From positions 1-49,349 of the forward strand of contig DASVAW010000050.1 in the NCBI GenBank assembly GCA_036376135.1: a DNA stretch of 49,349 nt. Reading direction: 5' to 3'. The translations under genes were made by a program, and so were the position numbers. Below the pieces are notes generated by a model. It was not told the origin of the DNA and did no database searches. It worked only from the letters and a program-made list of their open reading frames with translations. The stretch comes from Candidatus Polarisedimenticolaceae bacterium (GTDB lineage Bacteria > Acidobacteriota > Polarisedimenticolia > Polarisedimenticolales > DASRJG01). Positions 1-49,349 of this stretch are shown one piece after another (positions within the stretch are counted from its first letter, which is position 1; each line of letters begins with the position of its first letter).

Positions 1-2
1 AT

Positions 3-713
3 CGGCTCCGCGCGGTGATCGTGGACGACGAGGAGCCCGCCCGGGAGCGGCTGCGGATGCTCCTGTCCGAGCTCGGCGAGGTCTCCGTCGTCGCCGAGGC
101 GGCCGACGGCGAGGAGGCCCTCGAGGCGGTGACCCGCGAGAACCCGGACGTGGTCTTCCTCGACATCCAGATGCCGGGGATCACCGGGCTCGAAGTCGCC
201 GCGTCGCTCCCGTCGCCGGGTCCGCGCGTGGTCTTCTGCACCGCGTACGACAAGTACGCCGTCGATGCCTTCGAGCTGCACGCCGCCGACTACCTCCTCA
301 AGCCGATCAATCGCGCGCGGCTGGCGGCGACCGTCGAGCGCCTGCGCTCCCCCGGGCGCGCGGAGCTTCCCGTGTCGGCGACCGGAGCCCCCACGCGGTT
401 TCTCGCGCGCCGCGGGAACCGGTGGTTCGTCGTCCCGGCGGCCGACGTCGTCGTCTTCACCTCGGAGGCCTCCGCAACCAAGCTCCAGACGGGGGCGGAG
501 TACTTCTGGGTCGAGCCTGCCCTCAACGACCTCGAGCGCCGTCTGGACGGTTCGCGCTTCTTCCGGGTGTCCCGGGCGGCGATCGTGAATCTCGACGCCG
601 TGCGCGAGGTGGTCCCCCTCGGGAGCGGGCTCGCGGAGGTGGTGGTGTCGACGGGCGAGCGCCTCGAGGTGAGCCGCCGGCGGTTCCGGGAGCTGATGGA
701 GCGGCTGGGTTAG
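3..713 (+). CDS. LytTR-family response regulator (5' end outside window)
   Basis: Two-component response regulator that would bind DNA through a LytTR domain when phosphorylated by a partner kinase. The N-terminal receiver domain shows the acidic pair in VIVDDEEPARERL, the phospho-acceptor Asp in VVFLDIQMPG and the conserved Lys in LLKP. The C-terminal half is a LytTR domain, with FFRVSRAAIVNLDAV near its centre. A GTG at 15 is possible, but the frame is open to the window edge and reads RLRAVIVDDE, the usual start of this domain, so the true start is probably upstream of the window. The 3' end overlaps the convergent MFS gene by four bases. A second regulator of this family lies at 35838-36593 next to a LytS-type kinase; this one's kinase is presumably just outside the window. 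Confidence 0.9.
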   Translation, partial: RLRAVIVDDEEPARERLRMLLSELGEVSVVAEAADGEEALEAVTRENPDVVFLDIQMPGITGLEVAASLPSPGPRVVFCTAYDKYAVDAFELHAADYLLKPINRARLAATVERLRSPGRAELPVSATGAPTRFLARRGNRWFVVPAADVVVFTSEASATKLQTGAEYFWVEPALNDLERRLDGSRFFRVSRAAIVNLDAVREVVPLGSGLAEVVVSTGERLEVSRRRFRELMERLG

Positions 714-2008
714 GCCCCCGATCCCGGCCGCTCCAGTGCGCCGCCGTTCCGCTTGTCGGCGCGCAGCAGCAGGATCGCGAAGGCGAGGCCCGCGAGGCCG
801 AGGGAGGCGAACATCACCTGGCTCGCGACGTATCCGTGCGTGGCATCGCGAAGCTTCCCGTTGAGCCACGGGAACGCCATGAGGCCGATGTTCTGCACGG
901 CGGTCATCAGGCCGAAGGCGGTGCCGACGAGCTTCGGCTCGACGACCAGGGGGACCGACGGCCACATCGCGGCGGGAACCAGGACGAACGCGGCACCGAG
1001 AACGATCATCGGGATCGCCGGCGGAATGTCCGTGAGCCCGAGCGCGAGGTGCGCGGGGATCATGAGCAGCGATCCGACGATCATCAGGCTCGCGCGGCGG
1101 CCCATCTTGTCGACGAGGGTGCCGGCGAAGGGGGCGAAGACCATCGACGCGAAGATGATGATCGAGGTGGTGCCGGGCGCCGTCGAGAACATGTGCAGGT
1201 AGTTCGAGAAGGCGGAGGCCAGGAACCCGCCCTCCTGGCCCGCGGTCATCGGCAGGCCCCATTTTTCGGCGAAGAAATCGGTGGAGAGGGCCGTGAACGG
1301 GAAGATCGCCGAGTAGAAGGTCACGCACAGCAGGGTGACGAACCAGAAGGAGGAGCCGAAGCGGGTCGCGTCCTTGAGGTCGACCTTGTCGGTCCCCGCC
1401 TCGCGCAGCTTGAGGACCGGCTCGGCCTTCTTGTCGAGGAGGTTGTAGACGAGGTTGATCACGAGGCTCGCCGCGCACAGCGCCGCCGCGGTCCACAACG
1501 CGAACTCGGGGCTGAAACGCTCGGCGAGCAGCGCCTCGGTGTTGAAGGTGAACAACGTCCCCAGCCGGCTCACGGTCAGCGCGATCCCGAACGCGAGGGC
1601 GAGCTCCTTCCCCGTGAACCACCGGGCCAGGATCGCGCTCTGGGCGACGACGAGCGACTCCGACCCCATGCCGAAGATCAGCCGGCCGACGTACAGGACC
1701 TCGATCGACGGCGCGAAGGCGACGACGACCGAGCCCGCGGTGACCAGGAGCGAAAAGAGCAGGCTCGCGCGCCGCGTGCCGAGCCGGTCCACCAGCCAGC
1801 CGCCGAGGAAGACGGTCGGGATCGCCGCGAGGCTGTACATGGTGTAGGTGAAGCCGATCGCCTCGCGGCCGACGCCGAACTTCTTCATGAGGGCTTCGAC
1901 GAGGGCGCCGACGCTGTCGTACGCGAAGTAGCTCCCGAAGAGGATGAACGCCGCGAAGAACAGGACCGTGAAGCGGTAGAAGCGCGTCGACGGGTGGAAG
2001 TCGCTCAT
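710..2008 (-). CDS. MFS transporter
   Basis: Twelve-helix major facilitator superfamily permease of 432 residues, full length. The first half carries the loop 2-3 signature as GGWLVDRLGTRRASL and the second half repeats it as GTLVDKMGRRASL. The overall pattern recalls MFSD1-like permeases, some of which move dipeptides, but I cannot fix the substrate. It is the last gene of the operon starting with crtN at 9625 and follows the AbgT-family gene by 15 bases. A GGAGGG ribosome site lies just before the ATG at 2008. The stop overlaps the convergent LytTR gene by four bases. Membership of MFS is sure; any link to peptides or pigment is inference. Confidence 0.9.
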   Translation of the reverse strand: MSDFHPSTRFYRFTVLFFAAFILFGSYFAYDSVGALVEALMKKFGVGREAIGFTYTMYSLAAIPTVFLGGWLVDRLGTRRASLLFSLLVTAGSVVVAFAPSIEVLYVGRLIFGMGSESLVVAQSAILARWFTGKELALAFGIALTVSRLGTLFTFNTEALLAERFSPEFALWTAAALCAASLVINLVYNLLDKKAEPVLKLREAGTDKVDLKDATRFGSSFWFVTLLCVTFYSAIFPFTALSTDFFAEKWGLPMTAGQEGGFLASAFSNYLHMFSTAPGTTSIIIFASMVFAPFAGTLVDKMGRRASLMIVGSLLMIPAHLALGLTDIPPAIPMIVLGAAFVLVPAAMWPSVPLVVEPKLVGTAFGLMTAVQNIGLMAFPWLNGKLRDATHGYVASQVMFASLGLAGLAFAILLLRADKRNGGALERPGSGA

Positions 2009-2023
2009 GAGCCCTCCGGGCGG

Positions 2024-3550
2024 TCAGGGCTGCGCAGGATAGACCAGTCCGGCCCCCGGCCCGAGCGGAAGTCCGAGCGCGTACCACCCCGCGAGCAGCG
2101 CTCCCCAGACGATCAGGAAGACGACGGTGTAGGGAAGCATCGTCGCCACGATCGTCCCCATCCCCGCCTTCGGGTCGTACCGCTGGGCGAAGGCCACGAT
2201 GAGGGCGAAGTAGCTCATCGTCGGCGAGATCACGTTGGAGACGCTGTCCCCCACGCGGTAGGCGGCCTGGGTGAGCTCGGGGGAGTAGCCGAGCAGCATG
2301 AACATCGGGACGAAAACCGGCGCCATGATCGCCCACTTCGCCGAGGCGCTCCCGATGAGGAGGTTCACGGACGACGTGAGGGCGACGAAGCCCACGATCA
2401 GGGGGATGCCGCCGAGGCCGCTCGACTGGAGCGCCTCCGCGCCGCGGACGGCGAGGATCAGGCCGAGGTTCGTCCAGTTGAAGAAGGCCACGAACTGCGC
2501 GGCGAAGAAGACGAGCACGAGGTAGGAGCCCAGCGTCTCCATCTGTTTCGTCATCGCCTTCACGACGTCGGCGTCCCGGCGGAGCGTTCCCGCGGCGATC
2601 CCGTACGCCCCGCCGACGGCAAGCCCGCCCAGGAAGATGAACGCGACGATCCCCGACATGAACGGCGATCGGAGCAGGCTCCCCGTCTTCGCGTCGCGCA
2701 GGAAGCCGTCCGCCGGCACCGTCCCCCACAACAGGACGGCGGCGAACGCCGCCGCGGCGACCGCCGCCCAGGCGAGCCCCCGGCGCTGGGCTCGGGTGAG
2801 GGGGGTGTTCAGCGCCTCCCCCTCCGAACGCTCTCCCGACCACGCGCCCAGCCGGGGGACGACGATCCGTTCGGTGACCCAGACGCCGGCGAGCGTGACG
2901 ACGAACGTGCTCGCGGCCATGAAGTAGTAGTTCGCGGAAGGGTTGACGTGAATCGACGGATCGACGATGCGCGCCGCCTCCTCCGTGAGGCCGGCGAGCA
3001 GCGGGTCGACGGTTCCGAGCAGGAGGTTGGCGCTGTAGCCGCCGGAGACCCCGGCGAACGCCGCGGCGATCCCCGCGAGCGGATGCCGTCCCGCGCCGGC
3101 GAAGACGATCGCGGCGAGCGGGACGAGAAGGACGTAGCCGATCTCGCTCGCCATGTTCGACATCACGCCGGAGAAGACGATCACCGTCGTGAGCAGGCGG
3201 CGGGGCGACGCGAGGACGAGCAGCTTCAGCGCGGCGGCGATCAGGCCGCTCCCCTCGGCGACCGCGATCCCCAGCATCGCGACGAGGACCGTGCCGAGCG
3301 GGGCGAACGACGTGAAGTTCGTGACCATCGAGGTCACGATCCGGTGCAGCCCCTCGACGGAGAGCAGGCTCACGGCGCGCACCGTCTCCTTCGTGCCCGG
3401 ATGGACCACCTGGAGGTCCAGGGACGCGCCGACGGCGGACATCCCGACCACGAGGAGCGCCAGGATCACGAAGAGGGATGCGGGATGGGGAAGCAGATTC
3501 CCCGCGCGCTCGACGGCGCCGAGGAGGCGAAGGACGCGGGTGGCGGGCAT
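2024..3550 (-). CDS. AbgT-family transporter (p-aminobenzoyl-glutamate transporter / MtrF type)
   Basis: Inner-membrane transporter of 508 residues, the usual AbgT/MtrF length. Known members import p-aminobenzoyl-glutamate or export antimetabolites such as sulfonamides, using the ion gradient. Family marks are the re-entrant region [17 protein letters not shown], the following [10 protein letters not shown], and [14 protein letters not shown] in the first half. The frame is open far upstream, but [10 protein letters not shown] at 3550 matches the family N-terminus and places the start 11 bases after the glycosyltransferase stop. It sits between five carotenoid-type genes and an MFS gene, all on one strand with tight spacing, which is an unusual place for AbgT. 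Substrate unknown. Confidence 0.92.
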
Positions 3551-3561
3551 CGGAAGCTCCG

Positions 3562-4662
3562 TCAGCGGGCGTCCGCCTCGCCGTAGGACCGCCCCTTCCA
3601 CGAGGGGCGTCGACCGGCGAGGCGTCCCAGGAAGGCGGTCCACTGGATCGAGAGGAGGACGGCGACGCCGATCGGATGGAGCACGGCGCCCGGGAGAGAC
3701 TGCCGGAAACGGGCGGCCGCCGCCACTCGCGGCGCGAGGGAGAGCGCGCACGCGCACGCGGTCACGAGGGGCTCGATCCCGAGCGCGAGCAACACGAACG
3801 GCAGCACGTGCCCGCCTCCGAGGAGGACCGTCCACGGCACGATCCCGCCGGGGGAGGCCATCCCCTCGGTCGCGTTCTTCGCGAGACCGCGCCAGACCTC
3901 GCCGGCGTTCCGGTACATCCGGCAGGTCGCGAGGTCCGTGGCGTCGAAAAGGTCGGTCTTCCATCCCGCCGCACGGAAGGCGCGGGGGAGCTTCACGCCG
4001 TCGTGCAGCGACGCGCGGATCGCGGCGTGGCCGCCGGCCTTCGCGTAGGCGTCCCGCTTCGCCACGAACAGCTGGCCGCACCCGGCGCCGAAGCTCGGGT
4101 CGGGACGGCGGCGCATCGCGTCGATCGGAAGGAAGCCGAGCAGGACCCAGTGCATCATCGGGAGCAGCAGCTTCTCGAGGAAGGTGACCGTCTCCTGGCG
4201 AGGGAACCCGCTCGCGAGATCGACGCCGCGATCCTCCACGAACGCCGCCATCCGGGCGAGGGCGTCGGGAGCCAGGCGCACGTCGGCGTCCACGAAGACG
4301 AGCACCTCGTGGCGGGCGTGGGACGCGAGCACGTGGCAGGCGTGTTGTTTTCCGCACCAGCCGGGCGGAAGCGGGGGGGCCGATTCCAGGCGCACGCCGG
4401 CGTCGCGCACGATCGCCGCGGTGGCGTCGGTCGAGCCGTCGTCGAGGACGACGACCTCGAACTCGATCCCCCGGCTCTTCCGGACCGCCTCGAGCGCGGC
4501 GCCGATCGAGATCTCCTCGTTGCGCGCGGGGATGAGCACCGAGACGGCGGGCGGGCGCCGACCCGTCGTCGGGAACGGCGGCGGCAGGTAGACCGCGCGA
4601 TTGCGGAAGAACAGCGCTGCGGGGAGAGCGGCGAGGGCGAGGGCCGCGAGTGCGAGGATCAC
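3562..4662 (-). CDS. Family 2 glycosyltransferase, CrtQ-like
   Basis: GT-A fold glycosyltransferase of 366 residues. An N-terminal membrane anchor ([19 protein letters not shown]) precedes the catalytic domain, which has [11 protein letters not shown], the nucleotide-binding [12 protein letters not shown] and the metal-binding DxD as VFVDADVRL. Two or three more hydrophobic segments close the protein. In staphyloxanthin synthesis CrtQ adds glucose to the diaponeurosporenoic acid end group; the gene's place next to CrtN-, CrtP- and CrtO-like genes makes the same role likely here. The GTG start at 4662 overlaps the acyltransferase stop as GTGA, so translation is probably coupled. A role in other glycolipids is possible, but the context favours pigment. 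Confidence 0.85.
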
Positions 4663-5360
4663 GGGGCGACCCCGTGGCGCGCGCGCCGGCCGGCGAGAAG
4701 CGTCGTGAACGCCGTCGCGTCGCGCGCGAGGGAGGCCGCCGCGAGCCGGTCCATCGCGCCGGCGAGCTCCGCGGAGATCGCCGCCGTCCACCCCTCGGCG
4801 GATCGGCCGGACTCGATCGCGAGGGGACGTCCCCAGTGCACCAGCGCCTCGGGGACGCGCTCGGTCCAGAAGGGGTATTCGACGGCGAGGGGCCAGACGA
4901 CGCCGCCCGACAGGCGCGAGGCGAGCCGGCCGACGCCGGGCAGCAGCGCGACCGGCCGCTCGCGGGGGTCGGAGAACCGTCCTTGCGCGGTGACCCACAA
5001 CGTCGCGCGCGGAGAGGCGCAGATCGCCAGGGAGGTCGAGAGGAACGCCCGCGCCCCCGCCGCGCTCGCGTCCACCCCGAAAAACCCCAGGCTCGCGAAG
5101 ACGCGGTACCGCGAAAGCTGCTTCGCCTCGATCGGGGCGTAGTGGGTTCGACCGAAGAGCGGGCCGCGCGCCAGGACGAGGGCGGTCAGCGGGTCCCACC
5201 ACGAGGGGTGGTTCATCACGACGATCGCGGGGGCGATTCCGGGGTCTCCCGGGCGGACCTCCCCGAGCACGCGGACCGCGTTGAAGTGCCGCCTCATCAG
5301 TCGCCGGCCGGAGAGGGTGAACCCCCACAGCAGCGGCCGCCGGATCGGGGGCAGGCTCAC
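4659..5360 (-). CDS. PlsC-like acyltransferase, probable carotenoid glycoside acyltransferase (CrtO role)
   Basis: Lysophospholipid-acyltransferase superfamily protein of 233 residues. The catalytic NHxxxxD motif is present as [11 protein letters not shown], followed by a PlsC-like second block, [15 protein letters not shown], where the usual FPEG motif is changed to TAQGRFSD. In C30 pigment clusters an acyltransferase esterifies the sugar attached by the glycosyltransferase, and the next gene is such a transferase. The GTG start at 5360 overlaps the crtP stop (GTGA), and its own stop overlaps the next start in the same way. The frame is open much further upstream, but that part is antisense-like shadow inside crtP. 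It could instead act in general phospholipid synthesis. Confidence 0.82.
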
Positions 5361-6871
5361 GCCACCGCCTCGCCGTCGTGGTCGAGGGCGTCGGCGGCGA
5401 TCCACCCGGACATGAGCACCATGGGCATCCCCGGCCCCGGGTGCGCCGCGCCCCCCGCGAGGTACAGCCCGCGCACGTCGGCACTGCGGTTGGAGGGCTT
5501 GAACGCGCCGAGGAAACGGCCGTGGCTCGCGAGGCCGTAGATCGCGCCGTTCAGTACGCGGTAGCGGCGGTGGATGTCGGCGGGGGTGAGATGCCGCTCG
5601 ATCACGATGCGTCGCTCGAGACCCTCGAGCCCCATCGTTCGCTCGAGCTTGCGGAGGATCGTTCGGCGGTACTCGGGGAACATCCGCGACCAGTCGTGCC
5701 GGTCGCGCAGGTAGGGGGTGTGCACGAGGACGTAGAGTGCCTCGCCCCCCGGGGGTGCCGTTCCCGGCTCGGAGAACGTCGTCGCGGCGACGTAGGCCGT
5801 CGGGTCGGGGGCGGGCTCCCCCTTCCGGTAGATCGCGTCGAACTCCTCCTCGGGGTCGCGCGAGAAGACGAAGTTGTGGTGGGCCAGGTGGTCGTAGCGC
5901 CGGCTCAGCCCGAGGTAGAGGACGACCCCCGAGCACGCCGGTTCGTAGCGGCGGCGGCCGAGGAACGGCGCCCCTTCGCCCCGTTCGAGCAGCTCGCGGT
6001 GCGTGCGGACGGCGTCCATGTTGGAGACGACCGCGTCGACCGCGACGCGCTCGCCGGCGTCGGTCTCGATCGCGACGACGGCGCCCGACTCCACGACGAT
6101 GCGCCTCACCCCGGTCCCGGTGCGGTAGTCGACGCCCAGCTCGCGGCCGAGGTGCTCGAGGGCGCGGGGGACGGCGCCGGTCCCGCCTCGCGGGTACCAG
6201 ATCCCTTCCTTGGACTGCATGCTCGCGATCCCGCACAAAACCGCCGGCGCGTTGTACGGCGACGAGCCGATGTACTGCACGTAGTGGTCGAGCATCTGCG
6301 CGACCCGCGCGTCGGGTACGTGGAATCGGATGGTCCCCGCGACCGTCGCGCCTGGGCGCAGCGCCAGGACGTCGCCGAGCGACCCCGCGGTGAAGCTGTC
6401 GCGCAGGCGGAACATGTCGGCGATGGAGCCGATCGGCTTCCAGAAGAAGTAGCGTTCCGAGATGTCGTGCAGCCGGCCGGCGTAACGCTGGAAGCGGCGG
6501 TATCCCTCGACGGAGCCGGGGGCATAGTCGCGCAGGGTGGCGACCATCAGCTCGGTGTCCTCGCGCAGGTCGAGGACGGACCGGTCGTCGAAGAAGCACC
6601 GCCACTGCGGGTCGAGGCGGATCAGCTCGAGGTCGCGGTCGAGCTCGCGCGACGCCTCGGCCCAGATCTTCCGCAGGACCGAGGGCATCGTGAGGATGGT
6701 CGGCCCCATGTCGAATCGGAAGCCCCCTTCCTCGAGGACCGCCGCCTTGCCGCCGAGCCAGTCGTTCGCCTCGAAGAGCACGACGCGGTAGCCGCGGGCG
6801 GCGAGCGTCGCCGCCGACGCGAGTCCCGCGAGCCCACCGCCGATCACTCCCACCCGGCCCGCCCTTGCCAT
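5357..6871 (-). CDS. crtP: CrtI-superfamily carotenoid oxidase, CrtP-like (diapocarotenoid terminal oxygenase)
   Basis: FAD-dependent carotenoid oxidoreductase of 504 residues. The N-terminal dinucleotide-binding site is VGVIGGGLAGLASAATLA, and the C-terminal CrtI signature is LYLAGGAAHPGPGMPMVL. Within the family it resembles remembered Staphylococcus CrtP rather than CrtN: FDMGPTILTMPSVL, QWRCFF, IGSSPYNAPAVL, the GIWYPRGG block and AHHNFVFS all match. CrtP oxidises the terminal methyl of diaponeurosporene to an aldehyde or acid, which fits the adjacent aldehyde dehydrogenase. The ATG at 6871 follows the dehydrogenase stop by 10 bases and has a good GGAGAAG ribosome site. Exact product (mono- or di-oxidised) cannot be read from sequence. 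Confidence 0.87.
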   Translation of the reverse strand: MARAGRVGVIGGGLAGLASAATLAARGYRVVLFEANDWLGGKAAVLEEGGFRFDMGPTILTMPSVLRKIWAEASRELDRDLELIRLDPQWRCFFDDRSVLDLREDTELMVATLRDYAPGSVEGYRRFQRYAGRLHDISERYFFWKPIGSIADMFRLRDSFTAGSLGDVLALRPGATVAGTIRFHVPDARVAQMLDHYVQYIGSSPYNAPAVLCGIASMQSKEGIWYPRGGTGAVPRALEHLGRELGVDYRTGTGVRRIVVESGAVVAIETDAGERVAVDAVVSNMDAVRTHRELLERGEGAPFLGRRRYEPACSGVVLYLGLSRRYDHLAHHNFVFSRDPEEEFDAIYRKGEPAPDPTAYVAATTFSEPGTAPPGGEALYVLVHTPYLRDRHDWSRMFPEYRRTILRKLERTMGLEGLERRIVIERHLTPADIHRRYRVLNGAIYGLASHGRFLGAFKPSNRSADVRGLYLAGGAAHPGPGMPMVLMSGWIAADALDHDGEAVA

Positions 6872-6881
6872 CGCTTCTCCC

Positions 6882-8087
6882 TCAGCGCCCGCGCGCGATC
6901 GCGAGCCGAATGAACTCGAGGAATCCCCGCATCCGTGTCGCGAGCCCGGGGCCGTGCCCCGCCGCGATCCAGGCGCGGAACAACGCCGCGTCCCCGGGGC
7001 GCCTCGCCTCGAGGTGCCGCCGCGGCCCGCGACTCGTCGTGATCGCCTTCACCGCCGTCAGCTCGAGCAGCCCCTCGATCCCTCGGGTCGTGCCGAACCC
7101 GCTCGCCCCCCGGCCGCCGAACGGCAGACGCGGGTCGGCGCTGGTCACGATGACGTCGTTGATCGCCACGTAGCCCGCGCGTACCCGCGCGGCCAGCGCC
7201 CGGGCCTCCCTCTCCTCGCCGAAGATCGAGGCGCCCAGGGCGCAGGGCGACCGCGCGGCTTCGGCCAGTGCCGTCTCGACGCCGTCGAACGGCACCACCG
7301 GCACCGGCAGGTCGCGCAACGCCGCTTCGTGCCGGCGCGCGACGAAGACCCGTCGCGGCGCGATGCACGTCTCCCCGCGGTTCAGGGCGAGGCCGAACCG
7401 GATCGCGCTCTCCGCCAGCGCGACGTCGGCGCTGTCGAGGACGAAGACGGGGTCGTCGCCGGAGAGCTCCATCACCGAGGGGACCGCGCGCGGCGCGAGG
7501 GCGGCGAGGACCGAAGTCCCGGTCGCGGAGGAACCCGTCAGCACGACCTTGTCGACGCCGCCGTCGATCGCCGCATGCGCCGAACCCGGGTCCTCGGGGA
7601 GGACGGCGACGAGGGCGGGGTCGAGTCCGGACTGCGCGAGGCACTCCGCCAGGATTCGCATCGCGGCCGACCTCCCCGGCGCCGGCTTCACGAGCACCGC
7701 GTTCCCGGCGGCGAGGGCCTGAAGCGCGTGGACCCCGGGGAGGAACAGCGGGTAGTTCGCCGGGGCGATGACGAGCACGACGCCGACGGGCTCGCGCCGG
7801 ATCTCGGCGTCCACGCCGGGAAGCCACGCGGGACGGCCGTGGCTCCCGAGGCGCCGGGGCGCCAGGGCGCGCGGTGCCTCGCGCTCGAGGAAGCGGATCG
7901 CGGCGAGCAGCGGGAGGATCTCGGCGGTCAGGCTCTCGACGGGATCGGGACGGCCCAGGGCGCGCTCCAGGGCCTCGAGTCGGCCGGCGAGCAAGACGCG
8001 AGCCCGCCCGAGGGTCGCGACGCGGGCGTCGGGGGACAGCGCGTTCCACCCCGCCTGGGCCGCGCGCGCCGCGATGAGCGCCTCCAC
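6882..8087 (-). CDS. Short aldehyde dehydrogenase of the carotenoid operon (AldH role)
   Basis: NAD(P)-dependent aldehyde dehydrogenase of 401 residues, shorter than the usual 450-500. Visible family features are PANYPLFLPG for the PWN block, VLTGSSATG for cofactor binding, the catalytic Glu in VMELSGDDP, the catalytic Cys in RGETCIAPRR, and the C-terminal LPFGGRGASGFG. In C30 pigment pathways this enzyme turns the CrtP-generated terminal aldehyde into a carboxylate before glycosylation, and here it lies directly between the crtN- and crtP-like genes. The GTG at 8087 begins two bases after the crtN stop. The shortening is mainly at the N-terminus, where the usual first cofactor-domain segment is reduced. 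Confidence 0.87.
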   Translation of the reverse strand: MEALIAARAAQAGWNALSPDARVATLGRARVLLAGRLEALERALGRPDPVESLTAEILPLLAAIRFLEREAPRALAPRRLGSHGRPAWLPGVDAEIRREPVGVVLVIAPANYPLFLPGVHALQALAAGNAVLVKPAPGRSAAMRILAECLAQSGLDPALVAVLPEDPGSAHAAIDGGVDKVVLTGSSATGTSVLAALAPRAVPSVMELSGDDPVFVLDSADVALAESAIRFGLALNRGETCIAPRRVFVARRHEAALRDLPVPVVPFDGVETALAEAARSPCALGASIFGEEREARALAARVRAGYVAINDVIVTSADPRLPFGGRGASGFGTTRGIEGLLELTAVKAITTSRGPRRHLEARRPGDAALFRAWIAAGHGPGLATRMRGFLEFIRLAIARGR

Positions 8088-8089
8088 GG

Positions 8090-9625
8090 CTAGACGGCGG
8101 GGGCGAGGCCCGGCCGGGCGGGGACCGCGATCGCGTCCCACCGCCCCGACAACCCGAAATCCTCGAGGACCAGTCGCGAGGTGATCCGCGACGACTCGAA
8201 GATCACGGGGAGGCCGCTTCCGGGATGCGTGCCGCCGCCGACGAGGTACATCCCGTCGACGTCCTCGAAGCGGTTGCGCGGCCGGAGGTGGAGCATCTGC
8301 CCGAGGTTGTGCGCCAGGTTGAACGTCGCGCCGAGGTGGATCTCCCCGTGGCGGTCCCAGTCGTCGGGGGTCGTGACGCGCTCGACGCGGATCCGCTTCT
8401 CGACGTCGGTGAAGCCGAGCTGCGCCATCTGCCGCAGCACCCGCGCGCGGAACCCCGCCCGCTCGCGCTCCCAGTCGACGTTCGCGTGCCGGTGCGTGAC
8501 CGGCGCCAGCACGTAGAGGGTGCTGTGCCCCGACGGGGCGAGGGACGGGTCGGTCACGCACGCGTTCTGCACGTAGAGCGACGGGTCCGCCGAGAGGACG
8601 TGCCGGTTCTCGATCTCGTCGAGGTTCCGCCGGTAGTCCTCGGCGATGAAGATGTTGTGATGGGGGAGGTCGTATCTCCCCTCGATCCCGAGGTAGAGCA
8701 TGAACGTCGAGCACGAGAACCGCCTGGTCTCGAGCTTGGCGTCCGTCCACCGTGGACGGAGCTCCTCGGGGACCATGCGGTGCATCGCCCGCGCGAAGTC
8801 GGCGTTGACGACGACCGCGTCGCCCCGGATCTCCCCCTCCGCGGTCTTGACCCCCACGGCCCGCCGTCCCTCGAAGAGGATCTTTCCGACCGGCTCGTTC
8901 AGCCGGATCTCGACCCCGAGCTCGCGCGCGATCCGCGCCATCGTCTCCGTGATCGCGCTGCATCCGCCGATCGGGTGGAAGACGCCGTATTCGTACTCGA
9001 GGAACGAGAGGATCGAGAAGAGGCTGGGGCAGTTGAAGGGGGACATCCCCAGGTACTTCGACTGGAACGAGAACCCGATGCGGATCCGGTCGTCCTTGAA
9101 GAAGGAGCGGAGGTCCGCGTCGAGGCTCTTGTGCGGCCGCAGGTACGGAAGGACCGCGACCATCCGCGGAGTCAGAAGGTCCGCCACGCTCAGGTAGGGG
9201 TTCTCGAGGCAGGGCCGGAACTTCTCGAGCTTCACCCGGTTGTCGTCCAGGAAGCGGCGGAAGTTCGCGGCGTCGGAGGGCGAGATCGCGGCGATCTGAC
9301 GCTCCATCTCGGCGACGTTCGGGGTCGCGTCGATCGATCCCCCGGCGCCGAAGACGAGGCGGTACTGCGGGTCGAGGCGGACGAGCTCCACCTCGCGCCT
9401 GAGGTCGCGCCCCGCGGAGGCGAAGATCTCCTCGAGCACCCTGGGATAGAGGAAGAAGGTCGGACCGACGTCGAAGCGGAAGCCGTCCGTCTCGATCGAG
9501 GAGGTGCGGCCGCCCACGCGCCCCGCGCGCTCGACGATCGTGACGTCCACACCGGCGCGGGCGAGGAGAAGCGCGGAAGCGAGCCCTCCGGGACCGGCGC
9601 CGACGATGATCACCCGACGACTCAT
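8090..9625 (-). CDS. crtN: CrtI-superfamily carotenoid desaturase, CrtN-like (dehydrosqualene desaturase)
   Basis: FAD-dependent desaturase of 511 residues and first gene of the operon. The nucleotide-binding motif is VIIVGAGPGGLASALLLA and the C-terminal signature is YLVGGGTHPGSGLPVIF. It differs from the CrtP-like copy and follows Staphylococcus CrtN block by block: GPTFFLYPRVLEEIF, the CPSLFSILSFLEYEYGVF region, FSCSTFMLYLGIEG, then HHNIFIAEDYRRNLDEIE and DPSLAPSGHSTLYVLAPV. CrtN converts dehydrosqualene or squalene to coloured C30 polyenes. No CrtM-type synthase is in the window, so the substrate must come from elsewhere, for instance HpnCDE-type squalene synthesis. ATG at 9625 with a weak AAGGGA ribosome site. 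A C40 phytoene desaturase is the alternative. Confidence 0.85.
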   Translation of the reverse strand: MSRRVIIVGAGPGGLASALLLARAGVDVTIVERAGRVGGRTSSIETDGFRFDVGPTFFLYPRVLEEIFASAGRDLRREVELVRLDPQYRLVFGAGGSIDATPNVAEMERQIAAISPSDAANFRRFLDDNRVKLEKFRPCLENPYLSVADLLTPRMVAVLPYLRPHKSLDADLRSFFKDDRIRIGFSFQSKYLGMSPFNCPSLFSILSFLEYEYGVFHPIGGCSAITETMARIARELGVEIRLNEPVGKILFEGRRAVGVKTAEGEIRGDAVVVNADFARAMHRMVPEELRPRWTDAKLETRRFSCSTFMLYLGIEGRYDLPHHNIFIAEDYRRNLDEIENRHVLSADPSLYVQNACVTDPSLAPSGHSTLYVLAPVTHRHANVDWERERAGFRARVLRQMAQLGFTDVEKRIRVERVTTPDDWDRHGEIHLGATFNLAHNLGQMLHLRPRNRFEDVDGMYLVGGGTHPGSGLPVIFESSRITSRLVLEDFGLSGRWDAIAVPARPGLAPAV

Positions 9626-9720
9626 TCCAGTGTTTCCCTTGTGAAAGACCCGCTTCGCGGCGACATGCTAACAGGCGCTCCGGCGTGCCGCCGGGGGGGC
9701 GCTGTGCTCCAATCTCCGCC

Positions 9721-10356
9721 GTGCTCGTCGTCGCCGCGGTCCTGCTGGCCACCGTCACGGAGCCTGTCCTCCCGGACGTCCCCGTCTCCGAGGACGGGGA
9801 GCGCGAGGTCCGCGCGCGCCTCGAGCGGGCGGAGGATGCCGCTTCGCGGCTCGAGCTCGCGCGCCTGCTCGTCCTCGAGGGGATCGACGGCGACGAGGCC
9901 GCGCTACGGCGCGCGCTGCCGCTCCTCGAGGCGGCGGCCCCGGCCGGGGAACCGCGCGCGCTCGCCTACCTCGGCGTCGCCCGGCTGCTCGAGGCGAAGC
10001 GCTCGCGTTGGTTCTGGGAAAAGGGCTCGAAGGCGAGGGAGGGCGTGGGCCTTCTCGACAGGGCGGTCGGCCTCGCCCCGGAGGACGTCGAGATCCGTTT
10101 TCTGCGCGGCCGTTCGACGCTCCCGCTCCCGAGGGTCTTCGGCCGGCGCGACCTCGCCGCCGCGGACCTTGCCTGGGTCGCGCCGCGCGGGGAGGCGGCC
10201 CTTCCTCGCGACGTCGCCGCGGCCGCGTGGTTCTACGACGGAGTGTGCCGGGAGGAGGACGGCGAGCCCGAAGCCGCCCGGCGGTCCTTCGAGCAGGCGC
10301 TCCGCCTCGACCCCGGGGGCGCCCACGGCCGCGCCGCGGCGCGGCGCCTTCCGTGA
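9721..10356 (+). CDS. TPR-repeat secreted or periplasmic protein
   Basis: Hypothetical protein of about 211 residues. The N-terminus (VLVVAAVLLATVTEP) looks like a signal peptide or lipid-free anchor. The rest is helical with tetratricopeptide-like pairs; the clearest is the C-terminal AAWFYDGVCREEDGEPEAAR followed by RSFEQALRLDPGG, and another ends LLDRAVGLAPEDVEIRFL. TPRs scaffold protein contacts; no enzyme motif is seen. I chose GTG 9721 because it begins right at the hydrophobic segment; GTG 9685 in the same frame is the alternative. The stop shares its last base with the next gene's ATG (TGATG at 10354-10358), so the two are translationally coupled. It diverges from crtN. Confidence 0.72.
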   Translation: MLVVAAVLLATVTEPVLPDVPVSEDGEREVRARLERAEDAASRLELARLLVLEGIDGDEAALRRALPLLEAAAPAGEPRALAYLGVARLLEAKRSRWFWEKGSKAREGVGLLDRAVGLAPEDVEIRFLRGRSTLPLPRVFGRRDLAAADLAWVAPRGEAALPRDVAAAAWFYDGVCREEDGEPEAARRSFEQALRLDPGGAHGRAAARRLP

Positions 10357-11246
10357 TGAAGGCGTTCTACGCGGACACCTTCGTCCTCCCGCTCCCCCCG
10401 GGACACAAGTTCCCGATGGCGAAGTACACCCTCCTTCGCGAGCGCCTGATCCAGGAACGGGTCCTCGAGCCCAGCCAGCTGCACCTCCCTCGCGCCGCGA
10501 CCGACGAGGAGCTGGGGCGCGCCCACGACCCCGAGTACGTCCGTCGCGCGAGGGAGGGGCTGCTCACCGATTCCGAGATGCGCCGGATCGGCTTCCCGTG
10601 GTCGCCGGGAATGATCGAGCGATCGCGCCGTTCGGCGGGGGGGACGATCGAGGCCGCGCGCGCCGCGCTCGAGGACGGTGTCGGCGTCAACCTCGCGGGA
10701 GGCACGCACCACGCCTTCCGCGACCGCGGCGAGGGGTTCTGCGTCTTCAACGACGCGGCCGTCGCCGCCCGGGCGATGCAGGCGGAAGGACGCGCCCGTC
10801 GCGTCGTGGTGATCGACACCGACGTCCACCAGGGGAACGGCACGGCGGCGATCTTCCGCGGCGACCCGACGGTCTTCACCTTCTCGATCCACGGGGCGAA
10901 GAACTTCCCGTACCGGAAGGAGCAGAGCGACCTCGACGTCGCCCTTCCCGACGGCACTGGCGACGACGCCTACCTCGAGGCGCTCGACCGCGGGCTCGGC
11001 GAGGCGATCGGGCGGGCGAATGCGGACCTCGCCATCTTCCTGTCCGGGGCCGATCCCCACGAGGGGGACCGGTTCGGGCGCCTCAAGCTCACGAAGGCGG
11101 GACTGCGGGAACGCGACCGCCGCGTCTTCGCCGCCGTGCGCGCGGCGGGGCTGCCGGTCGCCGTCGCGATGGGGGGCGGGTACGGCCGCGACGTGCACGA
11201 CACGGTGGACGTGCACGTGGGGACGGTCAGGGAGGCGCGGGGTTAG
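10356..11246 (+). CDS. Histone deacetylase-like (AcuC/AphA family) amidohydrolase
   Basis: Zinc-dependent deacetylase-fold hydrolase of 296 residues. The family's paired active-site histidines appear in GGTHHAFRDRGEGFCVFND, the metal-binding Asp and His in VVVIDTDVHQGNGTA, and the third metal Asp in LSGADPHEGDRFG. A glycine-rich AMGGGYG near the end corresponds to the transition-state Tyr loop. Bacterial members remove acetyl groups from acetyl-CoA synthetase or acetylpolyamines, or act on other amides; the target cannot be read here. The length is slightly under the usual 310-370. Coupled to the TPR gene by TGATG; its stop overlaps the convergent brnA stop by four bases. Confidence 0.93.
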   Translation: MKAFYADTFVLPLPPGHKFPMAKYTLLRERLIQERVLEPSQLHLPRAATDEELGRAHDPEYVRRAREGLLTDSEMRRIGFPWSPGMIERSRRSAGGTIEAARAALEDGVGVNLAGGTHHAFRDRGEGFCVFNDAAVAARAMQAEGRARRVVVIDTDVHQGNGTAAIFRGDPTVFTFSIHGAKNFPYRKEQSDLDVALPDGTGDDAYLEALDRGLGEAIGRANADLAIFLSGADPHEGDRFGRLKLTKAGLRERDRRVFAAVRAAGLPVAVAMGGGYGRDVHDTVDVHVGTVREARG

Positions 11247-11518
11247 CTCCGCCTCCTCCGCTCCACCACGTACTTGGGGAGTTCCTCTCTCAGGACCCTC
11301 CGGACCGTGTCCTCGAGATCCCGTTCTTTCGTATCCATGTGAGCCCGAAGCGCTTCATTGATCGCGGTCTGGTAGCTCCCGCCCCCGGCCCGATGAACCT
11401 CTTCGCGGAACCAGTCGAGCACGTCGTCGTCGATCCGGATCGTGATCCGGGTCTTGCCCGTCGTCGCCGCGATCACCGGGCCGCGGCGGCCCTTGGAGAA
11501 GTCGTAGTGCTTCTTCAT
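11243..11518 (-). CDS. brnA: BrnA-like antitoxin
   Basis: Ribbon-helix-helix antitoxin of 91 residues. The DNA-binding core is TRITIRIDDDVLDWFREE, followed by the second helix SYQTAINEALRAHM. The C-terminal helix is highly charged and ends in KYVVERRRRS. BrnA neutralises BrnT and represses the operon; the perfect inverted repeat at 11793-11814 is the expected binding site. The ATG at 11518 overlaps the brnT stop as ATGA. The toxin-first gene order is typical of brnTA. The 3' end overlaps the convergent deacetylase-like gene by four bases. Confidence 0.9.
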   Translation of the reverse strand: MKKHYDFSKGRRGPVIAATTGKTRITIRIDDDVLDWFREEVHRAGGGSYQTAINEALRAHMDTKERDLEDTVRRVLREELPKYVVERRRRS

Positions 11519-11784
11519 CGCTTGGCCTCGTATTGGCGCCGTTCGCGCGCGTTCGCAGGTCGAGCCGAGATGATGCGGATGTGCTCCCCACGCCAGGTGT
11601 AGACGACCACGAGGACTCTTCCGAGTGCATCCGAACCGATCGTGACGGATCGTTGCTCATCGGAGAAGTCGTCGAGGATCGAGATCCCGAGCTCGTCGTG
11701 GAGTACCGTCGCGCCATCGGCAAAGTCGACGCCGTGCCGGCGAAGATTGGAAGCCGCCTTGGCGGGGTCCCACTCGATCTCCAC
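11515..11784 (-). CDS. brnT: BrnT-like ribonuclease toxin
   Basis: Toxin of 89 residues in the RelE-like BrnT family, which cleaves RNA and slows growth. The family signature is complete: EWDPAKAASNLRRHGVDF at the start, a central DDFSDEQRS, VVYTWRGEHIRIISARPA with the catalytic strand, and a final ERRQYE. The open frame runs further upstream to another ATG, but that lies inside the promoter. The GTG at 11784 begins six bases after the -10 box, giving the usual length of about 90 residues and implying a leaderless message. The stop overlaps the brnA start (ATGA). Confidence 0.9.
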   Translation of the reverse strand: MEIEWDPAKAASNLRRHGVDFADGATVLHDELGISILDDFSDEQRSVTIGSDALGRVLVVVYTWRGEHIRIISARPANARERRQYEAKR

Positions 11785-11790
11785 GACGCA

Positions 11791-11819
11791 AAGGTATGCA
11801 TAAGTGTGCATACCGTCAA
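11791..11819 (-). promoter_or_regulatory. brnTA promoter with embedded operator
   Basis: On the minus strand TTGACG (11819-11814) is followed by exactly 17 bases and TACCTT (11796-11791), one of the best sigma-70-type promoters in the window. A perfect inverted repeat, GGTATGCA and TGCATACC separated by TAAGTG (11793-11814), lies almost wholly in the spacer and touches both boxes. Autorepression by BrnA is known for the family; binding here is inferred from the repeat. Confidence 0.82.
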
Positions 11820-11825
11820 GCGCGC

Positions 11826-12029
11826 CTACCTTCGCCAGACCTTCCTCGCCACGACCACCGGCACCCCCAGCACCACTCCCCATCCGAGCGACACGACCGC
11901 GACTTCGAGCGGCTGCGGGAGCAGTCCCGCGTGCGGACCCGCGAGGATCAGCACGGCGAAGGCGGTGAGCGGGGCGACGACCAGGAGCGCGGCGAGCCCG
12001 GCGAGGATCGTGAGGGTCCAGCGCTTCAC
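11826..12029 (-). CDS. Small two-helix membrane protein
   Basis: Hypothetical protein of 67 residues with two predicted transmembrane helices, LTILAGLAALLVVAPLTAFA and VAVVSLGWGVVLGVPVVVA, and short basic ends (VKRW at the start, ARKVWRR at the end). The GTG at 12029 overlaps the stop of the upstream metal-hydrolase-like membrane protein as GTGA, which supports it being a real coupled gene. No family recognised. The longer open frame upstream is shadow sequence inside the neighbour. Confidence 0.65.
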   Translation of the reverse strand: MKRWTLTILAGLAALLVVAPLTAFAVLILAGPHAGLLPQPLEVAVVSLGWGVVLGVPVVVARKVWRR

Positions 12030-12682
12030 GCGGCGGTCGTCCGATGCCGATCGATCCAGTACCCCCACGCGACCAGAAGCCAGATCGCCTGGCCGGTCCA
12101 GGCGATCGCCGCGGCGCTGGGCGGCGGGGGACCGAAGAGGTTCCCGGCGTAGATCGCGAGCAGGAAGGCGATCAGCGCGACGAACGACCACCTCCCCACG
12201 CGGTCCTTCGGGGCCGTCGAACGCGCGTACAACCACACCCCTCCGCCGAAGATCGCGAGCTCGACGACGAGGGTCGCGGCGAGCGAGTTCCAGAGGCCAA
12301 GGCCCACGCGAGCCTCCCCGGTCAGCGTCAGCGGGAGGTCGGGGCGATGGGAGATCCAGTCGAGGATCCAATGGCTGAACACGAGGGCGCCGAGGATCCA
12401 GGCGTTCTTTCGTCGGTCCCGTCGGACGAGCGAGTAGAGGAGTGCAAAGCCCGACGACCACAGGACGGCGGCCACGAGGCTGTGGGTGTACGGATAACGC
12501 TCGAAGTCGAGCGGGGTGACCGCCGTGATCCCCGGAGCGATCTTCACGGTCTCGACGCCGAGGAGCACGAGCGTCGGCCAGGCGAGGTCGGCGAGCTGCG
12601 CGGCGAGGAACGTCGTGCCGAGGGAGGTCTCCGGGGCGATGCGTTTGGCGGCGAGCGCGGCGCCGAGGTGTCCGAGGAACAT
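12026..12682 (-). CDS. YdjM/DUF457-type membrane-bound putative metal-dependent hydrolase
   Basis: Integral membrane protein of 218 residues with four or five hydrophobic helices. The features of the YdjM-like family are visible: LGAALAAKR near the start, a His in YPYTHSLVAAVLW, and FSHWILDWISHRPDLPL, where His and Asp residues are spaced as in a metal site at the membrane surface. The biochemical role of the family is not established. The ATG at 12682 lies 8 bases after a TAGCCT box and 27 bases from the divergent helicase start. The gene below overlaps it by GTGA. Confidence 0.8.
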   Translation of the reverse strand: MFLGHLGAALAAKRIAPETSLGTTFLAAQLADLAWPTLVLLGVETVKIAPGITAVTPLDFERYPYTHSLVAAVLWSSGFALLYSLVRRDRRKNAWILGALVFSHWILDWISHRPDLPLTLTGEARVGLGLWNSLAATLVVELAIFGGGVWLYARSTAPKDRVGRWSFVALIAFLLAIYAGNLFGPPPPSAAAIAWTGQAIWLLVAWGYWIDRHRTTAA

Positions 12683-12690
12683 CACCCGAC

Positions 12691-12700
12691 AGGCTACACT
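12691..12700. promoter_or_regulatory. Overlapping divergent -10 boxes, helicase and YdjM-like genes
   Basis: Only 27 bases separate the two divergent start codons. Plus-strand TACACT (12695-12700) ends nine bases before the helicase ATG; minus-strand TAGCCT (12696-12691) ends eight bases before the membrane-protein ATG. The boxes share two bases and neither start has a Shine-Dalgarno sequence, so both messages may be leaderless. Clear -35 boxes are not seen. Confidence 0.5.
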
Positions 12701-12709
12701 CGCCGTCCG

Positions 12710-15154
12710 ATGCGCGCCGTCGAGGTCTGGTTCCGCGCCCGTGGCTGGAAGCCGTTCCGCTTCCAGAAGGAGGCGTGGTCCGCCTACCTCGAGGGGAAGA
12801 GCGGGCTCGTCCACGCGGCGACGGGGACGGGAAAGACGCAGGCCGCGTGGATGGGGCCGCTGATCGAGTCGTTGCGTGAGGGGAAGGTCGGAGAGCCTCC
12901 TCCTCTGCGGGTGTTGTGGATCACCCCGCTGCGCGCACTGGCCAACGACACCCTGCAGGCGCTGCGCGATCCCGCGGAGGTCCTCGGAACCGGGTGGACC
13001 GTCGGCCTGCGGACCGGCGACACGTCGCAGGTGGAGCGGCGCCGGCAACGCGAGCGCCTGCCGACCGCGCTCGTCACGACCCCCGAGAGCCTTTGTCTGT
13101 TCCTCGCGACCCCCGGGCAGCAGGCGACCTTCTCCGGGCTGCGGTGCGTCGTCGTCGACGAGTGGCACGAGCTGTTCGGGACCAAGCGCGGCGTGTTGCT
13201 CGAGCTCGCGCTCGCGCGGTTGCGGGCGATCGCTCCGGGCCTTCGGATCTGGGGGCTCTCGGCGACCCTCGGGAACACCGACGAGGCGGCGCGGGCGTTG
13301 GCCGGGGAGCGGGCCGTCCTCGTGAAGGCGGATCTCCCGAAGAAGATCGTCGTCGACGCCGCGATCCCGCGCGAGATGGAGCGGTTCCCGTGGGCGGGGC
13401 ACATCGGCACGCGCCTGCTCGGGGACGTGATCGAGGCGATCGAGGGGTCGCGCTCGGCGCTGATCTTCACCAACGTGCGCTCGCAGACGGAGATCTGGCA
13501 CCGGGCGATCCTCGAGGCGCGTCCCGATTGGGAGGACGTCGTCGCGATCCACCACGGATCGCTCGATCGCGAGCGCCGCGACGAGGTGGAGCAGGGGCTG
13601 CGCGAGGGGCGGCTGCGTGCGGTGGTCTGCACCTCGTCGCTCGACCTCGGCGTCGATTTCTCCCCGGTCGATCGCGTGGTGCAGGTCGGCTCCCCGAAGG
13701 GTGTGGCCCGCATCCTCCAGCGCGCGGGGCGAAGCGGCCACCGCCCCGGGGAAACGAGCCGGATCACCTGCGTCCCGACGCACGCCCTCGAGCTCGTCGA
13801 GATCGCGGCGGTGCGCGATGCGGTGGAGCGGCGCGAGATCGAGGGGCGCGAGGTCGTCTGGCGCCCGCTCGACGTGCTCGTCCAGCACCTGATCACGGCC
13901 GCGGCAGGAGGGGGATTCGAGGAGCGCGCGATGCTCGCGGAGGTGCGCTCGACGCTCTCGTACCGCGACCTCGGCGACGACGAGTGGCGCTTTACCCTCG
14001 ACTTCGTGGAGCGGGGGGGCGAGACGCTGCGGGCGTACCCCGAATACCGGCGGGTCGTGCAACGGGACGGGCGATGGGTCGTGGGGGACGCGCAGGTCGC
14101 CGCGCGGCACCGCATGGCGATCGGCACCATCGTCAGCGATCCGGCGATCGAAGTGCGCTACCTGTCGGGGGGGCGGCTCGGAACCGTCGAGGAGAGCTTC
14201 GTCGCGAAGATGCAGCCGGGAGACCGGTTCGTCTTCGCCGGGAAGCCGGTCGCCTTCGTCCGGCTCCAGGAGACCACATGCTACGTGCGCCGTGCGTCTG
14301 CCGGCGGAGGGGCGGTGCCGCAGTGGGCCGGGGGGCGGATGCCTCTTTCCACGCAGCTCGCCCATGCCGTGCGCCGCCGGCTCGATTCCGCGGAGGCGGG
14401 ACGTTTCGAGGGAGCGGAGATGCGCGCGGTCCGCCCGGTGCTCGACACGCAGGCGGCCTGGTCGCGGATTCCCCGCGCCGACGAGCTGCTGGTCGAGCGG
14501 CTCCTCAGCCCCGACGGATGGCACCTGTTCTTCTATCCGTTCGAAGGGCGGCTCGTGCACGAGGGGCTCGCGGCGCTGTGCGCGTGGCGGATCGCGAAAC
14601 GGGCGCGGGCGACCTTCTCGCTCGCCTGCAACGATCACGGTTTCGAGCTGCTCTCCGCGGCGCGCGTGGAGGTGGAGCGGGCCCTCGACGAAGGACTTCT
14701 CGCGTCGGAAGGGCTCGCGGAGGACATCGCGGAGAGCCTGAACGCGGGGGCGCTCGCCAGGCGCCACTTCCGCGAAGTGGCGCGCATCGCGGGGCTCGTG
14801 GTGACCGGCTTCCCCGGCCGGGGGGCGCCGGCGCGCCGCGTCCAGGCGTCGGCGGAGCTCTTCTACGACGTCTTCTCGCGATACGACCCCGGGAACCTGC
14901 TGCTGCGGCAGGCCGGACGCGAGGTCCTCGAGCGGCAGCTCGAGGCGAGCCGGCTGCGCCGCACGCTCGAACGGCTTCGCAGCTCCCGGGTCGTCGTCGT
15001 CGACATCGAGAAGCCGACGCCGTTCGCCTTCCCGCTGATGGTCGACCGGCTGCGGGAGACGTTGACGAACGAGCGGCTGGAGGATCGCGTGAAGCGGATG
15101 CGGCTGGAGCTCGAGGCCGAGGTCCCGGCCCCGGTCAGCGCGCGCCGGCGGTGA
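12710..15154 (+). CDS. Lhr-type DEXH helicase, DNA ligase-associated DNA damage response family
   Basis: Superfamily 2 helicase of 814 residues, the standard length of the ligase-associated Lhr-like class. Motifs in order: Q-motif region RFQKEAWSAYLEGK, Walker A HAATGTGKTQAAW, motif Ia TPLRALAN, motif Ib TTPESL, the DEAH-variant VVVDEWHELF, motif III WGLSATLG, motif IV LIFTNVRSQTEIW, motif V STSLDLGVDFS-like (seen as TSSLDLGVDF), and motif VI ILQRAGRSGHRPG. A winged-helix and Lhr core region follows to the end. In other bacteria it is encoded with an ATP-dependent DNA ligase, an exonuclease and PdeM; a PdeM-like gene lies at 15664, but ligase and exonuclease are not in this window. ATG at 12710 has no ribosome site. 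Confidence 0.93.
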   Translation: MRAVEVWFRARGWKPFRFQKEAWSAYLEGKSGLVHAATGTGKTQAAWMGPLIESLREGKVGEPPPLRVLWITPLRALANDTLQALRDPAEVLGTGWTVGLRTGDTSQVERRRQRERLPTALVTTPESLCLFLATPGQQATFSGLRCVVVDEWHELFGTKRGVLLELALARLRAIAPGLRIWGLSATLGNTDEAARALAGERAVLVKADLPKKIVVDAAIPREMERFPWAGHIGTRLLGDVIEAIEGSRSALIFTNVRSQTEIWHRAILEARPDWEDVVAIHHGSLDRERRDEVEQGLREGRLRAVVCTSSLDLGVDFSPVDRVVQVGSPKGVARILQRAGRSGHRPGETSRITCVPTHALELVEIAAVRDAVERREIEGREVVWRPLDVLVQHLITAAAGGGFEERAMLAEVRSTLSYRDLGDDEWRFTLDFVERGGETLRAYPEYRRVVQRDGRWVVGDAQVAARHRMAIGTIVSDPAIEVRYLSGGRLGTVEESFVAKMQPGDRFVFAGKPVAFVRLQETTCYVRRASAGGGAVPQWAGGRMPLSTQLAHAVRRRLDSAEAGRFEGAEMRAVRPVLDTQAAWSRIPRADELLVERLLSPDGWHLFFYPFEGRLVHEGLAALCAWRIAKRARATFSLACNDHGFELLSAARVEVERALDEGLLASEGLAEDIAESLNAGALARRHFREVARIAGLVVTGFPGRGAPARRVQASAELFYDVFSRYDPGNLLLRQAGREVLERQLEASRLRRTLERLRSSRVVVVDIEKPTPFAFPLMVDRLRETLTNERLEDRVKRMRLELEAEVPAPVSARRR

Positions 15155-15605
15155 ACGGCGCCTCGCGGCGGAGGTCCCAGCGGATGTCGCGTTTCTTGCC
15201 GTCGTCGAGACGGCGCCGCCACTGGTAGAGCGCGAACGACGCGACGACCTTCCCAGGGCCTTCCCCGATCGTCGCCCCCGCCGGGAGCGTCTCCTTCCAG
15301 CGGAAGGTCCTCCCCGGCTCGAGGGAGAATCCTCCGCGCGGCCGGCAGCGTCCGACGTCGGGATCGGCAAGCGTGACCTGCTCGGACTCCGCGGACCCTT
15401 CGACCCGGAAGATCCGGGTCGAGCTGATGCATCCGGCGACCGGAGTGTCAGTGGGGTTCGTGACGGTCCCCTCCACCTCGAAGTCGCGCCCCGGGACGAC
15501 CGGTTGTGCGACCACGCGCAGCTCCACCGTGACGGTCATCGGGAGCTCCGCCGGGTTGAGGAGCAGTTCGGCGGCGAGCAGCGCGGCGGTCGAGGCGAGG
15601 AGCAT
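15135..15605 (-). CDS. Secreted hypothetical protein with Ig/CARDB-like fold
   Basis: Hypothetical protein of 156 residues. The first residues (MLLASTAALLAAELLL) resemble a signal peptide. The body is beta-rich and reads like a conjugative 'protein-protein contact' domain: PMTVTVELRVVAQPVVPGR, then EVEGTVTNPTDTPV, typical of secreted beta-sandwich modules. Two cysteines (GCISS, GRCRP) could form a disulfide. It lies on the opposite strand between the helicase and PdeM-like genes and overlaps the helicase 3' end by 20 bases. No link to repair is visible. Start chosen at ATG 15605; the frame is open further upstream. Confidence 0.62.
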   Translation of the reverse strand: MLLASTAALLAAELLLNPAELPMTVTVELRVVAQPVVPGRDFEVEGTVTNPTDTPVAGCISSTRIFRVEGSAESEQVTLADPDVGRCRPRGGFSLEPGRTFRWKETLPAGATIGEGPGKVVASFALYQWRRRLDDGKKRDIRWDLRREAPFTAGAR

Positions 15606-15646
15606 CGAGGACCCCCCCGGAGCGAGGTCGAAGTGTACTCCCCCGC

Positions 15647-15652
15647 TATCAT
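15647..15652 (+). promoter_or_regulatory. -10-like box before the PdeM-like gene
   Basis: TATCAT ends eleven bases before the ATG at 15664, with no ribosome-binding sequence between them. This fits a nearly leaderless start, as seen for other first genes here. On the other strand TACACT (15637-15632) could serve the divergent gene starting at 15605. Confidence 0.42.
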
Positions 15653-15663
15653 CCTGCGCTCGA

Positions 15664-16323
15664 ATGCCCATCGAGCCGCGGATCACGATCGCCGGGCGTC
15701 GCGCGAGGCTGCTCCCCGAGCGCGCCCTCTTCCTCGAGCGAGGGGCGACCCTTGTCGTGGCGGACGTGCACCTGGGGAAGGCGGCGGCGCTCCGCGCGGA
15801 GGCGACGGCGGTCCCCTCGGGCTCCACGACCGCCGACCTCGATCGGCTCGCGGCGTCGATCCGGCGGACCGGCGCGCGGCGCCTGGTCATCCTCGGGGAC
15901 TTCCTCCACGCCAGGCAGGGGAGGCAACCCCGGACCCTCGCCGCCGCGCGCGCGTGGCGCGCCCGGCATGCGGGCCTCGAGATCGTGCTCGTGCGCGGGA
16001 ACCACGACCGGAGCGCCGGGGACCCCCCCGCCGAACTGGGATTCGCCTGCGTCGACGGGCCGTTCGTCGAGGAGGGGCTCGCCTTCGTCCACGAGCCGGA
16101 GACGGTGCGCGGGGCGTACGCCCTCGGCGGACACCTGCACCCGGCGGTTCGGTTGAGAGGGCCCGCGCGGGAGCGGGCGCGGCTCGCGGCGTTCGTGTTC
16201 GGACGGCGGGTCGGCGTCCTTCCCGCCTTCGGCTCGCTCACGGGAACGGCCGTCGTCGCCCCATGCTCCGGGGACCGCGTGTACGTCGTGGCGGGGGAGT
16301 CGGTCGTGAAGGTGGGGGCGTGA
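15664..16323 (+). CDS. PdeM-like ligase-associated metallophosphoesterase
   Basis: Calcineurin-like phosphoesterase of 219 residues. Metal-binding blocks are complete: VVADVHLGKA (D-x-H), VILGDFLHAR (GD), VRGNHDRSAG (GNHD), and the final histidines in VHEPE and GGHLHPAV. The N-terminal GRRARLLPERALFLER and the length match the DNA ligase-associated PdeM family, an endonuclease-like partner of the Lhr-type helicase at 12710. The pair flanks a small opposite-strand gene. The ATG at 15664 follows the TATCAT box by eleven bases. Confidence 0.9.
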   Translation: MPIEPRITIAGRRARLLPERALFLERGATLVVADVHLGKAAALRAEATAVPSGSTTADLDRLAASIRRTGARRLVILGDFLHARQGRQPRTLAAARAWRARHAGLEIVLVRGNHDRSAGDPPAELGFACVDGPFVEEGLAFVHEPETVRGAYALGGHLHPAVRLRGPARERARLAAFVFGRRVGVLPAFGSLTGTAVVAPCSGDRVYVVAGESVVKVGA

Positions 16324-16352
16324 TACAACGCCCCGCTTCACAGGAGCCCGTC

Positions 16353-17306
16353 GTGATCCGATCCGCGAGCCATTCGTTCTACCCGCGCGCCGGCGCGAAC
16401 CCCTGGGAGCGGCAGATCGCCGAAGCGGCCGCGCGCCTGGCGTCGGGGGAGGGGAGCGAGGCCGAGCTTCGCGCCGCGGAGGACGAGGTCGCGACCCTCG
16501 TCGTCGCCGACCAGAGCCGGGCGTTCGTGGACGTCGTCACCGACGGGCTCGTGCGCTGGGCCGACCTCGTGTCGCACCCGGTTCGCGCCCTCGACGGCGT
16601 CGCCTTCGAGCCGCGGCTCGTGGTGACGGGGACGGTGCGGCGCGGGCGCCCGATCCTCGTCCGCGAGTTCCAGGTCGCCCGAGAGGTGGGGGCGGGCCAA
16701 CTGAAGATGGTGCTCCCGGGGCCCGTCACCGTCGCCCTCGCCGCGGAGGACCGCGACGACGCGGAGATCGCGGCGCTCGCGCGCGACGTGGCGGCCGCCT
16801 GGACCGCCGAGGCGCGCGAGCTCGCGGCGGCGGGGTGCCGTTTCCTCCAGCTCGACGAGCCGGTGCTCGCGGCGCGGCCGGAGCTCGCGGACCTCGTCGA
16901 GGCGACGGCCGCGCCGGTGTTCGAGGCGATGGGGGAGGGGGCGACGACGATCCTCTCGACCTACTTCGGCGATCTCGGCTCGATCGTCGAGCGCGCGGCG
17001 GGGTTGCCGGGGACGCACCTCGGCCTCGATCTCGTGATCTCCGACGCGAATTGGGAGGTCGTGGCGAAGCTCCCGAAGTCGAAGGGGGTCGTCCTCGGTT
17101 TGTTCGACGCGTCGAACCCGGAGGTCGAGGACGCGGGGGACGTGGCCGACCGGATGGCGCCGCACCGCGCGGCGCTCGACGGGCGCGACCTGATGGTGGG
17201 GCCGCAGGCGGGGCTCGAGGGACTCCCGCGCGACGTCGCGTTCGACAAGCTCCTCCACGCGCGTTACCTGGCCGAATCGCTGCGACGGGACTGGAAGGTG
17301 CGTTGA
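16353..17306 (+). CDS. MetE-like TIM-barrel protein lacking the zinc ligands
   Basis: Protein of 317 residues in the cobalamin-independent methionine synthase (COG0620) superfamily, about the size of a single MetE barrel. Recognisable blocks are LPGPVTVAL, the QLDEPVLA substrate strand, STYFGDLGSIVERAAGLPG and GLDLVIS, which align best with the N-terminal MetE barrel. Catalytic MetE needs His and Cys in an HxC block, a Glu, and Cys in PDCGL. Here the equivalent positions read STYFG and PQAGLEGLP, so zinc cannot bind in the usual way. It has a good AGGAG site six bases before GTG 16353 and is coupled to the radical SAM gene by TTGA. A carrier, binding or altered methyltransferase role is possible. 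Confidence 0.8.
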   Translation: MIRSASHSFYPRAGANPWERQIAEAAARLASGEGSEAELRAAEDEVATLVVADQSRAFVDVVTDGLVRWADLVSHPVRALDGVAFEPRLVVTGTVRRGRPILVREFQVAREVGAGQLKMVLPGPVTVALAAEDRDDAEIAALARDVAAAWTAEARELAAAGCRFLQLDEPVLAARPELADLVEATAAPVFEAMGEGATTILSTYFGDLGSIVERAAGLPGTHLGLDLVISDANWEVVAKLPKSKGVVLGLFDASNPEVEDAGDVADRMAPHRAALDGRDLMVGPQAGLEGLPRDVAFDKLLHARYLAESLRRDWKVR

Positions 17307-18439
17307 GCGTCGAGCGCCGCGGCGCGTGGACGCTCCGCCTCGGTCCGGAGGCGACGACGCTGGGGCGCGGCGACGAGGCGGTCTACACCTTCGACCTCGA
17401 GGGGAGGCCGGTCTCCTGGTGGGACGGGGAGACGACCTTCAAGCGCTCGCTCGCTTCCGACGTCCACACGCGACGCGGGGATGCGGCCGGTCGGGAGCGT
17501 CGGGTGCTCGCGCCCGGTGAGGCCCTCGACGCCTTCGGCCGGGTCCTCGAGACGGCGCGATCGTCCCCGTGGCGGCGGCTCGAGCGCCTCGAGGTCATCG
17601 CGCGCTGGACGCCCGAGACGCTCGCCGGGGAGAAGGTCCGATTCGAGGCGGCGTACCTTCCGATCAGCATCCTGCCGCCGGACCAGTACGGCAGCGTCGT
17701 GCTCCAGGCGACGTTCGGGTGCTCGTGGAACCGGTGCACCTTCTGCGGGTTCTACCAGGACCGCCCGTTCCGGGCGCGCGCGCCCGTGGAGTTCGCGGCG
17801 CACGTCGAGGCGGTCCGCGGGCTTCTCGGGCGCGGGGCGGCGTTGCGGAAGTCGATCTTCCTCGCCGACGGGAATGCGCTGCTCCTCTCGCGGGAGCGGC
17901 TCGAGCCGATGCTCGACGCGGCGGCGGCCGCGTTCCCGGGGCGACGGGTGCACGGATTCGTGGACGTCGTGACCGGCGAGCGCAAGCCGGCCGCGGAGTG
18001 GCGCGCACTGCGGGAGCGTGGGCTGACCCGAGTGCACGTCGGGGTGGAGACCGGGCACGCGCCGTTGCTCTCCTGGATGCACAAGCCCGGTTCCCCCGGG
18101 GAGGCCGCGGCGTTCGTCGGGGAGCTGAAGGCCGCGGGACTCTCCGTCGGACTCATCGTGATGGTCGGGGCGGGAGGGGATCGATTCGCCGCCGCGCACG
18201 TGTCGGAAACCCTCGCGCTGCTGTCGCGGCTCCCGCTCGGCCGCGGGGACCTCGTCTACCTGTCGCCCTTCCTGGAGCACGCGAGCTCGGTCTACGCGAC
18301 GCACGCCGCGGCGGAAGGGGTTCGCGCACTGTCGGAAAGCCGGCGTGCGGCGCAATACGCCCTCCTCCGGGACGGCGCGCGCGCGGCGCTTCCCGGCGTT
18401 CGCGTGGCCCTGTACGACCTGAGGGAGTTCCTCTACTGA
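17303..18439 (+). CDS. Radical SAM protein with CX4CX2C cluster motif
   Basis: Radical S-adenosylmethionine enzyme of 378 residues. The cluster motif is CSWNRCTFCGFY, i.e. three Cys spaced CX4CX2C rather than the canonical CX3CX2C; similar GCxxNxCxFC forms occur in some COG1032-type families. Downstream are the SAM-barrel elements FLADGNALLL, VHVGVETGHAPLL and GLIVMVGAGGDRF. A roughly 110-residue N-terminal region with TFDLEGRPVSWWDGETTFKR precedes the barrel. There is no B12 domain. Start: the frame is open upstream, but TTG 17303 overlaps the MetE-like stop (TTGA) with GGAAGG ahead of it. Substrate unknown; the pair of genes probably works together. Confidence 0.85.
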   Translation: MSVERRGAWTLRLGPEATTLGRGDEAVYTFDLEGRPVSWWDGETTFKRSLASDVHTRRGDAAGRERRVLAPGEALDAFGRVLETARSSPWRRLERLEVIARWTPETLAGEKVRFEAAYLPISILPPDQYGSVVLQATFGCSWNRCTFCGFYQDRPFRARAPVEFAAHVEAVRGLLGRGAALRKSIFLADGNALLLSRERLEPMLDAAAAAFPGRRVHGFVDVVTGERKPAAEWRALRERGLTRVHVGVETGHAPLLSWMHKPGSPGEAAAFVGELKAAGLSVGLIVMVGAGGDRFAAAHVSETLALLSRLPLGRGDLVYLSPFLEHASSVYATHAAAEGVRALSESRRAAQYALLRDGARAALPGVRVALYDLREFLY

Positions 18440-18452
18440 CGGGTCCGCGGTT

Positions 18453-18477
18453 TTGACCGCTCCAAGACCAAGGTCAA
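18453..18477 (+). promoter_or_regulatory. Inverted repeat upstream of the CDF gene
   Basis: TTGACC (18453-18458) and GGTCAA (18472-18477) form an inverted repeat with a 13-base spacer, and a second GACC faces the right arm at two bases. It lies 34 bases before a TATCTT box of a metal-transporter gene, so it could be an operator for a metal sensor. Arms this short may arise by chance. Confidence 0.3.
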
Positions 18478-18510
18478 GCCGACGGTTCCGTTCGAGGGGG
18501 CGCGTTGCGC

Positions 18511-18516
18511 TATCTT
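18511..18516 (+). promoter_or_regulatory. -10-like box before the CDF gene
   Basis: TATCTT ends eight bases before GTG 18525 with no ribosome site between, again fitting a leaderless message. The sequence 17 bases upstream gives no clear -35 box. Confidence 0.42.
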
Positions 18517-18524
18517 CCCGCATC

Positions 18525-19436
18525 GTGGACGAAAAGGGATTCCCGCAGCGCGCGGCGGCCTGGAGCCTCGGCGTCGCGATCGCGGTCCTCGCGCTGAAGT
18601 TCGGTGCCTGGTACTGGACGGGATCCGTCGCGCTCTACTCCGACGCGCTCGAGTCGATCGTGAACGTCGCGGCGGCGGGGGCGGCGTTCTTCGCGTTGTG
18701 GTATTCGGCCCGCCCCGCGGACGCGAACCACCCGTTCGGGCACTCCAAGATCGAGTACTTCTCCGCGGTTCTCGAGGCCGCGCTGATCGTCGTCGCCGCG
18801 TTCGCGATCATCGGCGCCGCGGTGCCGAGGTTCGACCGTCCCGTCGCCCCGGACCTGACGCCGCTGGGGATCGGACTGTCGATCCTCGCCTCCGTCGTCA
18901 ACGGGACGCTGGCCGCGTTTCTCGTCCGCGCGGGGAGGCGGCATCGGTCGCCGGCGCTGATCGCCGACGGCCACCACGTCTTCACCGACGTCGCGACGTC
19001 GGCTGGGGTCCTCGTCGGACTGGCCGCCGCGTGGTTCACCGGCGCGTGGTGGCTCGACCCGATGATCGCGATCCTGGTCGCGGTCAACATCCTCTGGGTC
19101 GGCGCCCAGCTCTTCCGGAAGTCGTTCTCGGGGCTGATGGACGAGGGGCTGCCGGAGGAGGACCTCGAGCCGCTGCGCCCCGCGCTCGAGGGGGCGATGG
19201 GCGACGCCCTCGAGATCCACGCCATGCGCTCGCGCCGCAGCGGGCCGACGACATTCCTCGAGTTCGACCTCGTCGTGCCGGGGGACATGACCGTCGAGCG
19301 GGCGCACGAGATCTGCGACCAGCTCGAGTCGACGATCGCCGAGCGGATGCCGGGAGCGATCGCCGTGATCCACGTCGAGCCCGAGCATGAGGCCGCGCAC
19401 GGGAGCTTCGTCGTGCGGCGACGGGAGCGGGCGTGA
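18525..19436 (+). CDS. Cation diffusion facilitator (Zn/Fe-type efflux)
   Basis: CDF-family divalent metal/proton antiporter of 303 residues with six helices. The metal site of helix 2 is in ALYSDALESIVNVA, and helix 5 carries DGHHVFTDVATS, the D/H pattern of zinc-type members. A cytoplasmic C-terminal domain follows, with HAMRSRRSGPTTFLEFDL and the final VIHVEPEHE. It expels excess zinc, iron or similar ions from the cytoplasm. GTG 18525 was chosen since it follows TATCTT by eight bases and matches the family N-terminus. Its stop overlaps the ZIP start as GTGA, so export and (usually) import proteins are made together. Confidence 0.93.
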   Translation: MDEKGFPQRAAAWSLGVAIAVLALKFGAWYWTGSVALYSDALESIVNVAAAGAAFFALWYSARPADANHPFGHSKIEYFSAVLEAALIVVAAFAIIGAAVPRFDRPVAPDLTPLGIGLSILASVVNGTLAAFLVRAGRRHRSPALIADGHHVFTDVATSAGVLVGLAAAWFTGAWWLDPMIAILVAVNILWVGAQLFRKSFSGLMDEGLPEEDLEPLRPALEGAMGDALEIHAMRSRRSGPTTFLEFDLVVPGDMTVERAHEICDQLESTIAERMPGAIAVIHVEPEHEAAHGSFVVRRRERA

Positions 19437-20197
19437 ACGGCCTCGAGACCGGCCTGGCCGCGCAGGTCTTCTGGGCCGCTCTCGCCACCGCGATCGCGAC
19501 GGGTCTCGGTGCGATCCCTTTCGCGTTCGTGCCGAAGCCCTCCCCGCGCTGGCAGTCGCTCATGCTCTCCGCGGCGGGCGGGATGATGATCTCGGCGTCG
19601 GTGTTCTCCCTGGCGAACGAAGCGCTCGATCGCGGAGAAGTCTGGGAGGTCGCGCTCGGCATCCTCGCCGGCGCGGGGTTCTTCGCGGGGACCGCGCGCT
19701 GGCTTCACGGCGGCGGTTGGACGATCGAGGGGATGACCGCGCACGAGAGCCGGCAGTCGGTGCTGATCCTCCTCGCGATGTTCATCCACAGCATTCCGGA
19801 AGGGGTCGCGATCGGCGTCGGCTACGCCACGGGGGAGATCCGGTTCGGTTTCCTGCTGGCGCTGGCGATCGCCGTCCACAACGTGCCGGAGGGGATTGCG
19901 GTGACGATTCCGCTCCGCGCGCGCGGCGTGTCGTTGTGGCGCTGCGCGGGGTACGCGGTGCTCACGAGCGCCCCGCAGCCGATCTTCGCCGTCCCGGCGT
20001 TCCTGCTCGTCCGCTGGTTCGAGCCGCTGCTCCCCGCGGGGCTCGGGTTCGCCGGTGGGGCGATGATCTACCTCGTCGCGCAGGAGATGATGCCCGAGTC
20101 CTACGAAGGGGCATCTCGGGGAGCGGTGGCATGGGCGTTCGTCCTCGGCCTGCTCGCGATGCTGATGCTCACCACCGGACTCGGCATCGGGAAGTAG
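19433..20197 (+). CDS. ZIP-family metal transporter
   Basis: ZIP (ZupT-like) permease of 254 residues with about eight helices. The helix IV and V metal-binding motifs are LAMFIHSIPEGVAIGVGYA and AIAVHNVPEGIAV; HNVPEG is the most diagnostic block of the family. ZIP proteins move zinc, iron or manganese into the cytoplasm, the opposite direction to the CDF protein with which this gene is coupled by GTGA. The last three residues and the stop (GGGAAGTAG) lie inside the left arm of the inverted repeat at 20188-20270, so the C-terminus may have been set by that element. Confidence 0.92.
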   Translation: MNGLETGLAAQVFWAALATAIATGLGAIPFAFVPKPSPRWQSLMLSAAGGMMISASVFSLANEALDRGEVWEVALGILAGAGFFAGTARWLHGGGWTIEGMTAHESRQSVLILLAMFIHSIPEGVAIGVGYATGEIRFGFLLALAIAVHNVPEGIAVTIPLRARGVSLWRCAGYAVLTSAPQPIFAVPAFLLVRWFEPLLPAGLGFAGGAMIYLVAQEMMPESYEGASRGAVAWAFVLGLLAMLMLTTGLGIGK

Positions 20198-20270
20198 AAA
20201 AGGGGTCAGGCCCCTTTTCCGATCCGAGCCTTCGCCGGAAAAAGGGGTCTGACCCCTTTTCTACTTCCCG
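20188..20270. repeat. 34/35-base nested inverted repeat containing both stop codons
   Basis: Left arm 20188-20221 and right arm 20236-20270 are nearly perfect reverse complements (one mismatch and one extra base) around a 14-base loop. Each arm is itself a palindrome: AAAAGGGG(5)CCCCTTTT at 20198-20218, and AAAAGGGGTC/GACCCCTTTT at 20240-20260. The outer part GGGAAGTAG forms the last codons and stop of the ZIP gene on one strand and of the CinA-like gene on the other. The T runs on both strands make it a plausible bidirectional terminator. GGGGTC..GACCCC palindromes of this type are dispersed in many genomes. No transposase is present. Confidence 0.85.
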
Positions 20271-21154
20271 GCGCCGCCGCCGGCGAGGGCGAGCAGCCGG
20301 CGCAATGCGCCGTCGACGAGGAGCTCGGACTCCTTGCGCGTCGGGGCGAACGCCTCGATCGAGACGACGACCGGTCCCTTGCGTTTCCCGAATCCCGCGG
20401 CGTGTGCCTTGATCCACACCCCGGGGTGCTCGCGGGCGACGCGGTCGAGCCAGGGACGCAGCGCGCTTTCGTCCTTGGTCGGGGTCTCGACCTCGCGGCG
20501 CGCCTGGACGCCGTGGGGGAGCAGCCCCTTGAGCAGCGGGAGCGCACGATCGAAGACGGAGCGGCACTCGTCGGGAAGACCGGGAAGGCACAACACCGCG
20601 GCGCCGCCGGTCCGCTTGAGCAGCACGCCGGGCGCCACCCCCTCGGGGTTCTCGATCGGCTCGGAGCCCACGAGGATCGTGCAGAGCTTCTCGCGGGCGG
20701 CGGTGAGGCCGCTGCGCTCGACCTCGCGGGAGCCTTCGAGTCGCGAGTAGGCCTTCTCGACCATCGCGCGGGCCGGGGGGCTCGGGGCGAGGGGCAGGCG
20801 GACGGCGTCGGCGACCCCGGCGAGCGTCCGGTCGTCGAGCGTCGGCCCGAGACCGCCGGTCGTGACGACGAGCCCGGCGCGGCGGACGAGCGCCTCGGAG
20901 ACGGCGGCGTTCACCGCACGCTCCGAGTCGTCGACGATCGTGACCCGGTGCACGATCGCCCCGCGCAGGGACAGCTCCGCACCGATCCATGCCGCATTGT
21001 CGTCGCGGATGCGGCCGCGGAGAATCTCGCGCCCGACGACCACGATCTCGACGTGGAGCGGCTCCGATCGGTCGCGCACGACCTTCGGGGACGGCGTGGA
21101 CGGCGGGCGGCGGGGACGCACGGGGCGTCGCGGCGGGCGTCGGTTCGAGATCAC
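20261..21154 (-). CDS. CinA-type molybdopterin-binding domain protein
   Basis: Protein of 297 residues with the MoaB/Mog-like domain of the CinA family. Typical blocks are EIVVVGREILRGRIRDDNAA, VTIVDDSERAV and VVTTGGLGPTLDDRTLAGVA. CinA proteins with a second domain are ADP-ribose pyrophosphatase/NMN deamidase enzymes; here the C-terminal PncC amidohydrolase domain is missing. The Arg/Pro-rich first 30 residues are unusual; GTG 21154 overlaps the ispH stop (GTGA) and is preferred, with GTG 21079 as the shorter alternative. The C-terminal GK and stop come from the inverted repeat shared with the ZIP gene. Confidence 0.85.
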   Translation of the reverse strand: MISNRRPPRRPVRPRRPPSTPSPKVVRDRSEPLHVEIVVVGREILRGRIRDDNAAWIGAELSLRGAIVHRVTIVDDSERAVNAAVSEALVRRAGLVVTTGGLGPTLDDRTLAGVADAVRLPLAPSPPARAMVEKAYSRLEGSREVERSGLTAAREKLCTILVGSEPIENPEGVAPGVLLKRTGGAAVLCLPGLPDECRSVFDRALPLLKGLLPHGVQARREVETPTKDESALRPWLDRVAREHPGVWIKAHAAGFGKRKGPVVVSIEAFAPTRKESELLVDGALRRLLALAGGGAGK

Positions 21155-22344
21155 GCGGCGAGCCCTCGGAAGGAGGCGACGCGTCGCACGACCGCCTCGA
21201 TCTCGCTGTTGGGTGTGGAGGCCCCGGCGGTCACGCCGATCGCGAGCGGGCCCGGAGGGAGCCAGCCGTGCGCGTGCGTCTCCGCGCGCGCGTGCAGGGG
21301 CTGATGGCGCAGGCGCTGCGCGGACTCGAGACACGCCGCGGTCTGGATGTGCCAGGTCGGCACCCCCTTCTCGAGTCCGATCTCGAGCAGGTGCGTCGTG
21401 TTCGACGAGTTGTAGCCGCCGATGACCAGCACGAGGTCGAGCCGGTGCGTGGAGAGCATGGCGTACAGCGCGTCCTGGCGCTCCTGCGTGGCGCTGCAGA
21501 TGGTGTCGAAGGCGCGAAACCGCCGCGCCGCCTCCTCGTCGCCCCATCGATCGACGAGGGCGCGACGGACCGCCTCCGCGATCGCGAGGGACTCGCTCGA
21601 GAGCATCGTCGTCTGGTTGGCGCAGCCGATGTGCTCGAGATCGAGGTCGGGGTCGAATCCGGGCGAGCTCGCCCGGGCGAAGCGCGCCACGAAGGCCTCG
21701 CGGTCCCCCCGCCCGCGCACGTAGTCGCAGAGCACGGCGGCTTCTTCCATGTCCCGCACCACGAGATAACGCCCGGGGTCGTACCTCAGGGCGCGCGAGG
21801 CGGTCGCGCGCGTCTCCTCGTGATCGAACTTCCCGTGGATCAGCGCGGTGAACCCGTCGCGGGCGTACTTCTCGACGTTCTTCCAGACGTTGAGCACCGA
21901 CCCGCAGGTGGTGTCGACGAGGATCGCGTTGCGCCCCTTGAGCCGGGCCATCATGTCGGTGGTGACCCCGAAGGCGGGGAGGATCACGACGTCCTCCGGG
22001 CCGAGCGCGTCGATCGACACCCCGGCGTCGCTCCCGTCGAGGAAGCGGATCCCCATCTCGATGAGCCGCCGGTTGACCCCGGGGTTGTGGATGATCTCGC
22101 CGGTGATGAACACCCGCCGGTCGGGGAATTTCTCGCGCGTCTCGTAGGCGTATTCGACCGCCCGGTCGACCCCGTAGCAGAACCCGAACTCCTGGGCGAG
22201 GTGGAACGTCAGGTCGCCGACCGAAAGGCGGAACCCCTCGGCGCGCATCCGCTCGACGAGCGGGCTGTGGTAGTCGCGGACGAGCTGGCCGCTGATGACC
22301 TGCTTGAGTCCGAACCCCTTGTTGACGTACCGCGGATCGCTCAT
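21151..22344 (-). CDS. ispH: 4-hydroxy-3-methylbut-2-enyl diphosphate reductase (IspH/LytB)
   Basis: Iron-sulfur enzyme of 397 residues that makes IPP and DMAPP in the last step of the MEP pathway; these feed quinone, hopanoid and carotenoid synthesis. The three cluster cysteines lie in EFGFCYGVDRAVEYAYE, VDTTCGSVL and DTICSATQERQDA. The length and the N-terminal extension match the long form found in cyanobacteria, plants and some other bacteria rather than the 315-residue E. coli form. The ATG at 22344 lies ten bases after TATAGT; an in-frame TTG at 22353 is less likely. Coupled to the CinA-like gene by GTGA. Confidence 0.95.
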   Translation of the reverse strand: MSDPRYVNKGFGLKQVISGQLVRDYHSPLVERMRAEGFRLSVGDLTFHLAQEFGFCYGVDRAVEYAYETREKFPDRRVFITGEIIHNPGVNRRLIEMGIRFLDGSDAGVSIDALGPEDVVILPAFGVTTDMMARLKGRNAILVDTTCGSVLNVWKNVEKYARDGFTALIHGKFDHEETRATASRALRYDPGRYLVVRDMEEAAVLCDYVRGRGDREAFVARFARASSPGFDPDLDLEHIGCANQTTMLSSESLAIAEAVRRALVDRWGDEEAARRFRAFDTICSATQERQDALYAMLSTHRLDLVLVIGGYNSSNTTHLLEIGLEKGVPTWHIQTAACLESAQRLRHQPLHARAETHAHGWLPPGPLAIGVTAGASTPNSEIEAVVRRVASFRGLAA

Positions 22345-22354
22345 GGGCCGCAAG

Positions 22355-22384
22355 ACTATACGAACCCCCTCGCGGCGACCGCAA
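22355..22384 (-). promoter_or_regulatory. ispH promoter
   Basis: Minus-strand TTGCGG (22384-22379), an 18-base spacer and TATAGT (22360-22355), ending ten bases before the ATG. There is no Shine-Dalgarno sequence, so the message would begin only a few bases before the start codon. Confidence 0.6.
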
Positions 22385-22395
22385 ATGCGAGGGAA

Positions 22396-23697
22396 TCAGC
22401 GGCTCAGCGGGATCTCCAGGCGCTCGCCGGGGCGGATCACCGCGGAGACCGTCAACCCGTTGCGGCTGACGAGCTCATCGAGCCGCACCTCATACCGGCG
22501 CGCGATCTCGGCGAGGGTGTCCCCGGCGCGGACGACGTGGAACCTGTCGGAGCGTTGCGCCTTCGCGCGGGCGGCCTTCTCGAGCGTCCCTTCCGGAAGC
22601 CAGACGTGGACGCCGCCCGGAAGGGTCGCGTTCCCCCGAACGGCGCGTTTCGTCCAGGCGGGGTTGATGGCGGCGAGCTCGCCGAGCGGGACGCCGTAAC
22701 GGCGGGCGAGGGACAGCGCCGTCGCGGGGCGGTCGAGCGTCAGCCGGTCCAGCGCGTCGGGGGCGAGGATCGACAACCCCTCCGGGGGCGCCGTCTCGTA
22801 GCGCTTCGCCAACTCGAGGGCCGCGACGAAGCTCGCGTAGAAGTTCTTCGAGGCGAACCCGAAGTACTTCCCGTCGTAGTCCGAGACGATCGCCTCGAAG
22901 TCGGTTCCGAACCGCTCCTTCGCGCGCGACATCCCCTCGACGCCGTGGTTGTAAGACGTCACGGCCAAAGGCCAACTCTCGAGGCGGGCGTAGGCGGCGG
23001 CGAGGTACTTCGCCGCGCCGCGAGCGGAGGCGACCGGGTCGAGCCGCTCGTCGATCGCCGGCGTGATCGTGAGGAACTTGCGGCCGGTCGATCGCATGAA
23101 CTGCCACATCCCCAGCGCGCCGACCGACGAACGTGCGTCGGCGCGGAACGACGACTCGACGTGGGGGAGGTAGGCGAGGTCCTCGGGGAGGCCCGCCGTG
23201 CGGAAGATCCGCTTGAACTCGGGGAGCCATCGTCCGCTCGCGGCGACGCCGTTCGCGAAGCGCTCGCGAAGTCCCCGCTGGGAACGGACGCGCTCCGACG
23301 CTCCGGCGATCGCCTCCGCCCCGGCGCCCTGCGTAATGACCAGCACCAGCCGCTTTTCCTCGTCGTCGAGCTCGGCGCCCGCCGCCACCTTGACCTCGAC
23401 GCCGGCCAGACGCTGGGACAAGGCCTCGCGCCGCGCCTTCGCGAACTCGCGCTGGGCGTCGGAGTAGCCGTCCTCGATCGGGCCGGGGAGCGCGACGACC
23501 TCGTAGACGATCGTCGGGTGCGCGTTGTCGTGCAGCACGACGCTTCCGAGATCCCACTCCGACCACACGCGTTTCCAGAACTCCACCGACTCGGCGAGCG
23601 CGGCGGGAACGGGGAACGCCGGCGGCTCCTCCGCGCGAACCGCCGGCGCCGCGGCGAGAAGGAGGAGGAGCGGGAGCGTGAGTCGGGCTTGGTGCAT
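22396..23697 (-). CDS. MltD-like lytic transglycosylase with LysM domains
   Basis: Exported murein hydrolase of 433 residues. A signal peptide (LTLPLLLLLAAAPAVRA) is followed by a 100-residue linker, then the SLT domain: PHVESSFRADARSS carries the catalytic Glu, with GALGMWQFM and TSYNHG as in MltD. Two LysM-type peptidoglycan-binding modules close it, a weak one from about residue 310 and a clear one with FHVVRAGDTLAEIARRY. It cleaves glycan strands to form anhydromuropeptides during wall growth. ATG 23697 is preferred over upstream starts because it begins the signal peptide and has GAGGA seven bases before it. Its promoter lies at 23756-23784. Confidence 0.93.
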   Translation of the reverse strand: MHQARLTLPLLLLLAAAPAVRAEEPPAFPVPAALAESVEFWKRVWSEWDLGSVVLHDNAHPTIVYEVVALPGPIEDGYSDAQREFAKARREALSQRLAGVEVKVAAGAELDDEEKRLVLVITQGAGAEAIAGASERVRSQRGLRERFANGVAASGRWLPEFKRIFRTAGLPEDLAYLPHVESSFRADARSSVGALGMWQFMRSTGRKFLTITPAIDERLDPVASARGAAKYLAAAYARLESWPLAVTSYNHGVEGMSRAKERFGTDFEAIVSDYDGKYFGFASKNFYASFVAALELAKRYETAPPEGLSILAPDALDRLTLDRPATALSLARRYGVPLGELAAINPAWTKRAVRGNATLPGGVHVWLPEGTLEKAARAKAQRSDRFHVVRAGDTLAEIARRYEVRLDELVSRNGLTVSAVIRPGERLEIPLSR

Positions 23698-23755
23698 CGA
23701 AGGGTCCTCGAACGACGCTCGGAAGGTACGCCGTCGCAGGCGCGGCGCGACTCCG

Positions 23756-23784
23756 AATATAGGAACCGCCATCCCGGCCCGCAA
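23756..23784 (-). promoter_or_regulatory. Promoter of the MltD-like gene
   Basis: Minus-strand TTGCGG (23784-23779), a 17-base spacer and TATATT (23761-23756). Transcription would start about 50 bases before the ATG, leaving a normal leader with a GAGGA site. The same TTGCGG -35 occurs before ispH and before the small peptide gene. Confidence 0.65.
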
Positions 23785-23834
23785 TGGAAAACGCGGAAGA
23801 AGCCGACCTCATGGCGAAGCCGGCGACGGCTTTC

Positions 23835-23840
23835 TAGACT
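23835..23840 (+). promoter_or_regulatory. -10-like box before the FIST gene
   Basis: TAGACT ends seven bases before ATG 23848, with no ribosome site between. TGGCGA 17 bases upstream (23812-23817) is only a weak -35. A leaderless message is likely. Confidence 0.45.
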
Positions 23841-23847
23841 CCCCGCG

Positions 23848-25023
23848 ATGCTCAAGGCGGGGGTGGGGCTGTCGACGGCGACGGACGGTGCGTTCGCAGC
23901 CGCCGAGGCGGTGGAACGCGCGGCGATGTCGCTCGGGGAACGCCCCGACCTGTGCATCGCCTTCGTCAGCGGCGACCACGCCGACGAGCTCCCCGACATC
24001 CTCGCCACCCTGACCGCCGGATCCGGCACCCCCTACGTCGTCGGCTGCTCGGCCGCAGGGGTCGTCGCGGAGGGGCGCGAGATCGAAAACGAGCCCGCCG
24101 TGGGGGTCCTCGCCCTCGCGTCCGATTCGATGCGGGCCACTCCGTTCCTGTTTCGCGACGCGGGCGACCAGGGGCTGACGGCGGGGATCCACCTCGGACA
24201 GCGGCTGATCGGTTCGCGCGGGAAGGACGACCTTCTCCTCGTGTGGCCCGACCCCTACCGCATGCACCCCGGACGGCTCCTGCACGGGCTCGACGCGACG
24301 TTGGGGGGTGTGGCGGTGGCGGGGGGCGCGGCGTCGTCGTCGCGGGATTTCCCGGCCACCTTCCAGTTCAGCGGGACCGAGATGTCCTCGGCGGCGGTGT
24401 CGGGGGTCCGAATCGGCGGCCGGGTGCGCAGCCGCGTGATCGTCGCGCAGGGGTGCCGGCCGGTCGGGGGGCCGCTGCGCGTCACCCGGGCCGACGGGAA
24501 TCTCCTCTACGAGCTCGACGGCCGGCCGGCGCTCGACCGCCTGCGCGAGGTCGTCCCCGAGGACCTGTTCGACGATCCGGAGTGCGCCCTGCATGCCGTG
24601 TCGGTGGCGCTCCTGCCGGAGAACGGAGGGGCGGTGCTGTCCCCCGGGGAGTACCTCGTCCGGAACATCGTCGCCGCCGACCCGGAGTCCGGGGCCCTCG
24701 GCGTCGCGGACGTCGTGGAGGAGGGTCAGTCGGTCGTCTTCGCGGTTCGCGAGCCCCACGCGGCCCGCGCCGAGCTCGAACGTTCGGTGGCGAGCCTCCG
24801 CGCGGATGGTGGAACGGGAGACTGGGCGTTCGGCCTCTACTTCGACTGCGTCGCGCGGGGACGCTCGCTCTACGGGAAGCCGGATGTCGACGCCGGCATC
24901 CTGAGCTCGGCGCTCCCGGGGCTTCCCATCCTCGGCTTCTTCTGCAACGCCGAGATCGCCCCGCTGCGCGGCATCAACCAGCTGTTCACCTATACCGGCG
25001 TGCTGGTGCTCGTCGGGGCCTGA
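23848..25023 (+). CDS. FIST domain signal-transduction protein
   Basis: Soluble protein of 391 residues made of FIST_N (about 20-215) and FIST_C (about 225-375). Marks include CIAFVSGDHADELPD, YVVGCSAAGVVAEG, the GGAASSSRDF block, and in the C-terminal part YFDCVARGRSLYG and PILGFFCNAEIAP. FIST is a sensory input domain thought to bind small ligands such as amino acids, usually fused or encoded next to kinases or chemoreceptors. Here it stands alone, and no output gene is adjacent. Its last 38 bases overlap the convergent pseudouridine synthase. Confidence 0.9.
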   Translation: MLKAGVGLSTATDGAFAAAEAVERAAMSLGERPDLCIAFVSGDHADELPDILATLTAGSGTPYVVGCSAAGVVAEGREIENEPAVGVLALASDSMRATPFLFRDAGDQGLTAGIHLGQRLIGSRGKDDLLLVWPDPYRMHPGRLLHGLDATLGGVAVAGGAASSSRDFPATFQFSGTEMSSAAVSGVRIGGRVRSRVIVAQGCRPVGGPLRVTRADGNLLYELDGRPALDRLREVVPEDLFDDPECALHAVSVALLPENGGAVLSPGEYLVRNIVAADPESGALGVADVVEEGQSVVFAVREPHAARAELERSVASLRADGGTGDWAFGLYFDCVARGRSLYGKPDVDAGILSSALPGLPILGFFCNAEIAPLRGINQLFTYTGVLVLVGA

Positions 25024-25960
25024 CCGGCTCGTCCGGCGGGCGGCGCAGCGCGGCGAGGAGCTCGCGGAAGTCCCGTGGCGGCTCCGACTGGAAGACGAGC
25101 GACTTCCCCGAAGGGCTCGCGAAGCCGAGCCGATACGCATGAAGCGCCACCCGCGCGATCCGCGGGGAAGGACGGCCGTAGGCGACGTCCCCGACGAGCG
25201 GGTGCCCCACCGCCGCGAACTGCACGCGGATCTGGTTGCGCCGGCCGGTCTCCAGGCGCACTTCGACGAGCGTGGCGTCCGTGAATCGTTCGAGGACGCG
25301 ATACGTGCAGGCGGCGTCGCGTCCCTCGGCCCCTTCGGGAACCGTGTGCACCTTCAGGCTCTTCGGGTTCTCCGCAAGCCGGTGCTCGAGGCGCCCGCGG
25401 TCCTTGTCGAGCCGCCCCTCGACCACCGCAAGATAGACGCGCTCGGGGCGCCCGCGGGCGAACTCCGAGCGGAGCGCGGCACGGGCGGCCCCGTGACGGG
25501 CGAAGGCGACGAGCCCCGAGGTGTAGCGATCGATCCGGTGCACCGCCTCGAGCGAGATTCCCTTCAAGCCACGCTTGCGGTAGTGGTGCTCGAGCCGCTC
25601 GAGCAGGGAGATGCCCTTGTCCGTGGGGGCCGGAACCGTGAGAACGCCCGGGGCTTTCTCCACGACGGCCACGTCGTCGTCCTCGTGGACCACGCGGAAC
25701 CCCGGTCCCTTGAGCGCGGCGGCGCGAGGGGCCTTGTAGCGACGCGCCGGGTCCCACGACGCTTCGACGACGTCCCCCGGAGACAGCCGGTGGTCGGCGC
25801 GGGTCGTCGTGGTCCCGTTCACGCGGGCGAGCCCCGAGGCGACGATCCCCTTGGCGTCGGCGTGGCTCAGCCCCGCCGCGTCGTGCAACGCCTTCGCGAC
25901 GGTCAGCCCCTTCGCATCCGGGGGGCAGAGGAACCGCAGGCGTCGTTCGGATGCGCTCAC
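24986..25960 (-). CDS. RluA-family pseudouridine synthase
   Basis: RNA-modifying enzyme of 324 residues that converts uridine to pseudouridine in rRNA or tRNA. An N-terminal S4 RNA-binding domain (SHADAKGIVASGLARVNG, then LSPGDVVE) precedes the catalytic domain, with the catalytic Asp in AVHRIDRYTSGLVAFA and the later RLETGRRNQIRVQFAAVGHPLVG. The C-terminal tail is unusually Arg- and Pro-rich. The target site is not readable from sequence. GTG 25960 overlaps the stop of the upstream antiporter gene as GTGA, an odd operon partner. The 3' end overlaps the FIST gene by 38 bases. Confidence 0.93.
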   Translation of the reverse strand: MSASERRLRFLCPPDAKGLTVAKALHDAAGLSHADAKGIVASGLARVNGTTTTRADHRLSPGDVVEASWDPARRYKAPRAAALKGPGFRVVHEDDDVAVVEKAPGVLTVPAPTDKGISLLERLEHHYRKRGLKGISLEAVHRIDRYTSGLVAFARHGAARAALRSEFARGRPERVYLAVVEGRLDKDRGRLEHRLAENPKSLKVHTVPEGAEGRDAACTYRVLERFTDATLVEVRLETGRRNQIRVQFAAVGHPLVGDVAYGRPSPRIARVALHAYRLGFASPSGKSLVFQSEPPRDFRELLAALRRPPDEPVRPRRAPARRYR

Positions 25961-27357
25961 GAGAAGAACACCCAGGTCGCGATCGCGAAGATCGGGATCA
26001 GGATCGGAAGGGTCCAGCGGAGGATGTAACCGAAGAACGAGGGCATCTCCACGCCCGACTCCTCGGCGATCGACTTCACCATGAAGTTCGGCGCGTTGCC
26101 GATGTACGTGTTCGCCCCCATGAAGACCGCCCCCGCGGAGACCGCCTCGAGCCCGTAGGGATGCTCCAGCACGAGGCGGGCGATCGCCTGGGCCTCAGGA
26201 ACTCCGGGGTAGATGCGCCCGATCTCCAGCGTGAGGAACGCGAGGTAGGTCGGTGCGTTGTCGAGGAACGACGACAACGTCCCCGTCGCCCAGAAGTAGT
26301 GTGCCGGCGTCTCGACGAGCTTCAGGAGGGCTCCGAGCGGACCCGATTCCCCCGCCCGAAGGATCGCGAGGGCCGGGATGATCGTCGTGAAGATCCCCAG
26401 GAAGAGGATCGCGACCTCGCGCATGGGTTCCCATGTGAACCCGTTCGCCTCGCGCAGCTCCTTTCGCGTCGTCCGGAGCGACGCCACGGCCATCGCGAGA
26501 ATGACGGCGTCGCGAACGAGTCCCGACACCGACAGGTGCACGCCGAGGACGTCCAACTCCCCGGCATCCCAGATCCCCGACAGCAGGACCGCGCCGACGA
26601 TCCCCGCGAGGAAGACGAGGTTGTGCAGGCCGTCGACGCGGAAACGGGCGTGGGCCGCCGACTCCTCGATCGGGACCTGCGCGATCCCCCCTTCGCGCCG
26701 CTCCTTGCGGTACAGGAGGAGGTCGACGACGAGGAACGCGGCGAGGGTCAGCCCCCCCACGAAGGCGAACAGCGGGGTCATGAACAATGTCCAGAAGAAC
26801 GGCACGCCGCGCAGGAACCCCAGGAATAACGGAGGGTCGCCGAGGGGGGTGAGACAACCGCCGATGTTCGACACGAGGAAGATGAAGAAGACGACCACGT
26901 GGACCTTGTGGCGCCGTACCTCGTTGGCCCGCAGCAACGGCCGGATCAGGAGCATCGACGCGCCGGTGGTGCCGATCCACGAGGCGAGCAGGGCGCCGAA
27001 GGCGAGGTAGGCCGTGTTGAAGGCCGGGGTCCCGGCGAATCGTCCCCGGACCACGATCCCGCCGGCCACGGTGTACAGGCCGAAGAGGATCAGGACGAAC
27101 GGCAGGTAGTCCGCCAGCAGGATGTGCAGGATCTCGTACCCCGCACGGCCGCGATAGGCGACCACGAAGGGAACCGCGAGGAGCAATCCCCAACCGATGG
27201 CGATCTTCGGGTAGTGGTGGTGCCAGAACCGGGGGAACAGCAGCGGCCCGAGCGCGATCGAAAGGAGCATGCCGACGAATGGGATGGCGCTCCAAATCGG
27301 CAGAATCTGTCCGAGCTCGACACCGGAACCGCCCGCGGCAGCCAGGACGGACGACAT
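25957..27357 (-). CDS. ArsB/NhaD-superfamily ion transporter (sodium:proton antiporter type)
   Basis: Ion transporter superfamily permease of 466 residues with about twelve helices. Typical half-helix loop motifs are FLVSNIGGCLTPLGDPPLFLG in the first half and LSSFLDNAPTYLAF followed by GANTYIGNAPNFMVK in the second; SNIGG/GDPP and DNAPT/GNAPN are the paired signatures of NhaD-type sodium/proton antiporters. It probably exports Na+ in exchange for H+. ATG 27357 is preferred to GTG 27363 since AGGAG lies five bases before it. The AT-rich stretch 27366-27405 upstream should hold its promoter. Confidence 0.88.
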   Translation of the reverse strand: MSSVLAAAGGSGVELGQILPIWSAIPFVGMLLSIALGPLLFPRFWHHHYPKIAIGWGLLLAVPFVVAYRGRAGYEILHILLADYLPFVLILFGLYTVAGGIVVRGRFAGTPAFNTAYLAFGALLASWIGTTGASMLLIRPLLRANEVRRHKVHVVVFFIFLVSNIGGCLTPLGDPPLFLGFLRGVPFFWTLFMTPLFAFVGGLTLAAFLVVDLLLYRKERREGGIAQVPIEESAAHARFRVDGLHNLVFLAGIVGAVLLSGIWDAGELDVLGVHLSVSGLVRDAVILAMAVASLRTTRKELREANGFTWEPMREVAILFLGIFTTIIPALAILRAGESGPLGALLKLVETPAHYFWATGTLSSFLDNAPTYLAFLTLEIGRIYPGVPEAQAIARLVLEHPYGLEAVSAGAVFMGANTYIGNAPNFMVKSIAEESGVEMPSFFGYILRWTLPILIPIFAIATWVFFS

Positions 27358-27404
27358 GCGCACTCCTAGTTTTTAATTCCTAAATTCAATGACGAATTGC
27401 GATA

Positions 27405-27433
27405 TTGCGGATCACCCCCCGGCACCGTACTCT
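27405..27433 (+). promoter_or_regulatory. Promoter of the RiPP-like peptide gene
   Basis: TTGCGG (27405-27410), a spacer of exactly 17 bases and TACTCT (27428-27433). This gives a leader of about 45 bases ending in GGAGG seven bases before ATG 27485. It lies at the edge of the AT-rich patch 27366-27405, which contrasts with the GC-rich surroundings and also faces the divergent antiporter gene. Confidence 0.62.
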
Positions 27434-27484
27434 ACATCGCAGTTGCAGGACGGGGTCGAAGCCGAACCCGACGGAGGTCTCGCG

Positions 27485-27655
27485 ATGCCGACGAAACGTG
27501 CCTACGAAAAACCCCAGATGACCGCGTATGCGGTGAAGGACATCGTCGAGCAGATCGGGCCCGCCCAGGCCGCCGGCGCCAGCGGAACCGTCGACACGAA
27601 GCCGTTCAGCGAGTCCACCCTGACCGGACGCTCCGGCTCAAACTTCCGGCGCTAG
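27485..27655 (+). CDS. Small RiPP-like precursor peptide (lasso-type leader pattern), orphan
   Basis: Peptide of 56 residues, coding supported by strong G/C preference at third codon positions, a good promoter and a GGAGG ribosome site seven bases before the ATG. The N-terminal part reads RAYEKPQMTAYAVKDIVEQ, with the YxxPxΦ pattern by which lasso and related leaders are recognised by RRE proteins. IGPAQAAG then separates it from a Gly/Ser/Thr-rich, basic tail ending SNFRR. If cleavage were before the G of GASGTVD, an Asp would stand at position 7. No cyclase, protease, RRE or exporter gene is nearby, so maturation is speculative. The last 18 bases overlap the convergent ClC gene. A longer frame from ATG 27389 lacks a ribosome site. 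Confidence 0.7.
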   Translation: MPTKRAYEKPQMTAYAVKDIVEQIGPAQAAGASGTVDTKPFSESTLTGRSGSNFRR

Positions 27656-29692
27656 CCGGTCGAGGGCCGCAGCCGGGCCGAGAAGCACCACCGCATCCGT
27701 TTCTTCCAGCCGCAGGTCGGGGGGCGCAGGGGAGATCTCCTTCGGTCCGTCGGCCGTTTCCTTGCGGATCGCCAACACGAAGACGCCGTGGCGCCCGTAC
27801 GGGTCGGCCTGCTGCAGGGTCTGACCGAGCCACCCCTCCGGCGGGCGGATCTCGCGGATCGTCAGGTCTCCCGAGCGACGACTCCCGACCTCGGGAGACG
27901 GGACGCGCGCCCCGAGGTACTGCGCGAGGACCATGCGCCGTCGCAGGACCTCGCGATCGAGGGCCTGCACGACGTCCCGGCGGGCCACCGTGCCGACGAG
28001 CTGATCGGGGTCGTCGGTCGCGACGACCGGCAGTTGCGCCAGCTCGAGCTGCGAGAAGCGCCGGAGCACCTCGTCGAGCGGGGTCCGAGGCGTGACGCGC
28101 GCCACGTCCCGGACGAGATCGGAGGCGACGAGACTCTCCCGTAACGCCGCTTCCCCGGCGACCTGGAAGGCGTCCCGCAGGTCGATCGCGCCGACGAGCC
28201 GCCCGTCGATCCCGAGGACGTAGATTGCGGTCTGGCGGCTTTGCGAGAAGCGGTCGAGGACCTCGCGCAGCCTCGCATCGACCCGCACGGTGAGCGGGTC
28301 GGTCCGGACGAGATCCTCCGCGCGCAGCGACGCGATCGCCATCTGCTCGAAGGCCACGTCGAAATCGACCCCGCGTCGACGGAGCGCTTCCGTGTAGATC
28401 GAGTCCCTGCGCAGCTGCCGCGCGACCCAGGTCGCGGTCGTGGTGACGAGCGCCAGCGGCATCACCGCCCCGTAGTTCTGGCACATCTCGAAGACGATGA
28501 TCAGCGCGGTGATCGGCGCGAAGGTCGTCGCGGCGATCGCCGCGCTCATGCCCCCCAGCGCCCAGAAGACCGGGGAGACGGCAAGCCCCGGGAAGAGGGC
28601 GTCGATCCCGAGTCCGTACAACGCCCCGCTCGCCGCTCCGACCAGCAACGCCGGGGTGAAGACGCCCCCGGAGCCCCCCGATCCCAGCGACACGGCGGTC
28701 GCGATGATCTTGGCGAGCGCGAGCGGCAGGAGGACCTTGGCCGCGATGCTCCCGCTGAGGACCTCCCGCACCCCGTCGTAGCCGTTCCCCCAGACCTCGG
28801 GGATCCAGGCCGCGACGAGCCCGACGATCGCCCCGCCGAGGGCCATGCGCGCCCAGATCGGGAGTCTGAGCTTCGCAAACGTCTTCTCGGAGGCCTCGAT
28901 CGCGCCCCGCAAGACGAGTCCCGCCCAGGCGACGAGCGCGCCGAGCAGGGCGAACAGCGGGAGGGAGAGGAGCGTCGGCGCGTGCTCGGCGGGGACGGGG
29001 TAGAGCGGCCCCGACCCGAAGAACCCCCACGAGACCATCGTCGAGGTGACCGCCGCGAGGACGACGGGCCCGAAGATCTCGAGGGCGAAGTTCCCGTGCA
29101 CCACCTCCATGACGAACATGGCCGCGCCGATCGGCGCGTTGTAGGCGGCGGCCATCCCGGCGGCGACGCCGCACCCGATCAGCACGCGCCTCCGCTCGAC
29201 GGGGACCTGCAGGGCCGACCCCAGCCGCGATGCGGCCGATGCGGCGATCTGGACGATCGGCCCCTCGCGGCCCACCGAGCCCCCGGTGGCGTTGAGCAGC
29301 ACCGATCCGAACGACGCCTTCAGCGACCGCGCGAGGTCCAGGCGCGCGGTCCCCTTCAGCGAGACCGCTTCCATGATCTCGGAGGTCCCCTCGCCGCCGC
29401 CGGCCTTCCCGCGGCGCAGGTACCAGGCGAGCAGCCCCGCGGCGAGGCCCCCCGCGGCGGGGGCGAGCACGATCATCGGAAGGCCCAGCCCGCGCGCGAC
29501 GGCGAGCGGCTCGTCGGCGCTCGAGAACGCCAAGGACTGGATCGCGAGTCCGCCCGAGCGCACGGCGAGCGCCGCGAGGGCACCGAGCCCCCCGGCCGCG
29601 ACGACGAGCGCGACCGACCAGCCCCGCTCGTCGGTGCGGAAACGTCTCCGCGTCCACAGGAGCGGCCGCAGGAGGTCGCGAGGACGGATCAC
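27638..29692 (-). CDS. ClC chloride channel/antiporter with CBS pair and RCK_C domain
   Basis: Membrane protein of 684 residues. The ClC core (about 20-440) has GSVGREGPIVQIA, which includes the gating Glu of GREGP, and GSGGVFTPALL. The first filter motif, normally GSGIP or GHGVP, reads GEGTSEIMEAV, so the Pro is lost. Two CBS domains (about 460-590) follow, for nucleotide sensing, and then an RCK_C/TrkA_C-like tail with REIRPPEGW and LEETDAVVLLG. It conducts or exchanges Cl- (or a similar anion) under ligand control. GTG 29692 overlaps the LOG stop as GTGA. Last gene of the operon beginning at 35722. Confidence 0.93.
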   Translation of the reverse strand: MIRPRDLLRPLLWTRRRFRTDERGWSVALVVAAGGLGALAALAVRSGGLAIQSLAFSSADEPLAVARGLGLPMIVLAPAAGGLAAGLLAWYLRRGKAGGGEGTSEIMEAVSLKGTARLDLARSLKASFGSVLLNATGGSVGREGPIVQIAASAASRLGSALQVPVERRRVLIGCGVAAGMAAAYNAPIGAAMFVMEVVHGNFALEIFGPVVLAAVTSTMVSWGFFGSGPLYPVPAEHAPTLLSLPLFALLGALVAWAGLVLRGAIEASEKTFAKLRLPIWARMALGGAIVGLVAAWIPEVWGNGYDGVREVLSGSIAAKVLLPLALAKIIATAVSLGSGGSGGVFTPALLVGAASGALYGLGIDALFPGLAVSPVFWALGGMSAAIAATTFAPITALIIVFEMCQNYGAVMPLALVTTTATWVARQLRRDSIYTEALRRRGVDFDVAFEQMAIASLRAEDLVRTDPLTVRVDARLREVLDRFSQSRQTAIYVLGIDGRLVGAIDLRDAFQVAGEAALRESLVASDLVRDVARVTPRTPLDEVLRRFSQLELAQLPVVATDDPDQLVGTVARRDVVQALDREVLRRRMVLAQYLGARVPSPEVGSRRSGDLTIREIRPPEGWLGQTLQQADPYGRHGVFVLAIRKETADGPKEISPAPPDLRLEETDAVVLLGPAAALDRLAPEV

Positions 29693-30516
29693 GCGTCCCG
29701 CAATCCGGAGGCCGGAGGCTCCGGGGGCTCGGACTCGAGGTAGAGCCCGGACAGCTGCGAGCTGAGGTGATCGAAGGCCTCGTCGACCGAGTCCACCACG
29801 CGGAACAGCCCGAGGTCGCCGGGGGAGATCGTCCCCCACGCGACGAGGGCGTCGAGGTGCAGCACGTCGTTCCAGAACTCCCGCCCGTAGAGGACGATCG
29901 GCATGCGTTTGGCGCTCTTTCCGGTCTGGACGAGGGTGAGCAGCTCGAACAACTCGTCCATCGTCCCGAAGCCGCCCGGAAACACCACGAGTGCCTTGGC
30001 GAGGTAGACGAACCAGAACTTCCGCATGAAGAAGTAGTGGAACTCGAAGCCGAGCTCGCGCGTGATGAAGCGGTTCATCGTCGGTTCGTTGGGCAGACTG
30101 ATGCCCAGGCCGATCGAGATCCCCGCGGCTTCCGACGCGCCGCGGTTCGCCGCCTCCATGATCCCCGGGCCGCCGCCCGAGCAAACGATGAAGCGCCGGG
30201 TCGTCCGCGACAGTCCCTTCGACCACTCGGTCATCCGGCGCGCGAGCACCCGCGCGTCTTCGTAGTACCGGGACAGCTTGACGGCGCGCTCGGCGGCGGC
30301 CGTGGCCGAGGGATCGCCGGACTCGCGTGTCCTCTCGAGTTGCTCGCGTGCCTCATCCGGAGGAAGCGTCCGCGCCGAGCCGAAGAAGACGACCGTGTCC
30401 TTGACGCCGTAACGCGCGAATCGCGCCTGCGGCTCGAGGTACTCGCTGAGGATCCGCAAGGTCCGCGCCTCGCGGCTGCTCAGGAACTCCATGTTCTTGT
30501 ATGCCTTGTCCACCAT
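29689..30516 (-). CDS. LOG-family (TIGR00730-like) nucleotide phosphoribohydrolase
   Basis: Rossmann-fold protein of 275 residues. The LOG signature is complete: VVFFGSARTLPPDE at the nucleotide site, SGGGPGIMEAANRGA, and VVFPGGFGTMDELFE with the catalytic Arg/Glu network. LOG enzymes release the base from cytokinin nucleotides or other 5'-monophosphates; bacterial members are broad. ATG 30516 (MVDKAYKNMEF) is preferred over an upstream in-frame start. It begins ten bases after the EamA stop. An AT-rich CATAAT sits there, but operonic transcription is more likely than a new promoter. Coupled to ClC by GTGA. Confidence 0.9.
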   Translation of the reverse strand: MVDKAYKNMEFLSSREARTLRILSEYLEPQARFARYGVKDTVVFFGSARTLPPDEAREQLERTRESGDPSATAAAERAVKLSRYYEDARVLARRMTEWSKGLSRTTRRFIVCSGGGPGIMEAANRGASEAAGISIGLGISLPNEPTMNRFITRELGFEFHYFFMRKFWFVYLAKALVVFPGGFGTMDELFELLTLVQTGKSAKRMPIVLYGREFWNDVLHLDALVAWGTISPGDLGLFRVVDSVDEAFDHLSSQLSGLYLESEPPEPPASGLRDA

Positions 30517-30526
30517 GGTGGGCGCA

Positions 30527-31411
30527 TTATGCGCGACCTGCGGCGCGTTGGACGAGGGCGACTCCCGCAAGGGCCAGGGCGCCCCCCAGGATCGCGTGAA
30601 GTCGGATCGACTCGCCCAGCAAGAGCGCCGCGGAGGCGACGGTGACCAGCGGCTGCAGGTACTGGAACGAGGTCAGCGTCCCGGGCTCGAGTCGCTCGAG
30701 GGCGGTGGCCCAGCAGATCCACCCCGCGGCGGTGCAGCCGACACCGAGATAGACGAGCGCCGCCCAGGCGCCGGCGCCCGCGCGGACGAACTCGCCGGGG
30801 TCGCCGAGAAGCAGGAACGCACCCGCCAGCAGCGGCGTCCCGATCGCGAGGGTGCGAAGGGTGATCGCGATCGGCGAGCGACGCGCCAGCAGACGCCGGG
30901 CGACGAGGGTGTAGACCGCCCAGTTGAGCGCGGAAGCGAGGATCAGCAGATCCCCGCGCGTCGCCGGAAGGGCGAGGGAGGCCCCCCGCGAGGCGACGAC
31001 GATCAAGGCCCCGGAGAGGCCGACGGCCGTCCCCGCGATCTTGGCGAGCGGGAAACGCTCCCCGAGGAACGCGGCGGAGAGCACCGCCGTGAACAGCGGG
31101 ATCATCGTGACGAGCCACCCGGAGTTCTGCACCGTCGTCCAGAGCAGGGCCTGCGACTGCAGCCAGGTCTGCGCCACGACCCCCATCAGGGCGAGCAGCA
31201 GGAGCGTCGGCCCGTCGCCGCGCGCCGGACGGTCCGACCGCACGGGGAGCAGGGGCGCGGCGATCGCGATCGCCGCCATGGCGAGCGCCGCGCGCCCGAA
31301 GGTGATCGTGACGGGGCTGAAGGCGGCGAGGGCGATCTTGGCCGCGGCGAACGACGTTCCCCAGAGGAAGACGGGGACCAGGGCGAACAGCCACGTCGAC
31401 CGACGGTTCAC
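30527..31411 (-). CDS. EamA-family (DMT) exporter
   Basis: Ten-helix drug/metabolite transporter of 294 residues with the two EamA repeats. The first half has PVFLWGTSFAAAKIAL and the second has ASALNWAVYTLVARRLL; the repeats end near FLGERF and LLGESI, the conserved ExI/ExF junctions. Such proteins export amino acids or other small metabolites; the substrate is unknown. GTG 31411 overlaps the FG-GAP gene stop (GTGA). Confidence 0.92.
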   Translation of the reverse strand: MNRRSTWLFALVPVFLWGTSFAAAKIALAAFSPVTITFGRAALAMAAIAIAAPLLPVRSDRPARGDGPTLLLLALMGVVAQTWLQSQALLWTTVQNSGWLVTMIPLFTAVLSAAFLGERFPLAKIAGTAVGLSGALIVVASRGASLALPATRGDLLILASALNWAVYTLVARRLLARRSPIAITLRTLAIGTPLLAGAFLLLGDPGEFVRAGAGAWAALVYLGVGCTAAGWICWATALERLEPGTLTSFQYLQPLVTVASAALLLGESIRLHAILGGALALAGVALVQRAAGRA

Positions 31412-32793
31412 GGGGCACGTTTCGGAGCGATGATCCGGATCGTCGATCCGGAGGCCACGATCACCTCGGGGGCCGCGTCGCCGTCGATGTCCTCCACCCG
31501 GACGCCGGTGCCCCCGCCGACCGGTCCTCCGTCCACCCCCGACGCTCCGATCGAGATCGAGAACCCGCCGCCGCCCCCGGGATCGCCCGCCGGCACGTCC
31601 AGGTACGGCCTCGGCTCGACGACGCGCCGGCCGTCGGCGGTGGCGCGCCCGCGAAACGCCTTGAGGCGCGCACCGGCGACGAGCGCGAGGTCGGGCACGG
31701 CGTCGCCGTCCAGGTCCCGATCGAAACCGAGCCATCCGGGGGAATCCTCGTCGAGGCCGACCTCCGTGCGGCGCGCCGGCCCGAACCCCCCCGCGCCGTC
31801 CGCGAGCCGGACCTCGACCGCCGCCTTCACCGATCGAAGGCCCTTCCAGTAGGCGATCGCGAGGTCGTCCCGTCCGTCGCCGTTCAGGTCGCGGGTCACG
31901 AACGTCGCCGGCTGCCAGAGGTTCATGTCCGTCTCGGAGGCCAGGCGCGCCTCGACGCCGGCCCGCGTGCGGTCGGAGCGGAGCGGGAAGACGCGAAGGC
32001 GTTTCTCCCCGAATACCTCGAGCTTCGTCGCGTCCATCGTCGTGACGACGGCGTGCGGTTCGCCGTCGAGCGTCACGATCGCGCTGTCGAGCACGCGCTC
32101 GGGGGAAGGGAGCCGGCCCCAGCAGGTCTCGAAGGCGGGCGGCCAGGCCGTCGCGTCGGCGGCGTAGATCCTCACGCGCTCGAGGCCCACCGCGACGGGG
32201 GGGGTCACCAGGCGGCCGGCGATCGCGACAAGGGGGAGGGAGACGACGTTGAGGCCGTTGGATGCGCGGCGCACCTCCACCGGGATGGCCGCCTCGGGGA
32301 GCCGGGTCGTCCCGGACGCGTCCACCCGCCAGGCGACGAGCGATCCCGGTCCGGCGGCGAGGACGAGCGGCGCGCCGTCGAGTGCGCGGTCGAACCGGAT
32401 CCCTCGGTTCGTGCGCAGCGCCGGGTCGGTGATCCACGGCACCCATCGCGGGGTCTCGGTCGGGTCGAGGCGGTCGATCGCCCCTTCGCGCGAGGCGACG
32501 AGGGTCGTGGCCGTCCCGGCGCCAAGGCGCGGCGCGAGGACCGTCGCCTCCCGGGGAAGGGGAGGCGCCGCCAGCGGAGACACTCCCGGCCGCGCAGGGT
32601 CGAGGGAGAGGCGGAGCAGCCGCTGCTCTCCGCCGGGATCCTGGCGGACGACGAGGACGATCTCGCGACGGCCGTCGGCCGCTTCGGTCGGAAGCCACGC
32701 GACGATCGTTCCCTCGACTTGCGCTTCGAGGATCGACGCGCCCGGGACCTCCGTCCACGCCGGCGCCGCCGCCAGGAGGATCGCCGCGATCAT
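31408..32793 (-). CDS. Secreted FG-GAP/VCBS-repeat protein 1
   Basis: Exported beta-propeller-like protein of 461 residues. A short signal peptide (MIAAILLAAAPAWT) is followed by about 250 residues of beta-rich sequence, then FG-GAP/VCBS calcium-binding repeats: RDLNGDGRDDLAIAY, RDLDGDAVPDLALV and EDIDGDAAPEVIVA. The Asp/Gly loops are typical of integrin-type Ca2+ sites. Its role is not known; surface binding is likely. ATG 32793 has GGAGGGG before it and overlaps the stop of the second FG-GAP gene (ATGA). Confidence 0.85.
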   Translation of the reverse strand: MIAAILLAAAPAWTEVPGASILEAQVEGTIVAWLPTEAADGRREIVLVVRQDPGGEQRLLRLSLDPARPGVSPLAAPPLPREATVLAPRLGAGTATTLVASREGAIDRLDPTETPRWVPWITDPALRTNRGIRFDRALDGAPLVLAAGPGSLVAWRVDASGTTRLPEAAIPVEVRRASNGLNVVSLPLVAIAGRLVTPPVAVGLERVRIYAADATAWPPAFETCWGRLPSPERVLDSAIVTLDGEPHAVVTTMDATKLEVFGEKRLRVFPLRSDRTRAGVEARLASETDMNLWQPATFVTRDLNGDGRDDLAIAYWKGLRSVKAAVEVRLADGAGGFGPARRTEVGLDEDSPGWLGFDRDLDGDAVPDLALVAGARLKAFRGRATADGRRVVEPRPYLDVPAGDPGGGGGFSISIGASGVDGGPVGGGTGVRVEDIDGDAAPEVIVASGSTIRIIAPKRAP

Positions 32794-34415
32794 CGCGCCC
32801 CTCCGCTCAATCGAAGCTCGAGCCGCGCGGGGGTCGAAGCGACGGCGTCGCTCGCCTCGAGCAGTCGCGTGACCGCGAGGTCGTCGCGGCCGTCGCCGTC
32901 GAGGTCGGCGATGCGCACGAGCGCGAGATCCTCGATCGGGCCGTCGAGTCGGATCTCGACGTCGGGACGGGCGGGGTAGGTCGCTCCGTCCCTTCCGCGA
33001 TGGACGGTGACCGTCGAGCCCCGGCCGAGGTGGACGAAGTCGATCCTCCCGTCGCCGTCGAAGTCTCCCGCGAACTGCGCGATCCGTCCGAGTCGCAGGT
33101 CGTTGAGGTCGAAGGTCAGCTTCTCGGAGAGATCGAGCCCCTTCACCTCCCGGAAGGCGAGTCCCGGACCCTGGCTCCAAACGCCGAAGTCGAGCTCGAT
33201 CGAGATCCGCTTGGAGGTGAGCACGCGCACCGCCTGGAATAGCGAGAAGTCCAGGCGCACCGCGACGAGGTCCTTGCGGGAGTCGCCGTCGAGATCGCGG
33301 AAGGAGGGACCGCCGCCGAATTCCTCCCCGTCGCCCGTCCATCCCGCGGCGGTGAACTCCGCCGCCGGAGTCCCGTCGACCTTCCCGTCGCGGACACGGT
33401 GGATCCGGTAACGGAATCGGGGCTCCTTCGCCTGCTTCAGGTCGCCCCGATCGGTGTCGATCGCCTCGGCGGTCACGACCTCGGCGCGGCCGTCCCCGTC
33501 CAGGTCGCCGAAGTGGGCGAGGTTCCGCCCCTCCGGTCGCGGGCGCTCCTCCTTCCGGTCGCGGGGCCGCGTGGCCGGGGGCGCCGGCTGTCGCAACTGG
33601 GCGCCGGCGAGGTCGATCGGCGCGAGGCTTCCGAATCGGCATTCCCCGAGTCCGCGGGCGACGTGGAGGCTGGGACGGCCGTCGAGCCCCGTCCCGCGGA
33701 GCACCAGGTCGAGGCGGCGATCGCCGTCGACGTCCTCGAAATCGGGGAGGGGGTAGAAGCGGACCAGGGTGCCCTGGTCCCGGGCGCGGTCTCCGGGAAG
33801 CAACGCCCGGAATGCCGGGGCGGACCCGAATCCGCCGTTGCCGCCCCGGTGGATCTCGAGTCCCTCCGCTCCGGGGAACACGAGGTCGGGGACGTCGTCC
33901 GCGTCGAGGTCGCTGACGAATCGGAGCCCCGGAAGGAGCTCGCGGCTCCCGTCGAACACTCCCGCGGCGCGGAGCAGCGGCGTGCGTTCGAGGCGTGGCT
34001 CCGGCTCGGCGACGTACCGCAACGCGTCGACGCCGCCGTCGCCGAGGAGCACGACGCCGGTTCCGGGGGGACCCGCCGCAGCCGCGTGCACGTCGATGCC
34101 GAGATCGAAGGGGGGCGCCGCGGGGACGTACCCCCCCTCGCGTGCGAGGAACGCCCGGGCCTCCCGTCGCTCGAACACCGCCGGGACGATCTCGGTGATG
34201 GAGACGGCCGCCTCGACCCGATCCGAGGAGATCTGCCCCCAGGAGGTGAACGCCAGGACGACGACGAGGTCCCGCCGCGCGTCGCCGTCGAGATCGACGG
34301 AGAGCAACGCCACCGGCGGGGCGGGCAAATCGAGCCGGACCGTGCGCAGGTCGATCGTCCCGGCACGCGCCGGAGCGCATGCGAGCGCGAGGCCGAGCGC
34401 GATCGGTCGGATCAG
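32790..34415 (-). CDS. Secreted FG-GAP/VCBS-repeat protein 2
   Basis: Exported protein of about 541 residues, paralogous in design to the neighbour. A signal peptide IRPIALGLALACAPARA precedes at least six FG-GAP repeats, including SVDLDGDARRDLVVV, SDLDADDVPDLVF, GDLDGDGRAEVVTA, RDLDGDSRKDLVAV, GDFDGDGRIDFVHL and ADLDGDGRDDLAVT. The start is awkward: no ATG or GTG fits the signal peptide directly. CTG 34415 overlaps the preceding stop as CTGA and would begin exactly at the signal peptide, while GTG 34484 would add 23 residues. I use 34415. Confidence 0.78.
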   Translation of the reverse strand: MIRPIALGLALACAPARAGTIDLRTVRLDLPAPPVALLSVDLDGDARRDLVVVLAFTSWGQISSDRVEAAVSITEIVPAVFERREARAFLAREGGYVPAAPPFDLGIDVHAAAAGPPGTGVVLLGDGGVDALRYVAEPEPRLERTPLLRAAGVFDGSRELLPGLRFVSDLDADDVPDLVFPGAEGLEIHRGGNGGFGSAPAFRALLPGDRARDQGTLVRFYPLPDFEDVDGDRRLDLVLRGTGLDGRPSLHVARGLGECRFGSLAPIDLAGAQLRQPAPPATRPRDRKEERPRPEGRNLAHFGDLDGDGRAEVVTAEAIDTDRGDLKQAKEPRFRYRIHRVRDGKVDGTPAAEFTAAGWTGDGEEFGGGPSFRDLDGDSRKDLVAVRLDFSLFQAVRVLTSKRISIELDFGVWSQGPGLAFREVKGLDLSEKLTFDLNDLRLGRIAQFAGDFDGDGRIDFVHLGRGSTVTVHRGRDGATYPARPDVEIRLDGPIEDLALVRIADLDGDGRDDLAVTRLLEASDAVASTPARLELRLSGGAR

Positions 34416-35722
34416 ACGGTGGCGGGAGCCGCGTCGGGAGGCGGCGCCGACGGTTGCGACTTGTTGCGCTTGCGCTGGACCCACCAGTTGCGCGTGGAGA
34501 TCACGACCGTCCCGGGGCCCGCGAGGAACGTCGCCACCAGCACCATCACGCCCAGGACCGGGACCTGTACCGCCAGCCACCACACCGCCAGTCCCCCGGC
34601 GAACTGCGTGTAGCGCGAGGCGTTCTCGCGCCCCAGGCGGCGAAAGATCAGATCGCCCACCCAGGCCGAGACCGGCACGTAGGTGAACGGCACCATCGCG
34701 AAGAACAGGAACCAGTACGCGATGACGAGCGGGATCGTCACGATCAGGATCGCGACGAAGATGGCGGCGAAGGGGGAGAGCCACGCGAGGAATCCTACCC
34801 CGACGCACTGCAGGGGCTCGTCGCGCAGGTTCGTGACGAGGTTCGGGACCAGACGCCGGCCGAGGGCGACGAGGGCGCTGCCCAGCGCCAGGAGGACGAC
34901 GTAGAAGACGAGGAAGAACGTGAGCCCCGTGCCGTCGTCGTCCTCCCTGGAGGAGGACCGGCCCGAGCGCGGGTGGATCACGATCGGGGACTGGGTCACG
35001 GCAGGAGCCTCGACGATCTCGCGACCGTCCTCGTGGAGGCTCCCCTTCACGACTCCCGTGCCGCGCAGGTCCGTCGCCTTGCGCGCGGCGAAGCCGAGGT
35101 CGCCGTCGATACGCGCGCCGGGGTCGACGATGAACTCGTCGACGTCCACGCGCGCGTCGTTCTCGATCACGCCGGAGAAACGCAGCACGCCGCCGGCGAC
35201 CTTCGTCTCGCCCACGATGGTGCCGAGGATCTCGACTTCCTGGCCGGTCAGCACCGCGTCCCCTTCGACGCGCGCCTTCGGACCGATCACGATCTTCCCG
35301 CCGGCGAAGGTCAGGTCGCCGCGGACGATGCCGTCGATACGGGCGTCCGCCACGATCAGGCGGGTGTCCTCGCCGACCTCGCCGGAGATCACCGCGCGCT
35401 CGCCGGTGGCCTGGAGGTTGCCGGTCACCTTGCCGGCGACGCGGGTGTCCTTGGAGAACGCCCACAGGCTTCCGTCGAGGGTGCCGTCGATCGAAACCGC
35501 CTGAACGAACTTGACCGCGCGTCCCTCGTGGACCTTTCCCTTCGGGACCTGCCAGATCCCGTCGCCCTCGAGGTTCGGGACGTCGGGGACTTCCGGCACT
35601 TCCGGGACCGCCGCCACCGGCGGGGTGGGAGGGGGCGGAGCCGACTCCTGCGCCGGAAGCGCGGACCAGGAGCACAGGAGGAGGGCGATCGGCATCACGG
35701 TCCGGAACGGGCTGTTTCTCAT
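34412..35722 (-). CDS. Bactofilin-like (polymer-forming) envelope protein with membrane domain
   Basis: Protein of 436 residues. A signal peptide (MRNSPFRTVMPIALLLCSW), then a Pro-rich linker (PPPPTPPVAAVPEVPEVP), then about 170 residues of bactofilin-type right-handed beta-helix turns: DGTLDGSLWAFS, VAGKVTGNLQATGE, IDGIVRGDLTF, ILGTIVGETKVAGG and so on. Three or four transmembrane helices follow (about 270-415) with a basic tail. Cytoplasmic bactofilins form filaments; this secreted-plus-membrane form would place the beta-helix outside the cytoplasm. GGAGG lies eight bases before ATG 35722. First gene of the operon down to ClC. Confidence 0.83.
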   Translation of the reverse strand: MRNSPFRTVMPIALLLCSWSALPAQESAPPPPTPPVAAVPEVPEVPDVPNLEGDGIWQVPKGKVHEGRAVKFVQAVSIDGTLDGSLWAFSKDTRVAGKVTGNLQATGERAVISGEVGEDTRLIVADARIDGIVRGDLTFAGGKIVIGPKARVEGDAVLTGQEVEILGTIVGETKVAGGVLRFSGVIENDARVDVDEFIVDPGARIDGDLGFAARKATDLRGTGVVKGSLHEDGREIVEAPAVTQSPIVIHPRSGRSSSREDDDGTGLTFFLVFYVVLLALGSALVALGRRLVPNLVTNLRDEPLQCVGVGFLAWLSPFAAIFVAILIVTIPLVIAYWFLFFAMVPFTYVPVSAWVGDLIFRRLGRENASRYTQFAGGLAVWWLAVQVPVLGVMVLVATFLAGPGTVVISTRNWWVQRKRNKSQPSAPPPDAAPATV

Positions 35723-35837
35723 CGCCGTGGCCTCCTTCCCCCGTGGCCTACGATGCATGGTGGCGTCCCGGGTTCGACCCCGGCAACCCGTTCCCGGCCA
35801 GCGGTCGAATCCGCAAAACGAGCGGTCCCGGGGCCCG

Positions 35838-36593
35838 TCACCACGGAATCCTCTCGCGCAGTTTCTGGGCCTGTCGCCGGCTCAGGGGAAGCTGCGTCTT
35901 GGCCTCGTCGCGGATCACGAGCCGGTAGGTCCCGGCGTCCCCGGGCACGATCTCGCCGATCTTCGCGAGGTTCACGAGATAGGCCCGGTGGGTACGGAAA
36001 AAGGACCCCTCGAGGCTGACCTCGAGCTCGGCGAGCGACTTCTCGACGAGGTACCGCGTTTCGCCCACGCGCGCGTGGACGAGGGTGTCGTCGGCCTCGA
36101 ACCACGCGATCTCCGACGGGTCGAGGAGGACGATCTTCGCGCCCCGCTTGGCGGGGATCCGGAAAGGGAGCGGCTGGCCCGGGGGCTTCATCGCCTCGAG
36201 CACGCGCGCGACCGGGGCGGAGGCGTCCTCCTTGGCCGCGACCGCCGCGCGCACCCTGTCGAGCGCCGCGGCCAGGCGCGGCTTGGCGAACGGCTTGAGC
36301 AGGTAATCGACGGAGTTCACCTCGAAGGCGCGCACGGCGTACTGATCGAACGCCGTCGTGAAGACGACCCGCGGAAGGTGTTCGAGGCGGCGAAGCACCT
36401 CGAACCCGTCGCCCCCCGGCATCTGCACGTCGAGGAACAGCAGGTCGGGACGTTCCCCGTCCACGAGCGCGACGGCCGTCTCGACGTCGCCCGCCTCGCC
36501 CACGATCTCGACGTCCGCGTGCTCGGCGAGCATGCGCCGCAGTCGGTCGCGCGCGGGGGACTCGTCGTCGACGAGGACGCATCGAAGGTTCAT
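35838..36593 (-). CDS. LytTR response regulator of the LytS/SpoIIE operon
   Basis: Response regulator of 251 residues. Receiver domain: VLVDDESPARDRLRRML, phospho-Asp in LLFLDVQMPG, and LLKPF. LytTR DNA-binding domain from about residue 150, with IAWFEADDTLVHARVG, FFRTHRAYLVNLAKI and the final LSRRQAQKLRE. Its partner is the LytS-type kinase directly upstream, overlapping by ATGA. Targets are unknown. No sharp terminator lies in the 115 bases to the bactofilin-like gene. Confidence 0.93.
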   Translation of the reverse strand: MNLRCVLVDDESPARDRLRRMLAEHADVEIVGEAGDVETAVALVDGERPDLLFLDVQMPGGDGFEVLRRLEHLPRVVFTTAFDQYAVRAFEVNSVDYLLKPFAKPRLAAALDRVRAAVAAKEDASAPVARVLEAMKPPGQPLPFRIPAKRGAKIVLLDPSEIAWFEADDTLVHARVGETRYLVEKSLAELEVSLEGSFFRTHRAYLVNLAKIGEIVPGDAGTYRLVIRDEAKTQLPLSRRQAQKLRERIPW

Positions 36594-37681
36594 GGTTCGC
36601 TCCTCCCGGCAGCGGCGAACGGCAGCTCGACGCGGGCGCAGGCGCCTCGGCCTCCCGGACCGGCGACGAGATCGAATCGGGCTTCCCGACCGTAGCGGGT
36701 CTCGAGGCGGCGCCGCACGTTCCCGAGCGCGTGGTCGTGGCTCACGAGGGTCGCGGGATCGGCGCGAAGTCCGGCCCCGTCGTCGGCGACCTCGACGCAC
36801 AGGCGGCCGTCGGCGACGGCCGCCGCGATGCGCACCGTGCCGCCGCCGGGAACGGGGGCGATTCCGTGGCCGACCGCGTTCTCGACGAGCGGCTGAAGGA
36901 TCAGCCCGGGCACGAGCGCCGCGCGCGCGCGAGGGTCGATCGTCCACGCGACGCGAAGGCGGTCTCCGAACCGGGCGCGCTCGATCGTGAGGTACTGCTC
37001 CACGAAGTCGAGCTCCTCGGACAGGGCGACCGCGTTGGCGCCGGCCGCCTTGAAGGTGTAGCGGAAGAGGCCGGCGAGGGTGAGCACGACCTCTTCCGCC
37101 TTCTCCGGATCGGCGCCGACGAGCGAGGAGATCGTGTTGAGGGTGTTGAAGAAGAAGTGCGGGTTGATCCGCGCCTGCAGCGCCGAAAGCTCCGCGCGGG
37201 CGGCCTGCTCCTGCAGGCGGGCCTCGACCAGGCGGACCTCCTCGACCTCGCGCAGCGACTCCGCCAGGCGCCAGCGCATCCCCTCGTAGCTCCACGCGAC
37301 GTTGCCCACGACGAGGGCGAGGACGGAGTTCACCGACGCCAGCGCGAGGACGCGCGTCGGGTCGGCGAGGGCGAAAAGCGGGAAGAGGGTGATCGCGAGG
37401 AAGGTCCCGGCGAACGAGCCGGAGAGCAACGCGATCTCCAGGAGCGCGAAGCGCGCGACCGGAGGAAGTCGGCGCAGCCTGGGGTAGAGGACGACCGCCG
37501 ACAGGAAGACGCTGAAGCCGACGACGTTCGCGAAGACGACCGACACGGCGAGCACGCGGGAGTCGAAGCCCCCCTCGCGGAAGACGCCCACCGCGAGTCC
37601 GGTCGCGGCTCCGGCCACGGTGCTCCCGGCGCCCCAGGTCAGGACCTGCGCCCAGAGCGCCGTCGCCCGCGGCGCGCTCAC
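36590..37681 (-). CDS. LytS-type (His_kinase/HATPase) sensor kinase with 4-TM sensor
   Basis: Membrane histidine kinase of 363 residues. Four transmembrane helices (about 8-140) form the sensor, followed by a coiled segment RLAESLREVEEVRLVEARL. The phospho-His is in ARINPHFFFNTLNTISSL, the N box is LQPLVENAVGHGI, and the G box DDGAGL. It signals to the LytTR regulator downstream. The 4-TM sensor is clearly related to that of the adjacent SpoIIE phosphatase: SVVFANVVGFSVFLSAVVLY aligns with SVLFAEVVGFTSLLSTRVVF, and further blocks match. GTG 37681 overlaps the phosphatase stop (GTGA). Confidence 0.92.
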   Translation of the reverse strand: MSAPRATALWAQVLTWGAGSTVAGAATGLAVGVFREGGFDSRVLAVSVVFANVVGFSVFLSAVVLYPRLRRLPPVARFALLEIALLSGSFAGTFLAITLFPLFALADPTRVLALASVNSVLALVVGNVAWSYEGMRWRLAESLREVEEVRLVEARLQEQAARAELSALQARINPHFFFNTLNTISSLVGADPEKAEEVVLTLAGLFRYTFKAAGANAVALSEELDFVEQYLTIERARFGDRLRVAWTIDPRARAALVPGLILQPLVENAVGHGIAPVPGGGTVRIAAAVADGRLCVEVADDGAGLRADPATLVSHDHALGNVRRRLETRYGREARFDLVAGPGGRGACARVELPFAAAGRSEP

Positions 37682-38868
37682 ATCGCCCTCACGACGACGA
37701 GGGTCAGGTCGTCGTGGGGGGGCGCCCCGCCCCGCCAGCGATCGACCTCGCGCTCGATCTCGTCGAGCGCGGCCTCGAGACCTCCCCGGCGGTGGCGCGC
37801 GAGGATCTCGACCAGCCGATCCTCGCCGAACTCGTTCCCCTGCGGGTCGGGGGCCTCGACCACACCGTCGGTGAAGAACGCCACCACGTCGCCGGGAGCG
37901 AGCACGCGGACGTCCTCCGCGTAGCGGCGGTCGGGGAACAGGCCGATCGGCATCCCGCCGGCCGTGAGACGGATCGACCCTTCCGCGCAGAGGTGGATCG
38001 GCGGGACGTGCCCGGCGTTGCTGAAGGCGAGCGTGCGTGCCGCGCCGTCCCACGAGGCGAAAAAGCAGGTGGCGTAACGGGCGGCCGACGTCGTGTCGTG
38101 CAGCATCGTGTTGAGCCGCGCCTGGACTTCCGCCGGCGGAACGCCCGGGAGCGCGATCGAACGGACCGAGCCCTGGAGCCCCGCCATCAGGAGCGCCGCG
38201 GGGATGCCTTTCCCCGACACGTCCGCGATCACGATGGCGAGGCGGTCGCCCGCGAGGGGCAGGAAGTCGAAATAGTCGCCTCCCACGCCCACCGCGGGGA
38301 TGCAGCGCCCGGCCAGCTCGAGGCCGCGCACCTCCGGGAGGCGCCGGGGAAGCAGCTCGTGCTGCACCTCCCGGGCGATCGCGACCTCGCGCTCGAGCCG
38401 CTCCTTCTCGCGCAGCGCCTGGTAGGAGGCCTCGATCTGGCGCCGCATGGTGTCGTAGGTGAACAGCGCGAAACCGGTGAGGACGGCGAGGATCGCGTTC
38501 ACGAGCACGATCACCGAGACCATGCGCAGGTTGGCCAGGGCGTAGAGCGGTTGCGAGGCGAGGACCGCCACGGAGCCGAACACGGTCCCCGCGAACAGGG
38601 TCATTGCCTGGAGGCCGAAACGCACCGAGGTCGACAGGCGCCGGAACATCGGGAAGACCACCCGCGTGGACAGAAGCGACGTGAACCCGACGACCTCCGC
38701 GAAGAGGACGCTCGTGGTGAGCAGCGGCACGAAGTCGGCGCGCCTCTGGGTCGCGAAGACGATGCTGGCGGCCACGAGGCATCCGACGAGCCCCCAGGTC
38801 AAGGCCCACGCCGCGGCGAAGATCCAGGAGGAGCGCCGGGTGGGCGCCGCCTCGATCAGCGAGGCCAC
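37678..38868 (-). CDS. SpoIIE/RsbU-type PP2C phosphatase with 4-TM sensor
   Basis: Membrane protein of 396 residues with the same four-helix sensor as the kinase (about 12-145), a helical linker QIEASYQALREKERLEREV, and a PP2C-like serine phosphatase domain (about 175-395). Its metal motifs include VGGDYFDFLPL, VIADVSGKGIPAALLMA, FSNAGHVPP, FFTDGVVEA and the final HDDLTLVVVR. Such phosphatases activate anti-anti-sigma factors in partner-switching; none is encoded in the window. GTG 38868 overlaps the UbiA stop by 13 bases, and its own stop overlaps the kinase start. Confidence 0.92.
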   Translation of the reverse strand: MASLIEAAPTRRSSWIFAAAWALTWGLVGCLVAASIVFATQRRADFVPLLTTSVLFAEVVGFTSLLSTRVVFPMFRRLSTSVRFGLQAMTLFAGTVFGSVAVLASQPLYALANLRMVSVIVLVNAILAVLTGFALFTYDTMRRQIEASYQALREKERLEREVAIAREVQHELLPRRLPEVRGLELAGRCIPAVGVGGDYFDFLPLAGDRLAIVIADVSGKGIPAALLMAGLQGSVRSIALPGVPPAEVQARLNTMLHDTTSAARYATCFFASWDGAARTLAFSNAGHVPPIHLCAEGSIRLTAGGMPIGLFPDRRYAEDVRVLAPGDVVAFFTDGVVEAPDPQGNEFGEDRLVEILARHRRGGLEAALDEIEREVDRWRGGAPPHDDLTLVVVRAM

Positions 38869-39632
38869 GCCCGCTCCAGGACGAAGGCGGCGGCGACGAG
38901 GGCGGCGAACGTCGCCGCCGCCGCGGGGGCGGGGACCGGCACGGGCCTGCCGGCGGCCTCCGCGAGGAGCGGGATCGTCGCGACGGCCGCGATCCAGGCG
39001 AGCGACGGGTAGTCGCCGGTCGCGGTCGCCAGGGCGAGGGCGGCAAGCGAGGCGAGTACCCCGAGGGCGAGGGCCTCGCGGGGAAGTCGGCCCGCCTGGG
39101 TCGTCGTCGCGGCGAACACCCCCACGGGAAGCGCGGCGACGAGCGCCCCGAGCGACGCCTCGGAGCTTTGCGCCGCGTACCCCCCCACGACCGCCGCCGG
39201 GCCGAGGGCGACGAACGCGCACGCGAACGCGGGGCCCGGGCCGTACTGGGCGAGGGCGAGCGGCGGGACCGCATACGCCGCCCCCGCGAGCGCGCCGAGG
39301 AGGGCCCAGCCGAGCACGGCGGCTCCCGAAACCCACGCGACGCCGAATCCGAAGGCGGCGGCCAGCGCCAGCGAAGCGCCGGCGAGGGTCGCCGCCTCCT
39401 GCACCGTGGGCTCCCGCCGGTCGGAGAGCGGGGTTTCCGGGTGGAAGATCGTGTCGGCGAGGTGCCCGGCGAACGAGGCCAGCCACGACCCGAGCAGGCA
39501 CGCGACGAGGACGCCCGGGCGGAAGGGGAGGCGATCGTGCAGGGCGAAGGCCGCCCCCACGAGGACGCAGGCGGGAGCGACGAGCGTCCGCGTGCCGCCG
39601 ACGACGCGGAGCCAGAGTGGGAGACGGTCCAC
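38856..39632 (-). CDS. UbiA-family prenyltransferase-like membrane protein (degenerate Asp motifs)
   Basis: Polytopic membrane protein of 258 residues resembling UbiA/MenA-type prenyltransferases. The first Asp-rich region reads FAGHLADTIFHPETPLSDRR, where MenA has NDxxD, so the Asn and part of the motif differ. AAYAVPPLALAQYGPGPAFA and ALGPAAVVGGYAAQ follow the MenA pattern, and the second motif is reduced to ATTTQAGRLP. It may prenylate a quinone or another acceptor, or it may have lost activity. GTG 39632 lies seven bases after TATTAT, back to back with moaA. The product feeds the same operon as the signalling genes. Confidence 0.72.
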   Translation of the reverse strand: MDRLPLWLRVVGGTRTLVAPACVLVGAAFALHDRLPFRPGVLVACLLGSWLASFAGHLADTIFHPETPLSDRREPTVQEAATLAGASLALAAAFGFGVAWVSGAAVLGWALLGALAGAAYAVPPLALAQYGPGPAFACAFVALGPAAVVGGYAAQSSEASLGALVAALPVGVFAATTTQAGRLPREALALGVLASLAALALATATGDYPSLAWIAAVATIPLLAEAAGRPVPVPAPAAAATFAALVAAAFVLERAWPR

Positions 39633-39638
39633 GGCGCC

Positions 39639-39645
39639 TATAATA
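39639..39645. promoter_or_regulatory. Symmetric divergent promoter of moaA and the UbiA-like gene
   Basis: Within seven bases lie TATAAT on the plus strand (39639-39644) and TATTAT on the minus strand (39645-39640). Both start codons (GTG 39652 and GTG 39632) are exactly seven bases from their -10 box, with no ribosome site, and only 19 bases separate the two genes. Both messages should be leaderless. No good -35 is visible on either side. Confidence 0.62.
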
Positions 39646-39651
39646 ACGATC

Positions 39652-40644
39652 GTGCCCCTCGTCGACGGCTTCGGACGCGTCCACGACGATCTTCGCGTGT
39701 CGGTAACCGACCGCTGCAACCTCCGCTGCGCCTACTGCATGCCGGAGGAGCCGGAGTGGTTCCCGCGGGAGGAGATCCTCCGCTACGAGGAAGCGGCCCG
39801 GCTGGTCCGCGTGGCCGCGGAGCAGGGGATTCGCAAAGTCCGTGTGACCGGAGGGGAGCCCCTCGTGCGACGCGACGTCGACGTCTTCGTCGCCGCCGTC
39901 GCGGCGATCCCGGGGATCGACGACCTCTCGCTGACCACGAACGGCGTGCTCCTGGAGAAGTTCGCCCCGCGGCTCGCCGCGGCGGGACTCCGGCGCGTCA
40001 ACGTGAGCCTCGACTCCCTGAGGCGCGATCGCTTCGCGAGGCTGACGGGGCGCGACCGGCTCGCCGACGTGCTGCGCGGCCTCGAGGCCGCCGCCGCGGC
40101 CGGCCTCGGCCCGGTCAAGATCAACGCGGTGCTCCTGCGAGGGATCAACGACGACGAGGCGATCGATCTCGTCGCGTTCGGAAGGGAGCGCGGCTACGAG
40201 GTGCGCTTCATCGAGTTCATGCCCCTGGACAACGACCGCACGTGGGACCTCTCCCGGGTCGTGAGCGGGGCCTCGGTCCGGCGCGCGCTCCACGCGCGCT
40301 GGCCTCTCGTTCCCGACCCCGACCGCGATCGGCGCGCTCCCGCGACGCGGTTCCTCTTCGCGGACGGCGGGGGCGCCGTCGGGTTCATCAACTCGGTGAC
40401 CGAGCCGTTCTGCGCCGACTGCGGGCGCCTCCGCCTCACCTCCGACGGGAAGCTCCGCGTCTGCCTCTACGACGACCGCGAGGACGACCTCAAGGCGGCG
40501 ATGCGCGCCGGCGCGACCGACGCCGACCTCGTCGCGCGGATGCAGGCGGCCGTGTCGCGGAAGGGGCGCGGCGGCGCGGTGGACATCCTCGAGCGCCGGG
40601 AGGCGCTGCCGCTGCGCCGCACGATGCACCAGATCGGCGGTTAG
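39652..40644 (+). CDS. moaA: GTP 3',8-cyclase (MoaA), molybdenum cofactor synthesis
   Basis: Radical SAM enzyme of 330 residues that turns GTP into 3',8-cyclo-GTP, the first step of molybdopterin synthesis. The SAM cluster motif is SVTDRCNLRCAYCMPEE (CX3CX2C), with RVTGGEPLVRRD after it. The second C-terminal cluster is FCADCGRLRLTSDGKLRVCL (CX2CX13C). The protein ends in a diglycine (MHQIGG), which is required for activity in known MoaA. GTG 39652 follows the TATAAT box. Other mo-cofactor genes are not nearby. The stop overlaps the LON-domain gene by four bases. Confidence 0.96.
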   Translation: MPLVDGFGRVHDDLRVSVTDRCNLRCAYCMPEEPEWFPREEILRYEEAARLVRVAAEQGIRKVRVTGGEPLVRRDVDVFVAAVAAIPGIDDLSLTTNGVLLEKFAPRLAAAGLRRVNVSLDSLRRDRFARLTGRDRLADVLRGLEAAAAAGLGPVKINAVLLRGINDDEAIDLVAFGRERGYEVRFIEFMPLDNDRTWDLSRVVSGASVRRALHARWPLVPDPDRDRRAPATRFLFADGGGAVGFINSVTEPFCADCGRLRLTSDGKLRVCLYDDREDDLKAAMRAGATDADLVARMQAAVSRKGRGGAVDILERREALPLRRTMHQIGG

Positions 40645-41345
40645 TTCACCGAGTTGTCGCCTTCGTCGCTGCCGCGCAGGGACTTGAGGCGCAGCACCCG
40701 CTCGAGGACCTCGTTGAGCATCGCCGCCGCCTTGGCGTGCCGGCGCAGGAGATCGCTTTCCTCCAGCAGCGCCTGCCGGACCGCCGGGTCGACCGGGAGG
40801 TTCGCGCAGGCCCCGTTCACCGCGGTGTCGAAGGGGATCCGCTCGTCGAGCACGATCCCCTGGCCCCCGCGGTCGGTCAGCTCCCGCACGAGGCAACCGT
40901 GGGAGGCGAGCAGGTCGAGCTTCGCGGCGCGCAGGGCGGGGGAGGCGTCGTCGCCGCCGGCCTCGGGGATCTCCTTCGCGCGCACCGTGCGATAGGGCCG
41001 GTCGCGAACGACCTCCCCCAGCTCGACGCGCACGAGGCCGACGAGCCGCAGGTTGAATTTCCCGTCGGGCAGCGGTTCGAGATCCTCGATCCGTCCCACG
41101 GTGGCCACGGAGTGAAACGGCGGGTTTCCCTCGTAATCCTCCTCCCACCCCGGCCGGAGCAGGGAGACGGCGATCAGCCCCGCCCCTTGCGTCGCGTCGC
41201 GGACCATCGCACGGTACCGGGGCTCGAAGACGTGCAGAGGAAGCACGGTGCGAGGGAAGAAGACCACGTTGGGGAGCGGGAAGACCGGCACCAGGTTCCC
41301 CGCGGGGAGGATCCTGGACTCGGGCGAGCCTTCGGCGCCGGACAT
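40641..41345 (-). CDS. LON peptidase substrate-binding (LON_N) domain protein
   Basis: Soluble protein of 234 residues consisting of the Lon N-terminal (PUA-like) domain without ATPase or peptidase parts. Typical blocks are VPVFPLPNVVFFPRTVLPLH, VFEPRYRAMVRDA, GLIAVSLLRPGWE and VGRIEDLEPLPDGKFNLRLVG. The family (COG2802) is probably a binding or adaptor protein; no reaction is known. ATG 41345 lies six bases after TAGAAT, with no ribosome site. It is convergent with moaA and diverges from the M14 gene. Confidence 0.9.
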   Translation of the reverse strand: MSGAEGSPESRILPAGNLVPVFPLPNVVFFPRTVLPLHVFEPRYRAMVRDATQGAGLIAVSLLRPGWEEDYEGNPPFHSVATVGRIEDLEPLPDGKFNLRLVGLVRVELGEVVRDRPYRTVRAKEIPEAGGDDASPALRAAKLDLLASHGCLVRELTDRGGQGIVLDERIPFDTAVNGACANLPVDPAVRQALLEESDLLRRHAKAAAMLNEVLERVLRLKSLRGSDEGDNSVN

Positions 41346-41351
41346 GCCGGG

Positions 41352-41357
41352 ATTCTA
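41352..41357 (-). promoter_or_regulatory. -10-like box before the LON-domain gene
   Basis: TAGAAT (41357-41352) ends six bases before ATG 41345, again without a ribosome site. A -35 box is not evident. It lies about 40 bases from the plus-strand M14 promoter. Confidence 0.45.
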
Positions 41358-41395
41358 GCGCCCGCGCAGACCGCCCGCCCCGCCCCAGATTTACG

Positions 41396-41424
41396 TTGAC
41401 GCAACCGCATTACGACGGTAGATC
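41396..41424 (+). promoter_or_regulatory. M14 peptidase promoter
   Basis: TTGACG (41396-41401), exactly 17 bases and TAGATC (41419-41424). The transcript would start about 20 bases before the ATG at 41453, leaving room for the GGGGGGGA ribosome site four bases before it. Confidence 0.62.
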
Positions 41425-41452
41425 GGCCCTCCAATCCCTCGGGGGGGAATCG

Positions 41453-44400
41453 ATGATCCGTCGCCTGGCCGCCGCCGCCGCGCTCCTCGTCTGCTCGCTC
41501 CCGCTCGTCCACGCCGAACCGGCGATGTCCCGCGAGCGGCTCCTGCTCCGGGTCATGGCCGTCGACCCCGAGCGGATGCTCCCGGACCTGTACCGCCTCG
41601 ATCTCGACTTCGCCGGGTTCGACTCGAAGTCGAAGGCGGTCGACGTGATCGGCGACACCGCCACGATCGGCTTCCTGCGCAACCTCGGGTTCGAGGTCGA
41701 GGTCGTCCGCGACGTCTCGACGACGTCGGATTCGTTCGAGGCCCTGTCGGACTACCTGAGCCCGGCCGAGGTCGCGCAGCGGATCGACCAGTACGTGGCC
41801 GCGTACCCCGCGCTCGCGAAGAAGGAGGCCTACGCCACGACCGTCGAGGGGCGGACGGTGTGGGCGGTGAAGATCTCCGACAACGTGGCCGTGGACGAGG
41901 ACGAGCCTGCGGTGCTCGTCGTCGCGCAGCACCACGCCCGCGAGGTGATGACCCCCGAGATCGCGATGGACGCCGTGGACTACCTGCTGACGCGCTACGC
42001 CACCGACCCGCAGGTCAAGGCGTGGGTCGACGCGACCGAGATCTGGATCCTTCCCAACCACAACCCCGACGGCACGAACCACGTCTTCACCGCGGACAGC
42101 AATTGGCGCAAGAACCGGCGGAACAACGGCGGGGGGGTCTTCGGCGTCGACCAGAACCGGAACTACCCCTTCCAGTGGAACGCCTGCGGCGGCTCGTCGG
42201 GGGATGCGTCGAGCGACACCTACCGTGGTCCGTCCCCCGCCTCGGAGCCCGAGACCGCGCAGGGGATCCTCGAGCTCGCACGGCGGGAGCGGCCGGTGAT
42301 GGCGCTGTCGTATCACACCTACTCCGAGCTCGTGCTGATGCCGTACGGGTGCACCGGGTCGCACACCCCCGAGCGCGAGACGTTCCGGCGCATCGCGTCG
42401 GAGGTCGCCACGCGCCTGGTCGGCGACACCGGCACGAGCTGGTACCAGCCGGGATCGCCCTGGGAGATCCTCTACGCCGTCGACGGCGCCTCCGACGACT
42501 GGTTCTACGGCGAGCTCGGCACCTACAGCATGACGATCGAGGCGAACACCTCGACGCAGGGCTTCCAGCCGGACTACGCGACCTGGCGCAACGGCACCGT
42601 CGAGCGCAACCGCCCGGGGTGGCAGTACCTCCTCGATCGGATCGGCGGCTCCTCGGTTCGCGGCCACGTGACGAACGCCTGCACGGGCGCCCCGCTTTCG
42701 GCGACCGTCGCCCTGGACGAGGTCGTGTACTCCAACGGCGAGACGACGCGCACCGCGACCCCGCAACACGGCCGCTACCAGTTCCTGACGACGCCCGGGA
42801 CGTTCACCTTGCGCGCCGCCCTGTCCGGGTATCGGGGGCAGGCCTGGCCGACCGAGGTCGGCTCGAAACCGTTCGACCGCGAGATCCGGCTCGTCCCGAC
42901 CGGATCGCGGGGGCTCGCCGTGCGCGCCGTCCGGGTCGCCGACGCCGCGGGAGACGACGACGCCCAGGCCGATCCGGGCGAGGCGACCTCGATCGGCGTG
43001 ACGCTGCTCGCGACCGGCGAGACCCTCACCGGCGTGACGGCGACCCTCTCGACCACCGACCCGTGGGTGACCGTGACCCAGGCCAACGCCGCGTACGGCA
43101 CCCTCGCCCCCGCGGCCGAGGCGGAAGGGCTCTTCTCGATCCAGGTGTCGCCCGACGCCCCCGACGGCCACGTCGCGACCCTGACCGTCACCTTCGGCGC
43201 GAACGAGGCGCTGTGCACCGCCTCCGAGACGGCGGCGCTGCGCGTCACGCGCGGCTACCCGAGTTGTCCCTTCACGGTGGAGACCCTCGACGCCAACCCC
43301 GGCTGGACGATCGCCAACGCCGGGACCGGGGGCTGGCAGTTCGGCGTGCCGTCGGTCGTCGGCCCGACGGGCGGCCGCACGGGCAACAACGTCTACGGCA
43401 CGAACCTCTCGGGGAACTACGGCGGCAACGGCGACTTCCGCCTGACGACGACGCCCTTCGACCTGCGCGGCCTCCGCGGCTCGGAGCTTCGTTTCTGGCG
43501 CTGGCTCAAGAACGAGCCCGGATACGACCTCGCCACCGTCGAAGCCTCGGTCGACGGCGGGGGGACGTGGACGGAGATCTGGAAGGGGTTCCACTGGGGC
43601 GAGGGGTGGCAGGAGGAGCGCGTCGACCTCTCCGCGTTCGCCGACCAGGCCGACGACGTGCGATTCCGCTTCAAGCTCACCTCGGACACCGGGACCGAGC
43701 AGCCCGGGTTCTACGTCGACGACGTCGGCGTGTGCGGGGAGGCCGTCCCCTCGGCGGCCGGGAAGCTCTCCTATCTCGCCCACGCGGCCGCGGAGATCGG
43801 ACCGACCGGCTCCAACGGCAACGGCACGATCGACGGCGGCGAAACCGCCGTCGTGTCCCTGCAGATCCGCTCGAACCGCGACGTCGTCTCCACGGGGGTG
43901 GAGGCGTTCCTGAGCACGAACGAGCCCGGCGTGACGATCCGCAACGGATGGGCCGGGTTCGCCGACGTCCCCGCGGGAGGATCGGGGGACAGCCTCGCCC
44001 CGCACTTCACCGTCACCTTCGACGGCACGACCTGCCGGAAGACGGTTCCCTTCACCCTCGACCTGCGCTGGGACGGCGGCCGCTCGGTGAGCACCTTCTC
44101 GATCCCGATCGGCTCCGACCGCACCGTCGTGATCCTCGCCGACGACTTCGAGTCCGACCTGGGCTGGACGACCGGCGGGAACGCGACGCTCGGCTACTGG
44201 GTGCGGGAGGATCCGAACGGGGTGACGGCGGGCGGGCTGCCGGTCCAGCCGGAAGACGATACGACGCCCTCCCCCGGCGTGCGCGCGTGGGTGACCGGGA
44301 ATCCGCGCACCAACGGGAATTTCAACCCGTCCTCCGGCGACGTCGACGGCGGGACCGCCTGGCTCCAGTCCCCGATCTTCGACGGCGCCTTCGCGACGCG

Positions 44401-44989
44401 GCTCCAGCTCGACCTGAAGCGCTGGTTCACGCGCAAGAACCCCGGACAGTTCGACAGCTCGACCTTCCAGCTGCGCGTCTCGAGCGACGGCGGGACGACC
44501 TGGCGCGATCTCGAGACGCTCACGGGCGACGCGGCGGCGTGGAACCCGGTCGCCCTCGACCTCGTCAACTTCGGCGCTCCCTCCGACCAGATGCGCCTCC
44601 GGGTCGAGGTGACCGAATCGACGATCGCCGGGGACACGCTCCTCGAGGGACTGATCGACGACGTCCGCGTCGAGCGGACCCGTCGCGAGTGCGATCCGTA
44701 CACCCCCGCCGCGGCGCAGGCGCCCAACGGCGTCGGCGATACCGTGCTCGCGTCGATCGACGGCGACCACCTGCGCCTCGAGTGGCAGGCGCCCCCGGTC
44801 GATGGCGCGCACTCCGCGGCGACGGGGTATCGCGTCTACCGCTCGGCGAGCCCTTCGGGCGGATTCGCGGTCGCGGCCTCGCCGACGGCGCCGGTCGCGG
44901 TGCTCGCGGACGAGCGCATCACCCCGGGGAGTGCGTTCTATCTCGTCGCGGCGGAGAACAACGGGGGGGTGTCGGCGGACGCGCCGTAG
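41453..44989 (+). CDS. Secreted M14 zinc carboxypeptidase with large modular C-terminus
   Basis: Exported metallopeptidase of 1178 residues. A signal peptide (IRRLAAAAALLVCSLPLVHA) precedes a short pro-region and the M14 domain (about 110-410): zinc ligands H and E in QHHAREVMTPE near residue 160 and H in ALSYHTYSEL, substrate residues in RKNRRNN and NRNYPFQW, and the catalytic Glu in TIEANTSTQG near 362. Then come a carboxypeptidase-regulatory-like domain (RGHVTNACTGAPLSATVALD), beta-sandwich modules including two MAM-like domains (about 600-760 and 900-1080), and a fibronectin-III-like end. It cleaves C-terminal residues outside the cell; the modules probably bind substrates or surfaces. 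The start at ATG 41453 matches the signal peptide and the ribosome site. Confidence 0.93.
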   Translation: MIRRLAAAAALLVCSLPLVHAEPAMSRERLLLRVMAVDPERMLPDLYRLDLDFAGFDSKSKAVDVIGDTATIGFLRNLGFEVEVVRDVSTTSDSFEALSDYLSPAEVAQRIDQYVAAYPALAKKEAYATTVEGRTVWAVKISDNVAVDEDEPAVLVVAQHHAREVMTPEIAMDAVDYLLTRYATDPQVKAWVDATEIWILPNHNPDGTNHVFTADSNWRKNRRNNGGGVFGVDQNRNYPFQWNACGGSSGDASSDTYRGPSPASEPETAQGILELARRERPVMALSYHTYSELVLMPYGCTGSHTPERETFRRIASEVATRLVGDTGTSWYQPGSPWEILYAVDGASDDWFYGELGTYSMTIEANTSTQGFQPDYATWRNGTVERNRPGWQYLLDRIGGSSVRGHVTNACTGAPLSATVALDEVVYSNGETTRTATPQHGRYQFLTTPGTFTLRAALSGYRGQAWPTEVGSKPFDREIRLVPTGSRGLAVRAVRVADAAGDDDAQADPGEATSIGVTLLATGETLTGVTATLSTTDPWVTVTQANAAYGTLAPAAEAEGLFSIQVSPDAPDGHVATLTVTFGANEALCTASETAALRVTRGYPSCPFTVETLDANPGWTIANAGTGGWQFGVPSVVGPTGGRTGNNVYGTNLSGNYGGNGDFRLTTTPFDLRGLRGSELRFWRWLKNEPGYDLATVEASVDGGGTWTEIWKGFHWGEGWQEERVDLSAFADQADDVRFRFKLTSDTGTEQPGFYVDDVGVCGEAVPSAAGKLSYLAHAAAEIGPTGSNGNGTIDGGETAVVSLQIRSNRDVVSTGVEAFLSTNEPGVTIRNGWAGFADVPAGGSGDSLAPHFTVTFDGTTCRKTVPFTLDLRWDGGRSVSTFSIPIGSDRTVVILADDFESDLGWTTGGNATLGYWVREDPNGVTAGGLPVQPEDDTTPSPGVRAWVTGNPRTNGNFNPSSGDVDGGTAWLQSPIFDGAFATRLQLDLKRWFTRKNPGQFDSSTFQLRVSSDGGTTWRDLETLTGDAAAWNPVALDLVNFGAPSDQMRLRVEVTESTIAGDTLLEGLIDDVRVERTRRECDPYTPAAAQAPNGVGDTVLASIDGDHLRLEWQAPPVDGAHSAATGYRVYRSASPSGGFAVAASPTAPVAVLADERITPGSAFYLVAAENNGGVSADAP

Positions 44990-45003
44990 CGGGGGCGTGG
45001 TAG

Positions 45004-45029
45004 CCTCCGGGGCAGCTCGGCCCCGGAGG
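45004..45029 (+). promoter_or_regulatory. Hairpin covering the Shine-Dalgarno site of the pseudopilin-fusion gene
   Basis: CCTCCGGGGC and GCCCCGGAGG form a perfect ten-base stem with a six-base loop. The right arm contains GGAGG, the ribosome site seven bases before ATG 45037, so the stem would hide it. A TAGCCT -10-like box at 45001-45006 could start transcription inside the left arm, in which case the hairpin would be cut short. It could also end the M14 transcript, but has no T run. Confidence 0.5.
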
Positions 45030-45036
45030 GACCGCC

Positions 45037-45999
45037 ATGAACTGCAGCTCCTGTGGGGCGACGCTCGTCGAGGGCGCCGCGTTCTGCACCCGTTGCGGGG
45101 GCGCCGCGAGCCCCGTCCCCGTCCTCCCGGCGGTCGTGAAGCGGCCGACCGGCGTGACGCTCCTCGCAATCTACGACTTCGCGGCGGCGGCGCTCACGCT
45201 CGCCGTCACGCTCGCCGCGGTCGCCTTCTTCCGCCAAGGCAACGCCGTGGGGCTCGGCGTGATCGGGGGGATCACCGGGGTCTTCGGCGTGTTGCGCCTC
45301 GCCGCGGGGTGGGGGCTGCTCGTGGGGGCGGGGTGGGCGAGGATCCTCCACTTCGTCCTCTCCGGATTCGGCTTGTTGAACCTCCCCGTCGGCACCGCCG
45401 TGGGGATCACCTCGTTCATCTATCTCACGCGTCCCGCCGTGACGCTGTGGTTCGCCAAGCGCGACCCGGCGACCTGGACCCCCGGGGAAACCGCGACATG
45501 GAACCGCGCGGCCGTCGGCTCGATGAACGCGGGAGTGGTCGTCGCGATCGTCGCCGGGGTGGCGGTCGTCGGGGTGTTCTTCGTCGGCATCCTCGCCGCG
45601 ATCGCGATCCCGAACTTCCTCAACGCCGTCGATCGCGGCAAGCAGAAGCGGACGATGGCCGACCTGCGGTCGATCGGCACGGCGATCGAGTCGTTCGCCG
45701 TGGACCACGACGCGTACCCGGTCCTCGACGGCGGATTCGTCCCCGTCGGCGCGCTGAAGGCGCAGCTGGAGCCGACGTATATCACCGCGATCCCCGAGCA
45801 GGACGGTTGGGGGCACCCGGTGCTGGTCCGCTCCGACGGGCGGAGCTACGTGCTCGTGAGCGCAGGCAAGGACGGCACGCCCGACGTACCGGACTTCGCG
45901 TACGGTGAGACGGATCTCGCCCCGACGACGACGTTCCTCAGCGATATCGTCTTCTCGAACGGGACGTTCGTGCGGTACCCCGACGGGGTGCAGCGGTAG
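45037..45999 (+). CDS. Zinc-ribbon / multi-TM / type II pseudopilin-like fusion protein
   Basis: Protein of 320 residues with three parts. A zinc ribbon at the N-terminus (MNCSSCG and FCTRCGG) is followed by four hydrophobic helices (about 40-135), then a segment WNRAAVGSMNAGVVVAIVAG and a pilin-like module: FFVGILAAIAIPNFLNAVDR followed by KQKRTMADLRSIGTAIESFA and a pseudopilin head with YPVLDGGF and DGWGHPVLV, as in GspG-type major pseudopilins. There is no leader-peptidase site (G-F) at this point, so it is not a normal pilin. Probably an envelope protein with periplasmic pilin-like head. ATG 45037. Confidence 0.85.
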   Translation: MNCSSCGATLVEGAAFCTRCGGAASPVPVLPAVVKRPTGVTLLAIYDFAAAALTLAVTLAAVAFFRQGNAVGLGVIGGITGVFGVLRLAAGWGLLVGAGWARILHFVLSGFGLLNLPVGTAVGITSFIYLTRPAVTLWFAKRDPATWTPGETATWNRAAVGSMNAGVVVAIVAGVAVVGVFFVGILAAIAIPNFLNAVDRGKQKRTMADLRSIGTAIESFAVDHDAYPVLDGGFVPVGALKAQLEPTYITAIPEQDGWGHPVLVRSDGRSYVLVSAGKDGTPDVPDFAYGETDLAPTTTFLSDIVFSNGTFVRYPDGVQR

Positions 46000-46003
46000 G
46001 CGG

Positions 46004-46885
46004 CTACTCGGGCTTGCGCGCCACGATCCCCGCGAGAGCCTTGGGCCCGTGTACGCGTGTCGCGGGCTCGATCCCTTCCTCGTGGCGGAGGATCTGCCAG
46101 TCGGAGAAGACCTCCGCGAGCTCGCCCGGGTGCACGAGGTGCGCCGGATTCGTCGGCGGGCCGAATTGCGGCTGCTCGGTCGTGTACGTCTGATAGACGA
46201 CGACGCCCCCCGGCTTGATCCCGTCCTTGATGTCGCGGAAGAGCGGGCGGTGCAGGAAGTTGAAGACGACGATCACGTCGAACGTCTCGATCGGGATGAT
46301 GTAGCTGCCGTCCTCGACGTTGCCGACGACGGCGCGGATCGGGGCGCCCATGCGGCGCGCTCTGCGGCGGGCGTCCTCGACCACCCTCTCGTTGACGTCC
46401 ACCCCGTCCACGTCGAACCCGCGGGTCGCGAGGTACACCGCGTTGCGCCCGTTCCCCATCGCGACGTCGAGCGCGAGCCCGCGCGGGAGCAGGTCGAAGT
46501 GCTCGATGAGAAACCGCGACGGCGCGATCAGCGCGTGGGGATGGTTCGGGAGCGACTCGCCGTTGGAGAGCGGGCCGGGCCACGTCGCGAGGCCCCCGTC
46601 GAGGGTGTAGAGCGGCTTGAACCCGCGCTCCGCGAGGAAGCGGCAGGCCGACACGCTGCGGTACCCCTGCTGGCAGATGACCGCGATCGGCGTGCCGCCG
46701 TTGGGAAGCTGCTCCCACGCGTGCTCGAGCTCGTGGAGCGGGAGCAGGACCGACCCCGGGATGTGCCCGTGGCGGTATTCGACGTCGGTGCGGACGTCGA
46801 GGAGGAAAACCGGCTCGCCCATGGCGAGCTTGCGGTAGAGCTCGTCCCCTTCGATGCGCTGGTATCGGTCGTCGAGCCGAAACAC
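46004..46885 (-). CDS. Rhodanese-SAM methyltransferase fusion
   Basis: Cytoplasmic protein of 293 residues. The first 110 residues are a rhodanese domain with DVRTDVEYRHGHIPGSVLLP and the active-site loop ICQQGYRSVSA carrying the persulfide Cys. The rest is a class I methyltransferase with ALDVAMGNGRNAVYLA for SAM binding and VIVVFNFLHRPLF, close to the TehB/thiol-methyltransferase group. Together these suggest handling of sulfur, selenium or tellurium species. The target is not known. GTG 46885 is five bases after AAAGGGG, and TAGAGT (46915-46910) may be its -10. It is convergent with the pseudopilin gene, five bases apart. Confidence 0.9.
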   Translation of the reverse strand: MFRLDDRYQRIEGDELYRKLAMGEPVFLLDVRTDVEYRHGHIPGSVLLPLHELEHAWEQLPNGGTPIAVICQQGYRSVSACRFLAERGFKPLYTLDGGLATWPGPLSNGESLPNHPHALIAPSRFLIEHFDLLPRGLALDVAMGNGRNAVYLATRGFDVDGVDVNERVVEDARRRARRMGAPIRAVVGNVEDGSYIIPIETFDVIVVFNFLHRPLFRDIKDGIKPGGVVVYQTYTTEQPQFGPPTNPAHLVHPGELAEVFSDWQILRHEEGIEPATRVHGPKALAGIVARKPE

Positions 46886-46909
46886 CGGTGCCCCTTTGTT
46901 CCCGCGGGC

Positions 46910-46915
46910 ACTCTA
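46910..46915 (-). promoter_or_regulatory. -10-like box before the rhodanese-methyltransferase gene
   Basis: TAGAGT (46915-46910) lies 24 bases before GTG 46885, giving a short leader that includes AAAGGGG. It sits between the end of nth and this gene, so the fusion can be expressed on its own. Confidence 0.4.
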
Positions 46916-46925
46916 GCGCACGGGT

Positions 46926-47582
46926 TCAACCCTTCTCCCGCCGGGGTGCGGCGGGGAACGGACAGAGGGGCCGGAGCGTGCAGGTTTCGCAGAGGGGCTT
47001 GCGCGCGTTGCAGACCCTCCTCCCGTGCCAGATCAGCGCATGGGAGGTGAAGGTCCAGTCCGATTCCTCCAACAGTTCCATCAAGTCGCGTTCGATCTTG
47101 ACCGGATCCGACTCCTTGGACAGGTCGAGCCGGGCGACGAGGCGGGTGACGTGGGTGTCCACGGGGATCGCGGGTTTCCCGAACCAGGTCCCGAGCAGGA
47201 CGTTCGCGGTCTTCCGGCCGACGCCGGGAAGCCCGACGAGGTCCTCCATCCGGTCCGGGACCGTCCCCCCGTGGCGCTCCACCAGAGCCTTCCCGAGGCC
47301 GACGAGGGCCTTCGCCTTGTTCTGGAAGAACCCGGTCGACCGGATCTCCTCCATCAACGTCGGGAGGTCGGCGTTCGCGTAGTCGGCGGCCGACCTGTAT
47401 TTCCCGAAGAGCGCGGGGGTGACGAGGTTGACGCGTTCGTCGGTGCACTGGGCCGAGAGGACGGTCGCGACGAGCAGCTGGAGGGCGCTCGCGTGATGCA
47501 GCGCGCAATCGGCGTCGCCGTAGAGACGGCGCAGCTCGGCGACGATCTTCGCGGCGCGCTCGCGCCGCCTCGCCTGCGTCAC
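46926..47582 (-). CDS. nth: Endonuclease III (Nth), DNA glycosylase/AP lyase
   Basis: Base-excision repair enzyme of 218 residues that removes oxidised pyrimidines and cuts the abasic site. The helix-hairpin-helix LVGLPGVGRKTANVLL includes the catalytic Lys, the catalytic Asp is in PVDTHVTRL, and the 4Fe-4S cluster is CNARKPLCETCTLRPLC (CX6CX2CX5C). N-terminal LLVATVLSAQCTDERVN is the expected substrate-binding block. GTG 47582 overlaps the PolX stop as GTGA, linking two repair genes. Confidence 0.96.
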   Translation of the reverse strand: MTQARRRERAAKIVAELRRLYGDADCALHHASALQLLVATVLSAQCTDERVNLVTPALFGKYRSAADYANADLPTLMEEIRSTGFFQNKAKALVGLGKALVERHGGTVPDRMEDLVGLPGVGRKTANVLLGTWFGKPAIPVDTHVTRLVARLDLSKESDPVKIERDLMELLEESDWTFTSHALIWHGRRVCNARKPLCETCTLRPLCPFPAAPRREKG

Positions 47583-49318
47583 GCGCGGGCCCTCGCCCGT
47601 CGATCGCGCAGCCACGCCAGCAGGCGATCGAGCGGCCACGCGTTGAGGACGTCCTCCGCGGTGCACCAGCCCTTCCGCGCGACGCCGACGCCGTAGTCGA
47701 CGTCGCTCAGCCCCGCGGTGTCGTGCGAGTCGGGGTCGATCGCGGTCTTCATGCCGCGTGCGATCCCGTAACGGAGCGCGGGCGGATCGAGGTCGAGCCG
47801 CTGCGGGTGCGCGTTGATCTCGACGGCGACTCCGGCGGCGGCCGCGGCGTCGAGCACGCGGTTCAGGTGGAGCGGGTACCCGTCGCGCGTGAGCAGCAGC
47901 CGCCCCGTGGGGTGGCCGACGATGTCCACGAAGCCGCCGTCGATCGCGCGGACGATCCTGGCGGTCTGCTCGTCGACGGGGAGGTTGAATCGGCTGTGGA
48001 CCGACGCCACGACGAGGTCGAAGGAGGAGAGGACCTCGTCGGGGTAGTCGAGGGAACCGTCGGCGAGGATGTCGACCTCGGTTCCCTTGAGCACGCGGAA
48101 GGCGCCGGCGTAGTCGGCGTTGATCCGGTCGATCTCGGCGTGTTGCTCTCGCACCCGCTCGATCGAGAGCCCCCCGGCGTACGCCGCGGCGCGGGAATGG
48201 TCGCACAGGCCGAGATACGCCATCCCCATCGCGCGCGCGGCCTCGGCCATCTCGCGGATCGAGGCGGTGCCGTCCGACCAGGTCGAGTGGACGTGGAGGA
48301 TCCCCTTCAGGTCGGAACGCTCGATCAACCGTGGGAGCGTGCCGGCCTCCGCCGCCTCGATCTCTCCCGCGTCCTCGCGCAGCTCCGGCTCGATCCAGGG
48401 AAGGCCCAGGGCGCGGTAGATCGCCGTTTCGTCGCCGGCCGCGGTCTCGCGCCCGTCCTCCGCGACGAGGCCGTATTCGTTGAGCTTGAGGCCGAGTTTC
48501 CCGGCGCGGGCCCGCAGCGCGATGTTGTGCGCCTTGCTCCCGGTGAAATAGAGGAGCGCGAACGGGTACGCCTTCGCCGCGACGACGCGCAGGTCGGCGT
48601 TGGGGCCCGACTCGAGGGCGACGCTGCACTTCGTGTCTCCCTTGCCGATCACCGCCGCGACCCCCGGCGCCGTCGCGAAGGCGTCGAGCACCTTCGCGGG
48701 GTCCTTCGCCGTGCAGACGACGTCGATGTCCTTCGAGGTCTCCCCTCGGCGGCGGGCGGAGCCCGCGACCTCGGCACGCTCGACGCCGGGAATCGCGCGC
48801 ACGAGCGCGAGCAGCCGGTCGGCCTCCGCGCGGATGAGGGGTTGCAGGAAGCGCGACGCGTGGTCGCGCACGCGGGCGATGCCGTCCAGGATCTTCTTCT
48901 CGGAGGCGGCGCCGAACCCCTCGAGGTCGCGCAGCTTCCCCTCCTTCGCCGCGGTCTCGAGCTGCGCCAGGGTGGCGATGCCCAGATTCAGGTGGATCGC
49001 GCGGGCCTTCTTGGGGCCCAGGCCCGGGATCTTGAGCCAGTCGAGCATCCCCGCCGGAACCTGCCTGCGCAGGTCCTCGAGGTAGGGGAGCCGTCCGGTC
49101 GTGACGAGCACGCCGATCTTCTCGACGAGGGCGGGGCCGAACCCCTTGATCTCGCCGAGTTGTTTCGCGCGGACGAGTGTGTCGAGGTCGCGGTCGAGCC
49201 CGCGAAGCACCCGCGCGGCGTTGGCGTAGGCCCGCGTCTTGAAGGGGTTCTCGCCGAGGAGCTCGAGGAGGAGGCCGATCTCCTCGAGGGCGTCGGCGAC
49301 CGCGGCCTTGTCGCTCAT
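47579..49318 (-). CDS. polX: Bacterial family X DNA polymerase with PHP domain (PolX)
   Basis: Repair polymerase of 579 residues, normal for bacterial PolX. N-terminal 8-kDa domain with two helix-hairpin-helix motifs (IKGFGPALVEKIG, IPGLGPKKARAI); palm domain with the metal Asp pair in VAGSARRRGETSKDIDVV and another Asp in ADLRVVAA; C-terminal PHP domain (about 335-575) with HVHSTWSDGT, LGLCDHSRA, VVASVHSRF, VGHPTGRLL and DSHDTAG, which gives 3'-5' exonuclease and phosphatase-type activity. It fills short gaps in base-excision repair, in keeping with nth next to it. ATG 49318 overlaps a putative preceding stop as ATGA. Confidence 0.95.
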   Translation of the reverse strand: MSDKAAVADALEEIGLLLELLGENPFKTRAYANAARVLRGLDRDLDTLVRAKQLGEIKGFGPALVEKIGVLVTTGRLPYLEDLRRQVPAGMLDWLKIPGLGPKKARAIHLNLGIATLAQLETAAKEGKLRDLEGFGAASEKKILDGIARVRDHASRFLQPLIRAEADRLLALVRAIPGVERAEVAGSARRRGETSKDIDVVCTAKDPAKVLDAFATAPGVAAVIGKGDTKCSVALESGPNADLRVVAAKAYPFALLYFTGSKAHNIALRARAGKLGLKLNEYGLVAEDGRETAAGDETAIYRALGLPWIEPELREDAGEIEAAEAGTLPRLIERSDLKGILHVHSTWSDGTASIREMAEAARAMGMAYLGLCDHSRAAAYAGGLSIERVREQHAEIDRINADYAGAFRVLKGTEVDILADGSLDYPDEVLSSFDLVVASVHSRFNLPVDEQTARIVRAIDGGFVDIVGHPTGRLLLTRDGYPLHLNRVLDAAAAAGVAVEINAHPQRLDLDPPALRYGIARGMKTAIDPDSHDTAGLSDVDYGVGVARKGWCTAEDVLNAWPLDRLLAWLRDRRARARA

Positions 49319-49349
49319 CGCGGGACGACCCGCCAGCGCGTGTACAGCT
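49315..49349 (-). CDS. Possible 3' end of an upstream gene (cut by window edge)
   Basis: On the minus strand the frame entering at the right edge reads LYTRWRVVPR and ends at a TGA (49317-49315) that overlaps the polX ATG as ATGA. This is the same junction seen throughout the window, so another gene probably ends here. Too little is visible to say what it is. Confidence 0.35.
   Translation of the reverse strand, partial: LYTRWRVVPR

Follow-up and report, generated by a model that had tools for sequence, protein, structure and literature searches.

An orphan peptide gene of the Polarisedimenticolales belongs to an unnamed family of candidate RiPP precursors linked in relatives to PqqD and HprK-like genes

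Linear polyphosphorylated peptides (LPPs) have been reported as restricted to Bacillota, where they are found in polysaccharide loci together with an SpI-like leader peptidase, a discrete RRE and an HprK-like kinase (PMC13381572). Their full leader motif reads YxxPxVLxHQxIxFETxxS; the YxxP part serves the RRE, and the phosphorylated Ser lies 18 residues past the motif Tyr (PMC13381572). Paeninodin-type lasso peptides, which have a discrete B1 protein, also combine a YxxP leader with a PqqD-type RRE (PMC13381572, PMC12710340). LPPs are the closest experimentally studied system to the peptide described herein, which is LPP-like in parts and fails the full leader motif.

The window is a stretch of 49,349 nucleotides from Candidatus Polarisedimenticolaceae bacterium (assembly GCA_036376135.1, contig DASVAW010000050.1). 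As originally predicted, it contains a real ORF of 56 residues at 27485-27655 on the forward strand (stop included), whose putative precursor product is MPTKRAYEKPQMTAYAVKDIVEQIGPAQAAGASGTVDTKPFSESTLTGRSGSNFRR. A Shine-Dalgarno-like GGAGG (27473-27477, +) ends 7 nt upstream of the ATG. On one side lies a divergent gene (25957-27363, -) for a CitMHS_2-family transporter, identified by its domain, whose place beside the peptide is conserved; on the other, the peptide gene shares 18 bases with a convergent ClC chloride channel gene containing CBS and TrkA_C domains (27638-29692, -). The peptide frame has a GC3 of 0.86 against 0.57 and 0.55 at codon positions 1 and 2, although this alone proves little because a reverse-strand frame over the same stretch has equal GC3. 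A codon-usage gene call also chose the peptide frame, but with a later start codon.

The GC content at 27360-27420 is 0.43 compared with 0.72 window-wide, and this AT-rich patch is the intergenic gap between the peptide gene and the divergent transporter gene. Such a gap is a natural place for promoters, and nothing more can be said of it. The hexamers TTGCGG (27405) and TACTCT (27428), separated by 17 nt on the forward strand, were re-measured as described, as were the GGAGG, the strong GC3, the AT-rich patch and the ClC overlap. The proposal that the peptide has its own promoter did not hold: each hexamer matches sigma-70 at only 3 of 6 positions, a weak match no better than chance, and a consensus scan reported no promoter at 27405-27433. 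An Rfam scan of the window gave no match. The statement that the window holds no modification or protease gene is literally untrue, since it encodes a radical SAM enzyme (MoaA, 39652-40644) and, 14 kb away from the peptide gene, a large zinc carboxypeptidase of the M14 type that includes an InhA-like MAM domain (41453-44989, +). A link to the peptide is apparent for neither, and MoaA was rejected as a maturase, being a conserved housekeeping neighbour near several loci of the order.

Within the peptide, both YEKPQM and IGPAQA were found, and they belong to a family pattern, Y-x-x-P-x-[IVLM]-N12-G-P-A-x-[AGT], in which a conserved leader is followed by a variable tail. In the alignment of 30 members, the Tyr, the Pro and the GPA are nearly invariant, and in each of the 29 scorable members, the GPA-type Gly comes exactly 18 residues after the Tyr. 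Mean pairwise identity is 0.43 from the Tyr to GPAQ versus 0.20-0.23 in the tails (0.20 within the order). A conserved leader joined to a variable C-terminal core gives these peptides the look of RiPP precursors. The YEKPQM codons (27503-27520, +) encode the YxxPx[ILVM] motif, which its conservation, the adjacency of PqqD genes and the LPP precedent (PMC13381572) suggest to be the docking site for a PqqD-type RRE. The GPAQA codons (27557-27571, +) mark the invariant end of the leader, with small residues at -3 and -1, and are proposed from their fixed spacing to contain the cleavage site. The A-x-A of GPAxA resembles a signal peptidase I site. The remaining Gly/Ser/Thr/Arg-rich stretch, AGASGTVDTKPFSESTLTGRSGSNFRR (27572-27652, +), has the low identity of the other tails and is the putative core.

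The tails vary by lineage. In the f5 genomes they close with R[LM][FY]PG[LMIF]R, next to radical SAM genes they contain two Cys, and in the order Ser-Gly often comes shortly after GPA (GPAQAAGASG, GPAQAFVSG, GPAMANISG). Some tails (those of G011 and G003b) are without Ser or Thr, so tail phosphorylation cannot be universal in the family.

The peptide gave nothing significant against Pfam and NCBIfam models, which fits the original suggestion of an undescribed peptide family, and a literature search on GPAQ precursors and on PqqD with HprK found no paper. Searched on its own, the peptide sequence matches a paralogue on contig C88 of its own genome (E 4.6e-5) and sequences in 5 of 99 relatives at E values from 1e-4 to 2e-3. 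A seven-row profile built from the query, the paralogue and the five relatives recovers members outside the profile at E values down to 2e-9; four of its matches (L033, L035, L037, L038) were discarded because they were chance hits or had a disrupted frame. A four-row alignment used as a genome query returned four loci only. With the 30-row profile, 22 of the 41 genomes examined from its Acidobacteriota class match at E <= 0.01, one of them weakly (G040), leaving at least 21 of 41. All family counts are lower bounds, as a limited number of candidates was scored per genome. The E values of the later profiles are inflated because these profiles include sequences that they re-find, and the independent evidence of homology is therefore that of the single-sequence and seven-row searches. 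Homologues thus exist and retain the YxxPx[IVL] leader motif, and the ORF truly belongs to a RiPP-type precursor family that has no name as yet. This family also occurs elsewhere in Acidobacteriota and in records titled Deltaproteobacteria or Desulfobacteraceae, with taxonomy taken from record titles (G002, for instance, is an uncultured Acidobacteria by title).

Up to four precursors are found per genome. The second one in the window's genome (G000:C88:31528-31692, -; L002/L010) has an Arg/Gly-rich tail ending in GRNRGRGRGRGRR and is also an orphan, located between NUDIX-like and cysteine-desulfurase-like genes as read by eye. One genome (G007) has four members on four contigs (L045, L047, L065, L066), which suggests that several precursors share one maturation set.

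Gene neighbourhoods in relatives link the family to PqqD, HprK-like and PqqD/radical-SAM/SPASM genes. A same-strand gene for a PqqD-type RRE lies within 1.5 kb of 15 of the 30 copies, where PqqD numbers and genome sizes predict 0.06, and an HprK-like kinase gene lies within 2.5 kb of six. In the f5 genomes, PqqD and the peptide share a strand, with the PqqD gene some 115-270 bp upstream. Downstream of the peptide come genes for a PqqD-Radical_SAM-SPASM protein and an HprK-like kinase at L059, L061 and L063, for PqqD and the kinase at L042, and for the kinase, PqqD and an opposite-strand nucleotidyltransferase at L069. At L064 the peptide lies between PqqD and the kinase, with an SpI-like gene recognized by eye. 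Neighbouring genes come from automatic calls, and family models were applied to only part of them; PqqD, PqqD-Radical_SAM-SPASM and NTP_transf_5 were scored as domains, and HprK_rel_A fell below its cut-off. Reading by eye added a comparable cassette on a contig titled "bacterium" (L142) and a further PqqD-peptide pair in G097 (L036). A two-Cys member in a record titled Desulfobacteraceae (L143) has a fuller cassette, also read by eye, in the order peptide, gingipain-like (C25) peptidase, PqqD, HprK-like, signal-peptidase-like and PqqD-radical-SAM. Judged from the leader motif and the PqqD linkage in relatives, rather than from the window copy, the family is of the RiPP precursor type.

In the window's own order, the peptide gene occurs as an orphan, with the CitMHS_2 transporter, the ClC gene or both next to it. 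The transporter is its divergent neighbour in all four genomes of the order that have the transporter (G000, the window's genome, G002, G006 and G008), the ClC gene is its downstream neighbour in the window and in G002, and a kinase or RRE gene adjoins none of the order's copies. Seven order-level relatives have adjoining HprK-like kinase and PqqD genes elsewhere in the genome, beside an exopolysaccharide-type sugar-transferase gene; in one of the seven (G004), no peptide was detected. In the window's genome, an HprK-like kinase is found at the corresponding place, beside a polysaccharide-export-type gene (G000:C59:10000-29900, L120). This kinase aligns at 31% over 324 aa with the L069 kinase, which lies beside a family member.

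The C59 locus is without the PqqD and sugar-transferase genes that flank the kinase in relatives, and neither Pfam nor a family-specific profile found a PqqD next to the kinase or elsewhere in this genome, whose assembly has an estimated completeness of 97.6%. The search for an RRE protein elsewhere in the genome that had been put forward as a check was therefore negative. This weakens the claim that the window copy is matured and is the main objection to a maturation model; the pathway of this genome may be incomplete, may use an unrecognized RRE or may have its RRE in an assembly gap. The original idea of maturation by enzymes encoded elsewhere is in keeping with the HprK-PqqD pairs that the order relatives carry elsewhere in their genomes. 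Two other candidates in this genome were set aside. Its sole SPASM protein (C19) was rejected as a maturase, as it adjoins a glycosyltransferase-like sequence and is unlinked, and its archaeal-type signal peptidase (C40) was not counted, as this is an order-wide locus with no RiPP gene seen beside it.

The likeness to LPPs extends to a YxxP leader for a discrete RRE and a variable tail and, in part of the genomes, to an HprK-like kinase, an NTP transferase, a candidate SpI-like protease and polysaccharide loci; a macrolactam cyclase was not seen either. The kinase and a discrete RRE are clustered at L042, L064, L069 and, by eye, L143, whereas they are unlinked to the peptide in the window's order. 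SpI-like genes lie near family members at L143 and L064 (by eye), and a genome with an SpI-family match (G129) has it about 3 kb from HprK; the window's genome has only the unlinked one. The spacing is shared as well, with 18 residues from the Tyr to the modified Ser in LPPs and to the invariant Gly here; given that Gly, the modification site cannot be the LPP residue. The family further differs in that its leader is without VLxHQxIxFETxxS and ends in [IL]GPAx[AGT], in its occurrence outside Bacillota, namely in Acidobacteriota and in records titled Deltaproteobacteria, and in precursors that are often unlinked from enzymes, while some cassettes have a PqqD-radical-SAM-SPASM enzyme. The HPr-rel-A system (NCBIfam TIGR04352/TIGR04353) also unites an HprK-related kinase, a PqqD-family protein and a nucleotidyltransferase, but all kinases except one fall far below the TIGR04352 cut-off, and a pattern scan found no YxxP-type small ORF beside this sole true member (G005, L163). 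PqqD/radical SAM/SPASM cassettes such as those of sactipeptides, mycofactocin and SynChlorMet are comparable to L059, L061, L063 and probably L142, where the peptide tails carry two Cys; the window peptide, in contrast, is free of Cys and is not accompanied by an enzyme of this kind.

Several other explanations of the ORF have to be weighed. A spurious frame carrying a chance motif might be suspected in a short ORF of a GC-rich genome with a weak promoter and a GC3 that is not unique to the frame, but the significant homologues across many genera, the fixed spacing and the conserved synteny have already refuted this in practice, and its probability is negligible. A lasso precursor whose B1/B2/C set is encoded elsewhere is hardly more credible. 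YxxP and PqqD-type RREs do serve lasso systems as well (PMC13381572, PMC12710340), paeninodin-type systems share the YxxP/WxxP leader and, in some cases, HprK and nucleotidyltransferase tailoring, and cleavage behind GPAQAA would yield a core beginning with GASGTVD, in which Asp7 is a possible ring-closing residue. However, Transglut_core3 (B2, PF13471) has no match in the window's genome and none above cut-off in the 12 family-bearing genomes tested; the leader is without the penultimate Thr; and the Asp of the window copy has no acidic counterpart in the C88 paralogue or in G002, a conserved acidic ring residue at core positions 7-9 being absent across the family. The Asn-synthetase-like cyclase family is too common to decide lasso identity alone. 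The only above-cut-off Transglut_core3 match adjoins PqqD in a genome of the window's own family that is without the peptide (G001:C2:243097-243694, L165), possibly a true lasso cluster. On present evidence, the peptide is not a lasso peptide; of the original proposal, the RiPP precursor with a YxxP-type leader stands, with the motif retained and PqqD beside half of the copies, and the lasso type does not.

A former RiPP precursor whose maturation ceased when the lineage lost its RRE is the rival to be taken most seriously, though it is unlikely. PqqD is absent beside HprK exactly where relatives carry it, none was found elsewhere in the genome, and no maturation enzyme adjoins the window peptide. 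Yet two copies persist in this genome with leader motif, start and stop intact, and the orphan layout beside the transporter, ClC or both is common to relatives that have the HprK-PqqD pair elsewhere, so that the orphan state is not itself decay. The location of these pairs in exopolysaccharide-type loci, the transporter linkage in four of four genomes having the transporter and the failure to find an exporter linked to the peptide would also suit a peptide that stays in the cell as a regulator or adaptor and serves the HprK-like kinase as a substrate for tuning exopolysaccharide synthesis or transport, rather than being exported. Such a role is rather improbable, given that other members adjoin PqqD/radical-SAM/SPASM genes, a sign of peptide modification, and that the variable tails argue against a single conserved cellular target.

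The favoured reading, held with moderate confidence from comparative sequence data, is that the ORF encodes a RiPP precursor of an as yet unnamed family, which would be matured by PqqD docking, a kinase and cleavage. The YxxPx[I/V/L/M] motif of the leader would dock on a small PqqD-type adaptor (RRE), and this would hand the peptide over to tailoring enzymes that differ by lineage: a kinase here, radical SAM elsewhere. The HprK-like kinase, the most likely tailoring enzyme in this branch, would phosphorylate Ser or Thr of the tail, acting in trans in the window's order. A small-residue-specific (signal-peptidase-I-like) protease would then cut at GPAxA and free the 27-residue tail. More tentatively, and as a possibility that falls short of being probable, the system could be a Gram-negative counterpart of LPPs, with scattered orphan precursors, one trans-acting HprK-PqqD pair in an exopolysaccharide locus and phosphorylated linear peptides cut at GPAxA.

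These peptides represent a family of short precursors that no Pfam or NCBIfam model covers, from lineages mainly known through metagenome bins. They suggest that the logic of RRE and HprK-like kinase, reported as Bacillota-restricted for LPPs, reaches Gram-negative phyla. They also suggest that precursors may mature in trans, in which case gene-cluster mining would miss them.
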